Part shown: in pieces, positions 1 through 64,000 of the stretch
Numbering within the stretch: the first letter of the stretch is position 1
Layout: each line of letters begins with the position of its first letter
NCBI GenBank assembly: GCA_009801085.1
Contig: VNWV01000003.1
Coordinates: forward strand, 1,240,001 to 1,304,000
Length of the DNA stretch: 64,000 nucleotides
DNA from: Lasiodiplodia sp. COLG20
Lineage: Eukaryota > Ascomycota > Dothideomycetes > Botryosphaeriales > Botryosphaeriaceae
Reading direction: 5' to 3'
Translations under genes and position numbers: made by a program
Notes under the pieces: model-generated
Told to the model about the DNA's origin: nothing
What the model saw: the letters and a program-made list of their open reading frames with translations, nothing else
Database searches by the model: none

Positions 1-771
1 GAAACGGACGCGTTTCCGCAGAGAACCTCAAGGAACCCAGTCAGTGGAACGCAGGAAAGGAGTGCAGCCGAGACTGCACCGCTTCGATGCGGCGCCGTGA
101 ATCCCTATCATAACCCGCTCATAGTAAAATATAAACAATTTTTACTAATCTGCCATCATGCTAATCTGCACACCTATAAGGCCTGCTATCTCAAACATAC
201 CAAACGTCAAAAGCTACGGGGGCTTGCCCCTGATTGTCCCGCACACTAGTCCTCCCGCCATCCTTCCCGCGCTCGCAACCAGACATTTCTGCTGCATTCC
301 CCGCGCACGCACAAAAAAGAAAAAAACAGCCCCATGCTCAGTCTAGAACATGCCCCACATACCAGACACCCCCGACTTCCGTCGAATACCCGTCCGGCGC
401 ACACTAAACTGAGAATGGAAGACATGGTCGAGTAGAAGTATAATTAGCACAACCAGCGTGACCCATAAAGCCATGGCAGGGCCGGAAATAGCAAGTCCCA
501 ACTCAAAACGTCTGGAATCAAGGGGCTGCCGTCGATGGCTTCCGGAAGAAGCCGTTCCTACCATGTGAAAATCCCCTCAGCTCTTCCGGAAATGCTCGAA
601 TAGGTGGTACTGGATAGCGAAATGGACGACTTCAGAAAACGGATGTAGCCAGCAGCACGCGCAATTGTGCAACGTCGCAACAGGAGGGAAGAGTCGTTGA
701 GGGAGCTCGTTCAACAAGTTGACCGGACTTGGCAGGGACCTCGTTCAACGGGGGCTCCATCATCAAGTCGT
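1..771. other. Intergenic left edge; one doubtful small ORF
   Basis: No gene recognised with confidence. A 73-codon ATG-started frame on the minus strand (343-564) encodes one hydrophobic stretch (ALWVTLVVLIILLLDHVF) followed by a basic tail. It has no homologue I recognise and lies just downstream of a large minus-strand gene, so it may be untranslated sequence. Confidence 0.4.
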
Positions 772-3700
772 CTAGGAGACCGGCGTGGTCATATTGACGT
801 CCGAATCCTGCAGCCATGCTCGGGCTTCCTGTCTCTCAATCTTCTTCTTTGCTCCGATGCTTTTGAAGAACTCTCCGCTGCGGAACCACATGCTTTTGAT
901 CCTGTCGAAGAAGCGCTTGGTACGGAATTCCGATCTGGGCATGCCGGTCGCACCATCGTATGTCTGGACACTTCCCCCTGCACCCACCCGGGAGTCCGTC
1001 GTGTTACCTGTGGAACTTTCACCCTCGGATGAGGCGCCTGCAGCGCGCTCAGCCGTGCGAGACTCCACGGCCGAATGTGCGCGAGACAGAGTCGCTGGAG
1101 GTCCGATCTTCGACCTCAGCTGAGTGAGACGCTTGCGGAAGGTGCCTCCACGCCGGGTTTGCGAGCTATCGTCCGAGAAGAAGCTCCGAACATCGTCAAG
1201 GTTGAACCGCGACGGCGGTGTGAGCCCGCTCGTAGGATAGCGGTCTCCAGGATCATGGGCAAATTCGTCCAGAGAGACGCTTGTGCGAATGGTTCCATCG
1301 AGTCCCATAGTGAGTCCGAGTTTCCGCGTGACCGAGCCCATGACGCTCGCACAGGGACGGTGACTGCCTTTGCGGCTGTGCTTGAAAGTGTCATGAGTCT
1401 CAGTGCTCTCCGGAGTGATGTTCTGCCTTTCCCCAGAACCCTTTCTACCTTGGCCGTCTGTAGCCGTCGAGTACTCGGAAGAAGCTGGAGAGTGCACCCT
1501 CAATTTCGAAGGGCGAGATGCAGTTGAGCGGGCCCGTACGTGAGCCTTCACTGGAAATGTAATATCGATCCCCGTGGTGCTCTCGTTCCAAGGGAACTTC
1601 ATGCTCATGTCCCATGGCTTTGCTTCTTCAGGCGCTGCTGGAGGACTCTGCACATCAGAAGTAGCGCCAGTCGTTGACTTTTGACGAATATGAGCGGGTA
1701 CCGGGGCCTCAAGCTCCGCCAAGGAAGGCTGGCTGATCTTGAGATCATCCGCTGTTGAGACGGAATCTTTCCTTTCCCTTGCGCTTTTGAAGGATTTGTT
1801 ACTACTGTCGCAATCTTTAACCTCCTCCACCCGTGGTCCCGGGATGTTCTTGTCATTAGGATTGCCCTTGGTTCTTTGCGTGAGTTCTTCATAGACGTCA
1901 TCATCGACAAGCACCAACGTTGTCCTGCCGGGCATCGCTCTCAAACGGCAAGACGACCTCATGTTGTTCAAAAGACCGGGTCGGTCTCCCAAGTGGCGGA
2001 TTTCATTAACGTCCGACTTGAGCTCCGGATCTTCGATAATTTTCTCGATATCTTGGCCGTCCTTTATCGCTTCGTTCACTGCTTCAGAGCTGCTATATCT
2101 CTTGAGGGACGGAAGAAGTTCAGAGAGGCGCTGAGTCAAGCCAGCCACCGACGGAATCTGCAGCTTTTCCACCTCGGTGACGAATTCTTCAGGTGAGTAA
2201 GGCCTAGTCCTGGACACAGTGGATGGCTTCGAGGTTATTGACATTGCGTCCGACCGGGCCGGCTCAACGATGATAGGTGGATCGACCTCGGGCTTGCCGT
2301 CTTCCACTTCATCCTTTACATCAACGGGCTCCTGTTCCACAGTTTCCGGGGTCTTTGGGCGAAAGTCAGGACGGTGACCAGTCTCATCCAGGCTGGCAAA
2401 GAAACTCCGGTACTTCTCCCTGATGGGCCCAAGAGACACTTCCGTGTCAAGAAAATCAGGCTTGATTTCGACAGGAGCTCCATCCAACGATAACGTAGAC
2501 CGATCGCCAAACGCATCATGCAGCTTTTCGACCAAGTCCATCTGGCTGAAATGCATGGAAGGGATCAAACGGGTATCCGCAAGCGTCCCACGCTTTGGCG
2601 ACTTGAAGACGGAAGTATTAGATGCTCTCACAGATGACGCTCGAGCTACGAAGAACGAATCAAGGGAAGTGCCTTGCGCAGAAGCAACGGAACCTCGAGC
2701 CACTGGAATTTTGAAGCTCGCCGATGTCCTTCTATCAAGATCTGATGAGCTCGTGTCTTCGTCAACAACACGCGAAAGAGGGAATTTGAAGTTAGTGGAG
2801 AACCTGTTCGAGGACACTCGTGTAGAGGGCCGTTTGCTAAGGTCCGAGCAACTTTCTTCGCAGGATTCTTCCTTCACATCGGACAACTGGCTCGGGTACC
2901 TCGGAGGATTGGATAGTCTCAGGTCTTGTGCAATGGCATTGCTGGCTAGAGAGCTTGAATTGCGAGGCGGATGTTCCTCGTTCGGCTCGAACGACTGCAT
3001 GGACGTCTTCCTCACGGGCCAGACCAAGTGTGTAGTTGTGTTGGCGCTCTCGCGTGAGCTGTAGGATCGAGCTGGAACGGAGTGGGTGCTTGTTGACTGG
3101 ACAGTTGCGCTTCCCGGGGTAGACTCGTCTGTCGTAAAGGTGATAGGCGTAGCTAACGGCGTCTCAAACACCGGAGCTAGCTCTTCCTGCTGAGGCTTGA
3201 GCTGAATCGGCGTCGTCACTTCGAGAGGGTCCTTCTGAACGCAGAGGTGCGAGTTGTTTGCCGACGGAAGAAGAGACAGGTCAGTAGCTTCTTCAGGAAG
3301 CTCGAGAGGACTTGGCCCAGGCGAATGGGTACCAAGGTTTGGAGCGGAGATCCTCGCCTTGACGTCCACGGCTGATTGCTTCGGTGTCAAAAACATGGAT
3401 TTGGCCCTTGCTGACACAGCTGCAGGACTAAGGCTTTTCAACAGCGAACTGGGTGCCACAGGGGACTTCTCTGTTGATTTTGGCGTCTCCTGTGAAGACT
3501 CGCTTGGGATCTCCAATTTCACCTGCGGTTCCGTATCTACCGCATCTTCGATCGAGAGAGTGTCCATGGATTCGACTGAGCCTTGTGCCATCGAAATCGA
3601 AAATCGAGCTGCCAAGCTGACCTTTGACTCCCGTAATGATTTTTCAACTCCCGTCTTCAAGTCACTCCTTGGGAGTGCGTCTTCTTGCTCATCATTCGCC

Positions 3701-5355
3701 AGTTCAATGTCTTCTTGCTCCTCTTGAGCCGTAGACATAGAATCTGCAGATGTAGACGATTTGCTCCGCGTTGGACTTGGTGGAGGGCTTGGTGAATGAT
3801 TCGTCCTCGTTTCGACCTTGGAATCCATTTCCATGGGAATCTTGACATCCAAAGTCAGACTTGTACTGGTCTCATTGACCGTAGACGAGGGCTCAATGAC
3901 CGAAAGAATCATCTCTCGAGTGATCCTTCTGGGAATTGGAGAAGGCACCGGCAGTTCCACAGGTTCTGGCTTGGGAGGCTCAACAGGCGAGCCTTCCAGT
4001 TCGGCGACATCTGGAAGAAGATCAGGGCTAGGGGTATGTGGACTGTAAATCATTTGTGGGGGCTGGCCAGCGTCCTCGTCTTCTCCAAGAATAGACTTCA
4101 TGTGGTTGACAAAACCACCTGGAGCAACCATGGCGGTCTCAGCGACCGGTGGCTCTTTCTGAATGCTCTCAAAATGCTCACTGTAGTCGTAGTACTCTAG
4201 GGCTTGATCAGTCTCGTCATCACCGGTACCGCTGAGAGTATCTGCCCCAGCAAGAGGTGAAGCAGCCTGTTGGATCATGACCTCAGCAGAGTGACTGACT
4301 CTGGGGGTCTGAGGTCCCAAGGAAGGTGGCCCAGACGAAAGAGCATCAGAGTCAGTACCGTTCGTCAGCGAAGTGATGGACCTTCTCGCGGAGGGCCTTA
4401 GCATCGGGGTGGACCCATTTGGACCCATCGGACGACGCAATGCCACTTCAGACGCCGCGTAAGGACCGTGCGAGAAAGCCGGCGTCGATCTGTTGAGCTG
4501 GCTGTAGTAGAGAATTTGCTCCATTTCGTGGGGAGGCAAAGGCGAGACCGGCGATGCCGAGCTCTGAGCAGACTTGTGGAAGGCCGGCGGAAAAGGTGCA
4601 GAAGTCATCTCGTACGGCAGTAACGGCGAGACAGGCGATGTTCTGATTCTCGTCAAAGATGACTGGCCCTGGTACCGCCTCGGCGGACCGCTGGTGACAT
4701 CGCTCATCGCGGGAGAAGGAGAACGATAGCCCGGACGCTTGAGGCGAGTGGGGTACCGATAGGGGGAGCGTGGCCTCTGGACAGGCTCGGGGTGCCTGAG
4801 GCTGGCAAACGATCGCGGCGCGGACAGCTTCTGCGGGGGGACATAGTGGTTTGTCAAGGAGTACGACCGCCCTTCTTTGGAGAGGCGCGCCGGAGGAACC
4901 AGAGGGGATGTGCCTGGCAGGTTCATCACGGTGGGCGATACCGTATCTGGCAGGAATTGAGGAACATTAAGGCTGTTTGTAATGGACTTGCGAGGGACGG
5001 AAGAAGTCGAAGGGCGAGATCGATGCTTGCTGGAAATGCCGTTCGTAGTTTGCGTCTGGTTGGAACCGAGAGAAACACGTGAGGTGTGGTTGTTGTTGCT
5101 GCGGCGGCGATGGGCTGGTCGAGAAACCTGTGACGCCCTTGCAGGCTTCCCAAAGGACGAGCCGCTCGGAACTCCGCCAGACACGCCGCCAATGTCTCCA
5201 AGCTCGGTCGAGGTTCGAAGCATGTTCATGACACCGGTCGAGAGCAAGTCGGACTGTGGCTGAGTCGATCTCCGCGTACCTCTCGAGCCTGACGACATGT
5301 TAGAGGCACGGCTCAGCCGGCCGCTGATGTTGGGGTCCAGCTCCGTGAGTGGCAT
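772..5355 (-). CDS. Conserved fungal Ser/Pro-rich protein, 1527 aa, function unknown
   Basis: This is one uninterrupted frame of 1527 codons. I start it at the ATG at 5355 (MPLTELDPNISG), because the 142 open codons upstream look like untranslated leader and lack a conserved character. Almost the whole protein is Ser/Pro/Thr-rich and probably disordered, with many SP/TP sites. The N-terminal block (SGSRGTRRSTQPQSDLL) and a short helical block around EEFVTEVEKLQIPSVAGL look like the conserved parts. The C-terminus is basic and aromatic (RFFDRIKSMWFRSGEFF), which could bind a membrane or a partner. Similar aspergillus proteins are, from memory, labelled cell wall proline-rich protein. I see no signal peptide with this start, so that label does not establish location. 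Many antisense frames over this gene are shadows. I am sure it is a gene and unsure what it does. Confidence 0.88.
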   Translation of the reverse strand: MPLTELDPNISGRLSRASNMSSGSRGTRRSTQPQSDLLSTGVMNMLRTSTELGDIGGVSGGVPSGSSFGKPARASQVSRPAHRRRSNNNHTSRVSLGSNQTQTTNGISSKHRSRPSTSSVPRKSITNSLNVPQFLPDTVSPTVMNLPGTSPLVPPARLSKEGRSYSLTNHYVPPQKLSAPRSFASLRHPEPVQRPRSPYRYPTRLKRPGYRSPSPAMSDVTSGPPRRYQGQSSLTRIRTSPVSPLLPYEMTSAPFPPAFHKSAQSSASPVSPLPPHEMEQILYYSQLNRSTPAFSHGPYAASEVALRRPMGPNGSTPMLRPSARRSITSLTNGTDSDALSSGPPSLGPQTPRVSHSAEVMIQQAASPLAGADTLSGTGDDETDQALEYYDYSEHFESIQKEPPVAETAMVAPGGFVNHMKSILGEDEDAGQPPQMIYSPHTPSPDLLPDVAELEGSPVEPPKPEPVELPVPSPIPRRITREMILSVIEPSSTVNETSTSLTLDVKIPMEMDSKVETRTNHSPSPPPSPTRSKSSTSADSMSTAQEEQEDIELANDEQEDALPRSDLKTGVEKSLRESKVSLAARFSISMAQGSVESMDTLSIEDAVDTEPQVKLEIPSESSQETPKSTEKSPVAPSSLLKSLSPAAVSARAKSMFLTPKQSAVDVKARISAPNLGTHSPGPSPLELPEEATDLSLLPSANNSHLCVQKDPLEVTTPIQLKPQQEELAPVFETPLATPITFTTDESTPGSATVQSTSTHSVPARSYSSRESANTTTHLVWPVRKTSMQSFEPNEEHPPRNSSSLASNAIAQDLRLSNPPRYPSQLSDVKEESCEESCSDLSKRPSTRVSSNRFSTNFKFPLSRVVDEDTSSSDLDRRTSASFKIPVARGSVASAQGTSLDSFFVARASSVRASNTSVFKSPKRGTLADTRLIPSMHFSQMDLVEKLHDAFGDRSTLSLDGAPVEIKPDFLDTEVSLGPIREKYRSFFASLDETGHRPDFRPKTPETVEQEPVDVKDEVEDGKPEVDPPIIVEPARSDAMSITSKPSTVSRTRPYSPEEFVTEVEKLQIPSVAGLTQRLSELLPSLKRYSSSEAVNEAIKDGQDIEKIIEDPELKSDVNEIRHLGDRPGLLNNMRSSCRLRAMPGRTTLVLVDDDVYEELTQRTKGNPNDKNIPGPRVEEVKDCDSSNKSFKSARERKDSVSTADDLKISQPSLAELEAPVPAHIRQKSTTGATSDVQSPPAAPEEAKPWDMSMKFPWNESTTGIDITFPVKAHVRARSTASRPSKLRVHSPASSEYSTATDGQGRKGSGERQNITPESTETHDTFKHSRKGSHRPCASVMGSVTRKLGLTMGLDGTIRTSVSLDEFAHDPGDRYPTSGLTPPSRFNLDDVRSFFSDDSSQTRRGGTFRKRLTQLRSKIGPPATLSRAHSAVESRTAERAAGASSEGESSTGNTTDSRVGAGGSVQTYDGATGMPRSEFRTKRFFDRIKSMWFRSGEFFKSIGAKKKIERQEARAWLQDSDVNMTTPVS

Positions 5356-6140
5356 TGTGGCCAACTGATCGGAGGTATCCAAACCGAGGCCAAAGCCGCC
5401 CCGACAAAATACGTGATGGAAGTGAGCGAAAGAAGAGGGGTGAGGTGAAAGGAAGACGGCGGAAACCAAGCAAGACGCAAGAGCTCTACCGCGGTTTGCA
5501 GAGCGTGGAAAGAGCAAGCGCGATGCGTGGCATTTGTCACGTTGCCTGTCGGCAGCGACGAGCGCAAGGCAATCGCATAAAGGTAAACTATGAAAGCAAG
5601 AAGGACGGCGGCAGTGCAAAGATCGACAGGATAATTCTGCCGTGATTCCGAACGAGGAAGGCTCAGTATGTAGCGAACAAGGTAGGAAGGGACGGCAACG
5701 ACCCCTCCGATGCGCAGACAACACCATCACTTTCTCGACGGCCAAAATACTTGAAACTACAAAACCCATTTTTTGATGCATTCGGACCTACAATGTGTTC
5801 CAGCCCATTGCGGACCTATGCTGATACAATGCTCTTTCGAACTGCGTGCTCTTCCGATGCTATGCATGTTTCTGAACAAAGACCCGAAAAGGAGGCAACC
5901 AGAAGCACTCAGACACCCTTTCTAGGAAACTTACTATGCAAGCCAAAGAATTAAAAGATTCCAAAGATGATCGTCTGCGAAAATATGTTCATAGACATTC
6001 GTTACCGGTACGGTTTCGAAACGCTGACAATGAGAACAATGGGCACCGGTGTGGAAGCCCAGTATGAGAAGGGGTATCGAAATAAAAACAGCGAAGAAAA
6101 AATAAATGAACGCCTCCATGGTGTGAATGCTGTGTACGCA
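5356..6140. other. Intergenic: 5' leader and promoter of the 772-5355 gene
   Basis: This stretch lies between two minus-strand genes and should hold the 3' end of the 676-aa gene and the promoter of the 1527-aa gene. The frame remains open upstream of the chosen start as far as 5781, so a longer N-terminus cannot be excluded. A 61-codon frame at 5934-6119 (minus) is hydrophobic but has no other support. Confidence 0.5.
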
Positions 6141-8171
6141 TTATTCTGCTTCGGACTCCAACGTCGGCCCGAGTTTGTTTGCCGAGTGTTTTCGGCGGAA
6201 AATGTTACGAAGACCCGCCAGACTCGACCTTCGCTTAATGCCAGAGCCAGTGCTGTAATTAGAGGCAGAAGTGCTGGGGCGTGTGACAGCCGTACTCGGC
6301 CGTGAGTCATTCGTGTTGAGGGTATTTGTTTTAGAGAGTGTGCTTCCGGTAATGCCAGATCTAATCGACAGTGCAGGCGTAGTAGGCGAAGAGGGTGGGA
6401 AGAGCCCGAACTTGTGTCCGGAAGGATTGCGGCCCTGACCAGTTCCCGGCCTGGACGATGCGTCTTTGCCAGGAGTGGGGGAAATGGTCGCCTTCCTCTC
6501 GTTATCAGAGGATCTTGAGGATGGGGTGCCAGAAGAGTACGCTGAATCTACCATAGGTGAACTTGGCTTCTCTCGGCTACCGCGGATCGACAGTCGCTTA
6601 CGAAGATTGCTGGGAGTCTTCACAGACGACGTGTTGTGAGGCCGGGCAGGAACGGATGCGGGTGCAGGAGCTGGGCGGTGGGATTCCGACTGTGCAGGTG
6701 CAAGCGCAGGTGAGTGAGCAGGCGAACGGGCGGGTGATCGGGCAGGCGAGCGTGCAGGCGATCTGGAGTTGGGCGTGGTCGCCCTGGAACCGTCCGGCGT
6801 GGTTCCCCTGCTTGCCCATTCAGGCGGAATCGGCGTCTCCAGCCGCGGCTCCGGTGTCCTAGGCTGTCTCCTCCTCTCCTTCTGCTGGACGGTGGGACTC
6901 AGCATGGAATTACTCGATTCCGCTGGGCTCCGCGGTGGCGGCCTTGGATGCTCAAATCTCTGCTCTAAAGGAACAGTGTGATGCTTCTGCGGAGGCCGGG
7001 ACTGTGACCTGTGGAGAGCCCCGGCGACCGCAGGACTCAATGAGTCTGGGGCGCGAGGCAGAGGCTTGTCGCCTGGCAAGGGCGTGCCTCGAGGCGACGC
7101 CCAAGCAGAATCCGGCGGACTGGCCAGCCGCGGTCTCGAGCTCTGTCTTGAGACAGACCGCGGCGTCGACCTCGAGGTGGATCGTGAGCCAGGCCGTGAA
7201 TCAGCATCTGGTGTCCGATGTGCAATCTGAAGATCCCAATTAGTCAACAGGTGCACAACCGTCTTTGGCTCACCGCGACTTACGATACTTCTCCTACTTG
7301 CAACTCCCGCCCTCTTCGTCATCTCATTGAGAATGCTGCCCAGCTGCACCAGAGCGACCCCCAGTTCGCTTCCTTTCGTCTGAAGGATCCTCAAACATTC
7401 GAGCCAACCTTCCGAGTTTCCGCACATGGCCATGTATATGTCCATCAGTTCCTCATCACCTTCCGTCCAGTGGGCGCCAATGCGAACCAAGTAGCGCGAA
7501 AGCTCTTCCGTCGCCTCCATACCCTTCTCCACGTCGACCAGAGAATCGTTCATGGCGCGAGCGGTGCGCTCGACGATTTTCTCGATTTTCTCGTTGCCCT
7601 CGATGATCGAGGTGCGAAACTGCCTGTCGTCCAGCATCATGTCAAAAATGTTGACGTGCTCCAGCGGCAGCTTGAGATGATTGATGCGCTCCTGAATGTC
7701 GGCCAGAGCAAGGTCGAAGTCCTCGGTCGTCTTCTCCAGGAACTGGTCGACCTCCTGCACGTGCGTCTTGAGGATGCGCGACACCTCCTCGTCGCTCTTG
7801 GCCAGCTGCTGGTTGAGCAGGTGCACACCGAACGAGATCTGGGCGACCAGCTTCCACAGCGGGTGGTACTTGGCGCTGGGCTTCTTCCTCCACTGGGCGT
7901 TGTACGACTCGTTGTAGTCGTCCTCCTCTAGCATGCGCTGGCGGCGGGCTTTCGCGCCGCCGGCCCGTTTGGGCTTGACCTTCTCCTGCTCAGCCTCCTC
8001 GGCCTCTATGATCGACTCTTCGAAGGCGCCCTGCATGCAGGCAATGGGATGGACCGGGGCGCGGTCGAGGGCGTGCGCGTCGTCGGACTCGTCGTCGCCT
8101 TCATGGCCCAGGGTCGAGGCGTCTTCGTCTTCCCACGGCCGGCGCGGCGCTTGGGCTGGGGAGGGAGCCAT
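6141..8171 (-). CDS. Conserved fungal protein: helical N-terminal half, disordered tail, 676 aa
   Basis: This is a single-exon gene with its start at MAPSPAQAPRRPWEDEDAS. Residues 1 to about 55 are acidic. The region from about 95 to 300 is rich in heptad-like Leu/Ile positions (for example LAKSDEEVSRILKTHVQEVD), so a helical or coiled-coil domain is likely. It contains a distinctive aromatic segment (AKYHPLWKLVAQISFGVHLL). From about residue 310 to the end the protein is Ser/Pro/Arg-rich, including an array of SPAR/SPAH tetrapeptides and many SP/TP sites. It ends in a basic patch (RNIFRRKHSANK). I do not recognise a named family. A cytoskeletal or signalling scaffold would fit the layout, but that is inference. 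The next gene upstream, wc-1, is on the same strand 1.3 kb away. Confidence 0.88.
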   Translation of the reverse strand: MAPSPAQAPRRPWEDEDASTLGHEGDDESDDAHALDRAPVHPIACMQGAFEESIIEAEEAEQEKVKPKRAGGAKARRQRMLEEDDYNESYNAQWRKKPSAKYHPLWKLVAQISFGVHLLNQQLAKSDEEVSRILKTHVQEVDQFLEKTTEDFDLALADIQERINHLKLPLEHVNIFDMMLDDRQFRTSIIEGNEKIEKIVERTARAMNDSLVDVEKGMEATEELSRYLVRIGAHWTEGDEELMDIYMAMCGNSEGWLECLRILQTKGSELGVALVQLGSILNEMTKRAGVASRRSIVSRGEPKTVVHLLTNWDLQIAHRTPDADSRPGSRSTSRSTPRSVSRQSSRPRLASPPDSAWASPRGTPLPGDKPLPRAPDSLSPAVAGALHRSQSRPPQKHHTVPLEQRFEHPRPPPRSPAESSNSMLSPTVQQKERRRQPRTPEPRLETPIPPEWASRGTTPDGSRATTPNSRSPARSPARSPARSPAHSPALAPAQSESHRPAPAPASVPARPHNTSSVKTPSNLRKRLSIRGSREKPSSPMVDSAYSSGTPSSRSSDNERKATISPTPGKDASSRPGTGQGRNPSGHKFGLFPPSSPTTPALSIRSGITGSTLSKTNTLNTNDSRPSTAVTRPSTSASNYSTGSGIKRRSSLAGLRNIFRRKHSANKLGPTLESEAE

Positions 8172-9455
8172 GGCGAAACAGGCCTCGGTTCAGGAATGCT
8201 CGGGGTGTGGGAGATGGGGTCTTGGGGAGAGCGGGACTCAATGCTGCGGGCGCGCGAGGCGCATTCGAAGCACGGCTTATGTCACGGTGGAGCTGCAGGC
8301 GTGCGGATTGGTGAAACAGCGTAGCGTAATGGGCCAGCGATCCAGGGTGTGCTACCACGCGGTTGCAACCTCGCCGACTCGGAGACGAGCAGCGCGGATC
8401 AGGCACAAAAGGGGAGTGCGCGCTGGATGGGCATGCTGGCGGTCGCGGGACGGAGGGGCAGGCGGACGCGAAGCTGGGATGTTGGATGCGCGCGGGAAGA
8501 CGACGGCATGCGCGCGCTGACTGCAGCTCGCGCTCTCGTGAGTCGTCTTAGAGGGCGGTGGATGGGTCGTGCTTCCTACGGGCGGCGGCAGCGCGGTGGC
8601 CTGCCTGCCGTCGGAAGCGGGCGACGGTACGCAGTGACCAGGGGCTTCTATCTTGGGCCGCGCCCACCGCCAGCAGAAGCTCTCGCAGCCGTTTCAGACT
8701 CGGCCCCCGCCGTCACGCTGATCGACAGGCGACCAACAGCTTATGGACATCCCGCTTGCGCCCCTGCGGTCAACGGACCTCCGCAAGTCCGTTGCGTTGT
8801 GCGGCTCTCATGATAGGTGTTTCTCAATGGCCATCCGCTGGCCAGCCCGCAGACACGTAGCGAGCGAGCGCAAGCCCGCGCCGTGTGAAACACGAAACAA
8901 ATATATCTGCATCCACCCCGTGCAAATAGAGTTAAGAGCTGCCCCGCGTTGCATGGAAAACCCTTTTGCTTCATTTCTGCCGAGTCTCAGAGTCGTGCAA
9001 AGCATGTCGCAGAAAAACCCCACCATCGCCGTCAGAGCCTGTCCGCCAGCCACCCACCCCAAACCGTGTGTACGTTTCAAATGACCTTTTGCCCCCTTCG
9101 CCCCGCTGAAGATAAATCGTTTCCTTTTCCCACCCCAACAAACAAACGTCCTTTCCGCCGCAAGCAACGCCTCGCCAACCAAAATCAAGTCGCCCGCCCT
9201 GCCCGCAAAAACTATGTATAGCGAAGTATGATTCAGCGTCGTTGCATGTCCCTTCTAAAACATGGGTATCGAGGAGACCGCGCAAAGGCCTCATTAGACA
9301 CAAGATCGTAAACCAGACAAGACCGAAAGGAGAGACGGTGGTGCAATTATGTCGCAGAAGGGCACATCGAGTCCTGCGCGATGGTCGTAAATCATAGGAA
9401 ACAAAGGAAAAGTGAGCCCTGGTGGCGAGAATCGACGACGGTGCCCATGAGGCAC
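8172..9455. other. Intergenic between wc-1 and the 676-aa gene
   Basis: About 1.3 kb holding the wc-1 3' region and the promoter of the 676-aa gene. It is GC-rich and carries overlapping short frames on both strands with no recognisable protein. I see no RNA gene or repeat. Confidence 0.5.
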
Positions 9456-12400
9456 TCAGTCGGGCTCATCAGCAGCCTCGTCGATTTTCGGGGGTATGCT
9501 AGCTCCCGCAGCCGCAGGACCAAGGCCCTGCGAAGCCGCGGAATCCGTTTTGGGTACTTTGGAGGGGTTGGCGTCGGGCGTGCTTGAATGCTGGTCGATG
9601 GTACTCGTTCCACCTTCGTTGTTGTTGACCGTCTGCGAGTGGGCAAGTGGTGACGCGCTGGTTTTGCTAGCCTTGTCGCTGCCCGCTGAGTGCACCGAAT
9701 GCTGGGATGTTGTTCGCGGCGAGACGCGGCCGTTCTATCTACGTTAGTGGGCGTGCGGCCGACAAATGATGAACGTATTGACTCACCTGCTTGGCCCATC
9801 GAAGGCCGCAGCTGTTGCAAAGATCCCTGTTGCCGCTAGGCCCTCTCCGCCACTCTGGCGTCACTCTTGTGTGGCAATTGGCACAATCCTTCTGCATCTG
9901 ACCCGCTCCCTTCCTCCTCTTTCTCTTCTTCTTAGCAGCTAGGAGGCTTTGAACCTCTTCTGCCAACAGCCGGTTCCGCTTTTCCATTTGCCGTAACTCA
10001 TATTGCCAGCTCGTACTCCTCGTCGTCTTCAGTTCTTCGAAAACGTTGTCTTCAGACGCCAAGCTTGCATCTTGATGACCAAGCTTCAGGCCGTGCTGGC
10101 CGGCCATAGTGAGAGCAGAGCCATCCGTGCTGATGAACTGGCTGGGCGGCAGACCATGGGCCAAGCTGCCGGGCGTCTGCACAGACCCGGTACCTTGTGT
10201 GTTGTGCGTGGGAGTGGACCCAGTCGTGGTCGCTATCGAGCTTCCAGAATCGTGTTTGGGGTAGATGTTTGGTCGGTTGTTTGCATTGGCTGAGCCGCGA
10301 GAGAACTTCAGTAATCTGGTCTGAGCTATTACGAATGTTGGTTTTTGGCCCTCGACAGCATCTCCAGGATAGATGGTGGTGAACGCCTGGAGGACTTGTC
10401 CTCGTTTGTTCATCATCTCATGCTTAACTGAAGCCTTCTTGCCGGTGCGGGCTATCTCCAAAATCCGGTAGAACTCCTGCCTGGACTCCTGCCTCATGAG
10501 TGCTTGAATGCTTGTACCGACTAGATCATCGGGTTGACGATCCAGAAGCGACCTAACGTGTGACGACACGAACAAGAACATTCCCGACGTGGACATTTTG
10601 GTCCAAAGTTCATTGTCTCCGATACCACCATTTGATTCGATGTCATGCTTGCTCAGCGCATATACCGGTCTCTCCCGACCCACGAGTATGATGCATTTAC
10701 GTCCCTTGCCCTGTTCTGTGTGGAGGGAGCCGTGGCCTTCGAACCACATATAACCGCTATGCTTGCGTCTGATGCGGAAGACCACATTGACCGAAGATCC
10801 AGATGACGTATCCTTCAGTTCTCTGGTAACCGGTACGATATCGGACGGATGGCACACGGAAGACAATGCCGTGCCGACAAGCTCGGAAGCCTCGTATTCC
10901 AGGACTCGTGCAGCAGACGGGGAGAGATAAAGGAAAAGTCCCTTGAGCGAAAGGACATGAATGACGTCGTCGGTGTTTTCCAGTAAAGCCTTGTCCCACA
11001 GACGCTTTGAGGCCTCGTTTTCTCCGTTGACGAGGGTGTCAAGGAGAGCGGAAACGTCATCGCGCGGAATCGTCTGACCCATCTCCATTGAGGAACCCGT
11101 TTCGGGCGTGTTGAAGACATACCTCGGCATACCAACCGAACGCTGGTAGTTGATGCTGTATGTGCCATCTTAAAATATGTTAGCAGGGCGTTTCTAGTAG
11201 TTTCGCTCATGAGTCAAGGAAGCTTACCAGGGTTTTTGTTCGTCACTGAATTAGGCTGTTCCACCAAGTCGACCTGGAACCCAACAAAAAACTTCACGAC
11301 CTCGCTGTCATCCCACGTGATTGGAATCATGGTCAGCAGATTCATGAAAGGCTGGCCTCCGCGTCGATAGTTGATCAGGCTGATTTGAGCTTCTCTGCGG
11401 GTGTTGATCATGTTCTTAAGGTAGAGCACCGAATCGTCATCGACATATTTTCTTTTGCATCCTGCCTCAACCTGTCCGTCGGGGGACTGCAGAAATCGAC
11501 AGTTTCTCCCAAGAATCATGTGCCGCGTATATCCAGTCAATCGTTCGAAATTCTCAGAGCAGTAGACAATGGGGTTGTCGTCTTTTTCTGCGTCGCAAAC
11601 GACGAAAGCGCAAGACAGGTCGACTGATCCGATGTTGATCTCTGGTTTCGGTCTGGTTGCGACTCGCATGAGAACGCCAAGCATATCGAATCCACTTGAG
11701 GAATAGGCGTTTTTGAATTGGGTGTCAATGTGGGGCCTGTTTGCCATGGTAGAGGGAAATCCTCCTGTTGGAACGGTTAGTGGCTTGCAACATTTTGGAG
11801 AATTAACTTTGTGTTACCTGGCGGAGTGGTCCACGGCAATGGTCCTCCCATGGTCCCTCCAGAATGGGCCAAAGGCCGCGATCGCTCGGGCCCACCATAG
11901 GGGGTGGAGACGTTAGTGCCCGAGCTTTGGCCTCCAACAGATTGGGTCTGTGGCATGTTGCCATTCGGAGGCCGACTTGAGTTGGCGCTGGGAGTCGTGC
12001 TTTGATCCTGGCTGTTGCGGCGGCGAATGTCCGGCGTCATACCCGGGGTTTCCGAACCAACATTGATGTCCATACTACCCGGCGGTGCACTCCCCCCAGG
12101 ATCCGGCATAGACTGCATGGAATCTGTGAAATCTTGACCGATGGGGGACCCCATCATTGGCGAAGCGAACTGCGCTTGGGAGAACATGTTCAGTGGTGTG
12201 GTATCTCCTGGGTTCATCATGCCAAGCGACGGGTCTGTCATGTCCATGTTCATAGGCATTCCAGAGGAGACATACGGGCTAGTCATGCCCATGTCTAGGC
12301 CAGAGGTGGAGGCAAGAGGTGATGCGTAGGAGCCAGGCGGACCCATGTTGTAGGATTGGGAATTATGCAGTCGCGTATCTATGCCGATGTCGCCTGAGGA

Positions 12401-12751
12401 GGGTCGCCGGCGCTGGTAGGGGTGGTTGCGACGTGCAAAGGCGTCCCCGACCATGCTCTCCATATTCGGTGCGGCTGTGGCGGGATCAAATTGGAATTGG
12501 TCCAACTGACCCGGGGTAGCGCCACTGAACTCCATCATGGACACGCGCCGCATGTCGCCTTCCAGATCTGCGGGCCGGCCGGAGCTGTAGTGCATGGGGA
12601 CGCTTTGACGCCGCATAGCCTTGGAGTTCTGGTTGACTATGTCGTCCAGTGACTGGCCACCGACCATATTGGGGTTCATGTCGTCCTGGTTCATCACGCC
12701 CATCATGTTGTCCCCAGAGCCGGACTGATCGAGCGGGTAGTACCCGTTCAT
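9456..12751 (-). CDS. wc-1: White collar-1 blue-light receptor and GATA transcription factor, 1043 aa
   Basis: Four exons: 12751-11818, 11764-11228, 11168-9787 and 9734-9456. The introns are 53, 59 and 52 nt, all with GT...AG ends, and the joins read PPGGFPSTMANRP, NPDGTYSINYQRS and WAKQNGRVSPRTT. Residues 1-311 are Met/Gly/Pro/Asn-rich and lack the long polyglutamine tract known from Neurospora. The LOV domain spans about 350-470, with the flavin-adduct cysteine in GRNCRFLQ at residue 400. Two further PAS regions lie near 520-740. A basic stretch (KKRKRRK) precedes the GATA finger, C-X2-C-X18-C-X2-C, at residues 919-945. In Neurospora WC-1 pairs with WC-2 as a nuclear, flavin-dependent light sensor and clock factor. 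All key residues are present here, so this copy should be functional. The gene is divergent from uS2m across 1.7 kb. Orthology is very likely. Confidence 0.96.
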
Positions 12752-14494
12752 CGTGACGGAGGAGATTCGAGTCGAAGAGCTGGGATGCGAATGACCGAGG
12801 ATCGATGGAGATCACCCGCTACTCGTGTGGTTGGCGCGGGCTGCCTGGCGGCATGAATGGTCGGGGAGGCCCAAGAGGGCTCTGAGGGGATCAGTCGTGA
12901 CGGGCAGGCGATTGCCGGGGCGCATGCGTCGCTGCGAAGGATATTTTCCGTGTCGGCGGGGTGGAGGGTTGCAGAGTTATCTCATCAGCGTGCAGCGCGG
13001 AGGTCGGGCGCAGCACGGAGACAGGATCGGTTGGGTGTGGCACGTGCGCGCCGCATCACGTGGCGGGTTGCGGCTTGAACTACCTACTTTCGTCCCATCA
13101 TCCGAGATGCAGACAACTTGAAATCTGCCGTCACAGAATTGCATGTCGATGATCGGGAAATTTCAGCCTCGAGCCTGACGCAGTGCACACCGACATGCCA
13201 CTGCCGACACCCGACAACCACTCTTTCGGTGTGAAGTTTTCTGGCACGGACTATGACGACATCGCCCAGCGTCCGTGGTCGTACTCGTCACGTCGTGATC
13301 GTCATGACCAACCAAGGAACGTGATCAACACCAGTCCGCCAGAACTCGAGGATGCCGTGAGGAGGTGGACCGAGAACAGTACACGTATCCACCACGTGCA
13401 CAACACGTCGTGCAAAACTGGATTTACGCCAATTTGTCGAACGTCTATTCGCCGCCAGACCTACATAACCGGGTGGCGCGCTTAGACATCACGAATCGCA
13501 TGGCTCTACGTCCGTAATATTTTGAGCATAAAACACGTGAAGATGTAGTCGTTGGAATTTATAGCTCGAACACCCGTCAGATTTGTCTCGAATATCAAAT
13601 GCAACAGCGCACTGCTCGAATCTTGCCTAGTAAAATCCTCTGAGGATAGCTCTAGCGCAGGACTTTGTTCCGCCACCCCTTAAATGATTCGAAGACTAGT
13701 CATAAGGATTTTTTTTTCTCGCGCAGGGTACTGTTAGCCTGCCCAAAATCTGATCCAATTAGGCTCTGAAGAGTAAAGGAATTAGAGACCGCTAAAACTC
13801 TAATAATGTAAGATGACAGTCTTTTTGACGGGTCATATTAGCAGTTCTTGACTGATTTTAACCACGAGTTCGCCGCCACATACCGCTAAGAGTAACAATA
13901 TCATGTACCACAGTCTGATACTTCAGAACATGGATACATAGCTGTCTGCAACAATGTCGGCAATAGTGAAGTCAAAGAAAAAAATTCTATGCTCATGATG
14001 AAAAATCTTTTTTTTTTTTTTCAACAAGTGTGAAATGTCACTTTACTCTCCGGTTTGGAGAATTCCCCGTCCCAGCCGGAGCCGGTGTTGTGCCATCAAA
14101 AAATTGTGCGTTAAAGAGAATTGCAATGAGTGACGAAGAACGATTGGGATAAGCTATTATATCATAAAGAAAGGCGACTGAATGAGATATTCGATTAAGA
14201 CAGCTGGATAATCATGGAGAGCGACGGCCTTATACATTGTCATGCTCCCCTTTAGTGGAATAGGTCAAGTGGAATAGAACAAGTTCAGCTACTTGATCCG
14301 CCGCCGGTGTTCTTCTGAGTCCATACCTCTCAACACTGAAAGTTTCATAGTAGAACTAATTTTTGAATTTGAATCTTTCCTTCAGCGACTTAAATCGTGA
14401 TGGCCATTCTGAGTAAAGCGTGCACGGGCCCTTTCCGTTGCGAAGAGCATTGAACCCGCGTGCGCGAAACACCGCAGAACCCACCACCACCGCA
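12752..14494. other. Divergent promoter region wc-1 / uS2m
   Basis: A 1.7-kb gap between two divergent starts. The wc-1 side is GC-rich. Roughly 13500-14370 is AT-rich with homopolymer runs, including a run of about 13 T near 14010. A 100-codon plus-strand frame at 13183-13485 has no recognisable features. I see no RNA gene. Confidence 0.45.
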
Positions 14495-15822
14495 ATGATT
14501 GTCCGGCGGCTAGCTGCGCGCACAGGTAAGTCGCCGTCCACGGTCCTGCTCCATTGTCGCACATGCACCGCTCACACCACCTCCAGGCCGCAGTGCTTTT
14601 GCTCACGCCAGCGTAGCAGCGGCGCCTGCACGGCAATGGCGTCGCTCGTTCGCGTCTGATGTTGACCTCCTCGAGCCTACCACCGAAAACTCGTTGAAGG
14701 AGACGAGCTCCATCGAGACCGCACTCGAAAACTCCACGCCGCAACCCGTGCCCGTCTACAACCCCAACGCCGCCCGCGAGGCCGCCCTCACGGATCCCAC
14801 CGTGGCCGAGAATTGGTATGCCAGGAAGCACCTGGGTACGTTGGACCTTCGTCCCCTCCCCGCAAAGGCTTAATTGACAATGGACCTGTGCAGAACGCGT
14901 CATCAAGACCGTTGGCAGTACGCCTGAACCGCACTACCAGCCGCACACGCTGCTCACGAACCCGCCCCGGCCGGCGGACGTCACGCTCGAGCTGCTTCTC
15001 GCCTCGCAGGCACATCTCGGTCACTCCACGTCTGTCTGGAACCCCGCAAATGCGCGCTACATCTTTGGCGTCAGAGAAGGCATCCACATCATCTCACTGG
15101 ATCAAACGGCAGCGCACCTGAGACGAGCTGCCAAGGTGGTGACGGAGGTCTGCAGAAGAGGCGGTATCGTCCTGTTTGTGGGAACAAGAAATGAGCAGGA
15201 CAGGAGCGTTGTCAAGGCGGCTCAGCTGGCCAAGGGCTGTCATCTCTTCGACCGATGGATTCCAGGGAGCATCACAAACGGTCAGCAGATTCTAGGCAGG
15301 TGCAAGCTGAAGGTGGTGGATGAGCTCGACCGAGAGCTGCCGGAGTTTGAGAGCCAGCTGGCGGAGCGGCCGGTGCTGAAGCCCGATCTCGTCGTGTGCT
15401 TGAACCCGCTCGAGAACTACGTGCTCTTGCAGGAGTGCGGTCTCAACCACATCCCCACGATTGGCATCATCGACACGGACGCAGACCCCACGTGGGTCAC
15501 CTATCCGATCCCCGCGAACGACGACAGGTAAGATTCCCTGGCTATGGTATAGTTCATGTTCTGAGGCTGACTTGCACTTTCCAGTCTGCGGTGCACCAAT
15601 GTTATTGCAGGAGTGCTGGGAAGAGCGGGCGAGGAGGGTCAGAGACTCCGGTTAGAAGCGGCCCGCCAAGGCATTGTTACGTACAAGAGCCGGGAGAAGT
15701 TCGAGTCACCTGAGGACATTGCACGCGGTGAGCAGAAGAATGGAGGCCTGCTTGAGAAGCCCGTAGTACGCCCGGGAGATCTCTCTTCTCCGGCGGGCCT
15801 TAGCGGGCGTGAGGCCATCTAA
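14495..15822 (+). CDS. mrp4: Mitochondrial small-subunit ribosomal protein uS2m (MRP4), 383 aa
   Basis: Four exons: 14495-14525, 14587-14835, 14894-15527 and 15585-15822, with introns of 61, 58 and 57 nt. The N-terminus (MIVRRLAARTGRSAFAHASV, then RQWRRSFAS) is rich in Arg/Ser/Ala without acids, as expected of a mitochondrial presequence. The core is the S2 fold: ASQAHLGHSTSVWNP, YIFGVREGIHIISLDQT, RRGGIVLFVGTRNEQ, DRWIPGSITN, DLVVCLNPLENYVLLQE and NHIPTIGIIDTDADPTWVTY are all typical of bacterial and mitochondrial uS2. It would sit in the head region of the mitoribosome small subunit. An AATAAA-like sequence follows the stop at once. I chose this start because the first 10 codons plus the spliced second exon give a coherent presequence. 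Identification is secure. Confidence 0.95.
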
Positions 15823-16268
15823 AATAAAGTCCCTGTATAAAATTGTATTGATAATGAGCTTGGCACATTTGGGCAAAAGCGGGGGGCCGGAAAACACAGG
15901 GCGGCAGCTAGAAATCAATGCGGCCCTAGGATTGACGTGCATGTGAGGGTAATGGCAGATGTGGTGGAGAATTAGGTCCGGCAGCATCAGTCATCGCCGA
16001 AGCGCTACAGGGCGGCGGTATTGGCGGGCACCAGCTAGTGCGGGCCAAGCGAGTCAAGCACGCCATCCCAAAACATCAAAACGCCGATCGCGGAAGCTGC
16101 ACACCGTGCCCCAGGAACCCACTCAAACCTTGATCCTACCACCTCCCGCATAAATCAGCAGCCCTCCACTGGACCACCGAGTGCGGACCCTGAACGCCGC
16201 CTTTTTTTCCTCGTGTCCAGCGTTCCGGGACTGCTGACACTGCGCCGTTTCTGACTCATTCGTACACA
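15823..16268. other. Intergenic between uS2m and the carrier gene
   Basis: About 450 bp holding the 3' region of the uS2m gene and the promoter and leader of the next plus-strand gene. The last 70 bases are pyrimidine-rich, as in many fungal leaders. Nothing else is seen. Confidence 0.5.
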
Positions 16269-17775
16269 ATGGGTGTCGAGGCAGAGCTTGAGGAGACTGG
16301 CGGTCTCGCCAGGACCGTGAAGGACCTGTTCGCTGGTGCCGCTGGTGGTGTTGCTCAGGTGCTACTTGGTAAGTATATAGTACTGCGCTTCTGGCTTGTC
16401 AATCTCTCTGTTTCTCTTCAACTGTGCCATGCGCTCGGTGCATTTCTTACCTTCGGCGCATTCCTTTTTATCTTGTACTCGCGCTCTACGCGGCCGTTTC
16501 CTTGAGCTGTTCAAGTTGCTCAAAATGGCTCTGCTTCCATGCCGGTTATGAATTGATGCTAACACATTCGTTTACAGGTCAGCCATTTGGTATGTGGGCC
16601 AGCAGAATTTTCTCTGTGCCGGGATGAAAGCTGACATTGTGCACAAGATATTGTCAAGGTTCGTCTGCAGACGACCACGCAATATTCTGGTGCTCTCGAC
16701 TGCGGTGCCAAGATCTGGAAGAATGAGGGGCCTCTCGCCTTCTACAAGGGTACCCTAACGCCTCTTATTGGTATCGGCGCATGCGTAAGTGAACGTCTCC
16801 TTTTTCTTCGTAGTAGTCCAATTACATGAGCTCCCTACGGTCAGCGTGTGAAGGTGATTGGTGGGTTCTCCGGACGGCTTGACTGGCATTTCTACCGTAC
16901 ATTTGCCTCCTGATACACGCTTCAGCTTCCCTTGCGGTTATTCCTCTTCTCCATTATTCCCATAAACTTTTTGAAGCTTGCTACGCCAAAATCGCTCACA
17001 TTTAACCAAAGGTGTCTGTCCAATTCGGCGCCTTCCACTACGCACGCCGCGCCTTCGAGGCACGGAACGTCGCCAAGGGCGGTCCCTCCGGCTCGCACGA
17101 CCTGTCCTACGGCCAGTACTACGCAGCGGGCGCCTTCGCCGGTATTTCCAACTCGGTCATCTCGGGTCCGATCGAGCACGTGCGTATCCGGTTGCAGACG
17201 CAGCCCCACGGCGCGGCACGGCTGTACTCGGGTCCGGTCGACTGCGTGCGCAAGCTGGCGGCGCACGAGGGCGTGCTGCGCGGCCTGTACCGCGGCGAGG
17301 CCGTCACCATCCTGCGTGAGGCCCAGGCGTACGGCGTGTGGTTCCTGACGTTCGAGTACCTGATGAACCTGGACGCCAAGCGCAACAACATCGAGCGCAA
17401 GGACATCTCGACCCCCAAGGTTGCACTTTACGGCGGTCTGGCCGGTGAGGCGCTGTGGCTCGGCAGCTACCCGTTCGACGTCGTCAAGAGCAAGATGCAG
17501 AGCGATGGGTTCGGCAAGGAGCAGCGCTTCAAGAGCATGACGGATTGCTTCAAGAAGACTTGGGCTCAGGAGGGCATGGGCGGCTTCTGGAAGGGTATCG
17601 GCCCCACGCTGTTCAGGGCGATGCCTGTCAGTGCGGGTACCTTTGCTGTGTAAGTCTCCCCCTCTCCGGCGACTTTTGTTCTCACGTCGGGACGAGGAAC
17701 TCTTTCCCCCTTCCTTTTTTCTGGCTAACGATTATTTGCAGGGTCGAGTTGACGATGCGCCTGCTCAACAACTAG
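16269..17775 (+). CDS. ymc1: Mitochondrial inner-membrane carrier, YMC1 type, 306 aa
   Basis: Five exons: 16269-16368, 16578-16589 (12 nt), 16648-16784, 17012-17649 and 17742-17775. The introns are 209, 58, 227 and 92 nt. The splice reads VLLGQPFDIVKVRLQTTTQY across the microexon, which restores the first carrier signature. The three SLC25 repeats show as QPFDIVKVRLQ, GPIEHVRIRLQ and YPFDVVKSKMQ. KGTLTPLIGIGACVSVQFG and the SPIEHVRIRLQTQ-like second signature match the yeast Ymc1/Ymc2 branch better than the carnitine carrier, which is the nearest alternative. The second signature has Glu in place of the usual Asp, as in Ymc1. It would act in the mitochondrial inner membrane. The exact substrate cannot be read from sequence. 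The short last exon (ELTMRLLNN) completes helix 6. Confidence 0.93.
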
Positions 17776-20700
17776 GTGGTATGAACTGTAGTTCGCTCGT
17801 CTTTTTTGGTCATATATGCCGTGATAGAGTAATACCCAAGTTCTTTGCACCGGTTCCAGCTGGACTCTTCCTCTTTTTTCCCGTCGTGATTGATTGACCG
17901 TGACCGTTCACTGTTTCTCCTTCACAACAGGTCTATAAAAGACTGGTAGATAGCAATAATGCAGTCACTATACGATCTTGTCAACTCGTAATCAGAAGAT
18001 ATCTATAGTGTATTCATAAAGACTTCACGTACGTCCAAGTGATGGAGGTGATCTTGATTGTCTAAAACGAGCTGCGAGAACCATGGTTGTGTCAGGTCAG
18101 GGACGTCGGACGGATGGCTCAGGGAAAGAAAACTTGAATTTACCGTAGACCATTTTCGTCAAAGAATGAGGTAATTTCACCAGCTAGTGCTCTTGCTAGA
18201 GTAGAAATAAAGGGTATTTAAAGGGTCAGCCATGCGGCCGAGTGAGCGGAGGCCATTCAGTAGAGTAAGAATATCATCAATGGGTGTTTTCCCTCAGAAA
18301 TCCTTCGATTGTGTCCACATTATGACCTCCACTCACCTTGTCTCCGCACACCATAGCGTTGGGCAGAGTGGAGGATGTTGTCGTTGGCTTGACCGATGAT
18401 GAGCAAAGACACCCTAAGCAAAGGCTTGCAGCTTCGTCACAGCGCTTCCTTCAGGAAGTACGTTTGTTGGCAGAAGTGCTTGCAGGTGCATGCTGAGGTC
18501 AAATTTAAAGCCAAAGAGGCGAGTATTGAGGCTAAGAGAAGATGTCATCCGGCAGGAGAGGGATTGGGAGACGAGACTTGCGGGTGCGCGGACGGAGATG
18601 ATGGGGAAAATAGAGATGGAGGAGATGGGGGAAATGTAGGGGATGAGTTACAAGAGCAGGCGGGGATTGTTTGGGAAGGAAGATACCCAGTGCTTGAGAA
18701 GGTGCAGCGTGGCAAGAGGCGACTTGATAGCAACGATCTCACTTATCTACAGTTCTGTTGATACGATGGGAGCCCGCGTAGTGATAAAGTGCATCCTTCC
18801 CTGCCTGACTTTCGATACTTTCGAAGCACGCTTGTAAAAGTTCGCTCATGTGGCAAGTATTTGCAAGTGTATTGCAACGAAGGGGAAAGTATTAATATCG
18901 CGGGATCAAGCGTAACAAAAGAGCGCAGTGAGTGACAAAATGTCGTAGATTCTGAGGCTATTTGAGCATGTAAAAGCTCACCTGTCCTTAAATGATATTT
19001 ACGATACGCTTAGCGCTAAAAGATACGGTTTCTATAACTCTTAGGACCGTTCCTACTAGAGAGCCATTGTCATCGAAATACATGGTAGAAAACCACCTCT
19101 GTAATCATAAAGTTCCCATAGCCATTCCATCTCAGTGTCCGAGCTATGTTGTACTCTAGGAGAAGTATAAGTCCTTACATGAGAGGAAACTCTCGGACTG
19201 AGCGAGCAAAGACAATTGATGAGTGACACGTGGAAATCGATGGGAGCACTAAAAGAGACGGATGTATAGATATAGAGCTATCTTAAGCCAAAAAGAATAG
19301 ATGAACTCGTGATTGATGGGCTGCGAGGTTATTGTGCGTTTGTGTCTTGAGATACGGTGGTAATGTTAGTACGATGGTGGCGTGCGATGTACAACCACTA
19401 CCATGCAGTGACCGAGAGTGATAAACCACCCGGCCCATCAGCTTGGCTGAGGGATTTAATTTGGTTGATTGAAAATGGGAAGGCAAGGAATCATGTCCCT
19501 TAGCACTGCAACAGGGAAGCTGGATTGTCGATCCGCCGGCGGTTGTTTGGCTCTGAACAGCACTATTATTTGCGCGAGCATGCTGTAGCTGCTTTAGCTG
19601 CCCCCGCTCCAACTCCGGCTAAGGCGGTCTTGAGAGCAGGAAAGTGTGATAATTTCTGTGTCCCAGATCTAGGAGATCTCTGTGACACGTTCCGCAGAGG
19701 GATCCTATTCTTGCACAACTCCAGGTTGAACCGGAAAATCTCCTAGACTGTCGGGAAGGGCCCCGTACGTGAATCAGCTCGTGCAGCCCAGACACCAACC
19801 CCCGAAAAAAAAAACAATTGCTTTGCTTAAGCTTTTCCCTGAAGAAGAATGGCGGGGCCAGCCAAGCCAACGCATTTCCCGCAAGTGCGCATCACACTCA
19901 CTCGCAATGCAAGGGAAACCAGAGGTTGAATGATGGTAGAACCCAAAGAAAAAGAGAGATAAAAGATAGCGGGGAATGAAGCGGGCAAGCGGGTTTCCCA
20001 CCACCGCTTCGCGGAGCGACTCCCGACCAATTACTAATACCAGGCCCAGCCCACTGGTCACAGCATAGTCAGTCGACAGCTTGATAGTCACCAATCCCTG
20101 GAATCGGGATGTAATAATTATCCCTTGGACACGGCAGATCTTTTCGGAGACATTGGGAGGTGGTGGTGGCGAGTGGACTAGTTTTGTTGCCCCTCGGAGT
20201 CGCGTGGCGAATATATTCTTGGCTTCTCGCTGCTTAAACGAACATGCATCCCTCTCATTCGCTTGTCTTGATTAGCAGAATGGTGGCTATCTCCGCAGCA
20301 CGCGGGAAGTGAGCGGGATCTCGGTAGCAGCGGCGGTCCCAAGGCCCAAAATGTGGTGTCGCAGCAGCTTACCTGCAGCAGCGCGCGACCCTGCCTGCCA
20401 AATAGGCGACCAGCGGCATGCACTATACAGGGCGGGAGCACATGGGAAAGGAAAAAGGACGGGAAGAGATAAGGAGCACTGCGGGTCGTCGAACAGATGT
20501 CCGAGAAAGCGGCTCGCTTTCGCTGCCGCACCTACCATGACCAAAACTCGGTTTCCGAAAAGGGCCGGAAAGAGTGCTCGTCGATGCGGTGCGTTTTTGA
20601 AGCTAGCTGCCATGTTTTTGAGGGTAGAAGTGCTAATAGGTGGTGTACGTTGCAACGTTCTCGCGGCGTGGGTCTAGCCTAGGGCGGTGGTAGTAGACTT

Positions 20701-23665
20701 GGCACCAACGCCTTTTGCCACCTCCACCCACCCATACTTAGCTCTGTAGCAGCGAGTAAAGGTTTGGTTATCTTGAAAGGTTAGGCCGACTCGGAGTAGA
20801 AGATGGGGAAGCGAGGGCATTTTGGAATTCGGCTCGTCAACGCAGCCACAAAGTCAAATCTTGGGGCAGGAGAGGGTCATCCCGCATTTCCCGTTTCACG
20901 CTGGGAGACGCCCCATGTTTAGGTGAAAGCATGGAACGTACGGGAATATTGTCCTGGAATTAGGCCGAGACAAAAGAAAAGGTAATAGGCGTTACGGTTG
21001 CGCTTGTACACTTGGCCTATTTATTGACTCGGGGGGAGTAGTAAGAACTCGCACCGGCCACCCACGGTGTCGGGCGCGCTGTAGAATGTTCGAGATGTAT
21101 TGGGAGAAGGGCATGACGGGAGCACGAGGCTCGCGTATCTCAAGATTATGCAGCTGCAGGGTCTCGCGTGATGTTGCTGGTCCTCCGTGCTGGTTGCCAC
21201 AGTGCGACATCGACGATTGCCCCGTTTAGCCGCCGTCCGTGAGTCTTCGTAAAGGGCTAGCTAGCTTTCAGCTCATCGAATTTTCAACAAGCGCATAGGG
21301 GTGCGATGGAAAAGGAGGTGAAAGTGGTAGGCCCAGGGGAATGGTTGCAAAAGCAAATCCCCCGCAGGTTCACGCATGCACGATGCGCGGCAGTTGACTG
21401 ACAGCAGCGGGCCGTTCGTATTGCTATGAGACACGATGAAAGGTGCAACATGTGGCGACACAGGCTCATGTCTGGCTCATGGCGAAGGCGTCGGACAATT
21501 TCGAGCAGGTGTTCTCGCAGTGCTTGCTTCTTCCGGGAAAAGAAAGGTGCAGGCAAAAGGAGCAGCTTTTTCCAGGGATCCAAAAGACGCAGGCAAGGAG
21601 ACACGACTAGGAGCGAGCAATCCCTGGGTGCCGCGTGTGCGGGCCCCCTTGCTGTGGAGCCCAAAGAGTTGATAACCAAAGGCTGGGACTGGAGGATCGG
21701 CGCCAGCCCGCTGGTTGTCACGTCGGATCACGGCGGATTGGGTAATAGGCGCGGTATTTGAAGACAGAAGCAGGTCGTTTCACCAGCTTCGCGAGGGAGT
21801 TAGCACCGGAGCACCGGGACGCGGTTTCAGCCGTTGAAAGAGTCGAAAGGGTGACTGAAGTGGATCGAGGGCGCAACCGAGATAGCGCGTGAACGCGGAT
21901 GAGCGGGCAGCAAGCGCGGGCCTCGCGCTAGGGCTGATTTACTAGCAACGGCGCTGGCCGCGGTGGTGGTTAACAGGATGGTAGAGTGACGGAAGAGGTT
22001 GTGACGGCAAGGCAAAGATGCTGTTGTTGCAGGGCAATCTAAAGGCTGACCCGACAGACAGGTCCGGCATGGGCGGGTGCATCGGCATGGCGCGCACGGG
22101 TACCTTCGGTGTTTTTGGGGATGCGAATTGTGGTGTTTCGACGATCGGGGAGAGGGCGGAGATCGAGTTCGAGGCGATGGCTGTGCTCGACGGCGCGCTC
22201 TTAGCGGCCGCGCATGGCCTCAGCACCACATTAGTGAGCGACGGCGGCTGGCCGGGGCTCAACAGCAGGCGGAGGTACGTCACAGCGACGCAGCAGCCAC
22301 GTGAGATGGGCTGCAGGGCATTATTCAAATACCTGACGCGCCACGGGATCGCGCGTTGGCAGGAGGCAGCAGCAGCGCGGGCGAGTGGTCAGTTCGAGTG
22401 ACGTACGCCTGGATTCACATGCGCGCGAGCTTATTGTCGTTCGCTGCCCCGCCCTCGGCGGTCCAGGCCCGGGAGGCTGGTTGCAGAGCCTCAGCAACAA
22501 GGTCCTAGCAGAAAGGGGCCCAGAAATGACAGAATAGGCGCGTACCACGACCCATGTGGCCGAGCCGGCGATGCGCAGGGCAAATCGGAAGGTGGGTGTG
22601 CTTGCGGATGGTGGCCCAGATCGCGATCGCAGGGCAGATAGAGTTCTCGCGTATCTCGTGCCTCGCTGATCGACAATTTACGCCCTCCAAGCCAATGGCC
22701 GCGCTTCCTACGCTATTACCGTGTCGCCTGTGCCTGGCGCCGACGCCCGCGCTGCTGGGACGCGAGGGCGTTGCGAGGGCAGCTCGCCGCTCCGCACTCC
22801 GCACCTGGCTCCGGCCGCACACCCTTGGAGGCAGGGCCTGTCTCGTCGCCCTCCACCGTGGGCAGTTGGGGACCCGCAGCATGCAGGCTGCTGCGAATGG
22901 CGGGCTGCCACTACGCTGCTTGGCTCGCGGCATGACGCAGCGGGAGGTGGTGAATCGAGAACCCATGGCCGCACGGGCACAGATCTTAGCGCGGGAGGGC
23001 GGCCTCGATCGCGCGGCTGGCGCAAGGGCAGCCGAGGGAGTTTGGCCCGTCGCAGCACCCTCCACGCGCGCTTCCCGTCCGACGTTGGTGGCTAGCGCTG
23101 CCACAGCCTGCCAATCCCCCCTCGACCTGCTCTGCCGACCCTCAGCTCCCGCCTAGCCGGCCGCCCCGCGTTGCCACGCCCAGCGCTCGTTGCCCAGCGC
23201 AGCGCAGCGCAGCAGCTCCGCACGCACCCACTGCGCCCAAGCTCCTCCCGCCGGACAGCGCCACTCACTTAACTCCGCCCGTCCCGATTGCGAGCGTCTC
23301 CGCGCCCATCGTACAAGAGAGTGTGCAGCGCTCGATCGCTGTCCCCCAGGCCTGAACTATTGCCTGCTCCCATCGAATTTCCAGAATCGCACTGGCTCAG
23401 TCCTCATCCAATTATTAAGAGGCCTGCCCCGACCACCCTCCGATACGTACCTCAGACCACTATTTGCTTTTTGTCGCCTTTGATTCCGCCCGGCCCAGCT
23501 CCCACACCTTAACTGGGCTGTCGCCCCCGCTCTCCTACCAATTCCACACGACCTTACCTCCGCGTGGGAGCACCTGGGTTCGATACTAGTCGTTCCTTGA
23601 CGCTCGATAACATCTCGACTGCCTCACCTCCCGCCTACCTCTGGCGTACCATCACTATACTCACC
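17776..23665. other. Very long intergenic stretch without a recognisable gene
   Basis: Nearly 6 kb between two plus-strand genes. Short frames exist on both strands (for example 22018-22401 plus, 22554-23156 plus, 20287-20655 minus), but none shows conserved motifs, clean introns or a plausible start context. Composition changes from mixed, AT-leaning sequence (17.8-19.6 kb) to GC-rich (20-23.2 kb). The pyrimidine-rich part at about 23.2-23.6 kb is probably the leader and core promoter of the following gene. No tRNA was found by eye. Confidence 0.45.
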
Positions 23666-25061
23666 ATGCCGCCCGTCCGTACCATGTCCACGGCGAAGCC
23701 CGTGAAGACGGAGCGCACGCACGAGGAAAACCAAGAGAGGTCAGTTGCCACAGTCCGCACCTCTGCTTTCCTGACTGCTGACGCCGAGCAGAGCATACAT
23801 TGCTGCTTCGAGGCGAAGCGACCGTAGTCTGGAAGCTCGTATCGAGTCTGCCCGGAGAGCCTCTGAGATCCACAAGAAGCGCACCGGCCGCGCACTACGT
23901 GTCACCGAGCAAGATGTTGTCAACGAAGAGATGTACGAGGAGGAGGACGACGACCTACCGGCACAGTACCGTAGGCTCACTGCCCACCTGCAGACCAATT
24001 CGGCCGACTTCAACCGTAAGCTGCATGCTTACCTTGCAACCCATCAAGCAGGCCGCCAGGCCTTGTTTGACCAAACTTTCATGGGTGGTTTTGGTCACAC
24101 GTACCCGAATGCGCCCCATTTTGCACCGCAGATGATGATGCACCAACCACCCTACCAGCAGCAGATGCTGCCTCCGCAGATGATCCACCGGTCACCGCAG
24201 TCATTCCGGCAGGCCCCGTACCCATCTCCCCAGCAGCAGCAGAAGTCTCTTCCGCACCAAAGGTCGCAGTCGTTCGCCGCACCCCAAGACTTTCATTATC
24301 CACAGTCTGCCGGCCCTGCCGCTTCGAGTCGGGCTGATTCGCTCAAGCCCGAGGACCAGCAGCAGCGACGCATGTCCATGCCAGCACAGCCTGTCCGCGA
24401 TCTCTCTCTATCACCGACGGCGACCAGGCCACCGAACCCCCATGTGACGGACGGATCGAGAGACTCATCTGGATCGTCTCCAACTGGTTATGACAGCGTC
24501 CAGTCGCCATACACGACGGCAACAACAACGCCGCAGTCGGCGCACACACCCTTCACTTTCAACCCGAATTTTACCTTCAACCACTTTGATTCTAGCGCGG
24601 CCAACATAAACTACAGTCCTTTTTCCATGGCCCTGCCAACAGAGACGCAGCAAATGCTGGGCCCTTCGTTGGACCCGAACGATCCTCAGACTGCTATGTT
24701 TATGGCCAACAGCGAGATGGTTCCGCAGCCCTTCTATAGCTACAACCCGAACTTGTCTACGAAGTCTCGGATCCAGCAAACGAGCCAGGGCATGAATCAG
24801 ACACTTGCTCCCTCGAGCGCACCATTACTAGACATCAACCCTCAAAATTTGAGCTACAGCAACACTGCAGTTTCCTATCCGACGGCCTCCGAATTTAACC
24901 CATCTTTTGGATTTGACGCAAGCTTCCAGGACCCGATTAAGCCAGCCAGCATGTCTCGGCAGGGCAGCCAGCAGGGCAGCTCTGGGCTCATCACGCCTGG
25001 TAACGAATGGTCCAAGTTCATCGACGGGACCCTTTTTGAAGAGATGCCAGCATCTCAATAA
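23666..25061 (+). CDS. Conserved ascomycete protein with Gln/Pro/Ser-rich tail, putative regulator, 447 aa
   Basis: Two exons, 23666-23739 and 23792-25061, with a 52-nt intron (GTCAGT...GAGCAG). The join reads HEENQERAYIAASRRSDR. The start is the ATG in CACCATGCCG; an in-frame ATG at 23564 exists but lies in what looks like leader. The conserved part is the first 110 residues: a strongly basic and helical block (SRRSDRSLEARIESARRASE, then HKKRTGRALRVTEQDV) followed by an acidic patch (NEEMYEEEDDDLP) and QYRRLTAHLQTNSADFNRKL. The rest is low complexity, rich in Gln, Pro, Met and Ser, with FNPNFTFNHFDSS-type aromatic repeats that resemble activation regions. I recognise the N-terminal block as widely conserved in Pezizomycotina, where it is sometimes labelled a putative transcription factor. 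No classical DNA-binding fold is visible. Confidence 0.88.
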
Positions 25062-28050
25062 TGTTTTCCGTATAATACTCTATTTTTTGCGATTCTTTCA
25101 GAAGGGTTTATTGGATTTGGCATTTACCCCCGTCGCAATGTCGACCCAGGAGTTCCGGCGAAAGGACCAACTTTGTCATTGACCAACGAGAGACGGTTTA
25201 CGGACGACGCGCTTCTGTTCATTGAGTATGATTTCGCCTCAGGCTCCGGGGTTTGGGATAACAATCGAGACGTCACCGGTGCTTGGAGTCCTTTCATTCA
25301 CGCGACCTGATTCTACGACTGTCGCTGGTGCGGAAGTTTGTTCGCAGTTTTTTCCAGCCGATCTCACCTCCTCTTGATACACCTTGTTCTTGTTATTTTT
25401 GGATTCTGCATCAGAGGATATCGGTATTATTGTAAAGGGAAAAGCTGGGCTCGCAATGTATGTACTTGTACATCAAGGGTGGATAAGATACCCGGACTTT
25501 TCCTAGGTAGTGAATAAAAAAAACACAGTAATGTTGTTGTCAACCCTCGCTTCCAATGCAAGCAGTATCCCATGACAAACTTTGTTGCACATGAATGCAA
25601 CGGCGTAGGAAGAGAAGACGCCGTGTTCAGGGTCGGGCAGCTTTGCAAGACGGGAGCTCGAGCAGAATGTCTTTTCGCCTATGCGCAAGCCGGATGATTC
25701 CGGAATCCCTGCTGCTGCAGGCTGCAGGAGCAGACGGTCGTGGAAATCCGCAGGGCGAATGGGATGTTGGTCGGATCTCGGGGAAAGCTTCCGACGCGGA
25801 AGGGGCAGCTGCTACTGCGGCATCTGACAATCATCACCCGCTCCCGCGACACCGCTCAGCACACTAACAAATACCACTTCCGCCCGCCTTCCCCTGAAAT
25901 CGCCATCCATCTACCAACCGCCAAAGCCGCGGAGAGAAGAGCACTTACCGGGTCGTGCGCGTTTTCCAGAGGAATGGCCTAGGTATGTAGCCGTCTCGCG
26001 CTACAGCCTCGTTCGCCCGCTCTTTTTTTCTTTGCTCTGGGCACTGCCACCTGCATGCTGCGGACGGGCGCGTGCGCGTTTCAAATTTTGTTTTTCGGCC
26101 GGCTCTGTCTTCGTCCCGCTTTCTTTTTCCTGCTGCTCCTTTGTGATGGGGTAGCACGGCCGTGAGCGTGAGACGGGCCGCACTGGTGTCACCTACTCCT
26201 TTGGCCTTTGCCCAACACTTCCCACCACGGCTTGGCTCGTCCTACCGTCCGGTGTCACCGCTCTCTGTGTTGCCGCTCGCAGTCAGCTGCTATTGCCCCC
26301 CCGACTCATCGTCGTCTCCGCCAAGAGCACCGCCGCTATCGGTCAAGAATGCAGCCCACCCCATCGCTGTACTGAACCCGCTCAGCCTCGAGGACTTCAC
26401 GCGTCATGCCCAGGCGGAGATGGCGATCGTCACGCCAGATCCATGTTGTGCTCGTCCGCCAGTGTGGGGAGCATTGCAACGTCCTCCCACGTTACAGCCG
26501 CGGTCCTTCAACGTCCTGCATGTCTTAGCGAATTGGTGTGAGACTCTGCTCACCACTAACGTCCGCTTGCTATCAGCCACAGTGGTATCTTCATCACAAT
26601 CTTCACGACAACTGCACTCTTGAACGCCGTTACACCTTGAGCTTCGATCACAAAATCGTATGCCTTTCACCAGCCTCGAGTCCTTGTATCCTTTCAGTCT
26701 GACACGCGTGTCATGGTGTTTGCGCTTGACACGTCCAAACGCGTGGCCTCCACTTTCTGTCATTTCACGGCTGCTGCTTGACCTACCACTGCTACTGAAC
26801 AGCTTCTTTTTCCCCACGACGTGGGCACAGGATCACGAGTTCAAGAGACAAATATGACGCAACGTCACTGAAGTCATTGTCTCTTGATTCTTTCTGCACT
26901 CATCGTACGAGCAATACCAACAGCGCGGGCTAGTCCGGGCCGAAAACTGGGTCTTCCTGCGGGGAAATCGGAAATCTGCATACCGGGAACATGCGTGTGC
27001 ATTTCATATACGTGAGGCGGGGACCTCACCTTCCTCCCGTCTACGGCCGGCAAACTTCCGATGCGCCTCGTCACTCCGCCTCGTCCTCACGAGAGACATG
27101 GCGCACTGCACGGCTTCTGCCCGTGGCTGTCTCTGGCACGGCGAGACCGCTGTCAACCTGTCAGGCGTTGGGCGTAATGACTGTTCCTGCATGGCTTTCC
27201 GGATTCATGGTTCCACCACAGGCGGGTACCTGGAGCCGTGTCCTTCAAACTTTCAACCAATTTCTTCGCATCAGTTACAGCTTGTCCGCCTCCAAAAATA
27301 TCTTTCCACAATCGGTAAATGGCAAATTGCAAAGCTCAGCTGTCAATCAGCAGCACCTATTACCTCTATGATGAAATTCCCGCCTCGGTGTCGGTTTTCA
27401 CCTCCCTTCCGTTGCGGAACGGACCCTTTCGGTGCAACCATGGAATGACCAAGTGCCACCACTAACGACCCCACATTCCATCTGTTACCTCTTTGCTGAC
27501 CTGTTTTATGGCCTCGAGATATACTAAAGCGTCGTTAAGCAACGTTAGAACCTGGCTTCTCAAGTGTCAGCCTCGTACCGGCCATTTGAACAATGGAACA
27601 TTCTGAAGCAAAACATACACCTTATATGTTACCCTCATAACATTGTATACTGAGATCAGCCAAGCACCCATCGAAATGGGTTGGTGCCATCCCATTCTCC
27701 CCAGTACTGGGGATTCACAGAGCAGACGGGAGCCAGCAGGCCGTGAACGAGTGAGCGAGAAAGCAAGCAACGGCTTCTGGGTACGTGGCGAACTGTATTA
27801 CCCGTCCGATGCCACAACAGCTCCGGGAAAGCTGCATCACATAGCTCCTATCAGAAATGGAATTTCCTTCCCCTCCGTGAACCAGACCTGTCCGTAAAGG
27901 AGAATAAAAGGGCATTAGCCCGCCGAACCTCCATCGTCTTCTTGTGCTCGTTTCCCTTCCGGATTCACGCCTCGTGTTGTTTTATCTCGTTTTGAGGTTG
28001 CCGATTCCTTCTCGTACAAAGGACAGACTGATCGATTCGGTTGCGGCAAC
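25062..28050. other. Long intergenic stretch, no gene recognised
   Basis: Three kb between plus-strand genes. It contains only short non-conserved frames on both strands. The part closest to 28050 should be the promoter and leader of the secreted repeat protein. I see no RNA gene or clear repeat. Confidence 0.45.
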
Positions 28051-30694
28051 ATGTGGCCTCTTGGGGTTATGGCTTTGGTGGCGGGGTTTGGACTTGGGAC
28101 TGCGGAGCATGCTCCCTTGAACCGTGAGTTGATACTACCGCATCATTGACTTTTATGATCCTTTTTAGTGTTATATGCCTTTTGTTTGGAGTTTCGGGCT
28201 CAGCCTACCGTTCGCTCTCAACTTCCATACATACTGAGTCCCTTGGAAAGATTCTTGTGGGAAAGGCACTAATTGGCTCTGCTTAGACAACGTCCCGAGA
28301 TTTCCAGGGGCCGCAGATACTACAGCTCCGGGTTACTACCCTCCATTCGACCCATCCACCTGTTTGGCGACAGCGACCACAACCTTCACATCGATCTACA
28401 TCTCTACGGTCCTGATCACACAAACTGTAACCCCTATTCCTGAAACCGAAACATCGTCGTTCGTGACTCCTCCTCCGATCTACACAACATCGCCGACAGA
28501 CTGGTCGGTCATTCCCGTCAGCACAGGCACACGGTGTTTCTCGCTGTTCAATGGGGAATCGTCTTGCTTCACATGGACAGATGAATCCACCATCTACACT
28601 GAAACCGCTTCTACCGTCACTGTCAGTCTACCTACGCCATCCGAAAGCACACCGGTCATTGTCAGCACGACAAGTTACTACACCATTCCGGAGTACTCGT
28701 CGTCTGTTCCGGCATATTCATCTTACCCAACCCCGCCGTCTTATTCACCACCGCCTCCTTATTCCCTAACGTATGCGACCTACACAACGACCTACTACCC
28801 ATCGCTGTCCACTGCCTCTACGGAACTCGGTCCCTCGACAGAGACGTCGCCTGAATACACACCATTGCCTTCGTCGACGACTTACTCTTACACCTTCTTA
28901 CCGCCTTCGCCAACATCTCCGTACACGATCTTGACATCATTGACTCCCTCTACACCGGAGTTGTCCTCTGTTTTCCCGACCACAACGGAGCTCTCGTCTA
29001 CTCCAATCGAGCGAACGACAACCTACAGCGAATCTACTTCGGTGTATACGGTCTCGTATACTTACTACGCCATTCCGACTGAGTCTTGGCTCCCCTTAAC
29101 TGAAACTTCCCTCTGGTCTTATTTCTCTTATACCCCAAGCTACACCTACAGCCCAACCTACACTTACACTCCGACCTACACTTACACGTCAAGTTACACC
29201 CCTACCTACACCTACACCGAGTCAACCTACACTCCAGCTACCTACATCACATACACATACAATCCTTCGACCTACATCGTAACAGTGACGTACACACCCA
29301 CCTACACCGCGACTGAGACTTCTGGCACATCAACGTACGAGACGACTTATCCCGGCATCCCTACTGTCTCGATATACACTTCAACCATTTCTGTTGCATC
29401 GTTGACGCCTACCACATTCTCCACCTCGGTCCCGCTCACTCCCAGCACTGTTACAGTATCCTGGTCGGACACAACTTTCGCCACCACCATTTCAGTGCCG
29501 GCCACGGACACGGGTTTGCTACCAACATATACGACATCCCCCACGTCGACAGCGTACACCTCATCGACCGTGTACTATCCATCGACCTACACCACTGGCT
29601 ACCCCGTCACGACATATTACACGACATACACGCTGACCCCATCCTCCTATCAGACTCCGGTGGCTAGCACACCGTCCGGCTACACCTGGAGCTACTCTAC
29701 GATCACCAACACCATCTCGTCATCCATCTCCCGGGCCTACACAGAGTCATTCCTCGTCCCTGCTGTTGTCACGACAACCGTATATTATACCTACACCCCA
29801 TCCTACACTTCCACCATCACGACATTAAATCCGTCATACACTCCATCTTACACTCCAACTTCATACTTCTCCCCAATTTACCCATCCTCCTCATCGCCAG
29901 CTTACAGCTATAGCTACAGTTATAGCTACTCGCCATCGTATTCCTACTCCTACTCCCACACGCCGTCGTATTCCTACTCCTACTCCCCATCATATTCCTA
30001 CTCCTACTCCCCATCATATTCCTACTCGTACTCCCCATCGTACACCCCGACCTACACGTCCTACATCCCAACTTACACTTACACTTCGTCATACACGCCA
30101 TCCTACTCGCCATCCTACAGCTACACTCCTTCCTACAGCTACACTCCTTCCTACAGCTACACTCCCTCTTACAGCTACACTCCCTCTTACAGCTACACTC
30201 CCTCTTACAGTTACACCCCCTCTTACAGCACTTACACCCCATCCTACAGCTACACTCCTTCCTACTCGACCTACACCTACCCCTCCTACCCCTCCTACCC
30301 CTCCTACCCCTCCTACCCCTCCTACACAACCTACACCTACACCTACACGCCATACTACTCCAGCAGCACCGCCATCACCTACACCACAACCGTCTACGGC
30401 GCCACGGCCACGCCCTCGACCTTCGTCACCCTTGTCACCACTTTGACGACGACGACCGAGGAGTGTGCGACAACGACCGATAGCAACGGCGTCGTTGTCG
30501 TCTCCGGGGTGCCCGTGTACACGATTGCGACGGATGATGCTGCTGGCGCTGCTGCTGCTGCTGCGAGTGGCGGTGTGGAGGGAGGGAAGAGGAGGCGAGG
30601 ACGGAGGATGGTGAGTGAGGAGGGGAAGGGGACGGAGAAGGAGAAGAGGGATGGCGAGGGCGTTGAGTGCGGCGCCGGGAATGGGGAATGGTAA
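28051..30694 (+). CDS. Secreted Tyr/Thr/Pro/Ser tandem-repeat protein, 826 aa
   Basis: Two exons, 28051-28123 and 28287-30694, with a 163-nt intron. Exon 1 supplies a signal peptide (MWPLGVMALVAGFGLG, cut probably after TAEHA), and the join reads APLNHNVPRFPGAADTT. The mature protein has a short Cys-containing N-terminal region (STCLATATTTFTSIY, GTRCFSLFNGESSCF). About 650 residues of Thr/Ser/Tyr/Pro follow, becoming regular arrays of SPSYSYSY, YTPSYS and PSY units. Such composition is typical of heavily O-glycosylated wall or adhesin-like proteins. The Tyr content suggests cross-linking, but that is inference. The C-terminus is odd: it turns into Ala then Lys/Arg/Glu (GGKRRRGRRMVSEEGKG) with no GPI-anchor signal in this frame. 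A hydrophobic segment (VFFLFAVCVLVLAFIFF) lies in the +1 frame just downstream, so the last exon could be mis-modelled or shifted. Confidence 0.85.
30112..30219 (+). repeat. 18-nt tandem repeat (six units, encodes SYSYTP-phase hexapeptide)
   Basis: Six near-identical units of TCCTACAGCTACACTCCT lie inside the secreted repeat protein. Differences between units are silent C/T changes, which suggests recent expansion with selection on the peptide. Looser 24-nt units (PSYSYSYS) precede them at about 29935-30040. Confidence 0.9.
30278..30322 (+). repeat. 9-nt tandem repeat (five units, encodes YPS)
   Basis: Five perfect copies of TACCCCTCC follow the 18-nt array in the same reading frame. Perfect identity makes length variation between strains likely. 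Confidence 0.9.
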
Positions 30695-33600
30695 TTGCGG
30701 GTACGTCTTTTTCCTTTTTGCTGTGTGCGTTCTCGTTTTGGCTTTCATTTTTTTCCCCGGTGCGGGCATTTCGGGCTTGAAGAAACCTCCGAGATGGGGA
30801 TGTCGTGCAGGTGACTTGTTTTCGGGCTGTCTGTGCTTTTATCGTTTCCAAAAGCGCGCTTCCTCTCGCTAACATCATCCTGTTTGTGATTAGTTCTCGC
30901 TCGGCCACGTGGGATGAGGTGAGGTCACGGAAAAGCGAAGTCACAAGTGAGTGTGGCCGGCCGGTGAGATTCGATGGTGTGTGTGCGTGGGCCGGCCTTC
31001 GGTGGGGGGTTACGGAAAGCACCGGTGGGGAGACGTGGGTGCGTGTGGAGACCGTCGCTGAGATCTACCCACACGTTCCTGGATCGGAGCGAGGGAGTTT
31101 GGGAGATGGTGGTGGGGTGTGTTGCTTCTCATGTTCTTGCACTTTTCCTGATTTCGGTGTGATGTTGAACGTTTTCCATTCTTTGACCCTCCTCTCGCGC
31201 TCGGCTATCTGGAGAGCTGAGTGGAGAGGGGGGAAGTGCCGACGGCACCTTTTACTATTCCTTTTGCGTAGGTTGCTTGCTTGGTTTTTTTTTTTTTTTC
31301 TTTCTCACTGGGGATCGCTGTGGAAAGGAGACCATATTTCAAATTTCTTGACGCTCTTTACGGTGCGCGGAATTACTCCGCCCGCCTACCCCGTTTCTAG
31401 TCCTTTTCGATATTTGTCGTCTCATGTGTGTTTTCTTAGTTACCATGCTAATGGATGCTGCCTGCCACCTGATACGTCTCGCATGGATCCGTGAATGCGG
31501 TCGTTCCCGCATGGCGGCTTTTGCCGGTGATGAAGAAGATAGTCATTCTTGGCTGTGCCACGAACTCCCTCTCCGATGACTTTGACCTCAGTATTGATCC
31601 AAAGTCGAATAGGCTGGACATGGAGGGAGCCAATAGGGTGGAGGATGTGCGTCATATCCTGCTCTTTGCACCACGTGGGAGCGCTGCGGCTCTTCTCATC
31701 GGCGGAACATCAATATTGTACCGTGTCTGCAGGACTTCCGGAGTAACTTGAGCGTAAGTGGGGGAGTGTGTGCATACCAGGCACCTCGATGTCTGTAACC
31801 GCCAAGCGTTTTGCCTGATAGTCGGAGGAAAACTCGAGTAGCTAGACCACGTGAGTGGGGATTATCGCTGGATGCTATTACAGCACTAGGTTTTATTAGC
31901 TCTTCTCCACGGCTACCAGGCGGAAGTCTCCGCAACTTCAGGCATACTGGAGAAGTAGTCTTGTCCAGACCCGCATGCCAGCCATCATGGTACATCCATA
32001 GCCTCTACCTCAACCGACGCAAGTAGCCCGCACGGGGGCCATTCGGCCTGTCTGATTGACGGAGAAGGAGAAGATAGGTCCCTTTTTGGTCCTCATGGCC
32101 CCACAAGACGCTGGCGCCAAAGGTTCGGTCCGTTCGGCACCACCTCAACGGGTATGGAGCGTACCGCTTCCCACTGCTTCTTCTGTCAGACTGCAGCAGT
32201 GAGATAACCAGCTCTTAGTTTCTCCTTCGAGCTGACATTCTCCGCCGTTGCCGCCTTTTTTTCGCCGGCGCGGTCGATATCGTCCTTCTTTCGGCACTGG
32301 GAACGTCCGGAGGATGATGGGTTGTGTGTGACCTGCCAACTTCGGATGACCCTTTTTTCTGCTCACACACGCGTCTCTAATAATCCGCAGTACGCGAGTG
32401 GCGGCGTCGGCAATAAGAGGTCCTCTGCTCGGATGACGTAGCGTGGTGCTCCTCCGTTGGTTTCAATTTACATTGCGTGGGAGGTTGATGGATTTCCCGC
32501 CATCTCCACTGCGGAGCTGCAGCAGGTGCCTGTTCATCAGCCACATCGGCAGCTCCGATTGTCTTTCCCTCCCCCTCGACTGCGGCTGTTCGGTCTTGGG
32601 AGCGGACAGAGGAAGTGGAGAAGGGGAGAAGGAAGGAACTCACCGCGTCGCTGCTCAGTTCTACATACCAGCAATAATGATGCTGCAGCGTAGCTGGTCA
32701 AGGATATGACAGGTACAAGCAAGTGTGAGTGTGATGAGCGGCTTAGAAACAAAACAGAAAAGAATAGCCTCGACCCTCGAACCCGGAAATCTCTCCGTCC
32801 GGCAGCGCAACCGGCCGGGTCACTCGCATTACCCACACCCCGCGTCTTGAAACGGGCTATACCCTTTTCTGTCACACAAACGGATGGGCAGGGTTAAAGT
32901 GCGTGCGCAGGAACCAGCGCAACACGGACCATGTAAGGCGTGGAGGGGGACGCTTTGACGACCACAAAGCCATACACTACTGGGCTGTGGCTTTCCGGCG
33001 CGGTGTAGCAAAAGCCGGGGCGCAGGGCTGAAGGGCTGAAGGAGGGCCCGTCGGCGGCGGAGAATTGCTCGTAAAGGCCTTCATTCCCGGCCCGGAATCC
33101 CGGTCTCCTGTGTCACTGTGCAAAAGGAGGTCTCGTTAAAGACGACCATCCCATCCACTACCCGACGACGGAACGGGCATTGTTCGGCGATACATGAGTC
33201 GTGGAGGAGTGACGACGGTCAGCAGGCGAGGCATCCTCCTTGTTTCTTGCTCCCTGATGAGAAGATCCCCGCGTGTAACCTCGTGTTTCCCTTGGGACGA
33301 AAGGGCGGTGCGCCTTAGAATAGGGTTTTGGTTGCGCACGACGCGGTGATGTTCGGATCCCTCGTTCATCTCCCGCAGAAAAGGCGCCCAGCCCATGATT
33401 CGCTTTCGTAGCCGATGGCCAAATCTGTCGTTCGGCACGCCGTTGTGAGTCGTAGAATGACTTCTCATTCACTCAGTTGGGTGTATCCAATTGGGAATGT
33501 CGATGGTGTTGACCTTTTTGCTAAACCCGATGGACCTCCGACGTTCTGCGACGATAGGCAGAGAAATTAGAGCGCGCCTGCAGGAACCGACGACCTGTTT

Positions 33601-34622
33601 CAGATGCGCCTTGGGGATTCTCCATTGAGATGTGAGTTTTTCCGAAAGGCCGCTCTCGAAATAGCCGTCGTCGTTCCACCCACGCCCCAGCCCGATCCTC
33701 CTATAGCACGCGTCTGAGGTAATAGTCCCGCCGGGCCGGGAGGTTCTGGAATAGCGACGGCTGGGCAGGAGGAGAGGTGGAGCTGGGCTACGCATGCAGC
33801 AGGGTTCGGTAGCCTGCAAAGCATGCCGCACGAGATTGAATGTTTATGCGGCTCACGCGTGTCTTACTGTGTAACCACGCCTTTATTTTTTTTTTTCCTT
33901 TTTCGTATAACTCAAAAACCTCCGCTTTCCCTGGCCGTCGGCGGCTGCAGAGTCAATTGACCGAAGCGGATGCTGCGGATACTGTGCGGTGTCCAGCTCG
34001 GTTGCTCTGCTGGAGGAGTTGAAACAGAGGCGAGATGGTCGACGAGACCCACCGCAACGTCTCACGCTGCCGTTCCTCTGTATTTCGTAACTCCGAGGCC
34101 GAGAGCGGTAACGCCTGGCGAGTTAAGACTGCTGATCGGATGGTGCGTGCCTGCGCATGGCAAAACGGTGGAGCATCGGGAGCTGGTGTCATGCCGCAGC
34201 GCGACTCGTGCCCCTGCGTACCCTTGCGGCTGCTCCCTCTCATCGTGCATCCTGCAGCCATCATCACAGCCACAAGGCATATTGTATGCTGTAGGGCTGC
34301 AAGCGCGGCGCAGCAATCATCCCTGTCAGTTCCCGGCAACGGCACCTTCCAGCCGCCTCAGAACTGCCCTACCGGTCAAATATTGTACCTGTCTTGACTC
34401 GCTTTCCTCTCCTAGTAGTGGCGGGTAGAGAGCCAAGACCCCGGAAACAAGCGACCCTCACGAGTCGTTCGTTAAACATCCAAAACCTCCCTCATATAAA
34501 GCTGGCCCGCCGACACCAAGACTTCCCTTCTCTTCTCCAAGCAGCAGGACTCTTCTCTTCAGAACACAACAACACACATTCTTTTCTCCACCCACCCAAC
34601 CTTCCAGACACCAACAGCAACA
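30695..34622. other. Long intergenic stretch, no gene recognised
   Basis: About 3.9 kb with only short, unconserved frames. It includes the 3' region of the repeat-protein gene, poly-T runs near 31290 and 33890, and mixed GC-rich sequence. The promoter of the next gene lies at its right end. Confidence 0.45.
34495..34500 (+). promoter_or_regulatory. TATA box of the 137-aa gene
   Basis: TATAAA lies 123 bases before the ATG, followed by an A/C-rich leader with CAACA repeats. Both suggest an efficiently expressed gene. Confidence 0.55.
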
Positions 34623-35096
34623 ATGGCCTCTGCTATCGCCGTCACCATCCTTACCGGAGCCGCCTCGGCCGTCATCTCCGCCGCCATCAACCAGGTCGCC
34701 CCCACCATCGCCAACCTGGGCAAGTGGGACGAGGCCCGCGAGGCCTTCACCCAGCAGACCGTCAAGGCCATGTGGGATGCCAAGACCGAGGACTACGGCG
34801 CTGCTGTCTGCTACAACATGGGCTACGAGGTCTCCAACACCGCCCAGATGTACGAGAAGACCTCGGTCATGCTCGAGCAGGAGCTGCTCCACACCGACTA
34901 CGACTGCTTCTTCATGAGCGGTCCTGGTAAGTCTCTTACAGCCCTCCTCTTTCTCCATGCTTTTGTTTTCTGACCAATTTCTGCAGACAACCACTTCTGG
35001 AGCTACGGCGATGGTGGCTACATCAACCTCGCCATCTACCACGACGACAGCAAGTGCTGGTTCGACAGCAACACCTCCGACCTGTACTGCCCTTAA
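34623..35096 (+). CDS. Small Gly/Tyr/Asp-rich fungal protein (DUF7888-like), 137 aa
   Basis: Two exons, 34623-34926 and 34987-35096, with a 60-nt intron (GTAAGT...CTGCAG). The join reads FFMSGPDNHFWSYGDGG. The protein has a hydrophobic, Ala-rich N-terminus (SAIAVTILTGAASAVISAAI), a helical middle (WDEAREAFTQQTVKAMWD) and a conserved-looking C-terminal half with cysteines (AAVCYNMGY, TDYDCFFMS, DDSKCWFDS, DLYCP). From memory this matches a family of small fungal proteins called DUF7888, many of which are secreted after a signal peptide. Here the N-terminus could be an uncleaved or unusual signal, because no n/h/c pattern with a good cleavage site is clear. The TATA box and A/C-rich leader suggest high expression. 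The function is unknown. Confidence 0.85.
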
Positions 35097-35967
35097 ATGT
35101 GAGCACGACTTCTTCGGATCCCCGGATGATCGTTTTTTGTCGGCCTCGGAATACAGACGGCGAGCATTGGGCGGGTTCTTTCTCTCTTTTCTTGGTTGTA
35201 AATATTGCAGCATTTGTTTCTTCTTCAGTCTTGTTGTGCGCTATTTTAGCAAAGTCAAAGTCAAAAAGGAGAGAATATATCCGGAAGCATGTACAGCTCC
35301 GCTTCAGATCACGGACGATTCAATGGTACTTCATGTCTTGTGTGTTGTTGTGAGATGTGGTAATATACCTCGAATATGCTAGAAAGTGAAGCTATAGTTA
35401 ATACCGGGATCAAGACTGTTCACTGGTCAATCAATGGCTCGGCTCAAGTGATTGGTCGAAATGCCACATACCTAACGAACGACTGTAAGATTCATGTGTA
35501 AGATTCATGTCGTTGCTATTTCAGGCTCTGTGATTGTTCACTGACCTGTGTTGTATGTACTGTGAATAAAGTGCGCTTTTTGCGAGTCAACATGCTTTGA
35601 AGGTTGAAAGCTTGATACAAGAAAGCGCGTTGATCTCCCGAGGGCAGAATTGGCTTTATGCAGGTGTACCATAGCTTCCGATGATCTTATAATGCGATTC
35701 GTGAGGACGTTTATCAGTGGCCTCGATTTTGTCGGATGTTCTGCCTCAGGCAGTCACATATTAGGTGGTGTCATGAACTATGGGGTGCCTGATCCGGACG
35801 CCTCATCCTGGACAAGATAAGCCAACCACGCACGATTCAGGATACTTGGAGATAGCAATAGTTTGGCTCATTGTGCCTTGCGTGGTTTTCGACCACAGTG
35901 GGCGCCGAAGGATCTGAGCCACCGGAGCTAACTTCCATGTGCATCCAAGCTCGTTACGTAGGTAGGA
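35097..35967. other. Intergenic left of the mobile element
   Basis: Downstream region of the 137-aa gene. It contains a short tandem duplication (GTAAGATTCAT twice near 35487-35510). No gene is seen. Confidence 0.45.
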
Positions 35968-36035
35968 GAAGCTGCTGTCCGGACGCAGATGTGGAATTAT
36001 TAAATATACATCTACATCTAGACGGTAGCTTCAAC
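35968..36035 (+). repeat. Left terminal repeat of the recombinase element
   Basis: A 68-nt sequence starting GAAGCTGCTGTCCGGACG and ending GGTAGCTTCAAC. Its two ends are imperfectly complementary, so it can fold into a hairpin. It matches the right copy in direct orientation. Confidence 0.75.
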
Positions 36036-36086
36036 TCACTATGTAAATCGAGTACTGTTGCTCGCGGAGGTGGTTGCGGGGGATCT

Positions 36087-36128
36087 ATGTAGGCGCAAAA
36101 AAGAATGCATTCTTTTTTGCGCCTACAT
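36087..36128. repeat. Perfect 42-bp palindrome
   Basis: The 21 bases from 36087 to 36107 are the exact reverse complement of 36108 to 36128, with no spacer. The centre is GAATGCATTC, flanked by A6/T6 and then GCGC. It lies 51 bases inside the left terminal repeat. Confidence 0.95.
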
Positions 36129-37493
36129 GTTCATCGTTCCGTCATTGATGCGTGATCCGCGTGCCTCCACGAGCAGAAATCATTGCACTCTGTCGACACA
36201 ATGACGCCATGTATAAGTGTAGGTGGGTGGCCTTACTACCGGACCGATGGGACATAGGGAGATGGTCCAATGACGTTTTTTCCCGACGACTATCATTAGC
36301 ATGTTCAAACCTTTTAGTTCCCGCACCAATGCCCTTGCGGGAGATAAGCTTTCAGACTAGCTGAGAGCCACGGTCTAGCGAGACAACCTGGAAGTACTCA
36401 CCTAACCCGACAAATGTAGATGCTGTTGGACAAAGTCGTACCTTCCACAGGCGGTGAAGTTGCCACCGCCCGATGATGGGTAAAAACATCAAGCTGGGTG
36501 ATTGAATGGCCAATAAGGCGATCGCTTGCGCATGACGTTATCCGGGTGTACCGATGTTGGGGCGATGGATTCAGAGTGCGGTAGAAGATGGAGCTGCATG
36601 AGCCGCTGTCTTGAAGCTTGTGTCGATTAAAGCCAGTCTAAAGGCATTCCGCTATTCGCGGATGCGAGGTAATTCAATCGGAGGCATTTCCGGCTACCGT
36701 CGAATCACACCTCTCTCGGGAAGAAGATGAAGAACATTGCCGGGCAGCGGCATGATTATGAGTAATCGTGTACGGTCCAGTAGCCGCCATGGCGCACTTT
36801 TGGGTGGGACGGGTCACGACCGGATATGTCGGATTTGTAGGGCTATGCGAAAACCACGCCATGGCATCCAGCCGTACCGACGAAGATTTGGGACCATGCT
36901 GATAGGAAGGCTGATGGATTCCTGTGGATGAGCGGCTGCGAATCGGCATGTGCGAGCTTTCAGGCATGTGCTGAGCTGCTGCTGTGTAACGGAAAGCTGG
37001 AATCATCGTCGGAATGGCGGCAGTGACGGAGTCGCTTCCACCACCGCAAGACAGCCGAGATGGCAGAACAATTACTGGCGGTCAAGCAGCCGGAGTGAAT
37101 TCACAATCGGAACCGACTCCGATCATATCTTCCGTCCAATCACGGCTGCACGCGTCGCATAGCTAGGTACGTAACCTAGCCATTACTGACACGAGCGCGG
37201 GCCGACTTGAGCACCTCTGTTCGGAGCCTTCTCCTTACTACGTTCGAAGTTGCAAGTCCACAGGCTGCACCAAGTCAGCTGGTGGCAGCGAAGGAGGTGG
37301 GCCCAGCGTCCCTGCCGTTGTGCGAGATGGGCTGAACCATGATGACAGGCGGAGCATTGGCCGGCGCCGCCGCTGGTTACAGTGGTAACTCATTCCAACT
37401 CCCCGACGTGGCTAGCACATGCCTTTCTAGTGCGATCCTAAGTCGCAAGCTCCTCCACGGCACTCGAACCTCGCATTCAGTTGTTTGTCAGGG
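36129..37493. other. Interior of the element upstream of the recombinase
   Basis: About 1.4 kb with no convincing gene. Small frames on both strands lack motifs. It may be decayed cargo or the 5' part of the recombinase gene. Confidence 0.4.
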
Positions 37494-39760
37494 ATGGTGG
37501 CCGACACTGGGATACGATGGCTGATCGTTGCTCCCTGTGCGAAGTCAGCACTGTTAACTTTGGAAGCACAGCCCGCTGTATTACGTGAGTTACTCGAGGC
37601 TGAAGGCCGAAAGTTCGACATGTCGATTGCTCAGCTCAACCGCACGAGAGGCAGTGAAGCTGAATGGCGTGCGTTCAAAGCAGAAGTAATTGCTGTAAAG
37701 AAGCTGTTTGATGACCGGGAACTTCTGCACGCGAGAGAAATGAACCATTGCTGTTTGTGCAGGTGTGATACGGCGGATTTCGCGGGCGCACGGCCATGGG
37801 CTGCTTGCGAGGCAGTCGCGCCTTCCCGTTCCTTCCCTACACAGCGCGGCCTTGACGAACTCTAATTGCTGCTCTAACGCCCACCTACTATTGTTCCGCT
37901 GGTCGCTGTGTTGGGATCTCTCTAGGCCTCACTCCAAAGCCTTCACCTTGGATGTCCTCACTGCCACTCGCCCGTGCTTATTATCCACCACTACGGCGCA
38001 AGACCTGGACCAGTCGGCCTTTGAAAGGGCTGCGCGCAGACTGAAAGAGCACAGAGCCGCCATGGCCAGTTCAGAAGAGGACCGATCCATCACTCGCCCC
38101 GCCTCACTTGCTCTTCACGGTCCTGTGGCACAATACAACATGAATCGGGTGAAAGGAATTTGGGAAGGTTATGCCAAGCTAATGGATATGGAGTAAGTCT
38201 TTATCAAAGCAACATTTGCTAATACTAATAGATTTGCCCACGATCACCCGCCTACGCTTAACGATATTGTTAAGTTTACAGAGATGTTCATCTCTAAATG
38301 TCGACCCCGTTCTTAAGATTCTACCCCTTGTCTCTCTACAATCCGCGCAACCTTGGGAAGCCTCTACAAACTTCTCACATGGACGTACCGGGATTTCGCG
38401 AAGAACTGGAGTGCCCATGACAACGCCAGAGTTGAAGCCTATCTAAACCAGGCATGTCTCGATGGTCGTCTCCTCCGCGGCATACAGTCTGAGCAGCAGT
38501 GGGTCGGTGTTCGGCTTGTGAGGAAAATGGCAACGGCGTGGATTGAACGACACATGTCTAGCCGAAAACCATCCTGGGATGTTGTTGTCCTTGATTTGCT
38601 TGCCGTCGCCCTAATTGCAGGGACTGGCGCGAGGCCTGGTGACATCTGTCCAGATCAACATCACTGGCCCGCGCGATCTCTACGGTATCGCGAAATTGCT
38701 CTCTCTCTGGATTCAAGCGGACAACCACTTTCACTGGAGTCTCTGAGAATGGTCGTTCATTTGCGTCACACCAAAGGCAACGAGGGCAATGAGGCGCGGC
38801 CAGTCTCTCGCTTCTTTCGTGCAGCTACGGACGCAAGGGACTGTTGCCAATGTCCCCTTCTGCTTCTTCTATCACACGCACTCCGCCATGGTCTTGTCTA
38901 TGGAGCGTCAGCTGAAGAGGTCTTGCATGATGCTGTCGCCAGCGGAAATGGGTTTGTCCGCTGGAGATTCCCAGACTGGCCCGTCCTGTGCAGCCGCAAA
39001 ACTCCACTAAACCTTGAAAGTGTGAGGTCAGACGTTGGCATCCGCTACGCTTTCAAGGAAATGGCACGTTCAGTGGGAATCCTCAGATGTTTCCCTCAAG
39101 CACCTACGGACCGGCACCGCCCGAGACCTTGCTCACATCGCTGATCAGAACTCTACCGGTGTCTCCTCGAAGTTTGCTGTAGCTTAGCTTGGTCATAACG
39201 CAACTTCGTACAACATAGGAGTTACGGATGTATACATCGGCTCACCTGGAGCATACTTTTACAATCTCCGCCTCGAAGCAGACCGCTTCGATCTTCTAGC
39301 TCCAAGGACATCTCAGACCACCGCTCAACATAACGCAGCCTTTGCGGCAGTTCAATCCGCTTTTGAGGAATTCTTCAAGTTCCGCTCTCAAGATTCGTCC
39401 CCAACAACCAGTTTTGATGAAAATGCCGAGTTGGACAATACCCTAGAGGACAACGAGCATGACGAGCATGACGAGCATGAAGGTGGGAGCGACTCCAGCA
39501 ATCCCTTTGGGTGGATCAACACCGAGTTAAGCAAATACCAGAACATCGCCGTGGACATCGCCCCCGAGAATGCTTCCTACGAAGACCACTCTCCGCTATC
39601 TGCATCCAAATCTGTCCTCTGGTTTTCCTGTATTCGCAAAGACCAGCTCACCAGCGTTCCCAAGGCTCACAAACCTACCCTTCTAAGGCTCCGAAAGACG
39701 CAGGTTTCCTCTTGGCCTCACGCCATCAAAATGCCATCCCTCAAGCATCAGACTCTCTAG
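37494..39760 (+). pseudogene. Tyrosine recombinase (phage-integrase fold) pseudogene
   Basis: The catalytic motifs can be read in order: box I arginine in IAGTGARPGDI, a lysine in HLRHTKGNEGNE, box II arginine in LKHLRTGTARDLAH, then LGHNATSYNIG holding the final His and the nucleophilic Tyr. The frame is broken. A short intron (38193-38231) joins KLMDME to FAHDHPPTLND. A TAA at 38314-38316 interrupts the frame, a one-base shift lies between about 39040 and 39095, and a TAG at 39185-39187 falls immediately before the LGH motif. Both stops could come from Gln codons by C-to-T change. The C-terminal tail is acidic, with DEHDEHDEHE repeats. The N-terminal part (37494-38190) is in more than one frame, so the true start is unknown. 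The gene is inactive as it stands. Confidence 0.8.
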
Positions 39761-40162
39761 CCCCGACGATGCGACATCATGTCGATTACTACACTCTACC
39801 CAACAATCCCGAGGCTTTTCCCGATCTCGCCTCACTCCAGCGTGCAGGAGCATTATCGCTAACATCATCCAGAAGTGTCTGTTGCGGCGGCGGATCCAGC
39901 GCCCATCACTGATGTTATTCCATCCTCTGAAGTACCGGGTCCGCCGTTGCTGAGGCTCGCAAAACTGCTAGAAATACAAGGTTTCCTTGCCCCAGCACCA
40001 TCAGAATGCCACTATTCAGGCGAAGCAATCCAACAGATCTAGTCAGCTTAGTCAGAGTGAAAGCGCTTAGCCCACATATCTTAGATGAGCTTGTTATATA
40101 CAGTCCCCTCTTGCAGCCGATAGCTAGCGTGGATTTGTTTTTTGCTCATGTCATGCGCAGTT

Positions 40163-40230
40163 GAAGCTATCGTCCGGACGAGAATGTCGAATTGAAAATT
40201 CTACATACACGTCCGGATGATAGCTTCAAC
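40163..40230 (+). repeat. Right terminal repeat of the recombinase element
   Basis: A 68-nt direct copy of the left terminal repeat. With three more bases on the left (40160) it forms a nearly perfect inverted repeat. The 21-base arms, starting GTTGAAGCTATC, have one mismatch around a 28-base loop. Confidence 0.75.
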
Positions 40231-41023
40231 TACCCACATATGTTAATTTTTTTTTTTTAAAAGAAAAAGGCTGAGGCATAGTTGCTTACACCTGGGGCCT
40301 GACGATTCTTCACGCTAGCCTTCGGCTGCGATACCCCTCTGTAGGTGCTGATGCGGCACGGGCCGAGAAGGCTGGGTTCGTACGAAAGACCGAAGAACAC
40401 CACGTGAACACGTAACGCGGGAAGCTGTCTTGTGGTGTTGACTTCGCCGATCTTCAACGGAGCGGCTGCGGCTCCGAGGGAGTGTGGGGCGGCAGCGGAC
40501 TTCGGCGCGCTGAAAACGATGCAGGCTGTGCAGAGCAGAGTCACGTGAAAGAGGCAACTGCGGGTGAGGGCTTGGGGCGCTAGGCAAAGATGCGTCGTTT
40601 CGCACGCGTCAGGCAAGGCGGGTGGCGGAGGAGGGTTTTTCGGCTGGGGCTGGTCTAGGGCTGACAGCTGGGTCGACCGCGGTCTGCGGCTGGAAATCTT
40701 GGCGCGGCTATCACATTTCTCTGTCTGTTTTGGCTGCAACATCCGCCCCCAGACTCACCCTCCGTGTTCGCCGTCCACCGACGACTCGCCCTCAAGCCTA
40801 CCGAGCAGTGCCCGCGCGGATTTGACTATCTCGCGCTCCTCTCAGCGACCGTCTGCGCGCCACAAGCACCCAGTGCCGGCCCTTCTCCGAAGCCCTGCCC
40901 AGCGCGCCTCCCGTGGATTCCTGGACAAAGGAATCACCACTACGCTCGCCGCCTCCAAACCGCACTGCTCCGACAACTTGCACCCGCTTGATCCTGCTTC
41001 GCGACCTGTGGCTTTCGCTAGTC
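40231..41023. other. Promoter and leader of eIF2A
   Basis: It starts with a T-rich/A-rich run and becomes GC-rich and then pyrimidine-rich towards the eIF2A start. Overlapping frames on both strands (40257-40742 minus, 40564-41031 plus) show no motif. Confidence 0.45.
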
Positions 41024-43479
41024 ATGGCTGAACCGACGCAGCTGGCTTGTGAGCTCGCCCTCCCCTGCCACCACTGCGACCAAGACGCTGACGCAACCCG
41101 ACCCCCCAGACCGCACTTTGAAGGGCATTGGTATCCTGAACGCAGCCCCGACCTACGACGACCTCCCGGGCTTCCAGAAGTGAGCCCTATTTACCACCCA
41201 AATAATCCAATTGCTCGCGCTGACCCTTGTCGATAGGCCCGAGGGCAACCTTCGCTGCTGCTGCTATTCTCCTGACGGCAAGTACTTTGCCTGGGCGTCA
41301 CCGGAACAGTAAGTCTCGTGCTCCACAGAGCCATCAGCGTCGTGCTAATGGTGATCCAGGGTCTCCGTTATCGACGCCGCGACCGGACACGTCGCTACCA
41401 CGCTGCCCGCAGAGAACGTCTTCGAGCTCGGCTTTTCGCCCTTGGGCACTTACATCATCACCTGGCAGCGTCCTTCGAAGGACGAGAATGGAGATGCTGT
41501 CAAGAACTTGAAGGTCTGGAGGACTATCGATGACGGCGCCGGAGCTGAGGGACAGAGGAGTGTTGTCGGTCAGTTTGTGCAGAAGAACCAGTATGGCTGG
41601 AATCTGCAATACACGAGCGACGAGCGCTTCTGTGCCCGCTGCGTCACGAACGAGGTTCAGTTCTATCAGAGCGGCGACCTGAGCACTGTCTGGAACAAGC
41701 TTAGGGTTGAGGGCGTGAGCGACTTCGCTGTCTCGCCGGGCAAGAACCATTCGGTTGCTGTTTTTACCCCCGAGCGCAAGGTGCGTCTACTTGCTACACT
41801 GCTTCTCATTTCTGTCTAACCTTACTTTAGGGTCAACCCGCCAGCGTCAAGGTTTTCCTTGTGCCGCAGTTCCAGTCGCCCGTTTCGCAAAAGACCTTCT
41901 TCAAGGGCGACAAGGTGCAGATGAAGTGGAACAACCTTGGCACCAGTGTCATTGTGCTTGCTCAGACCGATGTCGATAAGACCAACAAGAGCTACTATGG
42001 AGAGACGAACATGTACATTCTCAGCGCTAACGGTGGATTTGATGCGCGCATCACGCTTGGTAAGTCAATCACGATAGACTGCGTTTTGAAGATGCTAACT
42101 TCAATGAAGACAAGGAGGGTCCTATCCATGATGTGACCTGGTCGCCCAACTCGAAAGAGTTCGGCGTCGTCTACGGATACATGCCGGCCAAGACTACCAT
42201 CTTCAACCAGCGTGCAGTTGCCACGCACAACTTCCCTCTTGGTCCGCGTAACACCATCCTCTTTTCTCCTCATGGCCGCTTCGTTCTTGTTGCCGGCTTT
42301 GGAAACTTGGCCGGCCAGATGGATATCTATGACCTGGAGAAGGATTACGCCAAGGTCTGCACCATTGAAGCATCCAACTCTTCGATCTGCGAGTGGAGCC
42401 CCGACGGAAAGTATATCTTGACGGCTACCACCAGCCCGCGCCTTCGCGTGGACAACGGCATCAAGATATACCACGTTACCGGTGGCCTTCAGTACTTCAC
42501 CGAGTTCAGCGAGCTGTACCACGTCACCTGGCGTCCTCAGTCAATTGCTCAATACCCGTTGGATAACCCGCTTGGTTCGATTCCGACCCCCCACGAATCT
42601 GCTGCCAAGTTCCTGGCTACTGTGAAGGCTCCTACCAAGCCTGCCGGTGCGTACAGGCCCCCGGGTGCTCGTGGCACCAGCACGCCTCTTCATTTCAAGC
42701 GCGAGGATGAGGGTGGTGCTGCGTACATCAACACGGGCATCTCTTCTACCAGTGGCAACATGAACGGACCCGCTTTTGGCCGTAACCGCCGTGTTGTTCC
42801 TGGTGCAGAGGAGCATGTCCCGGCAGGTGCTGCTCCTGGTGGAGGTGTCAGCCTCTCGGGTACCGGCGAAGGTGCCGACGAGGGACTGTCTAAGGCTGCT
42901 TTGAAGAACAAGAAGAAGCGTGAGGCCAAGAAGGCGAAGGAGGCTGCTGAGAAGGCAGCTGGTCTCAATGCTGGACAGCAGCAAGCCAACGGAACCGGCC
43001 CTGACCGCAAGGCCCGCAGCCACTCGCGCAACCGCTCCCGCAACTCGCAAGATGCTCGCAACTCGCAAGATGCTCGCAACTCGCAAGATGCCCGCAACTC
43101 GCAAGATGCCCGCAACTCGCAAGATGCCCGCAACTCGCACGATGGCCGCGCTCCTTCTCAGAACCGTCGCGGCAACTACCAGCAGAATCGCAATGGCCAG
43201 GGCCCCGGCCAGAACGGTCAGCGCAACGCCGCTCCGATCCAGACTCAGCAGCCCGCGCAGCAAGCTGCCGCTGCCGCTCCGGAGCTCACGGTCACTTCGC
43301 CTATCGGTACCTCGCCTCAGGACAAGAAGATCCGGTCGCTGATGAAGAAGCTCCGTGCCATCGACGACCTGAAGATGCGCCAGGCGAACGGCGAGAAGCT
43401 CGAGGATACGCAGGTCAAGAAGATCAACACCGAAGACTCGATCAAGAAGGAGCTGGATGGGCTCGGTTTCCACGGTTGA
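41024..43479 (+). CDS. Translation initiation factor eIF2A, 728 aa
   Basis: Six exons: 41024-41048, 41110-41179, 41237-41308, 41360-41780, 41831-42059 and 42110-43479. The introns are 61, 57, 51, 50 and 50 nt. The joins read MAEPTQLAYRTLKGIG, LPGFQKPEGNLRCC, WASPEQVSVIDAAT, TPERKGQPASVKVF and ARITLDKEGPIHDV. Residues 1 to about 430 form the WD-repeat beta-propeller typical of eIF2A, with CEWSPDGKYILTATTSPRLR and YHVTWRP. The tail is disordered, with basic Lys-rich helices (LKNKKKREAKKAKEAAEK) and a C-terminal helical segment (KKIRSLMKKLRAIDDLKMRQ). Members of this family bind the 40S ribosome and take part in non-canonical initiation. The protein should be cytosolic. An unusual hexapeptide array lies in the tail (see the repeat entry). 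Identification is secure. Confidence 0.95.
43042..43149 (+). repeat. 18-nt tandem repeat in eIF2A (five NSQDAR plus one NSHDGR)
   Basis: Five units of AACTCGCAAGATGCYCGC and a sixth divergent unit sit in the disordered tail. Units differ only at one silent C/T site, which suggests recent expansion. Confidence 0.92.
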
Positions 43480-44131
43480 GATAGCACCGTTGTTTGAAAC
43501 AACTTCAGCAGCCTTTTCAGCCATTTTCTCTCGTCTTTTGTCTTTTAACTTGCTTGCTTTCAACATGGGCTGATGCTTGGGGGTTCAGTGTGGAGTTTCT
43601 TCTGGACACATTCTGCAAGCAGCGGTCATTAAGCCCTATTTTCTCTTTTCTAGCGTTGTCAGGCGCCTTTTTCTTTTTCTTCTCTTTTCCCCTTTCACAG
43701 ACTCCTTTCTACTCTGATTCTGTTTCTGGATTCGGAGGGCTCTATTGTTCACTTCGTTGTGAACGAGCTTGATTGGAGCGAGTAAAGGTACACGCCATCA
43801 TCTCCCGACAATGCTGCATAGGAGTGCAGATTGCACCAAGTGGATACGGGAAGTAGAAAGAAGGGAGATGATAAAGACTGTATGGGTGCAGATGGGAATA
43901 ATCTCTCATCTCTCATGGGGGAATGGATAAGAGATCGGGTTGGATTGGCTTGAGCGCTGTGGATGATTGATACGGGACACGAAAGGTTATCAAAGATCAA
44001 TCAGACAGAAAAAGTAGAAAACGGAAAACGGGAAAAAAGAATTCAAATCGAATCTTCACAGATGTATTAACATGGTTCCTGAGCAAACAAGTTTCATCTA
44101 TTTCGTGCTTCATATTTCACATGCATCACCA
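43480..44131. other. eIF2A 3' region
   Basis: A T-rich and C/T-rich stretch follows the eIF2A stop, as expected of a 3' untranslated region. No gene is seen. Confidence 0.45.
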
Positions 44132-44508
44132 CTAGTTGAACACGAACAAGTGTAGGAGAAATGTAGCAGCGCCACCCAAACCAGCGCACGGAATCCACTG
44201 AGTTCGATCTCCGAAGAGACCGAGGATTCCATGCGCCCGGCGCCCAATGTACACTACAACTGCCCTCCTCCAGCGAACCGTCCTCACGCGCTTGCGCACG
44301 CTCGAGTAGCTGTCGGGAGCAGAGTAGGAGGTACATGTGGGAAAAAAACGCCGTTCCGTTTGGATCTTTACCTCCGCGACATCTTTTTGTGACAAAAAGT
44401 CAAGATGGCGGGGTTGATCCGTGGGCTGTATGCTGCGTCGTGTTTGATGTATCGCGAAGAATACTGAGCAATCGAGGGCGTGACTAGGCCGAGCGCTCCA
44501 CCTGACAT
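44132..44508 (-). CDS. Tentative small spliced gene, 104 aa, one C-terminal membrane segment
   Basis: Model: exons 44508-44372 and 44309-44132 with a 62-nt intron (GTAAAG...CCCGACAG). The start (MSGGALGLVTPSIAQYSSRY) has a reasonable context. The spliced product ends IGRRAHGILGLFGDRTQW followed by IPCAGLGGAATFLLHLFVFN, a hydrophobic C-terminus after a basic stretch (SVRKRVRTVRWRR), as in small organelle-membrane proteins. I recognise no family. Support is only the frame-restoring intron and the sensible composition, so this may be chance. It is convergent with eIF2A. Confidence 0.3.
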
Positions 44509-44901
44509 CGCGAAATTGGAGAGAAGGAAACCATGAAGAAAAAAAGAGAAAAAAAGGGCTAGAAGGGGAAGAAGGAAGGGAAGAGAAGATGGGCGAGTTC
44601 GTTTCATATTGTGGACGGAAAGGCTTCAATCCCATATGAAGGGGCTTTTATGAGAGTGGAGGGCGTCGTAGTGGCAAGGCTTGGTAGTGAAGACTGAACA
44701 GCAGAGAAAGAGGACGATTGGCGTGAGGTCAGGGGTATATTAGTCTCTTTTCAATGAGCCTCCCTCTTAGCGGGATTCGTAAGGTAAACTTTGGCACCCG
44801 CAGTGGGTAATAAGCATCTCCCATGCTCCGTACGCCACAGCTAAATAATCAGATACGCTGTGCACTTACCGTGCCCGCAGTCAGCACCTTAGGAAAGCTT
44901 T
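44509..44901. other. Intergenic between the tentative small gene and NUP37
   Basis: Short gap holding the NUP37 3' region. Nothing else is recognised. Confidence 0.4.
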
Positions 44902-47025
44902 TCACCTCGACGATCCAAGGCTGCTCAGACCTGCGAAACCGACTCTCCTCACATTCTGCGCAGCAGGGCCATTGCCGAGACGCAGCGGTCCCTGAGGACC
45001 ACCAGCGGCGCCCGGACCAGAGGCCATGCTGTCGAGCAGGCGGTCCATGCCGCCGATGTCGAGCTCGCCGCGCTTGAGCAGGTCCTGGTCGATCCTGTCG
45101 GGGCGATCCGTGGCGTCGAGGTCCTTGGCGAACAGGTTGCCGCCCGTCTTGGCCTCGGGGCTGATGGTGGCGAGGACGACGATGCGGCGCTCGCCGACGA
45201 CGAGCAGGTCCCGCGGTACGCCCATGCGGGCGGCAGCGCCCTTGGGCTTGCCGAACTGCTCGACGTCCGTCACAGGCTCGCCGTAGAGCGAAGCGCCCTC
45301 AACGCGGGTAAGACCAGGTCCGTAGAGGGAGCCGCTTCCAGTGCTGTGCGTGCTGCGGCCCCAGAATTGCTGCAGGTTGGGGATGCGGTACATGTCGTCG
45401 CCGTAGAAGAGGACGATCGAGTCTTCGGCCTGGCCGGTCGAAGAAGAAAATGAGCTGGAGATGGAAATGCCACCGTGGGACGAGTCAGTCGTGTTGGGAG
45501 TGATGGGACCGTGGAAAAGCGTGTCTTCGCGTGTCCGGCGGGTGTTGGGAGTCATCGGCGCGAGAGTCAGGGACTTGTTGCTGGGCTTGGCCTGAGCAAG
45601 ATTTGTAGCTGCAGAAGCCTTAGGTTCAGAGCTGCTCACGTAGCCGCGGAGTGCGAAGGTCGACACAGGCTTTGTGGAGGCGTTACGAGCCGTGCTGGCA
45701 CCATCCAGAGCCCAGACGCCCCATTCTCCGTCAGACAGCAGTGCAACGATACTCTTGCCGTCAGACGCCCACTTGGCGTCGAGGATGGCTTTCCTCCGGG
45801 CCAGGTAAGGATTCGAGACTTTGATGTGTTTTGGGACTTCGAAGCTTGTCGAGAATGACGCGATCCACGCCCCAGGCTTGGGCTCAATAACGACATCTCT
45901 ACCAGCAGATCGTGGTCGTGCTCGCGGTGGTGCCAGTGGATCATATATCTTAACAGAACCCTTGGAGTCGGCAACAAGTAGTTGGAGATGGCGAGGACTG
46001 GGAAACTGAGAAGAAGTGAAGTGAACGCGGGTGGCAGGAGCGGAGAGGTATTGTGTCTGCCACGGGAAAATTGGGTCGGTGGTGAAAGAGAATTGGTTAT
46101 CCTTCAGAACGAGCGGGATGCGGAAGATGTGGAGCAGCCCGGTAACCTCAACAGAGTGAGAGGCCACAATCAGATCCCACTCCAGCGGCTCATCGCTCTG
46201 AATCAATCTCCGTGAGCGCAAGCTCTCCGTGTCGTCATCGTCATCGGAAGCATCCGCATCAATATTGATGTCCTCGGGGAAAGTATCGGAGGTGCGCGAG
46301 CTCCATGTCATGGTAATGCCACGGGGTATTGACTGATGGCCATGCTGACCCTCAATACGGAGCACATGTTCGCCGTAGGGTGCCTTGCTCTTGCTGCGTT
46401 CTGCCGCCTTGCGAGCCTGAGACGGAGGCGTGAGTGGGAGCGTAACAACGCGTACGCTAGAGTCTGCACAGGCGACAGAAAGCACTATCCTCTCGTTGAA
46501 TATGGGCGGAATGAGGTTGGCCGGCCGATAGGGGGATATGGACGGAACCTGGGGAAATGTCATGTAGAGAACCTCGGTACCCAGCGGGAGGTCAAGGTGC
46601 TGGACTACGGGCGGGTATGGCTCTGCCTCGTCTTCCTCCTCCTCTTCTGACTCAAATTCGACGTCATCGTCGATAATTGTTGGCGGCGCTTGCGAGGGCT
46701 CGTCGTCGGTGAGGTCGACCATGACGGCGTCATTTGAGGTGCCATTGACCTTGGGGTGGCTGTCGCCGGCGGAGGCAGACTTGCGCTTGAGCGAGCGGCC
46801 GCCCCTCCATATCACGCGCAGCCCATTGCTGTGGCCATAGATGACGACGGTGGAGCCGTTCGGGGCGGTCTTGGGGTAGATTTTTGCGACATTGACGCGC
46901 TGCGGAAGGTCGTAGCTGCGGTGCGCATTAGCGGTAGGTCAGAAGCACTGCGGAAAGATGCAGAAGTACCATAGCTGCAGTTGCTTGCCCTTGCGCAACA
47001 CGCGCGGCTTCATGTCGGTAGCCAT
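44902..47025 (-). CDS. nup37: Nucleoporin, Nup37 type, 689 aa
   Basis: Two exons, 47025-46970 and 46915-44902, with a 54-nt intron (GTACTT...ACCGCAG). The join reads KGKQLQLCYDLPQRVNVAK. The first exon (MATDMKPRVLRKGKQLQL) and the early segment YPKTAPNGSTVVIYGHSN match the start of fungal Nup37 beta-propellers. Further propeller-like pieces are RIVLSVACADSSVRVVTLPL, HLQLLVADSKGSVKIYDPL, AILDAKWASDGKSIVALLSD and GEWGVWALDG. An acidic patch (EFESEEEEEDEAEPYPP) and disordered loops are inserted between blades. The tail is Gly/Ala-rich. Nup37 belongs to the Y-complex (Nup107-Nup160) scaffold of the nuclear pore. The assignment rests on remembered family patterns, and another WD-type protein is the alternative. 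It is transcribed away from APC1 from a shared promoter. Confidence 0.78.
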
Positions 47026-47220
47026 GGCGGAGAGGTAAGGATGGTGTGGGCGGCGGTGGTTGTGTGGAGACGGCAGCTTCGTCGCTGAAGCTTTGAACTT
47101 TCCCGCGTCGCGTCTCCCCGCCGCGCGCTGCTCTGCCCAAGTCCGACAACAAAACAAACCCGTCGCACCGGACCATGCCCCGCCACCCACGAAGATCTCC
47201 ATGAGCCCGACAGCCCCTCC
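47026..47220. promoter_or_regulatory. Bidirectional promoter, nup37 / apc1
   Basis: Only 195 bp separate the two start codons, so both core promoters and leaders must lie here. No TATA box is evident on either side. The sequence is GC-rich with pyrimidine stretches. Confidence 0.75.
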
Positions 47221-50200
47221 ATGGCCTCCATTCGCTCTCTGGGTGCCCGCACCCCCGCCGCCCTACCATACCTAATTCAAGAGGGAATCCTGCCCGAAGA
47301 CGCCCTATCCGACGCCTACACCTGGTCCACATACAGCGATGACGATGGAGAAGAGGAGGTTACTGCGACGGAATACTTTGTGGTCTGGTCGCGAGGAGGC
47401 ATTATTCGCAAGGCATACAATTTTGAGGTCGAGGGAGAGAAGGTGCTACAGGCCGTCCTCACCTGGTTTCCTTCCGGCGAGGCCAACGCCCTGCGCAACA
47501 CCACTCAGGATTTGAGGCAAGATCATGGTCCGGGGACATTGTTCGCCAAAGACAGGGTTCGTGAACCCGGTTATCCTGCGCATGAGGAAACCGGGCCTAG
47601 CAAGCGCTCTCGAACAGATGCACCGCCGGAGAAGCTTTCCCGCGCGCTGGTCGTCTTCCTTAAGACGCAGGCCCATATCTTCTTTCTTGCAGGATCCAGC
47701 CATGTAGTCAATCTGCCGTTCGAAGTGGAACGTGTCTTCCCCGCGCCTCGAGGCCTGCTCATCCAAAGAAAGCTTTCAATGCCGGATTTCATCCCCGTCA
47801 GCCCAGCAGTACCAAGGGTTCCGCCTAATTCCTTTTTCTCTCAGCTCCCAACCCAGTCCTTTTCTCAAAATTCGAATTTGTTCACGCCAATGATCAACAC
47901 CTCTTTCACTACTCCCCGACGTGCTAAGTCGGGACAAGCCACCGCCTACCCTGCATCTCTTGCCGACCTCCTCAAAGTTGGGACAAGTCCGGCTGCAGAC
48001 GGCTTGCCTCGCCTGTTCTCTTTTACCGACCCATTCTCCGAAATGGGATTGGTGGTTGCCGCTCAGTCACAGGCCACTAAGAGCTCATGGTCTGTAAAGC
48101 AATCCGGGTCTAAGCCTCTTGACCCTGTAGACAGAGCTGAAGAGGTGCTTTATGTCACCAAACAGAATGAAATGTCGGATTCCGCAAACCCTGCAGACAA
48201 GCCATTGATTCTGGTTGTAACTGTCAATTATGAGAAGCGGTTTTACTCTGTCTGGTACGCATCTTACATCGAGCCCAAGCCAGCGTCAGCAAAGAAAAGT
48301 CGTCGCAGCTCCACGACCCTGTCTGTTGGTCGTTCTCGTCGGCGAAGTTCTCTGCACCCAGGAACCGGGGCTACAACGCCCGCTCTTAGGACCAGGGAAG
48401 GGACAAGAGACAGCTTCGGTGGCCCCGGCCGAGGCTACGGAACCAATTCATTCACTGCGAGCCAGACACGTGAACCCAGCAGCGAACATCAGACTGCAGA
48501 AGAAGCATTCGCATCTCAACTTGATCCAGAGACCGACCTCGCTAGGCAGCCTACCAGAGAATCTAGGCGCGTCAGCTCCCTACTCTCTCGAGCCGATCTT
48601 TCGAGAAGTTTCGACAAATCCGCCTTTGAGCAGGCTACACATCGCAGCAGCATAGGAAGCAGCTTTAGTCACAGTCGAAGAGGGACATCCATTGGCGGTC
48701 ATGGATTGCGTACAAGCCTTGGCCCCAGTTCTCGGCCAGCATCCCGAAAAATGAGGGCATCTACTCCGGGAGATGTTTCACAGATCAGTCTGAGCGCTGT
48801 TTCTCTGGAGGATACCTTGGACGATGATTTAGATCTTGACAATACCATCGATGATTCAGAAATTCCTGACGAGCTCCTCGGTGGTGACGGAGAAGATGCG
48901 TCTGGTCTGCAAGAGCCTATTGAGGGGCTGCGCCGGGAGCTGTTGTTGGTCAAATTCTCCGAATTTCCCTTCGGTACATCCGAAAGCATCTTCCATTCTT
49001 CCGTGCATGGAAACCCAATGGTACGTTGCATTAGATCTGTCATATGTGCATCTACTGACGCCTTTCTAGGAACCACCTAAGATTTTTACCTTAAAAGCTC
49101 CTAGGTCATTCACCGATTCCTCTCTCAATGATGGACACTTCTTTCTCTATATGATGCAAAAATCGAAAGGCGAACTTGTCGAACATGAATTCACTGTTCA
49201 ACGAAGGCGGCTTACGCCAACCCCTGCATCCAATATTGGTGGCTCAAAATCAAAAGAGCCGCATAACGTCCTTATCCCGACTGCGGTTAACACTCGGCGC
49301 CAACGAGATTTCATTGATGCAATAAAAATTTGCGACAACGATGTTCAACGAGTCCTGTGTCTAGCCCGAGACGACTCGGGAGATTCGCTGTCCGCGGGAT
49401 GGTGCACACAGGCGCGGTACACTCTCGTTCTTCCCAGAAGATTCAGGCTGTACAATCCTTACTCGATCGGGTTCAGCCTGCCCATGCAGGAAGCTATGGA
49501 GGATCCAAACCAGTCGATTGGAACCCCTGAAGATCTGACTGCCTTGGCGCATGCTACAAGGAATGGTAGTGTTGACATAAAGGAAGGTAACGGACGATAT
49601 CACCGCTTGCAGGTCAAACTCTGGCCACAGAATGCCATGGTATCCCGAGTCCTTTCAGCCTGCCGCTTGATCCTACCTCCACCTCAGGGCGACCATTTGC
49701 TGGCGATTTGGTGGAACATTTCCCGCAATATGCGCAACGAAATGCGTTTTGATGTAGAATGGGCGGCTTTGGTCGCATCCATTTTTGCCTTTGGCGTTGG
49801 CGGAATAGACCCGAAGTCGGTTCGACTCACTGACATCACGCGCTCTGTGGAGGGCACCCCAAGTAGGCGGTCACTCAGACGGCCGGCTGCTGATGACCCC
49901 TTCGAGCTGCTGTGGCGCTACCAGAGCCAGGATCCTGCTGCCAAGAGCTGGGACGGAGCCGCATGGTCTTGGGTGGAGCAGACTCTGGCAGAAAAAGCTA
50001 AGCCTCGCACATCAACCAGACACTCTCTACTTTCTCCATCGACCAACTACGGCATCAAGAGGAAAAGCGATTTCATTCCGTTCTGTGCTAAGGCTGCCCG
50101 CGATTTCCTTCAGGAGCCTTTGGCGAAGAAGATTCTCCCAGAGACAGCTGGAAGGTCAACTCGTACTAAGCATCAGGACTCTCATGCCAACTACCTTCCA

Positions 50201-53200
50201 TCTATCCTTGTTGCCCTGCACCTGCTGCGTGAGGAGGAAAAGTTGAACATTCTGACAAAAGACACTCGATCATCCGAGACTGGTAATCTTGCCCCTGTCC
50301 TGGCACAGCTTGGGCGCTGGCTTGATTGGGAGTTCTGGGATTGGAAGATCACCAGCCCATATGGCCTAGATGGCGCAAGTTTAGATCAGTGGGTGTTTGA
50401 AGATGGTAAGTTCCAATATTTTACATGCAGCTCGACTATGGATTCGGGCAGATGTCAACAACATCAGCTAACTACTTCCAGCTTCAATTACCACCGTCAC
50501 ACTTCCCCACCCCCCCTGGGAAAAGCCGCCTTCGATATTCGACTGGCTGGAGAGGATGCTTGATCCGCGTAGATACCAAGGTTTCCCGACTTTGGACATG
50601 CTGGTTGGACAGCCAGAGAAACCTCAAACCTCGCATGACTCTCAGTCCCTTGCTGACGCAGTCACTGCTTTAACTCCGCGTACAGTGGCATTGTGCAAAT
50701 ACCTCGCAAAGATACGACGGGGGGAACAAACACCAAGTTTGCAGGTTGAGACAATGCTGGCCAGCGGAATCGACACTCGCATGCTAGAAACATTCCCTTC
50801 GGCTGTCGTTGCCGGAATTCGTGAAGCAATTGTCGAATGCCAGTCCAATCCGCCAACCACGTGGAACGAAAGGCTCCTTGAGATTGTCGGTAGAGAGGAC
50901 CTCACCACGCTGCTCAGACCAGACACTGAGTGGTCTCCAAGCTCAACTTCTTTAGTTGTGAGTATTCCCACCCTATCCATGGCTACATTCCTAACGGACA
51001 AAGTCTGCTCCTGGCATTGCAAGTCGCGATGTGCATACTATTTGCCAGTCCGCAGAGGCCAACGACTCCTCTCAAAGCTCTTCCGAAGCCGACAGACACA
51101 TGATCACGCGGCTCATTTTCAGCGAAGACCGGCGCTACATTGAGGCTCTACGTCTTCTCGAGCCACTTCGCCCTGCTGTTGCCGAGTGTATTCCGGATCC
51201 TTCCTGGACAGAAGCTGAACATCTGGATGCGCAGAAGAGCGTTATGCAATGGGTTATGCTGAGAACCTTTGCATTGCCATCAGGGCACTCGATGCTTCAA
51301 TTTGATAGCAAGAGACCTCTCGTCACAGAGAAGTACCCACTGCATGGCTTCACAACGCTGTGCACCATGAAACCTCTCAACAATACGGTTAGTGCGGATC
51401 GAAGCACATACACCGAGGAGAAGTTTGCATGGGCCTTCTTCCATGCGGGTGTCTCAGCCGGTCTAAGCATCTCGCGCCGGGCCAAAGGCATCGATACGTC
51501 GTGGATTGCATACAATAAGCCCGCAGAACTCAGCAACAAACACGCAGGGTTGCTGTTCGGACTCGGCTTGAACGGCCACCTGAAAAATATTGCCAAATGG
51601 CTGTCTTTCAAGTACCTTACACCCAAGCATAGCATGACATCGATTGGCCTTCTCCTTGGCCTTTCTGTCTCATATATGGGCACCATGGATACTCTGGTCA
51701 CCCGCTTACTCTCAGTGCACGTCACGCGTATGCTGCCACCCGGTGCGGCTGATCTCAACTTGCCTCCTCTGGCGCAAACGACTGGCCTAATGGGTATCGG
51801 ATTACTTTACCTGAACAGCCAGCACCGAAGAATGAGCGAGATCATGCTCTCGGAAATTGAACATGTCGAGCTCGAAGATCCTTCGGCGCCATCAGACAAC
51901 ATACGGGATGAAGGGTACAGACTTGCAGCTGGATTCGCTCTTGGGTTGATCAACCTCGGCAATGGGAATGACCTCCGCGGTCTTCATGATATGCGTTTGG
52001 TTGAGCGGCTCCTTGCGGTTGCCGTTGGGCACAAGCCAGTCGATATTGTCCACGTTCTGGATCAAGCAACTGCCGGTGCCGTCATCGCCATAGCTTTGGT
52101 GTTCATGAAAACTCAGAACGCTTCGGTGGCCCGCAAGATTGACGTACCAGACACGCTCCCTCAGTTCGATTATGTCCGTCCGGACATCTTTCTGCTCCGA
52201 ACGCTTGCCAAGCATCTAATTATGTGGGATGATATTCAGGCAGACTACAAGTGGATTGTTGCGAATCTTCCACCGGAGTATGGAGTCAACCACAAGCTCA
52301 CAGAGATCAAAGCTCTTCGAAGTGAGCATATGCCTTTTTACAACATCATGGCCGGCCTGCTTTGGAGCATCGGACTCAAGCATGCGGGTACCGGAAACAC
52401 CAAAGCTCGAGACTTTCTGGTCACCTACCTCGATCAATTCATCCGACTCTGCCACCTACCCGCCATTCGATACGACGCCCGTCTCACCCGCAACACCGTG
52501 CGAAACTGCCAGGACTTGATCGCCCTCTCAGCCGCAACCGTCATGGCGGGCACCGGCGACATCGTGGTCTTCCGCCGCCTGCGCCTGCTCCACGGCCGCG
52601 TCAGCCCAGACGTGCCGTACGGCTCGCACTTCGCCGCGCACATGGCCCTCGGCGCGCTCTTCGTCGCCGGCGGCAGCTACACCTTCAGCACATCCAACCT
52701 CGCCATCGCCGCGCTCGTCTGCGCCTTCTACCCGCTCTTCCCGACGGACGTGCTGGACAACAAGGCGCACCTGCAGGCGTTCCGGCACTTCTGGGTGCTG
52801 GCGGCGGAGCCGCGCTGCGCCGTGATCCGCGACGTCGAGACGCAGCGCGCCATCGCCATGCCGCTGGTCGTCACGTTCCGCGACGGCTCGACGCGGCACG
52901 ATTACACGGCGCCGTGCCTGCTGCCCGAGCTCGACTCGATCGCCACCATCCAGACCAACTCGCCCGAGCACTGGCCCGTCACGCTCGACTTCGTCGCCAA
53001 CCCGGCCCACCTGGCCGCGTTCAAGCGCACGCAGACCATCCACGCGCGCCGCCGCCCCGCGCACCTGTCGACGACGCTGGTAGCAAACGGCCAGCGCTAC
53101 CAGGACCGCACCTTCAACGCTACCCTCACCGCCCTCAACGACGCACATCTCGCCAACGCGGCTGTCGCGGCGTCCCGTGCTGGCATCTTGTGGGACTGGA

Positions 53201-53721
53201 TCTTCTCCCTGCCCGCCCTGCGCGGCGGCGAGCATCACCCTCACCCTGCAGCGCCTTCTTCTTCTTCCTCCACTACTTCTCCCTCGACCTTCCCGCTTCC
53301 GATCGTTAGCAAAGCAGACGTCTCCGCCCTCATCATCCCGACTGATGCGCTGCCATCGTTTCCTGGCGCCGGCGCTGGCGCGTCCGCTGCGCTGGTGTCT
53401 TCGTCGTCGTCCGGTGCTATTGGAGGCTCTGGTGCTGGTGCTGCTGGTGGGAGTGGAGGTGGCGGTGGCATCGAGTTGCTGACGGATGGCAAGACAAGTC
53501 CGGTGGACGAGCGGCTGGTGCTGCGGACGGCGGCGCTGAGGGGGTGGGATGCGGATGGGTTGAGGAACTTGCGGTTGCTGTTCAGGTGGGTGGAGAGGGC
53601 GGAAGAGGAGGCGGAGGAGGGTGGGGCGGCGAGTTGTCGGTGGTTGGGTAGGGAGGTGGTGGAGGGGCTGAGGGCCGTGGTCGGGGAGAGGGGGAGGGCG
53701 GTTGGTGGGGGGGTTGTGTGA
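47221..53721 (+). CDS. apc1: Anaphase-promoting complex subunit 1 (BimE/APC1), 2109 aa
   Basis: Four exons: 47221-49020, 49070-50405, 50482-50957 and 51004-53721. The introns are 49, 76, 46 and 48-class short fungal type; only three are present (49, 76 and 46 nt). The joins read GNPMEPPKIFTLKAP, FEDGASITTVTLPHPP and TSLVSAPGIASRDVH. The N-terminus (MASIRSLGARTPAALPYLI, then VVWSRGGIIRKAYNFEVEG) is the APC1 propeller start. Ser-rich loops (residues about 340-560) carry many SP/TP and RRxS sites. Proteasome/cyclosome repeats lie at about residues 1380-1620 (KHAGLLFGLGLNGHL, TTGLMGIGLLYLN, YRLAAGFALGLINLG). ADRSTYTEEKFAWAFFHAG and KGIDTSWIAYNKPAEL are typical of BimE. APC1 is the scaffold of the cyclosome ubiquitin ligase. 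The length is close to Aspergillus BimE. The last 200 residues are Ser- and Gly-rich low complexity, and codon use there becomes extremely GC-rich. Confidence 0.95.
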
Positions 53722-54026
53722 TTGGGGGTGGTTGATGAGGAAAGCGGTTGGGCTGCTGATGGATGGTGAGTGGGTGACTGGAACTCCGGTCCTTGTTTAG
53801 TTTGCGTATGGCGTGGTAATCATGTTTGTAGGCTCAGCAGGAACAGGACAGGAAAAGTATTATATTTCTATACTCTCGAGCCATGATAATAATACATAAA
53901 AGAGTTTGTGGCCTATGCTGATAGAACCTTTCGTAGTATTGTACAAAGAGCGCTAAGGAAGAACAGGATCGAAGTGCTGCTGGAAGATCGAGTTTAATCG
54001 GCCGGTATGCGAGGTCGTAAGGTAGG
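53722..54026. other. Convergent 3' regions of apc1 and the first small membrane gene
   Basis: A 305-bp gap between a plus-strand and a minus-strand stop codon. It contains AT-rich stretches such as AAAAGTATTATATTTCTATA, consistent with polyadenylation regions. No gene. Confidence 0.5.
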
Positions 54027-54479
54027 TCATGACGTTGGAGGGAATGATGTTGTTTTTAAAGTGCGAAGCGATCCGGTATAGACGCGGTATTCGGCGACTT
54101 GGAAGAGTTGCTCTGAGCTCGACTCCGTCCCATAACGAGGAAAATCGAAGCCGTGATGGTCGTGGAAGTGTGTGAAAGTTGGGTCGAGGTGATACGGTTC
54201 GGATGGAGGATAAGCGATGGTGGTCATGTTTGTTTCGGTGTTTTGTTCTGGGAGCTGTCAGTCTCTCTTAGTGCATTAAGGCTGAGAAGTAGAACATTTA
54301 CCTCGATTATGTGACCGAAAAAGCATAGAGAAGTTGCGAAACCGTCTGCGGAAGATATAGCCGATGCATGGAAAGATGACAGTAACGAGAAGGGTGACCA
54401 AAGCAAGGAGAGCTTCTTTGGACCATCCGGAAGATTGGGCGGTAGGCTGAGCCGCATTGCTGACTAAGATGGCACCCAT
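54027..54479 (-). CDS. Small single-pass membrane protein, GWSKEAL family copy A, 132 aa
   Basis: Model: exons 54479-54302 and 54247-54027 with a 54-nt intron (GTAAAT...CTGACAGCTCCCAG). Residues 1-20 are polar (MGAILVSNAAQPTAQSS). The motif GWSKEALLAL then leads into a transmembrane helix (LVTLLVTVIFPCIGYIF), with a basic stop-transfer segment RRRFRNF behind it. By the positive-inside rule the tail faces the cytosol. The tail exon encodes EQNTETNMTTIAYPPSEPYH and later HFHDHHGFDFPRYGTE, SEQLFQVAEYRVYTGSLRTL. The acceptor was chosen because it joins in frame, and the same join gives an EQ start in copy B. An acceptor 7 nt earlier would give a longer, less protein-like tail. Copies B and C follow upstream on the same strand. 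I recognise no named family. Confidence 0.72.
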
Positions 54480-56198
54480 GGCGATGAAGTTGGAGACAAG
54501 AGAATGACAGGAAAAATGTTGATTCGAATAGCAGTGAACTGGGCTGAACGTGCCGTAGAAGAAAGAAGCTATATATCTCAGAGGTACCGTACCCCGGATG
54601 CGCAGCGCAATAAGATGAGACCGGCGCCTCGCCGCCAGAGCAGGGAATTTGGCCTGTGCTGGACACCACACTGCGGTGCACGGGCCTCCCGCCCGTCAGC
54701 CGCTTCTTTCCCTCCGCGGCCGCCTGAAACGTCGGACAGCGAGCGGCGGCAAAGACTTCTCTGCGAGCATCGCTCGGCTCCAGCGTTGTGGAAAATTTGT
54801 TGCCAGGAGGCCGGCCCAATTACAATCCCTGTCTGTCACCATCGCTGGCAAAGTTCAAAACTGCTGGCAGCCTCGAGCTCCACCAGCGCACTGATGAGAT
54901 GCCGCGCAGCCACACAGCCAATGGGCGATTGGCCGCGGGCGTATCGCGGTGGGGGAACTGACTAGCAGCCGACTGAGCCTCCTTCTTCTGCCCCAGTCCC
55001 CAAGCAACAATCTTATTACCCACCCCTGCTCAATGCCGAAAGTAGTAATCCAACTGGTGCTGGCCGCGACGAAGTGGATGTTCAGATTTCCTGACCGCGG
55101 GCGCACGCACGTGCCCCGAGTGTGCTCGCATGGCAGTGGGTCTCTGTCCCTCTCTTTTCAGAATGCATCAATCACGCCGTGCTGCCGCTTCCACGCATCA
55201 ATTTGGATCAGTCCCTCACTCACGGTGCGAAGCAACAGCAGCTGCGCGCCATTGCAGATGCATATGATGTTTCTCGCAGCCAAGCCGTTACATACGAGCG
55301 GCCTCCGTGCCAGCAAATCCATTCGCTTAGCCAGAGCTTAAGCCCACCACCACGTTTGATCTGCACTTCCTCCCCGCCTCACCGCCCACAGTGTTGCACC
55401 TCGACAAGGGGCCAAAGTCGGGGACGAGTCGGTATCGCGATCTATTTGGACGCAGAAGCGGATCAATCGACGGATTGGGCGCGTGTGCCACAGCGATCAA
55501 GCTCCGCATAGGGTAATTCTCGAACTAGGGGCGACGCGTCGCGGACCCGCCCGCGTATTCACCACGCTTCCCGTCAGGGGCGATGCGAGAAACCGAGCAG
55601 GCTGATGAGTGATGATCGCAGTAGTAGCTATCAGCAGTCATCAAATGATTAGCTATTCGCGGCCTAGGGCCGACGTGAAACGAGCATCCTGGTGGGGGCA
55701 CAGGCCTCAAATGCGAAGCTCCTATGCGGGTGCTGCCTAATCCGCCAAAACGAATGCTAGACAGATCCACGGCGAGGGTATAGAGAGAAGGGGGAGGCGC
55801 CTCCGGGCGGGCGCACACCCGGTCTCGCGAACGGTCTGTGTGAAGATTATTGTTCGCGTGAGGGCGGCTTACCGCGTCCACGTGTTGTGGCACAAGGCTG
55901 AAAGGTGAGATTGTGGCTGAGTCTTCTGCTCTTGTCCGATACCGCCAATTGCTGTTATACGCCAAGACGTATTTCATGTTTCCTGCCGCTTCGAACATTT
56001 GGGTTCTCGAATTTATGCATGGCATTGTGGTCAAGTTCTTCGGCTCAGCAGAGAATAGGGAAACAGTGCTTTTTGTATAAACGCCGGCTAAAAATAGACT
56101 AACATCCCAAAAAGGTTACATGCAGCGGCATAGCGTGCTGGGTGTTTTTGGACGTCCTGGAATCAAGCAGGCAGATTACCCGACGATGCTGCTGCATC
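54480..56198. other. Intergenic between family copies A and B
   Basis: Holds the promoter of copy A. A 169-codon minus-strand frame (55525-56034) and several plus-strand frames have no recognisable content. No RNA gene is seen. Confidence 0.45.
54570..54578 (-). promoter_or_regulatory. TATA-like element upstream of copy A
   Basis: TATATATCT on the plus strand (AGATATATA on the coding strand) lies 91 bases before the start. The identical 9-mer occurs upstream of copies B and C. Confidence 0.5.
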
Positions 56199-56690
56199 TC
56201 ATTCCCCAAACTGTCGGCTATTACCGGTCGTGCTTGAGAATGGTGATGTCCGCCGTGATGTTGAAGAGGATGAGATTCTCAAGATGCGGCGTGATTCAGT
56301 ATGCACTTCAGTCACTTCCAAGAGGTGACTCAGCGGACGGCCAACAGGGTAATGCTCGTGGTAATTGGCGAAGGAAGGGGGCCGGCCGCTGGTGTGATAT
56401 GTTTTGACAGGTCGAGGGATCATCGCCCTGTTCGCTTCGGAGACTTGTTCTTCACACCATTAGCACTTCTCCAGCAAGGCTAAGGTTTGATTCTAACCTC
56501 GATTTAGTGGTAGAATACAGGTGCCGCGGTAACGAAATTGTTTGCGAATAATGTAACCGGCACATGGAAGAATTATTGAGATAAAGAGAGCGATTAACGC
56601 AAGAAGGGCTTCTTTAGACCAGCCGGACGATTGGATATCAGGCTCAGGGAGGGAAGGCTGAGACGAATTGCCTAATAAGACGTTGCCCAT
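56199..56690 (-). CDS. Small single-pass membrane protein, GWSKEAL family copy B, 147 aa
   Basis: Model: exons 56690-56498 and 56449-56199 with a 48-nt intron (GTTAGA...GTGCTAATGGTGTGAAG) that has a good CTAAT branch site. The N-terminus (MGNVLLGNSSQPSLPEPD) resembles copy A (MGxxLxxNxxQP). Then come QSSGWSKEALLAL, the helix IALFISIILPCAGYII and the basic RKQFRYR. The intron falls 18 residues after the GY that ends the helix, in phase 1, exactly as in copy A. The tail starts EQVSEANRAMIPRPVKTYH and contains FANYHEHYPVGRPLSHLLEV, then a Ser/Arg-rich end. A weak match to the tail of copy A (HLLEVTEVHTESRRILRI versus QLFQVAEYRVYTGSLRTL) suggests common origin. An in-frame ATG six codons upstream (56708) is the alternative start. 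Confidence 0.75.
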
Positions 56691-56814
56691 GGCAGTGCAG
56701 TTGCTCATGCTCGAGAGCGGCCGTGGCAAGAACGTGTAGTCGAGGGTAAAAAAGAAAAACAACAAAGATCTCAAGAAGATATATGTAGTAATAACGAGGG
56801 GTGGTCAGCAGACA

Positions 56815-56823
56815 TATATATCT
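56815..56823 (-). promoter_or_regulatory. TATA-like element upstream of copy B
   Basis: The same TATATATCT 9-mer (plus-strand sense), 125 bases before the start of copy B. Confidence 0.5.
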
Positions 56824-57213
56824 AGTGGTCAACGGAACAAGGACACGGGCATGGCGGGCGCGCCTCTCTCGCTCTCTGCAGATGTACACACCCATTCGAC
56901 GCTGCGGAGAGAGCTGGGCGCATTAGGCTTACAGGGATAGTGGTCATGTCAGAAGGAGTTATGAGACAGCTGCTCTGGGATTCGTGGAGGTTCCTCGATA
57001 GTCAGCAAAAGGTATCTCAAACGACTCTCTTACCGGCGTATCTCATAAAGACTTATACCTCGGTCCTACACGTTAAGGTTATGGAGGCGGGCACAGCCGC
57101 AGGCCTGATCCTTGTCGGTCCGGAACGGCGTGCGACCGCGCACCGAGAAACGTGGCAGATCCCAGATGACTTCGAGAAGCGTCGGCTGTGCATAACTTAG
57201 ACGACGGCAGGCA

Positions 57214-57257
57214 CGAACGTGGCTGATCGCCCCAGCGAACGTGGCTGATCGCCCCAG
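57214..57257. repeat. 22-nt tandem duplication
   Basis: Two perfect adjacent copies of a 22-nt unit beginning CGAACGTGGCTG. No coding role is visible. Confidence 0.85.
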
Positions 57258-58637
57258 CTGACGCGGCGGGCAGCGCCCGCTGCAGAGCCGCGGTGGCCGC
57301 GGTGGCCTCGAGTCATTTTTCCTATCCGCCCGCTGCTGCCGGCCGGTAGGCGCGCCGCCCGTCAGCGACAGCCTCCTCAGATGCCGAGACGCCGGATTCC
57401 ATGCCGCAGGCCTAATTCCAGTCACCAGGAAACAGCGCCACGCGCCCATCTCACGACTGACGCGTCCTGGCCCCGGGCACGACTATGGCGCCTTGCAAGA
57501 TCGGTTTACACCCGTAAACATCAAACATCTGTACTGAGCCTCCATTACCTTTCTCCATGAATTTTAATAAAAGTCTGACTATAATATAGTTATTATTAAG
57601 CTCTATCTTTCCATATAAAATTTATTAGAATTTATAGTCTCTACGTAGTGTAAAAATGCGTTTTGTAAAAAAACAACTTCGACTCGTGTAGTGCTCCCCC
57701 TTCCACTACCCGGCGATTCCTCGGTGCGCGCCGCAAAAGGCATTTTCTGGACGGTCGTTCATAAAACCGATCCTGCAAGGCGCTGTAGCAGATCCTACCT
57801 ACATAACGCCGCACCGGATCCCAATTTTCCCGAAATGCCGCCCGCCGGCCCAAAGTCAAGTCGCCCGGGATGCCGCCCCAAAACGCCCGTGCCGGATCAC
57901 GGTCACTTAGAAATGCCGTCCCACTCAGCTAAGTGACAAACCGGGTCATACACACGGTGGCTTCGAGATAGCAACCCGGACGTCGGGATCTGCCTGCTCG
58001 GGTCACATCCAGCCGAGTTGTACCCTATTTTCTGTTCTTTGCTGCCATGGCGTGAACCCTTTTCACATGTGTAGCCATCAACTGTCCCTTCCAGTACATA
58101 ATCATCGTATGTACTTCCCTCCAACCACGCAACCTTCCCTGCCTTGCCCTGGGATTTTCCTCTCCGCAGCCTCTGCATTCGCCCTTTAGAACACCTCACG
58201 AAATCTTCAAAGCGGCACAGTCTCCAGCGAAACACGCAACACCTCTTGGCTTAAGGCGCGAAACGGTCTAATGGCTTTCAAAGCTGATATTACCTGAACT
58301 GTTAAAGTTCTTTAAAGTACTTACGTCAGGAGTTTTGCTGCTGTGGAGCTCAACCCCGGCCGTACGCTGCGCAGTCCCCCGTCTGAGTCTGGCATAGTCA
58401 TTACTGCTCATTTCGTCTGAATGTATTGGAGCAAGGCTGGCTTTCACTTGAAAAAAAAAAAAAAAAAATCAAAGCCATCAAGTTGTTTAGAATCTCTCAT
58501 CTATCAGCTATCGCCTCGAAAGCCCTCGCTAAACCAGTTTTACTCGTAGCCGTCAAAGCAGTGCTGCGCAGGCGTTCCCCGTACCCGTCGGTCGGTCATG
58601 AGAACCGATACACACAACAAAATTTTCATGCGGAGCC

Positions 58638-59136
58638 TCAACACCCAACTTCACCGTTCTGCAGTCTCCAAAGTTCCTCCCAGTCTGAATTTTGGGCACG
58701 CGATGCATCGAAGGGGCAACCATAGCAGGGCAGCTCGATAAGAACGGTGTCTTGTGCGCGTCGTGGGCATGCCGCCTCTAAATCTGACCCTGCTTTGCGT
58801 CAATTGCTTTCCGTTGGCCAAGAACTTGGAGCAACCGGCTTACTAGGCTGACGTTTGGTGCGACAGCGCCACAACTTTCCAACCTTGTGGCGCAGGAAAT
58901 ACGCAGCCACTGGTAGCATTGCCGAGGTCATCAGGCCTGTCAAAGCGATGAGGGCTTCTTTCGACCAGCCATTCGAAGTATCGCTTGCCGAGGCAGACCT
59001 TGTCAAGAGCAGCGTCGGAAAAGATGTATCCCCTACCCAGACGTGAGTACTAAACTTATGGGGTTGTCATGTTGCTTGCTAAAGGTTACTTGCCGTTCAT
59101 GCGATCCATGCCCTCATTCACCAGGACTTCAGTCAT
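58638..59136 (-). CDS. Small single-pass membrane protein, GWSKEAL family copy C, 127 aa (model)
   Basis: Model: exons 59136-59094, 59032-58844 and 58789-58638. The core reads SNGWSKEALIAL, then the helix TGLMTSAMLPVAAYFL and the basic RHKVGKLWRCRTKR. A strong donor (CCTA|GTAAGC) lies 18 residues after the AY that ends the helix, in phase 1. This is the same place as the intron in copies A and B. The 54-nt intron ends GCAAAGCAG. The tail exon (SDLEAACPRRAQDTVLIELP, then CYGCPFDASRAQNSDWEELW) carries a C-X2-CPF motif and differs from tails A and B. There is no ATG in the frame just before the core, so an upstream intron is needed. Best is a GC-AG intron of 61 nt giving MTEVLVNEGMDRMNG|DTSF; a 40-nt GT-AG intron is the alternative. 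If the tail intron is retained the protein ends at 58800. Confidence 0.58.
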
Positions 59137-60540
59137 TGTCCTTTTATCACAAAGGTCAGACAGAAACAATACAGCTTGTTCATGTGTGAGTGTGAATATT
59201 CTATCCACAATAGTTGAAGGTTGCTGTGGTGGGACGAAGACTGTGGTGGGTGAGTATGGTAAAGCATATACCAGAGTGCGAGTCTTGTTGGCGCGGAAAA
59301 AGAAGTTGTAATGTCTGATACAGGGCCGCAGAATGCTACTGTTTGAATTTGTCTATAGCTGTCACTGTGGAACAAAAAGCATCAATCGATATACCACGCG
59401 TCTTGGGTGCGGTGATGCGGGAAATATATATCTTTATGAGGAGGAGCATGGGTCGGGACGGCGTTAACGAAGCTCTTTCCGCTGCCGCCACTCCTCAGTT
59501 TGCCCCGGCCAGCGCAAGCTGGCAGCCCTGCGCCCGCGCATGACCAATCGAGCGCCGCTGTCAGCAGGTTGCACACGCTCACCGTCGAGCGCACGCGAGC
59601 AGCTGCATTAGTGAGCTCGACGATCGCATGAGTCCTCACGTACCTCGCTAATCATGCTATGCAATCAGCCCCAGCCCCAGGGCCAGGGCTCTGCCAGAAC
59701 AGCTTACATACCACTGCCCCCGGCCGAACCGTCTCGGTTCAGAGTTCGGGATTCGTCTTGAAAGCGAGACTCGCACGGTCGAGCGGCCGCACCGGCACCG
59801 AACGCAGCCTTGTTGGGAATTTTCACTTCAAGTTTGGATGTCTATAATTCAATGTAGGAGAACGGAGCGCACTCGGAACACATACTGCACGTCCTTCACA
59901 CGCCGTAAATATGTTCGTGGGTTCCCAAGATGGATGCCCGTGAGTTGGTATCCCTTCCAGCGGAAATAAAAGTATCTTCATGAGTAAAGAAGGCGTCAGG
60001 CTGGAATTTCAATCTTATCAAAATCTGCCTTGCGGATACATTTGAGTTAGCAGCCTGATGTCGGAAGTCGCTGACGACCGGGCAAAGCGGGGATTTTCTC
60101 AGTCGAAGCTCTCACGTCAGCAAAGTCCACTTTGAGCTCCCCGCATATCACCGGCTGCAGGGACCCTCTCGATTTTTAGTTCTGATACAGGAGGGTGTTA
60201 CAGTCTAATTCCAGCGCGAGCTATAGCAAGACCTCCACACAGCGGATAGATATACCCATATGGACGATTCTATAGGTCGAACTGATCAGCATCTGCTGTG
60301 TCTAGAAATCCATAAGTTTCTCATACACAGAAACAAGATTACGCAAGCTTTCAGCTGCATACCCTCCTGTATATTGAGGTGCCCCAAGTTTATTGACCCG
60401 CAGAGGTTAAACGCAGTCCGCTGTCGTAGCATTTCATGATTGACTGAGCTCATAAACATGTAACCAATTAGTTCGTCCTATATCTTCTACGGCTCGTTAA
60501 CCCCGAGGTGTCATCTTACCCAAGATCCAGGGCTCGTAGC
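59137..60540. other. Intergenic between copy C and the foldback element
   Basis: Holds the promoter and leader of copy C. Small frames on both strands are not supported. No RNA gene or repeat was seen apart from the TATA-like element noted separately. Confidence 0.45.
59425..59433 (-). promoter_or_regulatory. TATA-like element upstream of copy C
   Basis: The same TATATATCT 9-mer, 289 bases before the modelled start of copy C. The longer distance may mean a long or spliced leader. Confidence 0.4.
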
Positions 60541-60960
60541 AAGCGCAAGCAGCTTACCAAGCAATCAAACAAGCAGCTTGCAAGCGGCCTTAGAGGGCCC
60601 GCTTGATTAAGTTTCAAGCTCAACGGGGTGAATACCCCCGCTTGTTCGCAAGCGCTTGTCAAGCACAACTCCTACTATACTAGGTTTAGCTCCTATCCGA
60701 AGGGGTATCATCGGCCTCAGAAAAGACGTAAAGATAAGAATCTCCGTAAAGCCGAAGTCCCAATGATGTCTCTTCTAGTAGGAGCTAAACCTAGTATGGT
60801 AGGAGTATAACGTGTATATACTTGACAAGCGCTTGGTAAACAGTCAAGCAAGCCAAGCGCAAGCAGGCCTGCTTGTTTGGTTACCCTGAGAACCCCCCTC
60901 TGCTTACAAGCGACCCCCCCGGGCCCCGCTTGCGCTTGGTAAGCAGATCAAGCGCGACCC
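60541..60960. mobile_element. Foldback / MITE-like element with long inverted repeats
   Basis: Two arms face each other around an 85-nt centre (60695-60779). The inner arms 60668-60694 and 60780-60806 (ACTCCTACTATACTAGG... and its complement) match with one mismatch. AAGCGCTTGTCAAG (60649-60662) has an exact complement at 60821-60834. The outer parts share GCTTACCAAG/CTTGGTAAGC and many CAAGCG/CGCTTG units. No coding capacity is present. This is the form of a non-autonomous DNA transposon. Ends and target duplication were not fixed. It lies about 140 bases upstream of the HET gene start. Confidence 0.75.
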
Positions 60961-61098
60961 CTGCCAAGATCTAAACTCTAGGCAGCAGCAACACACACTG
61001 AATGTTCCCATTTCAATAATACCATCTCCTGCTACTCACCTATTTTTCTTTCCCTAGCTTTTCGTTCTTCACTCATCTTATCTTTGACTGCTTTTGCC

Positions 61099-63115
61099 AT
61101 GGATGTCGACATTCAGCCGAGCTTGTGCAGTGCCTGCCAGAAGGTTTCAGTCAGCGCATTGAGACCTAGCCATTTATTTAAATATGGGCCTGCCTCACAG
61201 CTTGAAGAAAGCAATTCAAGTTGCGATCTCTGTGCGGTCATTTTGTGGAGCTTAAGATATGACAGAAAGCACTTGGGTGAAAAGCCTGTTTACCTTTTTT
61301 TACGCTCCCGTGACCGCCAGCAGCCTTTTCAATATCTGGATGTTTACGTTGAAGGATATAATGACCTATTCAGGTTGGATGAGCAGGGTGAACCCCTGTG
61401 TGAAGACTTTATTGCCAGTCGCCTCACTCTCGAAGGACCTCGTATGTATTTCCAAATGATAATGTACTTCTCGTGTTCCCCGCATTTGACATGTTGCAGG
61501 AGCAAAATGTTTAAACGAATTCACCTACACACCGATCAATCCCAACCCTGGTTCTATTGAATCTTTGCAACTAATCAAAGATTGGATGTCTTCTTGTCAA
61601 AATCTCCACGGCGACTTCTGCTCACAGCATGAGAGCTTTCCGCTTCCTACGCGCCTTATCTATGTCGGATCATCACCAGGCTCTACATCGCCACAGCTCA
61701 AAATCACAAAAGATCTTCCTTCTGATGGATCTCTCCACGAGTATGTTGCGCTAAGCTATTGCTGGGGTACGAAACCGTTCATCAGAACAACGACCAGTAC
61801 TTTGGCATCTTTTCAAACTTCACTACCTATGGATGAACTCCCACAGACCATTGTTGACGCTATACACATCACCCGTGGTCTTGGTATCAATTACTTGTGG
61901 GTTGATGCACTTTGTATCATCCAAGGAGAAGATAGTGCAGCAATGAGCGATTGGCAGCGTGAATCCACACGAATGCGGGAGTACTATCAAGGGGCAAAAC
62001 TCACCGTACTGGCATCTTCTGCATCTGGAGCTCACGATGGAATCCTCGGGCAAAGAAAAACAACATCGCACTCCGCCATGATCAAAATCGACCCGGACCA
62101 TCTAAGTACCGTAGAAAATCTCGCCAGGATTACTCCGTACATCGCAAGCCAGAGAAACAGCATCGAACCACTCGACCGTAGAGCCTGGGCGTTACAGGAA
62201 AAGCTTCTTTCCACGAGAAGAGTCGTCTTTGGGTCGTCTCAGCTGTCCTGGGCGTGCCAAATAACATCTGGTGATGAACAGGAGCCATTTCGTTTTGAGT
62301 CCCCCGGTGCAGATGTCAAATCTGACAGGTCTCTGAGTCCGATTGAAGTCAAGGCCAAGGGCCTGTATGAAAACTGGATGTCTGTTGCAGAGGATTACAG
62401 CGATCGCAATCTGACTTACCTCTCAGATAGGTTACCTGCCTTGAGTGGTCTGTCAGAGTATATCCAGAGGACCGTCGGAGATTCGTATGTCGCAGGTCTT
62501 TGGCGCAGGCGGATGTTGAGGCAACTTCTGTGGATTCATCAGAGCGCAGTACATGACCAAAACACATTCGAGTCTTATACAAGAAGTCCTCACACGCCGA
62601 CGTGGTCGTGGATTTCAGTCAATGGAGCAGTCAAATTTCACGATTGCCAGACGAATGTGACTGCGAAAATAATACATTGCGCAAGAGAACGAATTGGCGC
62701 CGGAGGATCTTTATCACCGCTCAAGGCCAGTATAGTGGTGCTAGGGTGGGCCCAAAAGATGACGAGTATCAGGTGCAAATCTAAGGGCCACTACTATGGT
62801 TGCTACGAGCATTTCTCTCCTTGGATGTATTATCCAGAAGATCTCAAGACTTATCTCGACTGTCTTTCATCCGTACCCCCGCGAAGACGACAATTATCTA
62901 CGGACAGTCCTCACGAAGCTTTGGGTGTTTGGTTCGTTGCGCTCACGGAAGACTCGGGCCTGATACTGGCACGAAATACGCAGCCCATGACATTGAGCTT
63001 CGGACTGGTACCGTACATCCGGATTGGAATGTTTCATGGGTATTGCCTGGCCGCAGAAAAGGATTGGAAAGGAGGCTACAAGTCTTGGAAGAGACGATTG
63101 TTTTGGATTGTGTAG
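61099..63115 (+). CDS. HET-domain (heterokaryon incompatibility) protein, 652 aa
   Basis: Two exons, 61099-61441 and 61500-63115, with a 58-nt intron (GTATGT...GTTGCAG). The join reads LTLEGPRAKCLNEFTY. The start is the ATG of MDVDIQPSLCSACQK. The N-terminal region has the paired cysteines usual in this family (CSAC, CDLCAVIL). The HET domain begins at YVALSYCWG (residues 196-204), continues through YLWVDALCIIQ (246-256) and DWQRESTRMREYYQGAKLTV, and reaches RAWALQEKLLSTRRVVFG. No NACHT, WD or ankyrin domain follows. The C-terminal 300 residues are the ordinary extension seen in single-domain HET proteins. Such proteins can trigger cell death when strains of different type fuse, but most family members have no known role. 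A foldback transposon lies directly upstream and may affect its promoter. The frame is intact. Confidence 0.94.
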
Positions 63116-63293
63116 ATAAAAACAGTTGAGGTCAATTTCACACAATTTTGCAAGTACGAGAAAAAGTAGGTGCTACTAGCCTTCTAATTCATATATTTGT
63201 TTCTTTCATAAGGCTTCTTCTCGTTACCGTCCTCTGACCAAAGTGCGTACCACTTTCCCTGGAGTTTGGCGCCACTTTGTTATCTTGTCGACC

Positions 63294-64000
63294 TCAATTT
63301 TCAATCGCAGTCGTATCAACTCCAATGGTGATGTATCCAATCATGCCATTTTCCACATTCTCGCCATCCAAAGGAACAACGCTGATGACGGGGTTGTATC
63401 CGCCCACCGTATCCTGATCGAAGACCGAATCAGCGGCGTTGGTAGTACGATTAATCTCCGTGTGGGTAGAATACGGCTCCAGGGCCATGATCTGCTGCTC
63501 AAGAGTCTCTTCGAAGTAGAGCTGTCCCGTGGAGACAATGTTCCCCGAAGTGACAGTGCCATTAGCATGAAGAGTCCAGTCGGTGTAAACTATTGAGAGC
63601 CCCGTGTTAGCGACTGTCCCTTTGTACGGGAAACAAGAATGCTTACCTTGAGCGTGGATGTGGATGGCGCGCTCGACGTAGAAGCCGGGGAAGATGGTCC
63701 GCATTTCCATCATGCCGTTCTCGTTGGTCGGCCACATGCCGCGCAGCCAGGTCGTGTCATCGGTGTGCAGGTCCGTCACGCCGATCTCGAAATCGGTGAT
63801 GTTCAGCTCCTGCAGGAGGAAGGGGAAGCCGGTGTTGGGAGACAGTCCGGTAAAGCTGGAATAGCTTCCCGTGGCGTTGCAGTGCCAGAACGAGATGAGA
63901 GCATTGGGAAGCGGCTCGCAGGTCGCCATGTCGATGAGCCCGACGTCGAGCCACAGCGGCACGCCGGGCTGATCTTCGGCCATGTCCTGGCGGAGTGTCT
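63294..64000 (-). CDS. Intradiol ring-cleavage dioxygenase, extracellular type (5' part outside window)
   Basis: Exons seen: from beyond 64000 to 63647, then 63589-63294, with a 57-nt intron (GTAAGC...CTCAATAG). The join reads AIHIHAQVYTDWTLHANG. The frame remains open to the window edge (TLRQDMAEDQPGVPLWLDVG), so the start and any signal peptide lie outside. GLIDMATCEPLPNALISFWH and CNATGSYSSFTG match the fold used by intradiol dioxygenases. FPGFYVERAIHIHAQ supplies a Tyr and the two His of the iron site. These enzymes open catechol-type aromatic rings between the hydroxyls. The Cys and CNATG pattern is that of fungal secreted members rather than the catechol dioxygenases of the beta-ketoadipate route. 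An ATG at 63983 is internal and not the start. It is convergent with the HET gene, 178 bp away. Confidence 0.9.
   Translation of the reverse strand, partial: TLRQDMAEDQPGVPLWLDVGLIDMATCEPLPNALISFWHCNATGSYSSFTGLSPNTGFPFLLQELNITDFEIGVTDLHTDDTTWLRGMWPTNENGMMEMRTIFPGFYVERAIHIHAQGKHSCFPYKGTVANTGLSIVYTDWTLHANGTVTSGNIVSTGQLYFEETLEQQIMALEPYSTHTEINRTTNAADSVFDQDTVGGYNPVISVVPLDGENVENGMIGYITIGVDTTAIEN

Follow-up and report, generated by a model that had tools for sequence, protein, structure and literature searches.

The window, that is, the whole stretch of DNA analysed here, comprises 64,000 nt of Lasiodiplodia sp. COLG20 (contig VNWV01000003.1, positions 1,240,001-1,304,000) and carries on its minus strand three predicted genes, A, B and C, with the following features in window positions:

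54302..54479, minus strand: gene A helix exon, from the start codon up to the phase-1 donor GTAAAT
about 54428 downwards, minus strand: gene A GWSKEA
about 54410-54354, minus strand: gene A hydrophobic helix
54248..54301, minus strand: gene A predicted intron, 54 nt, GT-AG
54027..54247, minus strand: gene A tail exon, N-terminal EQNTETN, His/Tyr/Pro-rich
56498..56708, minus strand: gene B helix exon, second ATG at 56690
about 56603-56547, minus strand: gene B hydrophobic helix
56450..56497, minus strand: gene B predicted intron, 48 nt, GT-AG
56199..56449, minus strand: gene B tail exon, N-terminal EQVSEAN
59094..59136, minus strand: gene C predicted short first exon, MTEVLVNEGMDRMN, phase-1 end, GC donor
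58844..59032, minus strand: gene C helix exon, both ends in phase 1
about 58952-58896, minus strand: gene C hydrophobic helix
58790..58843, minus strand: gene C predicted second intron, 54 nt, GT-AG, alternative acceptors possible
58638..58789, minus strand: gene C tail exon
58718-58662, minus strand: gene C conserved family tail motif, CPFDASRAQNSDWEELWRL

When coordinates, frames and possible introns were rechecked, the G-W-S-K-E-A-L helix exon that a previous sequence-only reading had described as common to A, B and C was found again, together with a donor 18 residues past the helix-ending Tyr in all three, where the codon is split after its first base (phase 1). The EQ that opens both the A and B tails and the C-X2-CPF motif of the C tail (CYGCPF) were also confirmed. 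The predicted lengths of that reading were reproduced, with 132 aa for A, 127 aa for C and 147 aa for B, the last only if counted from the second ATG, as the first one gives 153 aa. The first intron of gene C has a GC-AG boundary in the chosen model, and further frame-keeping acceptors and donors exist; this boundary was preferred because first exons that close in this phase and at a comparable position exist in five other members of the family described below (C34:72637, C2:601409, C2:604308, C2:605922 and C2:659788).

A Dispersed Family in the Genome

A whole-genome protein search with the A core recovered B (E 1.6e-12) and C (E 3.7e-4), so the likeness between the three cores exceeds chance. 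In the 43.5 Mb genome, 14 members plus one relic were modelled, four of the members forming another tandem cluster on C2, in such a way that what had been presented as a three-gene array is instead part of a dispersed family. The A, B and C proteins very probably belong to a family of small single-helix membrane proteins, with model lengths between 82 and 153 aa. Eleven gene models, the relic, the phase-1 first exon and the identity of the C tail with the common tail had been missed before.

A phase-1 boundary closes the helix exon in 13 of the 14 models, a count that is not blind, as the models were picked with the tail in view; for C2:604308 only a weak donor was seen. Six models have a short first exon with a phase-1 end, and the helix exon then begins in phase 1. 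The distance from Tyr to donor is 15 residues at C34:72637 and 20 at C12:2510605, against 18 in A, B and C. Within the 29-residue core, Pro and Arg are invariant in 14/14 models, as are Ser and Glu, which were used as anchors; in free alignments that included A, B and C, no variation was seen at S, E, L, P and R (10/10 and 12/12).

The relic, C23:1377147, has an in-frame stop inside the core, and it was described only and left out of the gene models. Other candidates were dropped: C46:20506, a pattern match with a stop shortly downstream and without helix; C23:3477628, which lacks S-x-E and Pro, has a stop nearby and is perhaps a remote or decayed copy; and C2:861750 and C1:8116085, where the core is absent. 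In the tree, two of 11 inner branches were well supported and eight were drawn open. The support mark was reached only by A+B and by the two C1 members, with C2:601409+C2:605922 close to it (92/90), and therefore the order of duplications is not readable from the tree.

Coding Constraint and Topology

Differences between A and B fall 9/2/18 by codon position over 29 aligned codons, with pS of 0.82 against pN of 0.17 in the helix exon, and pS exceeded pN there in all 10 chosen pairs. For a tail segment of a relative, the most parsimonious reading requires three base substitutions, each of them silent in the spliced frame. The excess of pS in the helix exon suggests that A, B and C are probably real spliced genes, as had been proposed.

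One strongly hydrophobic stretch was found per member, followed by a basic stretch, and Lys/Arg are more numerous after the helix than before it in 13/14. From this composition, the members are probably type-III (N-out, C-in) single-pass membrane proteins, the membrane anchor being a prediction. The earlier description of a constant single-helix membrane exon joined to a conserved intron phase finds support.

The Tails

A conserved Trp is present in the tails of 10 of the 14 members, and six of these ten tails read [SC]PF[ED]A[ST]xx[EQ]xxxW[EQD]E[IL]. The Trp motif is absent from the other four, namely A, B and the tails of the two C1 members, which are very short. Genome protein searches matched other members' tails at C2:601159 (E 3.6e-9), C2:604040 (E 0.009), C34:72436 (E 0.018) and C12:2894397 (E 0.079). 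In a leave-one-out profile analysis, the scores of C, C34:72637, C12:2894608, C45 and four of five C2 tails were reached by none of 1000 shuffles, that of C2:607786 by one and that of C12:2510605 by 20, whereas A (score -2.2) was reached by 674 and B (0.1) by 97.

The nine-tail profile, to which C12:2510605 belongs weakly, was also run on unspliced DNA, taking the best three-frame score within 600 bases past the helix, independently of splice models. On the DNA 3' of the C helix this blind scan gave 20.7 bits, a value attained by none of 996 random stretches drawn from the window, which includes C's own tail. For the other members, the figure was 1/996 in eight and 35/996 in C12:2510605, whereas A was equalled by 252/996 and B by 662/996.

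The tail of gene C is the family's ordinary tail, as it fits the profile of nine other members' tails in both gene models and unspliced DNA. The tails of A and B do depart from the family profile, but that of C does not, and the idea of swapped tails was rejected on these profile results. The tail of A is homologous to that of B, and their E-Q start is common to C12:2894608 and C2:601409, and to C1:4310967 after one Leu. These likenesses argue that, as we read it, the departure of A and B from the family tail is divergence or loss. When the genome was queried with the full-length B protein, the B tail was reported at no other place, and the limited reach of this search is seen in that it did not report the A tail either; it gave a weak match over the tail region at C1:8116085 (E 0.13), without the family core.

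Databases and Relatives

In Pfam, none of the A, B and C proteins scored above the curated cut-off and across ten members no match was better than E 0.01, in keeping with the previous statement that no named family was recognised; the HET domain (PF06985) did not match in either scan. A PDB search matched no family. For gene C, Sid-5 (PF17204; E 0.11, 13.1 against a cut-off of 27 bits) and RDR6 RBD (PF24572; E 0.01, 16.4 against 27 bits) were taken as chance, since they lie below the cut-off and were seen in one of ten members.

In outside protein searches, A alone gave two candidates, none with E 1 or better, the ten-member alignment gave three matches among 1208 candidates, and an alignment of eight helix-exon frames gave one among 562. 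The four outside proteins found are near-orthologues of three members other than A, B and C. The outside matches look like unspliced frames. The family is probably restricted to one fungal lineage, provisionally, given the uncertain fungal coverage of the searched proteins. In the literature, judged by title or abstract opening, no paper describing the family was found.

A Possible Docking Tail

The helix and the basic stretch would fix the protein in the membrane, and the acidic Trp motif would hang in the cytosol and act as a short docking peptide, a role for the tail to which we give slightly less than an even chance. The likeliest partner would be Atg8, bound via an Atg8-interacting motif (AIM), W-x-x-I/L with acidic neighbours, although taken by itself Atg8 as the partner is doubtful. 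The proteins would then serve as membrane tags in selective autophagy, and A and B, without the motif, might be decoys, competitors or retargeted versions. As a whole, the best explanation, tentative and judged from sequence, is that the members may be membrane anchors with a cytosolic docking motif, the partner most likely being Atg8. The more specific proposal of multi-copy, lineage-specific minimal Atg8 adaptors of about 80-150 aa, with the AIM near the C-terminus and A/B as motif-less derivatives, seems improbable.

W-x-x-[ILV] is found at the conserved Trp in eight of the ten Trp tails, a count that is not selection-free, as the tail filter contained W..[LIVA]; the blind scan chose the same frames. 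In the Trp tails of C2:607786 and C45, the latter with its Trp correspondence judged by eye, the third residue after the Trp is not Ile, Leu or Val. The xLIR expression of PMC5119064, a paper that cautions about numerous false positives, fits 5/14 tails, always at the conserved Trp (C fits, A and B do not), but for each tail 3-12% of its shuffles fit as well, and the fitting tails are related by descent.

The tail could also be a small structural element that binds a membrane or cytosolic protein other than Atg8, perhaps serving a transporter or trafficking complex as its regulatory subunit, and this is a serious possibility, short of probable. About 20 residues are conserved (SPF[ED]AS...WEE[IL]), more than the AIM core, and conservation past its six residues (SPF.AS) is unneeded by a bare AIM. 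Against such an element, Pfam and PDB gave no match, and an amphipathic tail helix was unsupported in 8/8 motifs by the hydrophobic-moment test (smallest shuffle fraction 0.097, 100 degrees). Neither was a common neighbour found by Pfam in a partial look at eight window frames (APC1, HET) and nine C2-side frames (COG3, RCC1-like, iPGM, TPP enzyme, Med9), the latter being nine of the 19 frames of at least 150 aa in the 14.1 kb read. A HET-domain frame (61490-63115) does begin about 2.4 kb from gene C, and A, B and C might partner it as an allorecognition module. However, the genome holds at least 150 HET matches (429 first-look candidates, 150 scored), which makes a HET gene near any locus unremarkable, and none lies in the nine frames scanned beside the C2 cluster; the partnership was rejected on this abundance and is very unlikely. 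A HET match, C2:584177, lies about 17 kb from that cluster.

Also very unlikely is a constant membrane module whose tails are exchanged by exon shuffling at a symmetrical phase-1 exon. The helix exon opens in phase 1 in six members and closes in it in 13 and could therefore shuffle, and the A and B tails fall outside the profile, but a single profile covers 10/14 tails, with a weak fit in one case, the E-Q start and mutual homology link the A and B tails as described above, and the B tail was not found elsewhere within the reach of the B search. A further reading, rather unlikely, is a recent orphan family that duplicates quickly and has little fixed function, its genes being retained by drift or because they are selfish or noise-tolerant. 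Deeply divergent paralogues in a mostly unresolved tree, the copy with an in-frame stop (C23:1377147) and the few outside relatives agree with this, whereas the signs of purifying selection in the helix exon, the conserved intron phase and tail motif, and the relative's tail changes, read as silent only, do not.

Significance and Comparison with Known Systems

A curious three-gene array becomes a definable orphan family whose consensus (helix exon, phase-1 boundary, WEE[IL] tail) can be put to the test, and its genes could easily be missed in annotation because their exons are short. If the Atg8 adaptor reading is true, a filamentous fungus would have an expanded set of autophagy tags, rich in paralogues; Atg8 binding by the tail would show that in a fungus tags of this receptor-like kind can multiply as a gene family that evolves rapidly. 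Without such binding, there is still a clear orphan family, seemingly under purifying selection.

Filamentous fungi have lineage-specific (orphan) small-protein families, and the family described here is like them in being short, seemingly restricted, present as dispersed and tandem copies and without a curated domain, but it differs in that its members can be defined by a common arrangement of exons, a conserved membrane exon and a conserved tail motif. With the yeast receptors Atg32, Atg39, Atg40, Atg19 and Atg34, of which Atg32 and Atg39 are single-pass proteins, it has in common a motif of the W-x-x-L type, binding being here a candidate property. At the level of Pfam domains, no relation between these receptors and the family was seen. 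Atg32, Atg39 and Atg40 are located on organelles and bind Atg8 through AIMs (PMC7615515), and the Atg19 core is WEEL (PMC7564124). Atg19 and Atg34 are soluble, whereas the family is predicted to be membrane-anchored, and unlike the yeast Atg8 receptors it consists of minimal proteins, 82-153 aa long in the models, that carry the motif close to the C-terminus and exist in many divergent copies.

Three related genes and their family

The window carries three neighbouring loci for small, one-helix membrane proteins (A, B and C), which were present as the sequence-only reading had described them, with their coordinates, lengths and donor position reproduced. In all three the donor lies 18 residues past the helix-ending Tyr, with the codon split after its first base.

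Predicted exons of A, B and C and other genes of the window
42064-43479, plus strand, eIF2A-like frame
47089-53721, plus strand, APC1 (anaphase-promoting complex subunit 1), three frames within this range, on the low-coordinate side of A-C
54479-54302 and 54247-54027, minus strand, gene A, 132 aa
56708-56498 and 56449-56199, minus strand, gene B, 153 aa, or 147 counted from the second ATG (56690)
59136-59094, 59032-58844 and 58789-58638, minus strand, gene C, 127 aa
61490-63115, plus strand, HET (heterokaryon incompatibility) domain gene, on the other side of A-C

By their sequences A and B are clear duplicates: the whole-genome search with A's core matched B at E 1.6e-12, and past their stop codons the two genes share a 40-base stretch of 73% identity (repeat D2). 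C matched the same core more weakly (E 3.7e-4) and is more distant. Between B and C, at 57214-57257, a 22-nt unit occurs in two identical head-to-tail copies.

The claimed array of three gave way to a dispersed family when the genome (43.5 Mb, 88 contigs) was searched with single members as queries, the best-scoring candidates alone providing at least 14 models and one relic. Named by contig and position, a scheme in which the window is C23:1240001-1304000, the other members modelled are C34:72637, C12:2894608, C12:2510605, C2:601409, C2:604308, C2:605922, C2:607786, C2:659788, C1:4535491, C1:4310967 and C45:1883575. At C2:601-608 kb four of them lie in tandem as a second cluster and, like A, B and C, each is on the minus strand. 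The family-like copy at C23:1377147-1377242, about 73 kb past the end of the window, has an in-frame TAG where the core starts and is a probable relic. A weak match at C23:3477628-3477846 (E 0.06), a hydrophobic, basic-tailed stretch lacking the core's S-x-E and Pro, is possibly a remote or decayed relative.

A single strongly hydrophobic stretch, with no second by the same measure, was found in 14/14 models, always with S-x-E before it and a basic stretch after it; Lys and Arg are commoner after than before it in 13/14. Within the 29-residue core, Pro and Arg are invariant (14/14); Ser and Glu are too, but the core was anchored on both. In free alignments of 10 and of 12 members, S, E, L, P and R did not vary. 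A phase-1 donor follows the helix in 13/14 models, C2:604308 showing a weak donor only, in splice models that were not blind, as acceptors were picked partly by the presence of the tail motif after them. The predicted first intron of C is an unusual GC-AG one, and alternative splicings also preserve the frame; it is supported by the recurrence of a short first exon ending in phase 1 in 6/14 members (C, C34:72637, C2:601409, C2:604308, C2:605922 and C2:659788). No start codon was found for C12:2894608. Leaving this member out, TATA[AT]A occurs 40-250 bases before the first ATG in 4/13 members (A, B, C12:2510605 and C2:601409); of 210-base stretches drawn at random from the window, 3.1% contain it.

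Selection on the core and outside relatives

In the core, pS exceeded pN in 10/10 chosen pairs (78 are possible among the 13 aligned members), supporting that the genes are probably real; for A and B, pS was 0.82 and pN 0.17, with differences of 9/2/18 by codon position, these ratios being rough because saturation at synonymous sites is complete or nearly so. Four proteins from outside the genome look like unspliced frames: P0001 (96% over 50 residues) and P0002 (97% over 62) match C12:2510605, P0003 matches C2:601409 (85% over 71) and P0004 matches C1:4535491 (93% over 70). P0003 reads the tail region in the unspliced frame with three replacements, which correspond to three base changes, all silent in the spliced frame, as derived from the protein by the most economical coding.

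The tail of C is the common one

Ten tails were compared by building a profile from nine and scoring it on the tenth against 1000 shuffles. The tail of C reached 20.9 bits, the top of its shuffles being 7.7, and no shuffle equalled C2:601409 (45.5 bits), C2:605922 (41.5), C34:72637 (34.7), C12:2894608 (33.6), C2:659788 (25.8), C2:604308 (17.3) or C45:1883575 (9.7). C2:607786 (12.3 bits) was equalled by 1/1000 and C12:2510605, a weak fit (4.2 bits), by 20/1000. The tails of A (-2.2 bits, 674/1000) and B (0.1 bits, 97/1000) do not fit this profile.

Because the modelled tails had been chosen with the motif in view, the test was repeated on 600 bases of unspliced DNA past each helix, in three frames, with 996 stretches taken at random from the window for comparison. 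The best frame of C (20.7 bits) was equalled by 0/996, and eight other members by 1/996 each, a single stretch that may lie over C's own tail, which falls within the window and also went into their profiles. The remaining members were equalled more often (C12:2510605 35/996, C1:4310967 151/996, A 252/996, B 662/996, C1:4535491 958/996); the modelled tails of the two C1 members have only about a dozen residues. In all ten tail-bearing members the best-scoring frame was the modelled tail. From these scores, the seemingly unique CPF tail of C is the family standard and those of A and B are the exceptions. Since C's tail fits the profile of the others, and A and B tails align together (score 60, equalled by 0/1000 shuffles), swapping of tails was not borne out; the earlier interpretation was thus half right, in that the genes are probably real and their membrane module is constant.

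The strict motif [SC]PF[ED]A[ST]xx[EQ]xxxW[EQD]E[IL] is found in 6/10 tails, and the other four keep the Trp in a looser context, that of C45:1883575 being assigned by eye. An amphipathic-helix reading of the tail was without support when tested.

Genomic surroundings

The eIF2A-like frame and APC1 are housekeeping neighbours. The HET gene carries no weight, since such domains have undergone a large expansion in this genome, with at least 150 matches (429 first-look candidates, 150 scored). Around the C2 cluster, where 9/19 frames of at least 150 aa were scanned, COG3, RCC1-like, iPGM, TPP-enzyme and Med9 genes were found, and among the frames scanned no partner gene common to both places was seen. 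An inverted repeat at 60668-60806 (47-nt arms, 83% complementary, 45-nt spacer) is not an obvious repeated element, as a DNA search of the genome gave that place only.

A putative docking tail

The basic flank of a membrane helix tends to lie on the cytosolic side (the positive-inside rule), so that the predicted helix with its basic C-terminal flank would place the tail in the cytosol, where its motif may act as a docking peptide. Ile, Leu or Val stands at +3 from the Trp in 8/10 Trp tails. The xLIR expression, taken from PMC5119064, fits 5/14 tails, always at the conserved Trp (3-12% of shuffled tails for each), an agreement that is suggestive only because the matching tails share ancestry and the candidate-tail filter named W..[LIVA]. 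The outcome is of modest interest, an orphan family whose tail motif is defined and testable. Among readings of the tail compatible with the evidence, Atg8 binding would be the boldest, and it is a long way from being established. Yeast receptors, several of them organelle-bound, bind Atg8 through AIMs, according to PMC7615515. WEEL is the core of the Atg19 motif in PMC7564124.
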